Assembly: GCA_017521875.1 (NCBI GenBank)
Contig: JAFXBH010000317.1
Location: 1 to 14,932, forward strand
DNA length: 14,932 nucleotides
Direction of reading: 5' to 3'
From: Oscillospiraceae bacterium
GTDB taxonomy: Bacteria; Bacillota; Clostridia; Oscillospirales; Oscillospiraceae
Below the pieces are notes generated by a model, which did not search any database, was not told where the DNA came from, and saw nothing but the letters and a program-made list of their open reading frames with translations. The translations under genes were made by a program, and so were the position numbers. Below are positions 1-14,932 of the stretch, one piece after another. Position 1 is the first letter of the stretch; every line of letters begins with the position of its first letter.

Positions 1-169
1 ATAATTACGTAATGCGTTTCTGGAAGCAATCTCGCGCATATACGCAAAAGACCTTGCCTTTTCTTTTTTTGTTTCTTTCTGCAATGAGGTGCTCAAAATA
101 GGAATCTATATGGCCGGATATGGCGTCCACGGATTGTCAGTTTTTCAATACACAGCACCATCCACTGTG
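1..169. other. Left-edge stretch with no clear gene
   Basis: AT-rich DNA downstream of the 138-residue membrane protein. On the minus strand one frame is open from about 145 to a TAA at 5-7 and would give roughly 44 residues including the string SGHIDSYFEHLIAERNKK. This reads like a protein end, but I see no ribosome site and the frame opens just after a stop, so I do not call a gene. It could be the tail of a decayed neighbour. No terminator-like hairpin was seen. Confidence 0.4.
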
Positions 170-586
170 TTACCTGCTTATATCACTGTACGCAAAGCGT
201 TTTTGAAACCACCGATTGCAAGCGTGCGCTTGTATTACAACACTTAAATCAAGTATTGCATTGATTACGAATGCCATCAGCACAAAGTACAGATTCACTT
301 TGCCTAGTATAAAACCAATGCATGCATATATCAACAAAGCAAAAAAGAAAGCCGAACAGAGCACAATGTGAAGGCACGGACGCACCCGATACACAACATT
401 TATATCATTTTCTATACACCCACTAATTTTAAATGTAAAGAAGCCATAATGTGATATTCCCATCTTCTTATATAGCGCAAAACGATCCTTTTTTATAGCA
501 TTAGATTTCGTGGTTGTTCCCGTCATGTTTATCAACCAATCCCGTGAACAACAATCTTTTATTTTAAAACATCGCATTCGGCACAT
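170..586 (-). CDS. Small protein with two membrane segments, candidate immunity protein of tip cassette 3
   Basis: 138 residues, family not recognised. The N-terminal ~70 residues are polar and basic. Two hydrophobic segments follow at about 72-94 and 98-119, then a short charged tail, so it is probably an inner-membrane hairpin protein. The first ATG is supported by AAAGGA about 8 bases upstream; a later ATG at residue 21 is possible. It starts about 19 bases after the stop of the third Rhs tip on the same strand, the place where polymorphic-toxin loci carry the immunity gene. The immunity role is inferred from position only. Two-TM immunity proteins are known for membrane-active or secreted toxins, but the tip here is too short to suggest a target. 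Confidence 0.6.
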   Translation of the reverse strand: MCRMRCFKIKDCCSRDWLINMTGTTTKSNAIKKDRFALYKKMGISHYGFFTFKISGCIENDINVVYRVRPCLHIVLCSAFFFALLIYACIGFILGKVNLYFVLMAFVINAILDLSVVIQAHACNRWFQKRFAYSDISR

Positions 587-605
587 TGTTGTTATCCTTT
601 CTGTT

Positions 606-854
606 TCAAGTTAAAAAGTTTGCACTGTGTCCCCTGTCACTACCACCCCCACCAAATCCGCCAGCGCTTATTTCGTGCCGGGTTCCGGTTGAATCAGTAT
701 AAAGCACTGGATTGTTGCCACAATAGGCAAATATATTGTAGCCCAGGATGCCTTGGCCGGTGGAGACGAAGGAATCGGCATTGAGGAAACGGCCGATTTC
801 GGGGTTATAATAGCGAGACTGTAAGTAATACAGTTGAGTTTCTTTGTCTATTGA
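606..854 (-). pseudogene. Startless Rhs core fragment with short Gly-rich tip (cassette 3)
   Basis: An open frame of 82 codons runs from just after a TAA (855-857) to a TGA (606-608). Residues 1-57 are the end of the conserved Rhs repeat-associated core: QLYYLQSRYYNPEIGRF at about 7-23, then LNADS, GYNIFAYCGNNPV and TDSTG. After the core the tip is only about 25 residues, with GGFGGGGSDRGH, and no recognisable toxin domain. There is no ATG/GTG start with a ribosome site and no upstream Rhs body, so it cannot make a full Rhs protein. It is either a decayed remnant or a stored tip that would need recombination into a complete rhs gene elsewhere. The core is nearly identical to that of cassette 2. 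Confidence 0.75.
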
Positions 855-995
855 TTAGCCACAAGAGGAATTCCGCACTGTTTTGAGGGAGCAGTTGCGC
901 CACCCTCAAAAAGGGAATCTGCGAGGACGGATGGGCCGTCCCCGTTGGTTATAAGTTAGTCAGAATCGGTCTTTGGCTTAGGGGGCAGAAGAGCA
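721..995 (-). repeat. Direct repeat copy A (Rhs core end plus hairpin-bearing non-coding DNA)
   Basis: This stretch aligns without gaps to 1924-2198 at a constant offset of 1203 bases; I count about 25 mismatches over ~255 bases. It covers the Rhs core codons (to 854) and ~140 bases of non-coding DNA before them in the transcription direction. The non-coding half holds two inverted repeats: TTTTGAGGG/CCCTCAAAA (881-889 with 903-911) and GAGGACGG/CCGTCCCC (923-930 with 936-943). The repeat ends close to the stop codon of the 186-residue gene, so it marks the cassette boundary. Confidence 0.85.
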
Positions 996-1012
996 GTCCT
1001 CTTGTCCTTTTG

Positions 1013-1573
1013 CTACTTTTTATAGACCTGTTTTATCACTTTATGAGATATGACTTTCCATTTATCGTGCTCCTGAAAAATACGATAATATGGTTTCGTT
1101 CCAACCGTTCTGCCTAGTTGTTGCCTTTTTCGAGCCATTTGTTCATCAAAAGAAAACTCGCGGAAGTGTCTTCGAATATACCTGTTTTTAAAGTATTTTG
1201 TTTCCACTTTTTCTGCCAGAAAATCAATCAGTTCCGAAACATAATCCTGCATTATTACCGCTACAGCACCTAATACATTGCTATAGTAAGTATAGTTCAA
1301 TTCAGCCAATTCCTTTGATAGAAAACAAAGTGGTTTTCTCTTTAAACGATCTGGCACGTATTCCAAGATTGCAATCAATTCCTTAAACGTTGGTTCTGGA
1401 AAACGGACATATCCAGATTCCTGACCCCAACCATGATCTGCCAGCAAACGTTTTTTGTACAATTGACCTGATGCGATATGTTTATAAATATCTCCATGCA
1501 CCAATTCAAATTCCTTGTCATATTGAGGCAAAAAATGTATTGTTACATAAAAATTTTTTGCTTGGAGATTCAT
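1013..1573 (-). CDS. Uncharacterised 186-residue protein, candidate immunity protein of tip cassette 2
   Basis: Family not recognised. The protein is soluble-looking, with no signal peptide or membrane helix. It is rich in aromatic and charged residues, with a moderately hydrophobic stretch at about 100-124 and a basic C-terminus ending KQVYKK. The ATG is preceded by GAGAGG about 7 bases upstream. It starts about 10 bases after the stop of the Gly/Ala-rich Rhs tip on the same strand, and its end lies about 18 bases from direct repeat copy A, so tip plus gene form one unit between two repeats. That placement suggests an immunity protein. It could instead be a second effector or a cargo gene. 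Confidence is high that it is a real gene and low on its role. Confidence 0.65.
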   Translation of the reverse strand: MNLQAKNFYVTIHFLPQYDKEFELVHGDIYKHIASGQLYKKRLLADHGWGQESGYVRFPEPTFKELIAILEYVPDRLKRKPLCFLSKELAELNYTYYSNVLGAVAVIMQDYVSELIDFLAEKVETKYFKNRYIRRHFREFSFDEQMARKRQQLGRTVGTKPYYRIFQEHDKWKVISHKVIKQVYKK

Positions 1574-1583
1574 ATGCTACCTC

Positions 1584-2057
1584 TCAGAAAACTTCAATTA
1601 TTATTTCTACTATATGCCCAACTTTTCTTAGCAACACTGGCATCTCACAATTCCAGAATACACTTGTACTGGCATTGAATGTAGCATTAGAAATAAAAGC
1701 GTATGCACTTCCGGCTAGCATTACCCCTGCCGCTGCTCCAAAACCAACTCCAACTAGTCCTCCTACTGCAGCACCAATGCCGATTCCAGCCCAAACGTTA
1801 CCACCATTCTTAGCGGCAACGACACCGCCGACAACCGCTCCAACTACAGCGCCGATAGCCGCAGTCACAATAAAAAACGGTAATTGTCCTGTCGTGTCAG
1901 CCATACTTACCGGATTATTATTGCAGTAGGCAAACATATTGTAGCCTGTTATGCCTTGGCCGGTGGAGACGAAGGAATCGGCATTGAGGAAACGGCCGAT
2001 TTCGGGGTTATAGTAACGGGACTGTAAGTAATACAGTTGGGTTTCTTTGTCTATTGA
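1584..2057 (-). pseudogene. Startless Rhs core fragment with Gly/Ala-rich membrane-type tip (cassette 2)
   Basis: An open frame of 157 codons runs from after a TAA (2058-2060) to a TGA at 1584-1586. It begins with the same Rhs core as cassette 3 (LQSRYYNPEIGRFLNADS, GYNMFAYCNNNPVSMADTTG). From about residue 60 it changes to a tip rich in Gly, Ala and Val with repeated small-residue motifs (AAIGAVVGAVVGGVVAA; GIGIGAAVGGLVGVGFGAAA). Such glycine-zipper segments commonly follow the Rhs core as pre-toxin translocation regions. About 35 residues follow with no catalytic motif I know, so the toxin is either missing or the membrane segment is itself the effector. The ATG within the core at 1937 has no ribosome site. 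The 186-residue gene starts just downstream. Confidence 0.75.
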
Positions 2058-2198
2058 TTAGCCACAAGAGGAATTTTGCGCTATTTTGGGGGAGCAGTTG
2101 CGCCACTCTCAAAATGGGAATTTGCGGGGACGGGTGGGCCGTCCCCGTTGGTTATAAGTTAGTCAGAATCTACTTTCCGCTTAGGGGGCAAAAAGACT
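1924..2198 (-). repeat. Direct repeat copy B
   Basis: Second copy of the 275-base repeat, offset by exactly 1203 bases from copy A with no insertions or deletions seen. Its non-coding half carries TTTTGGGGG/CTCTCAAAA (2084-2092 with 2106-2114) and the perfect GGGGACGG/CCGTCCCC (2126-2133 with 2139-2146). The core-coding part is nearly identical between copies, and the differences cluster at both ends and in the hairpin part. Homologous recombination between the copies would delete or duplicate cassette 2. Confidence 0.85.
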
Positions 2199-2348
2199 GT
2201 CGCCTTGGCTCGTGTACCTGCAAGCATTGCCTTTTGGGGACAAAAGGCAGTTTGTTGGGATAATCCCAAGCCCTTAAAGGTTTCAGGAATATTCCTGACA
2301 AGTCTGTGTTTGGGTGACCAAACGCGATGCTTGCTGGTATGTCGGACT
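2061..2348. other. Palindrome-rich non-coding spacer between cassettes 1 and 2
   Basis: No credible gene lies here. It contains six inverted repeats in series: 2084-2114 and 2126-2146 (both within repeat copy B), TGCCTTTTG/CAAAAGGCA at 2228-2249, TTGGGA/TCCCAA at 2255-2269, the perfect palindrome TCAGGAATATTCCTGA at 2283-2298, and GTTTGG/CCAAAC at 2308-2323. None is followed by a clear T-run, so they are not typical intrinsic terminators. They may be folded RNA, a REP/MITE-like element, or the left-over of an excised element. Confidence 0.6.
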
Positions 2349-2774
2349 CTATTCGGATAACCAATCTATCAAATTTTTATATCCTTCTTCAAAACCCAGC
2401 ATGTTTTCTCCACTTATTGATATTGCGACTATAGGCATTACATATCCATCTCCAAAATACTTTGGTGCAGTGACAAAGGTTATTTGTTCGCCTATTTTAA
2501 GCTTATCATCAATTCTATTGGCTTTGACTATCTCTAAATTTTCTCCGACAATTTTAAAACATGTATCATCGAGAATTGGAGACAATTCAGAAAAGTCAAT
2601 ATACAACGCCGTGGCTTCTTCATTGTACTTTATGCTCGACACGGTTCCGGTCACACTTATATAGTTTTCTTTTTGCGAATAATATTCAATTGTCCCAGAC
2701 GAATTACAAGAACAAAGTAAAACGCATATAGACGTAATTAACATGATTGATTTTAGTGAAGAATTTCTTTTCAT
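2349..2774 (-). CDS. Small lipoprotein, candidate immunity protein for the metallopeptidase tip
   Basis: 141 residues. The N-terminus is a lipoprotein signal peptide: basic MKRNSSLK, a hydrophobic stretch at about 9-21, then the lipobox LCSC with the lipidated cysteine at residue 23. The mature part is about 118 residues, mostly predicted strands by composition, with no family I recognise. The ATG has a strong GGGGAGG about 7 bases upstream and lies about 11 bases after the stop of the Rhs metallopeptidase tip. A membrane-anchored, outward-facing protein directly behind a toxin tip fits an immunity protein acting outside the membrane. This role is inferred from position and localisation and not from homology. 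Confidence 0.7.
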   Translation of the reverse strand: MKRNSSLKSIMLITSICVLLCSCNSSGTIEYYSQKENYISVTGTVSSIKYNEEATALYIDFSELSPILDDTCFKIVGENLEIVKANRIDDKLKIGEQITFVTAPKYFGDGYVMPIVAISISGENMLGFEEGYKNLIDWLSE

Positions 2775-2785
2775 ATGTACCTCCC

Positions 2786-3532
2786 CTATTCAATGAACAC
2801 CCAAATAAGCGGACCTATTATTTTACTACCTTCCAAATATGCAAAGCCTCTATCAATATTGCTTTGAGAATGATTTCTTGATTGGACACCGCCATAAACA
2901 TCTGCAGTAATCTCCCAAGGCTTACTATAATATTCGTCAGTACCCCACTGTTGCCACGATGGTAATCCAATACACAAAGCATAGTTTACAATGCCTAGTT
3001 GCTCCAATTGTTTTGTATGACCATACTCGTGACGAATAACGTCCTCGGGATTACTTCTATTATTGGTCTCTCTTGTCAAAAAAATGGCTCCGAAGGATCC
3101 CGATCGGTCTCCGTTTGTTCTTATGACTGGTACACCTTTGTATGAAGAAAAATAATTTGATTCTAAAACTTTTTCTTCACTTTCATTGTTCGAGTCAAAA
3201 TTATTGATGTCTTCTGCAATATCTTTAACAAAACTTACACCTGGTTGAATGACCTTATCATTAACCCAATCCACTGCATCTTTAATCCACTGTGGCCAAT
3301 GTCCAGAATTATCTGTCATATTCACAGGATTATTAAAGCAGTAGGTAAACATGTTGTAACCCAATAAGTTTTCGCCAATTCCAGCTACAACACTATCTGC
3401 ATTGATCCACCGACCGATCTCAGGATTGTAATAACGGCTGTTGCAGTAGTATAGGTCCGTCTCGGTGTCGTAGACATAACCACGGTAGCGCAGACGGTTA
3501 CCCCATAAGTTTATGGCATGCCGACAGTGTGT
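2786..3532 (-). pseudogene. Startless Rhs C-terminal fragment with HEYGH metallopeptidase-like tip (cassette 1)
   Basis: An open frame of 248 codons follows a TAG at 3533-3535. Residues ~10-77 are the Rhs core end (NRLRYRGYVYDTETDLYY, NSRYYNPEIGRWINADS, GYNMFTYCFNNPVNMTDNSG). A variable tip of ~170 residues follows. It contains HEYGH at about 168-172 (3017-3031), the zinc-binding HExxH signature, and a downstream PWEITAD at about 205-211 that may give the third ligand. This HEYGHT-Q...IG-PS...PWE--AD layout resembles metallopeptidase (Tox-MPTase-like) tips of polymorphic toxins. The motif is intact and the tip has no internal stop. No start codon with a ribosome site exists: the first ATG/TTG lie inside the core. 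The N-terminal ~1000+ residues expected of an Rhs protein are absent; upstream is a promoter and then the glgP terminator. Confidence 0.8.
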
Positions 3533-3547
3533 CTACCGTTTATAGAC
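3531..3547. promoter_or_regulatory. Inverted repeat at the start point of the cassette-array promoter, possible operator
   Basis: GTCTACCGTTTATAGAC has 5-base arms GTCTA/TAGAC around a 7-base centre. It directly abuts the -10 box at 3548-3553, covering the predicted transcription start. A repressor bound here would block the promoter. No regulator gene is visible nearby. A second small inverted repeat, CCATAA/TTATGG, lies at 3503-3516 near the point where Rhs similarity begins. Confidence 0.4.
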
Positions 3548-3575
3548 ATTATATACTATACAAAATAAATGTCAA
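3548..3575 (-). promoter_or_regulatory. Near-consensus sigma-A promoter reading into the Rhs tip array
   Basis: On the minus strand TTGACA (3570-3575) and TATAAT (3548-3553) are both perfect, with a 16-base spacer. It lies after the glgP terminator and before the startless Rhs fragment. It would transcribe the first tip and the lipoprotein gene, and possibly the later cassettes if the hairpin-rich spacer does not stop transcription. Confidence 0.7.
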
Positions 3576-3626
3576 GAGGAGACAGAACCCATCCCCTTAT
3601 TTCAAAAAGTACCTTTGTTTTCCAAG

Positions 3627-3661
3627 AAAAAAGTCTGTTGCCGGGTGGCAACAGACTTTTT
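3627..3661 (-). terminator. Intrinsic terminator of the malQ-glgP operon
   Basis: A perfect 10-base stem GTCTGTTGCC/GGCAACAGAC with a 4-base loop is flanked by A6 on one side and T5 on the other, so it works in either direction. It begins three bases after the glgP stop codon. Confidence 0.9.
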
Positions 3662-3663
3662 GT

Positions 3664-5997
3664 TTAGAATTGGGTGGGTTCGATGTGCCAAATCTCTTCT
3701 GCGTACTGGCGAATGGTACGGTCGGAGGAGAACTTTGCGCCGCTGGCAATGTTCATCATACACTTGCGGCCAAAGGCCAGTTTATCACCGTAATCCTGGT
3801 TGGCACAGAGTTTGGCCTCCAGATAGGATTCATAATCCAGCAGCAGGAAGTAGTGATCCGCCTTATGCCAATGGGTGCCGTCCAACAATGCGTGGTACAG
3901 TTCTCTCTGGTCATCATCGGTGGGAACTGTGCCGTCCACCAAGGTGTCGATTGCCCGATGCAGACGGGGGTTGGTATCATAGATGCCGCGAGCATAGTAA
4001 CTGTCTCTTGCGGCGTTGATCTGTTCCACAGTTGCGCCGAAGATGTAGTTGTTTTCCATGCCGGCTTCCTTGACGATCTCCACATTGGCGCCGTCTAAAG
4101 TACCCAAAGTCACCGCGCCGTTCAGCATCAGTTTCATATTGCCGGTACCGGAGGCTTCCGTGCCGGCGGGAGAGATTTGCTCAGAGATATCAGCGGCAGG
4201 GATGATTTCTTCGGCATAGGAGCAGTTATAGTTCTGCACAAACACCACTTTCATCTTATCGTACATATCCGGGTCGTTATTGATCATGTGGGCGATCCGG
4301 TTAATATAGCGGATAATAGCCTTGGCCCGGGCATATCCGGGGGCAGATTTTGCGCCAAACAGGTACACTGTGGGCTGGAAGTCCTGCAAACTGCCGTCTT
4401 TCAGCCGGAAGTAGATATCCACAATGGACAGCGCATTCAGCAGTTGCCGCTTATACTCATGCAGCCGCTTGACCTGCACATCGAACAGGAAGTCCGGATT
4501 CAGTTTTACGCCCTCTCGCTTATAGATGGTCTCGCAGAGTTGCTCCTTCTTCTGCCGCTTCACGGTATTGAACTGGCGGACCAGGTCATCGTCGATCATT
4601 GGCTTCAGATTATTGAGTTTATCCAGGTCTTTCAGGAAGTCACCGCCGATGCGGTACTTGATCAGTTGGGTCAATTCCGGGTTACACAGGCCCATCCAGC
4701 GACGGGGCGTCACACCGTTGGTCTTGTTCTGGAAACGCTCCGGGAAAGCCTGATACCACTGGTGGAACACATCGTCCTTCAAAATCTGGGAATGGATCTC
4801 CGCCACGCCGTTGACATAGGTGCCGACATACACAGACAGGTTTGCCATATGGGCGGTGTTATCCCGGACAATGAACAGTTCCGGGTGTTCCCGCTTCAGT
4901 TTCTCGTCGATGCGGAGAATGATGTCCACAATCTCCGGCACAACGCTCCGCAGCAGGTCCAAGTTCCATTTCTCCAGCGCCTCGCCCATAACGGTGTGGT
5001 TGGTGTAGGAGAAGGTCTTCTGCGCCACGGCGAAACTCTGCTCAAAGTCCAGACCCTCTGCCATCAGCAGACGGATCAGTTCAGGAATAGACATGGCCGG
5101 GTGGGTATCGTTCAGTTGCACGCAGTAGAAGTCGGCAAAGTGGCTCATATCGGTGCCGTGGGTAGTCTTATACACCCGCAGCATATCCTGCAAAGATGCG
5201 CTTGACAGCACATACTGCTGCTTAATACGCAGACGCTTACCCTCCCAGGTAGAGTCGTTGGGATACAGCACACGGGTGATATCCTCAGCCTTGTTCTTCT
5301 GGGTCAAAGCGCGGAGGTAGTCCTGATCGTTAAAGGCGTTGAAATCCAGTTCTTCCTCGGCTTCGCACTGCCACAGACGGAGCGTACCTATATTCTGGGT
5401 GCCGTAGCCGATCACCGGCACATCGTAAGGCACTGCCAGCACGGTGTGGTCAGGAAACTGCACCTTGACCGTATGGTTATACCGGCGGTAGGACCAGGGG
5501 TCGCCGAATTTCGCCCAATCGTCGGCATTCTCTTTTTGGCTGCCGTTGGCGTCGAAACTCTGCTTGAACAGTCCGAACCGATACCGCAGGCCGTAACCGG
5601 ACAGAGGAATGTCGGTGCTGGCTGCAGAATCCAGGAAGCAGGCTGCCAGTCTGCCCAGACCGCCGTTACCCAGCGCAGCATCCTCCACCTCTTCCAAAAT
5701 GGCCAAGTCCACGCCCCGCTGGGCAAACAGTTGCTTCATTTCATCCAGGATACCCAAGTTGTAAAGGTTGGAATACACCAGTCTGCCAATCAGGTATTCG
5801 GCAGAAATATAGTATGCCTTCCGGGCAGGCATACGGGTATGCTTGGCGTGATTCCAGTTGTCGGAAATGGCCATCATTACCGCTTCGCCCAATGCCTCGT
5901 GGAGTTCCTGGGCGTTGGCTTCCCGCAGGGATACATCATAGGTGTACTTCAGTTTGGCTTCTGTCCACCTTAAAATATTCATGCAATTATAACTCAT
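3664..5997 (-). CDS. glgP: Glycogen/starch/alpha-glucan phosphorylase (GT35)
   Basis: 777 residues. It removes terminal glucose from alpha-1,4-glucan chains with phosphate to give glucose-1-phosphate, in the cytoplasm. The GT35 fold is recognisable throughout: GNGGLGRLAACFLDS at about 110-124, the LRIKQQY and SASLQD region, NDTHPA, TNHTVMGEALEKW, NKTNGVTPRRW, QVKRLHEYKRQLLN, and the pyridoxal-phosphate site EASGTGNMKLMLNG with the cofactor lysine at about residue 622. Length is normal for bacterial enzymes. The start at 5997 is chosen because GGAG lies about 8 bases upstream. The frame stays open to 6111, but that would overlap malQ and add an unconserved leader. The gap from the malQ stop is about 26 bases, so the two are co-transcribed. 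MalQ lengthens and debranches short maltodextrins that GlgP then phosphorolyses. A terminator follows at once. Confidence 0.96.
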   Translation of the reverse strand: MSYNCMNILRWTEAKLKYTYDVSLREANAQELHEALGEAVMMAISDNWNHAKHTRMPARKAYYISAEYLIGRLVYSNLYNLGILDEMKQLFAQRGVDLAILEEVEDAALGNGGLGRLAACFLDSAASTDIPLSGYGLRYRFGLFKQSFDANGSQKENADDWAKFGDPWSYRRYNHTVKVQFPDHTVLAVPYDVPVIGYGTQNIGTLRLWQCEAEEELDFNAFNDQDYLRALTQKNKAEDITRVLYPNDSTWEGKRLRIKQQYVLSSASLQDMLRVYKTTHGTDMSHFADFYCVQLNDTHPAMSIPELIRLLMAEGLDFEQSFAVAQKTFSYTNHTVMGEALEKWNLDLLRSVVPEIVDIILRIDEKLKREHPELFIVRDNTAHMANLSVYVGTYVNGVAEIHSQILKDDVFHQWYQAFPERFQNKTNGVTPRRWMGLCNPELTQLIKYRIGGDFLKDLDKLNNLKPMIDDDLVRQFNTVKRQKKEQLCETIYKREGVKLNPDFLFDVQVKRLHEYKRQLLNALSIVDIYFRLKDGSLQDFQPTVYLFGAKSAPGYARAKAIIRYINRIAHMINNDPDMYDKMKVVFVQNYNCSYAEEIIPAADISEQISPAGTEASGTGNMKLMLNGAVTLGTLDGANVEIVKEAGMENNYIFGATVEQINAARDSYYARGIYDTNPRLHRAIDTLVDGTVPTDDDQRELYHALLDGTHWHKADHYFLLLDYESYLEAKLCANQDYGDKLAFGRKCMMNIASGAKFSSDRTIRQYAEEIWHIEPTQF

Positions 5998-6023
5998 ACT
6001 ATTTTCTCCGTTTCCTGACTGTT

Positions 6024-7496
6024 TCATTGCTGCAGCCGCCCATAAATCCGGGTCAGGCTGTATATTTTCTTTGCCAAAGCGTCGCTTGCAAAGTCGGGTG
6101 CGGCACGCCAAGTCCAGTTATGACCGGTTTGGGTGCCGGGGAAATTCATTCTTGCTTCCCCGCCCAATTCCAGATAGTCCTGCATCTGAACCATTGCCAG
6201 ATCTGCAATGCTGCTCAGGCACATCCGGATCACTCCCCATTGGGGGTCTGCCGGTTGGCCCATATAGTTTTTGACAAAGTTGATGGTTTGTTCGCTGCTC
6301 TCGGCAAACCACTGCTTAACCGGCATATTGTCGTGGGTGCCGATGTAGCAAACGGTATTTTTTTCGTGATTGTGGGGCAGATACAGGTTGCTTGCATCCC
6401 CATCAAAGGCAAATTCCAGCACCTTCATACCGGGATAGCCTGCATCCTGCCGCAATCTATGTACATCCTCCGTCAAGTATCCCAAATCCTCTGCGATCAT
6501 AGGAGTGTTGGGCAGACAGGTCTGTACGGCGCGGATGAAATCCATTCCCGGACCGGGCAGCCACTTGCCACCCTTGGCATTCTCTGCGCCGTAGGGAATG
6601 GCATAGTAACCGGCAAAGCCGCGAAAATGGTCAATGCGGATCACATCGTAGCGATTTGCCGCAGCCTGCAACCGCTGCAGCCACCAGCCGTAGCCGTCGG
6701 CCTTATGGGTTTCCCATCGGTAGAGGGGATTTCCCCATAACTGGCCATCTTCACTGAAGGCGTCCGGCGGACAGCCAGCCACTGCAGTGGGGGTGAGGGT
6801 TTCATCCAGGCAGAACATCTGCGGATTGCTCCACACATCCACCGAATCGTAGGGTACATAAATAGGCACATCGCCGATGATAGACACGCCTTTTTTGTGG
6901 GCGTATTCCCGGAGGTTTTCCCACTGGGTACTGAACAGATACTGGACAAAGCAGTGGAACTGCACTTCCTCTTTCCATTCCTTCCGTACCTGCCAGATGG
7001 CTTCCGGTTCGCGGAATCTGACGCCCTCCGGCCAGGCATACCAGGGTTTCCCGCCATAGGCCTCTTTCAGCGCCATATACAGCGCGTAATCCGAGAGCCA
7101 ATAGGCATTTTCCCGGTAGAATTTCTCCAAATCATCATTGCGGGCAAACCGGGCATAGGCTTTCCGCAGCACCGACAGTTTATGGGTATACAGCAGGCCA
7201 AAATCCACCCTGCTCTCGTCATCGCCCCAATTGCAGGCGGTGATCTCATCTTCTTCCAGCAGACCCTCCTCCACCAGCAAATCCAAATCAATCAGATAAT
7301 GGTTGCCGGCAAAGGTAGAACAGGACTGGTAGGGAGAATCCCCATAGCCGGTGGGAGTAAGCGGCAAAACCTGCCAATACGTTTGCCCGGCCTTTTCCAG
7401 AAAGTCCACAAATTTATAAGACTCCTTGCCCAGTGTGCCTACACCGTAGGGACCGGGTAAGGAGGTAATGTGCATTAAGATGCCGCTTGCGCGCAT
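6024..7496 (-). CDS. malQ: 4-alpha-glucanotransferase (amylomaltase, GH77)
   Basis: 490 residues. It transfers alpha-1,4-glucan segments between maltodextrins, releasing glucose and making longer chains for GlgP. The family N-terminus RASGILMHITSLPGPYGVGTLG is intact. Catalytic residues are visible: Asp in VIRIDHFRGF (about 289, nucleophile), Glu in MIAEDLG (about 336, acid/base) and Asp in IGTHDN (about 389, transition-state stabiliser). Length is typical of GH77. The start at 7496 has GAGAGGG about 7 bases upstream; an ATG five codons earlier (7511) and the longer frame to 7574 are less likely because conserved sequence begins at MRASG. First gene of the malQ-glgP pair, preceded by a possible promoter and a structured leader. 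Confidence 0.95.
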   Translation of the reverse strand: MRASGILMHITSLPGPYGVGTLGKESYKFVDFLEKAGQTYWQVLPLTPTGYGDSPYQSCSTFAGNHYLIDLDLLVEEGLLEEDEITACNWGDDESRVDFGLLYTHKLSVLRKAYARFARNDDLEKFYRENAYWLSDYALYMALKEAYGGKPWYAWPEGVRFREPEAIWQVRKEWKEEVQFHCFVQYLFSTQWENLREYAHKKGVSIIGDVPIYVPYDSVDVWSNPQMFCLDETLTPTAVAGCPPDAFSEDGQLWGNPLYRWETHKADGYGWWLQRLQAAANRYDVIRIDHFRGFAGYYAIPYGAENAKGGKWLPGPGMDFIRAVQTCLPNTPMIAEDLGYLTEDVHRLRQDAGYPGMKVLEFAFDGDASNLYLPHNHEKNTVCYIGTHDNMPVKQWFAESSEQTINFVKNYMGQPADPQWGVIRMCLSSIADLAMVQMQDYLELGGEARMNFPGTQTGHNWTWRAAPDFASDALAKKIYSLTRIYGRLQQ

Positions 7497-7502
7497 AGAT
7501 TT

Positions 7503-7590
7503 CCCTCTCATACAGCAGTGTATGGCGCTTCTTTTACAATGGTTCCCAGTATCTCCAAAAACAGGTGGAGGCATACCTACCCTGCGCCAT
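7503..7590 (-). promoter_or_regulatory. Structured 5' leader of malQ-glgP, candidate cis-regulatory RNA
   Basis: On the minus-strand RNA three helices can form. P1: AUGGCGC/GCGCCAU (7584-7590 with 7522-7528), 7 bp. P2 inside it: GGUAU-bulge-CUCC with GGAGAUACU (7573-7577 and 7567-7570 with 7548-7556), 9 bp with a 2-base bulge and 10-base loop. P3: AUACA/UGUAU hairpin (7510-7523) overlapping the last two bases of P1 and lying just before the ribosome site. The predicted 5' end is only a few bases before P1. I do not recognise a known riboswitch class. Confidence 0.45.
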
Positions 7591-7602
7591 TTTTCCTATC
7601 TA

Positions 7603-7631
7603 AGAGTAATATGATTTTGCCGTTTTGTCAA
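7603..7631 (-). promoter_or_regulatory. Probable malQ-glgP promoter
   Basis: Perfect -35 TTGACA (7626-7631, minus strand), 17-base spacer, -10 TACTCT (7603-7608), a 4/6 match. The predicted start near 7596 gives a leader of about 100 bases before malQ. The weak -10 would fit an activated promoter. Confidence 0.5.
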
Positions 7632-7831
7632 GGAAAACCACCGCTTCTACAGAAAATTCGACATTTTCGCAACAAGTTGGGTATTTCTCTGTAAATTTGT
7701 GGAAAATCCTACAAATGTTTTCTAAAAAACCGTCTTTTCCCACCTTTCTGTTTTCGCAGAAAACAGGTATGACCCATAAGTGAATTTTTCTTAAATTTCT
7801 TGCAAACAGGGTAGAACTGGAGAGGAAATTG

Positions 7832-7840
7832 TGGTATAAT
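7832..7840 (+). promoter_or_regulatory. Extended -10 promoter of the U32-maf-mre operon
   Basis: TGG then TATAAT (7835-7840), a perfect extended -10 element, about 40 bases before the U32 start. The -35 region at the right distance is weak (TAGAAC at 7812-7817), as is common for extended -10 promoters. Confidence 0.7.
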
Positions 7841-7879
7841 GTGTGCAAATATACCTTTTATCTTTGGAGAGAGAGAATT

Positions 7880-9958
7880 ATGCTGGAACTTTTAGCACCG
7901 GCAGGGTCTATGGAGGCTTTGCAGGCCGCCGTGCAAAACGGCGCAAATGCAGTATATTTGGGCTGCGGGCAGTTTAATGCCCGGCAGAGCGCCAAGAATT
8001 TTACCCCTCAGGCGCTGGTAGAAGCCGTAAAATACTGCCATATCCGCGGTGTAGCCGTTCATCTGACCGTGAACACATTGGTGTCCGATCGGGAATGTGA
8101 CGAAGCCGTGGCGCTGATCCGTCACGCTGCCAATGCCGGGGTGGACGCCTTTATCGTGCAGGACTTAAGTGTTGCTGAATTGTGCAAGCAGATTGCGCCC
8201 CACATTCCCCGCCACGGTTCTACCCAAATGACCGTCCATTCTCTGCCCGGCGTACAGTTCTGCGCCGGTATGGGTATGTCCCGGGTGGTTCTGAGCCGGG
8301 AACTGAATCGGGATGAAATTCGCTACATCTGCGCCAACTCTCCTATCGAAATTGAAGTATTCGGCCACGGCGCGCTGTGTATGGGCTACTCCGGTCAGTG
8401 CTATCTGTCTGCGGCCATTGGCGGCCGTTCCGGTAACCGGGGACGCTGCGCCCAGCCTTGCCGGCAGAGTTACGGCTACAACCGTTGGGAGAACAAGTAC
8501 CCCCTGAGTCTGAAAGACAACTGCACCGTTGAATTTGTGAAGGAACTGGAAGATATGGGCGTTGCCTCCCTGAAACTGGAAGGCCGTATGAAGCGGCCGG
8601 AGTATGTGGCTGCGGTGACCGGTGTGTACCGGCAGGCCATCGATTCCGGCAGAGTGACAAAGCCTATGATGGACCAGTTATCTACCGCATTTAACCGGCA
8701 GGGATTTACCAATTACTACGCCGGCAGGACCGGCAGCCATATGTTTGGCATTCGGGAGGACGCATCCGGCAACGAATCCTGGTACAGACAGATGCGTCAA
8801 ACCTATGAGGCTACGGAGAATCCCCTGGTACCGGTGGCTTTTGAAATGATCGTTCACACCGGCCAGTCTATACTGACCGTTACGGATGCAGACGGCCGCA
8901 CCTGTTCCCTGCAGGGACCGGCGCCGGAACCTGCCAGAAGTTTGGATCTGACCCACGATGCTTTGGCCTCCCGGCTCAGCAAAACCGGCGGTACGCCCTA
9001 CATCTGCGCACGGGTTCGTTCGGATATTGCGCCGGGACTGACCCTGTCTGCCGCAGTGATCAACGGCATGCGCCGGGATGTACTGAATCTGCTGACTGCC
9101 CAGCGGGCCCGTCGGGAAAACCCGACGCTCCGTCGGCCTGACAAGGTGGCGCATTATAAGGGCGTTTCTGAATCCCCCGCCCTGACAGTTCAGGTGACTA
9201 CCAAGGAGCAACTGACCCAGAAACTGCTGGATATCCATCCGGAAGTGCTGTATGTGCCCCTGCACATTTTGGCAGAAGACGACGGGCTTTGCCGAAAACT
9301 GGCCAGCAAAACCAATGTCTGCGCCGTTGCGCCCCGGATCGTCCACGATGGAGAACTGGCAAAATTCCAGTCTGATTTGCTGGCAGTAAAAAGCGCCGGC
9401 ATCCGGGAAGTGCTGATCGGCAACCTGGGTCTGTTGCTGCCGGTACGGGAGTGCGGTATGCATCCCCGGGGAGACTTTGGTCTGAATTTATACAATTCCC
9501 GCAGTGTCAACTGCGCCCGTTATCTGCAACTGCGGTCTGCCTGTCTCAGTTTTGAGATGACTCTGCCGCAGATCCGGGATGTAAGCAAGGGCGTTCCCTG
9601 TGAACTGCTGGTTTACGGACGGCTGCCTTTGATGATTACAGAAAACTGTCTGATCCGGGGCAAGACCGGTCAGTGCAGTTGTCATATCGCTGCCGCCCGG
9701 CTGACAGACAAGACCGGTGCGGAATTCCCCATTATCAAAGACGGAAATACCTGCCGCAGCGTTTTGCTGAACGGCAAAAAACTCTACTGGCTGGACCGGC
9801 AGGACGATCTGCGGCGGCTGGGTCTGTGGGCAACACGCCTGCTATTTACCACAGAAAGTGCCAAAGAAACAGACCGGATTCTGTCGGCCTACCGGGATCG
9901 CTTGCCCTTTGATCCCGGCGGCTGCACCAGAGGTCTGTATCTGCGCGGTGTAGAATAA
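7880..9958 (+). CDS. Long-form peptidase U32 family protein, RlhA-like (probable RNA hydroxylation)
   Basis: 692 residues. The N-terminus LELLAPAGSMEALQAAVQNGANAVYLG is the U32 barrel start. The family signature EVFGHGALCMGYSGQCYLS is at about 159-177, followed by GNRGRCAQPCRQ; Cys167, Cys174, Cys190 and Cys194 are candidates for the iron-sulfur ligands known in this family. A middle region (~300-400) corresponds to the DUF3656-type insert and the last part (ELLVYGRLPLMITENC...) to the extra C-terminal barrel half. This long architecture is that of RlhA (23S rRNA 5-hydroxycytidine synthesis) and not the short tRNA-acting TrhP. Old annotations say 'collagenase/protease', which is doubtful. The start at 7880 uses GGAGAGAG upstream; a longer frame to 7829 would overlap the promoter. 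maf follows after ~24 bases. Confidence 0.9.
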   Translation: MLELLAPAGSMEALQAAVQNGANAVYLGCGQFNARQSAKNFTPQALVEAVKYCHIRGVAVHLTVNTLVSDRECDEAVALIRHAANAGVDAFIVQDLSVAELCKQIAPHIPRHGSTQMTVHSLPGVQFCAGMGMSRVVLSRELNRDEIRYICANSPIEIEVFGHGALCMGYSGQCYLSAAIGGRSGNRGRCAQPCRQSYGYNRWENKYPLSLKDNCTVEFVKELEDMGVASLKLEGRMKRPEYVAAVTGVYRQAIDSGRVTKPMMDQLSTAFNRQGFTNYYAGRTGSHMFGIREDASGNESWYRQMRQTYEATENPLVPVAFEMIVHTGQSILTVTDADGRTCSLQGPAPEPARSLDLTHDALASRLSKTGGTPYICARVRSDIAPGLTLSAAVINGMRRDVLNLLTAQRARRENPTLRRPDKVAHYKGVSESPALTVQVTTKEQLTQKLLDIHPEVLYVPLHILAEDDGLCRKLASKTNVCAVAPRIVHDGELAKFQSDLLAVKSAGIREVLIGNLGLLLPVRECGMHPRGDFGLNLYNSRSVNCARYLQLRSACLSFEMTLPQIRDVSKGVPCELLVYGRLPLMITENCLIRGKTGQCSCHIAAARLTDKTGAEFPIIKDGNTCRSVLLNGKKLYWLDRQDDLRRLGLWATRLLFTTESAKETDRILSAYRDRLPFDPGGCTRGLYLRGVE

Positions 9959-9982
9959 CCGCCACCTATTGAAGGAGTTACT

Positions 9983-10558
9983 ATGCAACTGATTCTCGCA
10001 TCTCAATCCCCCCGTCGGAAAGAACTGATGGGTCTGTTTCACATTCCCTTTGCCATTCAGGTAGCCGATATCGACGAAACCATGGACGAAACCCTCCCTG
10101 CCTGTCAGGAGGTGGCCCGGGTTAGTCGTATGAAGGCAGAAGCCACACCCCACGGAGCAGACGATGTGGTCGTGGCCGCGGACACCATTGTGGTATGCGA
10201 TGGCAAGGTCTTGGGCAAGCCGAAAGATCCGACCGATGCCTACCGGATGCTGCGGTTGCTCTCCGGCAAAGACCATCAGGTCATGACCGGACTGACCGTT
10301 CTCCGAGGAGACGCCGCCACTGTCTGCACAGAAATCACGGACATTCACTTCCGGGAACTGACGGACAAGGAAATTTGGAACTATATCCGCTCCGGTGACC
10401 CGATGGACAAAGCCGGCAGTTACGGCATCCAGGGGGGCGCAGCCCTGTTTGTGGAGAGAATCGTTGGAGATTATTACAATGTGATGGGTCTTCCGGTATG
10501 TCGACTGGGTCAAATCTTGCGAGTCATCGCGCCGGAACTAATGGAGGAATCTGTATGA
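9983..10558 (+). CDS. maf: Maf family nucleoside triphosphate pyrophosphatase (dTTP/UTP-type)
   Basis: 191 residues. Maf proteins hydrolyse canonical or modified nucleoside triphosphates to monophosphates and are linked to septum/division control. Motifs: LASQSPRRKELM (about 5-16) for phosphate binding, VAADTIVV with Asp67, the GKVLGKPKD loop (about 74-82), and DKAGSYGIQG...VERIVGDYYNVMGLPV (about 142-172). SQSPRRKEL and the DKAGSYGIQG segment fit the dTTP/UTP-preferring YhdE-type group, not YceF. The ATG has GGAG about 8 bases before it. The stop overlaps the mreC start (ATGA at 10555-10558), indicating translational coupling to the shape genes, a linkage seen in many bacteria. Confidence 0.95.
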   Translation: MQLILASQSPRRKELMGLFHIPFAIQVADIDETMDETLPACQEVARVSRMKAEATPHGADDVVVAADTIVVCDGKVLGKPKDPTDAYRMLRLLSGKDHQVMTGLTVLRGDAATVCTEITDIHFRELTDKEIWNYIRSGDPMDKAGSYGIQGGAALFVERIVGDYYNVMGLPVCRLGQILRVIAPELMEESV

Positions 10559-11385
10559 AACGCTTTTTTACCAATCGCATACGGATCGTGCTGGTAACGG
10601 CTGTGTTATTGGCGGTAGTGCTGGCGGTGGTCAGTTCTCTGACCGGTATGAAACTGCCCCAGATGGTGGTGCAGGGTGTATTGACGCCTTTGCGCTCCGG
10701 CGTCAGCAAACTGTCTGACCGCTCCCAGCAACTGTATGATTATATTTTCCGGTATGAATCCCTGTTGGCAGAAAATCAGGCCCTGAAAGAGGAATTGGCC
10801 GCCATCGAAGACGAGGCCCGGGATGCCTATGCCACCAAGCAAGAAAACGAGCGGCTGCGAGCCGCCTTGGACTTGGTCAACGCCAACGAGGACTACAAAT
10901 TGGTAGATGCTTATATCATCTCCACCAGTTCTGCTGACTGGAGCAACACCTTTACTATCAACCGGGGCAGCAATGTGGGCATTACCGAGGGCATGTGCGC
11001 TATCACCGCCTATGGCGAACTGGTGGGTTTGGTCAGCGAAGTGGGTGTAAATTATGCGGTGGTCAAATCTGTGCTGGACTCCTCTTTGGAAATCAGCGCT
11101 ACCATTGCTGCATCCGGGCACAGCGGTATGGTGCAGGGTGGCTACGCCTCCGGTCTGGATGGCCTGCTGCGCATGAATTACCTACCCTCCTCTGCCACCA
11201 TTCGCAACCACGACCAGGTGGTGACCACCGGCTCTACGGTGTACCCCCGGAATCTGGTTTTGGGCCATGTGGTGGATGCCGGTTTTGACGACACCGGCGT
11301 TGCCAAGTACGCCCTTCTGCAGCCGGCCGTCGATGTACGGAGCCTGGAGCAAGTGTTCATCGTAACCGAATATAATGCCGGGTGA
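10555..11385 (+). CDS. mreC: Rod shape-determining protein MreC
   Basis: 276 residues. Single-pass membrane protein that links the elongation PBP to MreB/MreD during side-wall synthesis. N-terminal basic residues, one membrane helix at about 11-28, a coiled coil at about 60-110 (AENQALKEELAAIEDEA...ENERLRAAL), then the extracellular beta-barrel domain pair with WSNTFTINRGSNVGITEGM at about 129-147 and DQVVTTG/YPRNLVLGHV further on. The start at 10555 is set by GGAGG inside the end of maf; the frame is open from 10498, but that would place the start far inside maf. mreD starts 6 bases after the stop. mreB is not upstream, unlike the common mreBCD order. Confidence 0.94.
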   Translation: MKRFFTNRIRIVLVTAVLLAVVLAVVSSLTGMKLPQMVVQGVLTPLRSGVSKLSDRSQQLYDYIFRYESLLAENQALKEELAAIEDEARDAYATKQENERLRAALDLVNANEDYKLVDAYIISTSSADWSNTFTINRGSNVGITEGMCAITAYGELVGLVSEVGVNYAVVKSVLDSSLEISATIAASGHSGMVQGGYASGLDGLLRMNYLPSSATIRNHDQVVTTGSTVYPRNLVLGHVVDAGFDDTGVAKYALLQPAVDVRSLEQVFIVTEYNAG

Positions 11386-11391
11386 TCGACT

Positions 11392-11970
11392 ATGGCAAAA
11401 AAGAGTGAATTTCGTCCGGACAAGCCCAGCACCTCCCTGCTGAGCCGTCTGATTCTCACCAAACAACAACGGAAAACCGCCCTGAAATGGACTTTTTATG
11501 CCGGTATTCTGATTGTTCTGTCCGTTTTGCAGGATGTGCTGCTGAGCCAGGTCCGTGTGCTGAATGCTACTACAGAACTGGTGCCTTGCGCCATTTTCCT
11601 CATCAGTATTTTGGAAGGCCTCCACAGCGGCAGCGTCTTTTCCCTTGTGGCAGGACTGCTGTATCTGTTCTCCGGCACAGCGCCGGGACCTTACTCTATG
11701 GTGGCTATCACTTTCCTGAGCGTAGGCGCTTGCATTTTCCGGCAGGCATTTCTGCAGGAGAGTTTCTCCTCCGCAGTCCTCTGCACATCTATGGCTATGG
11801 TCACCTATGTGACTGTGAATTTTCTGTTCGGCTGGTTCTTGGGACTGACTGTCCTGTCCCGGCTGTACGGTTTCTTCATTACTGCCGCTCTGTCCCTGGT
11901 GACAGTCCCCGTCCTCTACCCTGTTTTGAAAGCAATTAACGCCTTTGGAGGCTATTCATGGAAAGAATAA
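11392..11970 (+). CDS. mreD: Rod shape-determining protein MreD
   Basis: 192 residues. Integral membrane component of the elongasome. A basic cytoplasmic N-terminus of about 32 residues is followed by about five hydrophobic segments (about 34-52, 60-78, 88-105, 118-140, 150-180). Sequence conservation of MreD is low, so the call rests on length, multi-pass topology and position directly between mreC and the PBP2 gene. The ribosome site is weak (GGGTGAT just before the ATG), suggesting coupling with mreC. Its 3' end overlaps the mrdA start by 13 bases. Confidence 0.88.
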   Translation: MAKKSEFRPDKPSTSLLSRLILTKQQRKTALKWTFYAGILIVLSVLQDVLLSQVRVLNATTELVPCAIFLISILEGLHSGSVFSLVAGLLYLFSGTAPGPYSMVAITFLSVGACIFRQAFLQESFSSAVLCTSMAMVTYVTVNFLFGWFLGLTVLSRLYGFFITAALSLVTVPVLYPVLKAINAFGGYSWKE

Positions 11971-14054
11971 GCAAAGTTCGCGCCAGCATCGTTCTGCTGG
12001 TCTTTGCGATCATTCTGGGATTTTTCTCCCTGAAACTTTATGATCTGCAGATCATCGAAACCGGTGGCAGTACCAATAACCAAGCCACCTTTACCACCCT
12101 GACCCGGGTGAAAGCAGCCCGGGGTGATATTCTGGATAAAAACGGCAACCTGCTGGTGAGCAACCGGGCCAGTTATGACCTGAATATTAACCACTATGTG
12201 CTGCTGACCGCCAAGGGCACCAACGACAACCTCCTGCGGCTGGTAAAGCGCTGTGAAGAGGTGGGCATTGCGTACACCGAGCATTTCCCCGTTTCCCAGG
12301 AACGTCCTTTTACCTACACGCTGGATCAGCAGAATGCTATTTGGCAGGGGTATTTTCAGGAGTTCCTCAACTATATGGAAGACCTGGACTCGGATATCAC
12401 CGCCCCTCTGCTGGTGGAAAAACTTCGTGACAAATACGATATCCCCGCAGAATGGACGGACGACGAAGCCAGAAAGGTCATCGGTCTTTTGTATGAGATG
12501 ACTCTGCGTAAATGCGTGAGCAGTCTTCCCATCTATGTCTTCCTTACAGATGCCAGCGATGCGGAACTGTCCGCCATCGTAGAACTGAACATCCCGGGCA
12601 TGAAAGTAGAAGCCTCTACTGTGCGGGAGTACAACACCGTATATGCCGCTCACATCTTGGGGTATGTGGGTGCGATGAATGCGGAGCAGTGGGAATACTA
12701 CAAGAATATTCCCGGCTACGATATGGACGCCCAGGTGGGTCAGGACGGCCTGGAGGCGGTTTATGAAGAATTCCTCCACGGCATCGACGGCTGGCGGGAA
12801 GATACCGTCACCACCGACGGCACCCTGGTTTCTTCCAAGTTCCGGCAAGAGCCCAAGGCCGGCTCCAATGTGGAAGTTTCCATCGACCTGAATATTCAGA
12901 TGGCCGGCGAAGACCGGATGGCCCAGGTGATTGAAGACCTGAAAAAACCGGACGCCAACGGCAAACTGAAGGACGGTCACGACGCCGAAGGCGGCGCTTT
13001 CGTGGCTATGGATGTAAAAACCGGTCAACTGTTGGCCTGTGGCAGTTATCCCACTTACGATCTGAACAACTTCTTTGATAATTACGAAGAACTGGCCAAG
13101 AACGAATTGAAGCCCCTCTACAATCGGGCGTTGCTGGCCACCTATCCCCCCGGTTCTACCTATAAAATGACCACGATGATTGCGGCCATGAACGCCAAAC
13201 TGATTGATTCTGAGACCGTGATCCGAGATCAGGGTGTTTTCCAGAAGATTCCCAACTTCCCCGTTTCCTGTCTGCAATGGACCAACTACGGCGGCACTCA
13301 CGGCAATGTAAACGCCGCCAAATCCCTGATGGTCTCCTGCAACTACTATTACTATGAACTGGGTTACCGGCTGTACAATTACAGCACCGACTATATGGAC
13401 GAAGTGGCCAAGGGTCTGGGTCTGGGCGAACGCACCGGCGTGGAACTGCCGGAGTATATCGGTCATCGGGCCAATGCAGAGACCAAGGCAGAGATCCATG
13501 TGGGTGACGACAAAGCCTGGTATCAGGGTGACTCTGTGCTGGCCGCCATCGGTCAGTCGGAAAACCGCTTTACGCCCATTCAACTCTGCTCCTACGCCGC
13601 CACACTGGCCAACCGGGGCAACCGGTATAAAGCCACCTTTATGAGCCGGGTGGTGTCCTCGGATTACCGGGAACTGTTAGACGAGAACAAGCCGGAACTG
13701 TTGAGCCATATGGACATCTCCGACGAGGCCTATAAGACCTACAAGGAAGGTATGTATATGGTCACCCAGGCCACTTCCGCTGACTGGGGTACTGCTTACT
13801 CCACCTTCGGGAACTATCCCATTAAGATTGCAGCCAAGACCGGTACGGCAGAAACCGGCATCAACGGCACTTCCGCTAATGGCGCATTTATCTGCTTTGC
13901 GCCTCTGGATGATCCCCAGATCGCCATCGCCGTATATGTAGAAAAGGGCGGTCACGGCTCTACTCTGGCCTCCATCGCAAAGAGTATGCTGGATGTGTAC
14001 TTTGATGTGGGCGAAGTGGGCGATGTGAACTCCTTCGAAAATCAAATCAGTTAA
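11958..14054 (+). CDS. mrdA: Class B penicillin-binding protein 2, elongation transpeptidase
   Basis: 698 residues. It cross-links peptidoglycan during side-wall growth, working with RodA and MreCD. One N-terminal membrane helix at about 9-26, then the PBP dimerisation/pedestal region with AARGDILDKNGNLL (about 54-67) and REYNTVYAAHILGYVG (about 223-238). The transpeptidase domain follows, with active-site S400-T-Y-K403 (PPGSTYK), S460-C-N462 as the SxN motif, and K627-T-G629 (AAKTGTAE). All three catalytic motifs are intact. The start at 11958 has GGAGG a few bases upstream inside mreD. Last gene of the operon; rodA is not in the window. Divergence between SpoVD/PBP2b-type and PBP2 proteins is hard to judge, but linkage to mreCD and the lack of PASTA repeats favour PBP2. 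Confidence 0.94.
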   Translation: MERISKVRASIVLLVFAIILGFFSLKLYDLQIIETGGSTNNQATFTTLTRVKAARGDILDKNGNLLVSNRASYDLNINHYVLLTAKGTNDNLLRLVKRCEEVGIAYTEHFPVSQERPFTYTLDQQNAIWQGYFQEFLNYMEDLDSDITAPLLVEKLRDKYDIPAEWTDDEARKVIGLLYEMTLRKCVSSLPIYVFLTDASDAELSAIVELNIPGMKVEASTVREYNTVYAAHILGYVGAMNAEQWEYYKNIPGYDMDAQVGQDGLEAVYEEFLHGIDGWREDTVTTDGTLVSSKFRQEPKAGSNVEVSIDLNIQMAGEDRMAQVIEDLKKPDANGKLKDGHDAEGGAFVAMDVKTGQLLACGSYPTYDLNNFFDNYEELAKNELKPLYNRALLATYPPGSTYKMTTMIAAMNAKLIDSETVIRDQGVFQKIPNFPVSCLQWTNYGGTHGNVNAAKSLMVSCNYYYYELGYRLYNYSTDYMDEVAKGLGLGERTGVELPEYIGHRANAETKAEIHVGDDKAWYQGDSVLAAIGQSENRFTPIQLCSYAATLANRGNRYKATFMSRVVSSDYRELLDENKPELLSHMDISDEAYKTYKEGMYMVTQATSADWGTAYSTFGNYPIKIAAKTGTAETGINGTSANGAFICFAPLDDPQIAIAVYVEKGGHGSTLASIAKSMLDVYFDVGEVGDVNSFENQIS

Positions 14055-14089
14055 AAAATTCCCCCGGAACTTTTCGTTCCGGGGGAATT
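14053..14089. terminator. Shared terminator between mrdA and the convergent DUF2284 gene
   Basis: A perfect 14-base stem AATTCCCCCGGAAC/GTTCCGGGGGAATT (14057-14070 with 14076-14089) has a TTTTC loop. In the minus direction it is followed by six T residues (the A-run at 14053-14058), a strong terminator for the DUF2284 gene. In the plus direction the tail is only CTCTTT, so termination of the mre operon may be less complete. Confidence 0.9.
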
Positions 14090-14093
14090 CTCT

Positions 14094-14630
14094 TTAGAAA
14101 AACAACAGCGAATACCAGGTAACGATATTCTCGCCGTACTGGAACACCAGTCCGTTTTCCTCCAAGGTGGGGATCAGATTGATGCCGTGGCTCTCCACGC
14201 AGGGGTGCATTCTGTCCGGATGGCGGCAAGGCTGTCCATCCAGCCAGGCGCACCGCTGGCACTCCGCGCAGGCCTCCGTAGACAGCACATAGGGGTCTAC
14301 ACCCTGTTGCCGGAAGAAATCCCGCACCTGATTGGTGATCGTTTCGTGGGCGGGGCGGGTTGCCAATGTTTCGTCAATATTGGCGATATCCTGCACCTCG
14401 GCGATGGTTCCGATCATCAGGCAGCCGGAATAGTTACGGCATTTTTTCTCACATTCTGCCACCTCGCCCACTGCCGGGGGGCAAGCCCATGTTTTATTAT
14501 ACATCGGACATTCTGCGGTACAGATGTAGCGGATTCTTTGGGAGAATTCCAATCCATCGGGGTCAATAAAACTGTAAAAATACAAAGGCAATTCCGACAG
14601 TTGCTGCTCTAATTTCTCTAAATCCATCAT
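14094..14630 (-). CDS. DUF2284 cysteine-rich metal-binding protein
   Basis: 178 residues. Small cytoplasmic protein of unknown role, expected to bind a metal or iron-sulfur cluster. Two cysteine groups are clear: C37-x3-C41-x8-C50 (CTAECPMYNKTWACPP) with C60, C64 and C70, and C121-x2-C124-x2-C127 with C135 and C144 (CAECQRCAWLDGQPCRHP). This spacing and the TWACPP and PCRHP pieces identify the DUF2284 family. The first of two adjacent ATGs is chosen because GGAGG lies 7 bases before it. It overlaps the stop of the phosphatase gene as ATGA, so the two are translated together. Ends just before the shared terminator. Confidence 0.9.
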   Translation of the reverse strand: MMDLEKLEQQLSELPLYFYSFIDPDGLEFSQRIRYICTAECPMYNKTWACPPAVGEVAECEKKCRNYSGCLMIGTIAEVQDIANIDETLATRPAHETITNQVRDFFRQQGVDPYVLSTEACAECQRCAWLDGQPCRHPDRMHPCVESHGINLIPTLEENGLVFQYGENIVTWYSLLFF

Positions 14631-14932
14631 CTCAGTTCCTCCAGAATTTTTTCGCAGCCTTCACAGATATCTGCCCAGGTCTGATTGAAATTTCCGCAGT
14701 AATAGGGGTCTGCCACATCTCTGTTTAAAAAAGGCAGGAAGCGGTCATATTGGGGGAACATCTGCTTTAAGTAGCGGAGATTCCGGCTGTCCATATAGTA
14801 GATGTAGTCATACTCTGTCAGGTCGACAGCGGTGATCTGCCTGGCGCGCTTACCATCACATGAAAGGCCGTGGCGAGCCAGTTCCTGCCGGGCAGGGGGA
14901 TAGACAGGGTTGCCCAGTTCTTCCCGGCTGGC
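14627..14932 (-). CDS. Low-molecular-weight protein-tyrosine phosphatase, C-terminal part (cut by window edge)
   Basis: The last 101 residues of the protein; the N-terminus, with the C-x5-R phosphate loop, lies beyond 14932. The family is clear from NPVYPPARQELARHGL near the start, the ARQIT string, YDYIYYMDSRNLRYL in the middle, and DVADPYYCGNF, whose DPYY carries the general-acid aspartate. It would remove phosphate from protein tyrosines or small arylphosphates in the cytoplasm. The stop overlaps the start codon of the DUF2284 gene by 4 bases. Substrate and regulation cannot be seen; such genes often act on polysaccharide-export kinases, but no such gene is in view. Confidence 0.93.
   Translation of the reverse strand, partial: ASREELGNPVYPPARQELARHGLSCDGKRARQITAVDLTEYDYIYYMDSRNLRYLKQMFPQYDRFLPFLNRDVADPYYCGNFNQTWADICEGCEKILEELR

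Follow-up and report, generated by a model that had tools for sequence, protein, structure and literature searches.

A probable array of displaced Rhs tip and immunity cassettes between glgP and asd in an Oscillospiraceae genome

Dissociated rhs tips, polyimmunity loci and the immunity arrays of V. cholerae are published kinds of locus, and the array described here lies between them. In the available part of the account by Jackson et al. (2009, PMC2935791), dissociated rhs C-terminal tips stand behind a full rhs gene whose core is nearly identical to theirs; the tips are unrelated, each attached to part of a core and arranged in tandem, most of them lack a start site, some are degenerate, and their GC is low. 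Heterogeneous polyimmunity loci consist of tandem genes on one strand. In the part of Zhang et al. (2012, PMC3482391) at hand they are never interrupted by toxin cassettes, and a recombinase lies nearby in several cases. The T6SS orphan immunity arrays of V. cholerae follow T6SS clusters that carry a functional effector-immunity module; effector parts have been lost and immunity genes kept in tandem after successive displacement. No specific integration sites are reported in the accessible portion of that study (Kirchberger et al. 2017, PMC5361080).

How does the present locus compare? It shares the other features of dissociated tips, but no such full rhs gene is present at this site, and a promoter of its own and a repeat at the cassette ends set the array apart. 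As in polyimmunity loci, its candidate immunity genes are of unrelated types and stand in tandem on one strand, in positions that would allow co-transcription; unlike them it retains Rhs cores and tip remnants between the genes (units 1-3) and a piece of Rhs body (unit 5). It resembles the V. cholerae arrays in what was lost and what was kept, but it differs in delivery system and phylum. As far as the partial texts go, three further systems invite comparison. The S. aureus EsaG and streptococcal TipC strings (Garrett et al. 2022, PMC9484751) are also Firmicute immunity-gene strings, shaped by homologous recombination, but they are paralogues of one family, whereas the five genes here show no pairwise similarity below E 0.1. 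Salmonella orphan Rhs toxin-antitoxin modules (PMC7043789) likewise join an orphan tip to an immunity gene with the delivery part missing; there the orphan toxin is active and sits beside the main rhs gene, whereas here most tips are short or gone. The orphan Rhs immunity proteins of Serratia (PMC10539506) belong to a Gram-negative T6SS, unlike this locus. Among the papers listed by a literature search with limited terms, no title or abstract start reported such an array in this group.

Anatomy and placement of the array

The stretch of DNA analysed (the window) is 14,932 nucleotides long, and three units lie in it on the minus strand, from 3532 to 170, with glgP directly upstream. The original prediction placed three units here, each with the end of an Rhs core, a tip, a gap of 10-20 bases with a good ribosome site, and a small gene. 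This layout was borne out: TIGR03696 (Rhs_assc_core) scores 70.1, 61.8 and 62.8 bits in units 1-3 (cut-off 32.5), the open reading frames fall where predicted, 11, 10 and 19 bases separate the rhs stop from the start of the small gene, and each downstream gene is preceded by a purine-rich ribosome-site sequence.

The tips themselves are uneven. Unit 1 (2786..3532, minus strand) has 170 residues after the core, with a HEYGH zinc-peptidase motif (codons at about 3017-3031, counted by hand). No Pfam peptidase family passes its cut-off for this tip, and the PDB matches of its alignment are mostly Rhs and Tc-type proteins that cover core columns. Unit 2 (1584..2057, minus) ends in a 99-residue glycine-zipper tip. 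In unit 3 (606..854, minus) only a 24-residue Gly-rich linker follows the core and the toxin domain is gone, so the claim that each tip is unlike the others holds for the first two units but not the third. In the retrieved stretches of the genus, 130-218 residues follow the core in 29 of 34 cases (full-length genes included, one stop-split core counted once). The cores were also said to lack start codons. None has a proper start, and the frame of unit 3 has no ATG, but internal starts occur in unit 1 (TTG at 3364, ATG at 3352) and unit 2 (ATG at 1937), with no clear ribosome site. Units 1-3 each combine a partial Rhs core and a variable tip without a proper start, as in a dissociated rhs tip array.

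The array was predicted to end at 170; it does not. Two more units, 4 and 5, lie on contig C103, where the cassette-end repeat is also present. Neither has an Rhs core: unit 5 holds the body piece, and unit 4 has no recognised Rhs sequence. The start of C103, which carries on to asd, matches the window's end over 15 exact bases (window 1..15). In the sister genome G114 the flanks of the array, glgP and asd, are adjacent and the array is absent; a single contig there matches the window's contig, C78, as far as window position 3618, and C103 from position 1880 onward, leaving 5 bases between the two. The overlap and this alignment are evidence that places C103 at the window's end, and if the join holds, the array would span about 5.5 kb, comprise five units and lack an Rhs body. 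A terminator-like inverted repeat lies directly 3' of glgP (3620..3669), and the array starts beyond it; by eye, G114 has a similar one after its glgP.

Could the array be an artefact of assembly or binning, through a chimeric contig or collapsed repeats that removed an rhs body? The source is a 319-contig draft, 82% complete with 5.4% contamination, the window stops inside the array, and 15 of 20 retrieved genus stretches have an Rhs core no more than 3 kb from a contig end. Yet the glgP and asd sides both match one contiguous relative, unit 1 recurs from core through lipoprotein in another locus (L106) at 92%, and comparable cassettes recur in the genus. We regard an artefact as very improbable.

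A working rhs gene was predicted to be absent. At this locus that stands, provided the 15-base overlap is a true join: glgP, and not a full rhs gene with a near-identical core, lies directly upstream, and no body intervenes as far as asd. For the whole genome it cannot be claimed, because the assembly is 82% complete and at least one other Rhs body is present, on contig C3, cut at its 5' end and with a core 51% identical to that of unit 1. Another Rhs hit, the genome's fifth, lies on C142; it scores 16 bits, below the cut-off, and by eye is a murE-like gene. Among relatives, G114 was the only one found with both flanks; nothing lies between them, no Rhs core matches in that genome, and no Rhs body joined to these fragments turned up. 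Two other members of the genus (G066 and G070) have long rhs frames followed by orphan cassettes, and one tip type stands beside one gene type in both G066 and G073; both observations favour displaced cassettes.

In a second alternative, translation would begin at internal starts and yield the tips, or the tips would be exchanged back onto an rhs gene, and the downstream genes would be antidotes to the cell's own tips. Salmonella orphan Rhs tips are described as acting as type II toxin-antitoxin modules (PMC7043789, as far as that text is available), the tip of unit 1 is complete and carries HEYGH, start codons occur inside units 1 and 2, and the 299-base homology described below could serve swapping. 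Against it, units 3-5 have no recognised toxin, the internal starts have no clear ribosome site, and the one further Rhs body found differs in its core. On balance we think such use unlikely.

GC content is 0.405 and 0.393 in the two parts of the array and 0.535 and 0.529 alongside, and this lower value suggests a foreign origin. Nothing in the phage or plasmid records matches the array (window 1-3600) at E 1e-5, Rfam finds nothing in the window at gathering cut-offs, and no recombinase was recognised by eye among the listed open reading frames of the window and C103.

The promoter and the cassette-end repeat

The predicted strong promoter facing the array is present as sequence. TTGACA-16-TATAAT (3548..3575, minus) matches the consensus at 12 of 12 positions and is the sole exact site in the window; exact sites occurred in 12 of 3000 first-order random regions of 3.7 kb. 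Immediately after the -10 box, and overlapping the promoter, lies a 19-bp palindrome (3530..3548, minus), a possible operator whose pattern was found nowhere else in the genome. It could mean that the promoter is normally shut. A looser promoter-palindrome pattern matches 41 viral contigs, from which we conclude nothing.

The original prediction did not describe the repeated element at the cassette ends. Units 2 and 3 share a direct repeat of 299 bases at 87% identity, far beyond chance (1909..2207 and 706..1004, both minus), which runs from the repeat element through filler into the start of the Rhs core. The element follows unit 1 at 2125..2193, where it forms a hairpin, GGGGACGG-loop-CCGTCCCC, and unit 2 at 922..1004 (both minus). 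All four real copies found in the genome are at cassette ends, the last with no Rhs sequence behind it; a fifth hit (E 2.6) is a 14-base chance match. A search of 135 other genomes of the genus gave no copy at E 0.01, and the exact core pattern is absent from the genome_contigs and viral_contigs collections. A repeat of different sequence but similar plan stands at the cassette ends of G008 in all three cases found. The alignment of its three copies with our four is weak (16 invariant of 136 columns), and we do not claim homology; in G070 there is only a weak match of 22 bases (E 0.03).

Is the element a terminator? The hairpin is clear, but overall folding is not uniformly unusual (z-scores -1.3, -1.7, -3.1 and -0.1). 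No T-run lies directly behind the hairpin and the terminator scan scored none, which disfavours an intrinsic terminator here; the scan's negatives are weak evidence, as it also missed the evident inverted repeat and T-run after glgP. The cassette-end repeat, here and with its other sequence in G008, is the least explained part of the locus. A speculative and rather doubtful reading is that repeat and Rhs core are the two arms of an exchange unit, by which cassettes would move and stack without a parent rhs gene, an Rhs counterpart of integron cassette ends.

The downstream genes and the keeping of the array

All five downstream genes are open and have ribosome sites, and Pfam assigns none of them a family over its cut-off. 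As predicted, the first three encode a lipoprotein, a soluble protein and a protein with two membrane stretches, the last two being judged by eye. The unit 1 gene (2349..2774, minus) encodes a 141-residue lipoprotein with a predicted OB-like fold. That of unit 2 (1013..1573, minus) encodes 186 residues with no signal or membrane stretch; its structure model (pLDDT 87.5) matches nothing in the PDB at E < 1, and 399 other genomes of the sampled family yielded only two partial matches of 38 residues. Unit 3 (170..586, minus) encodes 138 residues with two hydrophobic stretches; homology for this gene and that of unit 5 was sought in Pfam and the retrieved loci. The unit 4 gene was found in none of the 399 genomes. 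Its last codons lie within the cassette-end repeat, so its end may be altered. The five are candidate immunity genes by position, and only the unit 1 family could be traced elsewhere.

That family is informative. The lipoprotein occurs in one of the 399 genomes, and two separate sources gave 12 other loci (11 and 1). The partner tip is intact at one of these (L106), not intact at ten and not judgeable at one (L114, partial). One tip is interrupted by a stop (L109), two keep only the last 46-47 residues (L105 and L110), and at seven none was found by tblastn at E 0.05. In L105, another Clostridia genome, a 651-base stretch including the lipoprotein gene is 98.5% identical but lies in a different place. 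Distant relatives (36-48% identity) may have other partners or none. Among 55 pairs, L114 and L117 being excluded, the 10 with dS < 1 have dN/dS of 0.09-0.26, and the remainder are at 0.10-0.40 or saturated; these family-wide values, which partly predate tip loss, indicate that the family is constrained. Between the window and L106 the ratio is 0.42 for the tip and 0.16 for the lipoprotein, from counts too small for use.

Might the array simply be decaying? The parent rhs gene would then have been deleted, leaving unselected remnants of a displaced-tip array whose genes are open merely because they are recent. Tips are short or missing in units 2-5, the evidence comes from a single draft genome, and the near identity of the unit 1 end to a copy elsewhere shows that some parts are recent. 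Of five other short-tip cassettes in the genus, two showed no downstream gene in a scan, so downstream genes are not always kept. Set against this are the five open genes with ribosome-site sequences, a constrained lipoprotein family repeatedly without an intact tip, and a consensus promoter at the array's head. Plain decay is a serious alternative, though in our view a distinctly less probable one.

We consider it probable, if by no means certain, that the array consists of five displaced tip/immunity cassettes of Rhs type, or what is left of them, on the way to becoming a heterogeneous immunity-gene locus. Cassette anatomy, the short or missing toxin parts of units 2-5, the open genes, the absence of the array from G114 and the promoter are its observed basis. 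That such cassettes are kept for their downstream genes is the best-supported part of the original prediction, given also the constraint on a mostly tipless lipoprotein; that they form a bank of immunity genes is something we infer. The promoter would drive one long mRNA across the array, and ribosomes would start at each downstream gene's own site, mostly skipping the start-less toxin remnants. The lipid-anchored, soluble and membrane proteins would neutralise Rhs toxins from gut neighbours; the unit 1 lipoprotein would act outside the membrane and block a zinc-peptidase tip that is secreted. Recombination in the Rhs core, and perhaps also in the shared cassette-end repeat, would have displaced the cassettes and let them accumulate.

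So far as the available texts show, the origin of immunity-gene arrays from toxin-immunity cassettes has been inferred mainly from Gram-negative T6SS loci. In a gut Clostridia lineage, this locus looks like the stage in between: the genes are still separated by Rhs scars, most toxin parts are short or lost, and the site has no parent gene. Its five candidate immunity genes are unrelated, one of them is paired with a zinc-peptidase tip, and the repeat's possible role in cassette stacking lends itself to testing.

Five units, probably joined, between glgP and asd

The window is contig C78 in its entirety. Beyond glgP and the terminator-like repeat that follows it, three units (3532-170) open the array on the minus strand and have the predicted plan: the end of an Rhs core, a tip and, 11, 10 and 19 bases further, a small gene. 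The cores are certain; they match TIGR03696 at 70.1, 61.8 and 62.8 bits (cut-off 32.5) and are followed by 170, 99 and 24 residues in units 1, 2 and 3. The downstream genes encode a lipoprotein of 141 amino acids (unit 1, 2349-2774), a protein of 186 (unit 2, 1013-1573) and one of 138 with two hydrophobic stretches (unit 3, 170-586). As was predicted, they belong to no recognised family: none has a Pfam or NCBIfam match over cut-off.

After units 1 and 2 comes a repeat, about 70-100 bases long, whose hairpin reads GGGGACGG-loop-CCGTCCCC. Two further copies were found in the draft genome (1.66 Mb in 319 contigs, 82% complete, 5.4% contamination), both on one other contig, C103. That contig starts with unit 4, a lipoprotein gene of about 296 amino acids with no recognised Rhs sequence, whose last codons lie inside the first of these copies. 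Unit 5, a piece of Rhs body without the core and a gene for a hydrophobic protein of 106 amino acids, comes next, and then the second copy. Beyond this last repeat there is no Rhs sequence; asd and lysC follow in the opposite orientation. All four real copies found stand at 3' ends of cassettes; no copy turned up between units 3 and 4. The five downstream genes are mutually dissimilar (best pairwise E 0.14).

The minus-strand end of the window and the start of C103 have 15 exact bases in common. An overlap of this length, below that at which assemblers usually join, would fit contig ends parted by thin coverage alone. If it is a true join, the array measures 3617 + 1879 - 15 = 5481 bases and consists of five units, without an Rhs body. 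We also made the comparison of flanks in related strains that the original prediction had proposed. A single contig of the sister genome G114 matches the window as far as 3618 and, five bases on, C103 from its position 1880; glgP adjoins asd there, and no Rhs core match was found in that genome. In G114, therefore, the array's site is empty. G114 was the only one of 29 other genus genomes compared (the best 29 of 122 others with glgP; at most 1500 bases of downstream DNA each, under 700 in six) with asd downstream of glgP.

Cassette ends and Rhs cores in the genus

Units 2 and 3 have 299 bases in common, spanning the repeat, filler and the core start, a pattern consistent with duplication and later exchange of tips. 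The repeat itself may be copied passively as a flank whenever a cassette is duplicated, or may give cassette swaps a second homology arm. In another genome of the genus, G008 (68% complete), a repeat of different sequence, containing an inverted repeat centred on GGACGG, marks each of the three cassette ends on the minus strand of locus L058 (about 6069-6141, 7867-7939 and 9782-9856); no further copy was found in G008 at E 0.1.

Counting ours, 28 of the 136 genomes of the genus carry Rhs cores, and 20 stretches were fetched from 18 of the others. By hand count of the 34 cores in these stretches (long genes included, a stop-split core counted once), post-core length is 130-218 residues in 29 and shorter in five. 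Three of these five retain a downstream gene (70 amino acids or longer) with ribosome-site-like sequence; two do not. Long rhs frames followed by orphan cassettes are present in G066 (2052 residues) and G070 (2020 residues). One tip type is paired with the same type of gene in both G066 and G073, which supports joint movement of tip and gene. In G070 (locus L066), a terminator-like stretch of 74 bases stands in front of the long rhs gene and again before a later orphan body piece, as if the whole locus had been copied minus its front part. A run of tandem repeats of about 50 bases lies close to orphan cassettes in G129 (L070, about 3934-4327 on the reversed locus).

Expression and the downstream genes

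The original prediction placed a strong promoter facing the array. A consensus promoter is present, the sole exact one in the window (start 3575, minus strand). Directly after it, overlapping the array's likely transcription start, lies the palindrome TGTCTATAAACGGTAGACA (3530-3548); a genome search gave no second site of its pattern. The promoter could be a strong one under repression. A scan for terminators scored none at the cassette ends, though it also overlooked the evident terminator-like repeat after glgP. Tips have weak internal starts at best, and the downstream genes have ribosome sites, as predicted. Judged from these signals, the array would yield immunity proteins and little toxin.

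A search with the unit 1 lipoprotein returned 416 proteins, its own included. We assessed the tip in 12 other loci, of which L112 and L113 are near-identical and amount to a single event. It is intact in one (L106), stop-interrupted in one (L109) and, in two (L105, L110), shortened to the final 46-47 residues; seven gave no tblastn match at E 0.05 in the 723-5000 bases covered upstream, and a contig edge precluded judgement in one. Judging by DNA matches, L107 and L108 seem to retain a few tens of bases from the end of the tip. A 651-base piece holding tip end and lipoprotein recurs at 98.5% identity in RGIG995, a cattle-gut member of the Clostridia, among different neighbours. From this copy and the loci lacking an intact tip, we conclude that the lipoprotein gene travels and often lacks an intact toxin. 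Distant copies may have different partners. Values of dN/dS are 0.09-0.26 in the 10 of 55 pairs with dS below 1, and 0.10-0.40 or saturated in the rest.

In L105, L109 and L110 the break in the tip falls at almost the same point, about residue 124-128 of 170. The RGIG995 locus (L105, 4741-7596) holds a tip remnant, the near-identical lipoprotein, two more small genes with hydrophobic stretches and then an Rhs body piece; it is possibly a second such array.

The unit 1 lipoprotein is rare, occurring in one of 399 other sampled family genomes. In the same 399 the unit 4 gene is absent, as is the unit 2 gene except for two partial matches of 38 residues; the unit 2 gene has 25 relatives (178-193 amino acids, 54-87% identity). 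Genes of units 3 and 5 were searched against Pfam, that of unit 3 also against NCBIfam, and gave no match over cut-off.

The unit 1 tip carries HEYGH, a zinc-peptidase motif, in all 29 aligned sequences, its own included, hand-picked among the 120 matches listed. In Foldseek, the predicted model of the lipoprotein (pLDDT 84) matches OB-fold proteins, SSB among them; most of the top-row probabilities are 0.97-1.0, but E values are 0.006 at best and TM is about 0.4. Because OB-fold inhibitors of metallopeptidases exist (TIMP), the lipoprotein is a plausible candidate for a lipid-anchored inhibitor of a secreted peptidase. The glycine-zipper tip of unit 2 may act as a membrane toxin, or may be just the entry part of one.

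The parent gene and described systems

The working rhs gene had been thought absent. That is so at this locus, as far as it is assembled. Another contig, C3 (3375 bases), carries 652 residues of an Rhs protein whose front is cut off at the contig edge; its T5orf172 domain scores over cut-off and GIY-YIG just under. The core of this Rhs body is 51% identical to that of unit 1. Dissociated rhs tips differ in this respect, Jackson et al. (PMC2935791) describing cores near-identical to the parent's. Because our assembly is incomplete, a parent may lie elsewhere in the genome. On C3 (L016, 2-3375), the T5orf172-type tip is followed by a gene of 358 amino acids that begins MGIWGTGIYS, and then by the first part of a further Rhs body piece. 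In L071, too, the gene behind a tip opens in a similar way (MAIWGPKLYE).

Heterogeneous polyimmunity loci are described in PMC3482391 as never interrupted by toxin cassettes. A route from dissociated tips to polyimmunity by displacement has already been published for the T6SS arrays of V. cholerae (PMC5361080). The locus described here, a candidate immunity array, sits between dissociated rhs tips and polyimmunity loci.
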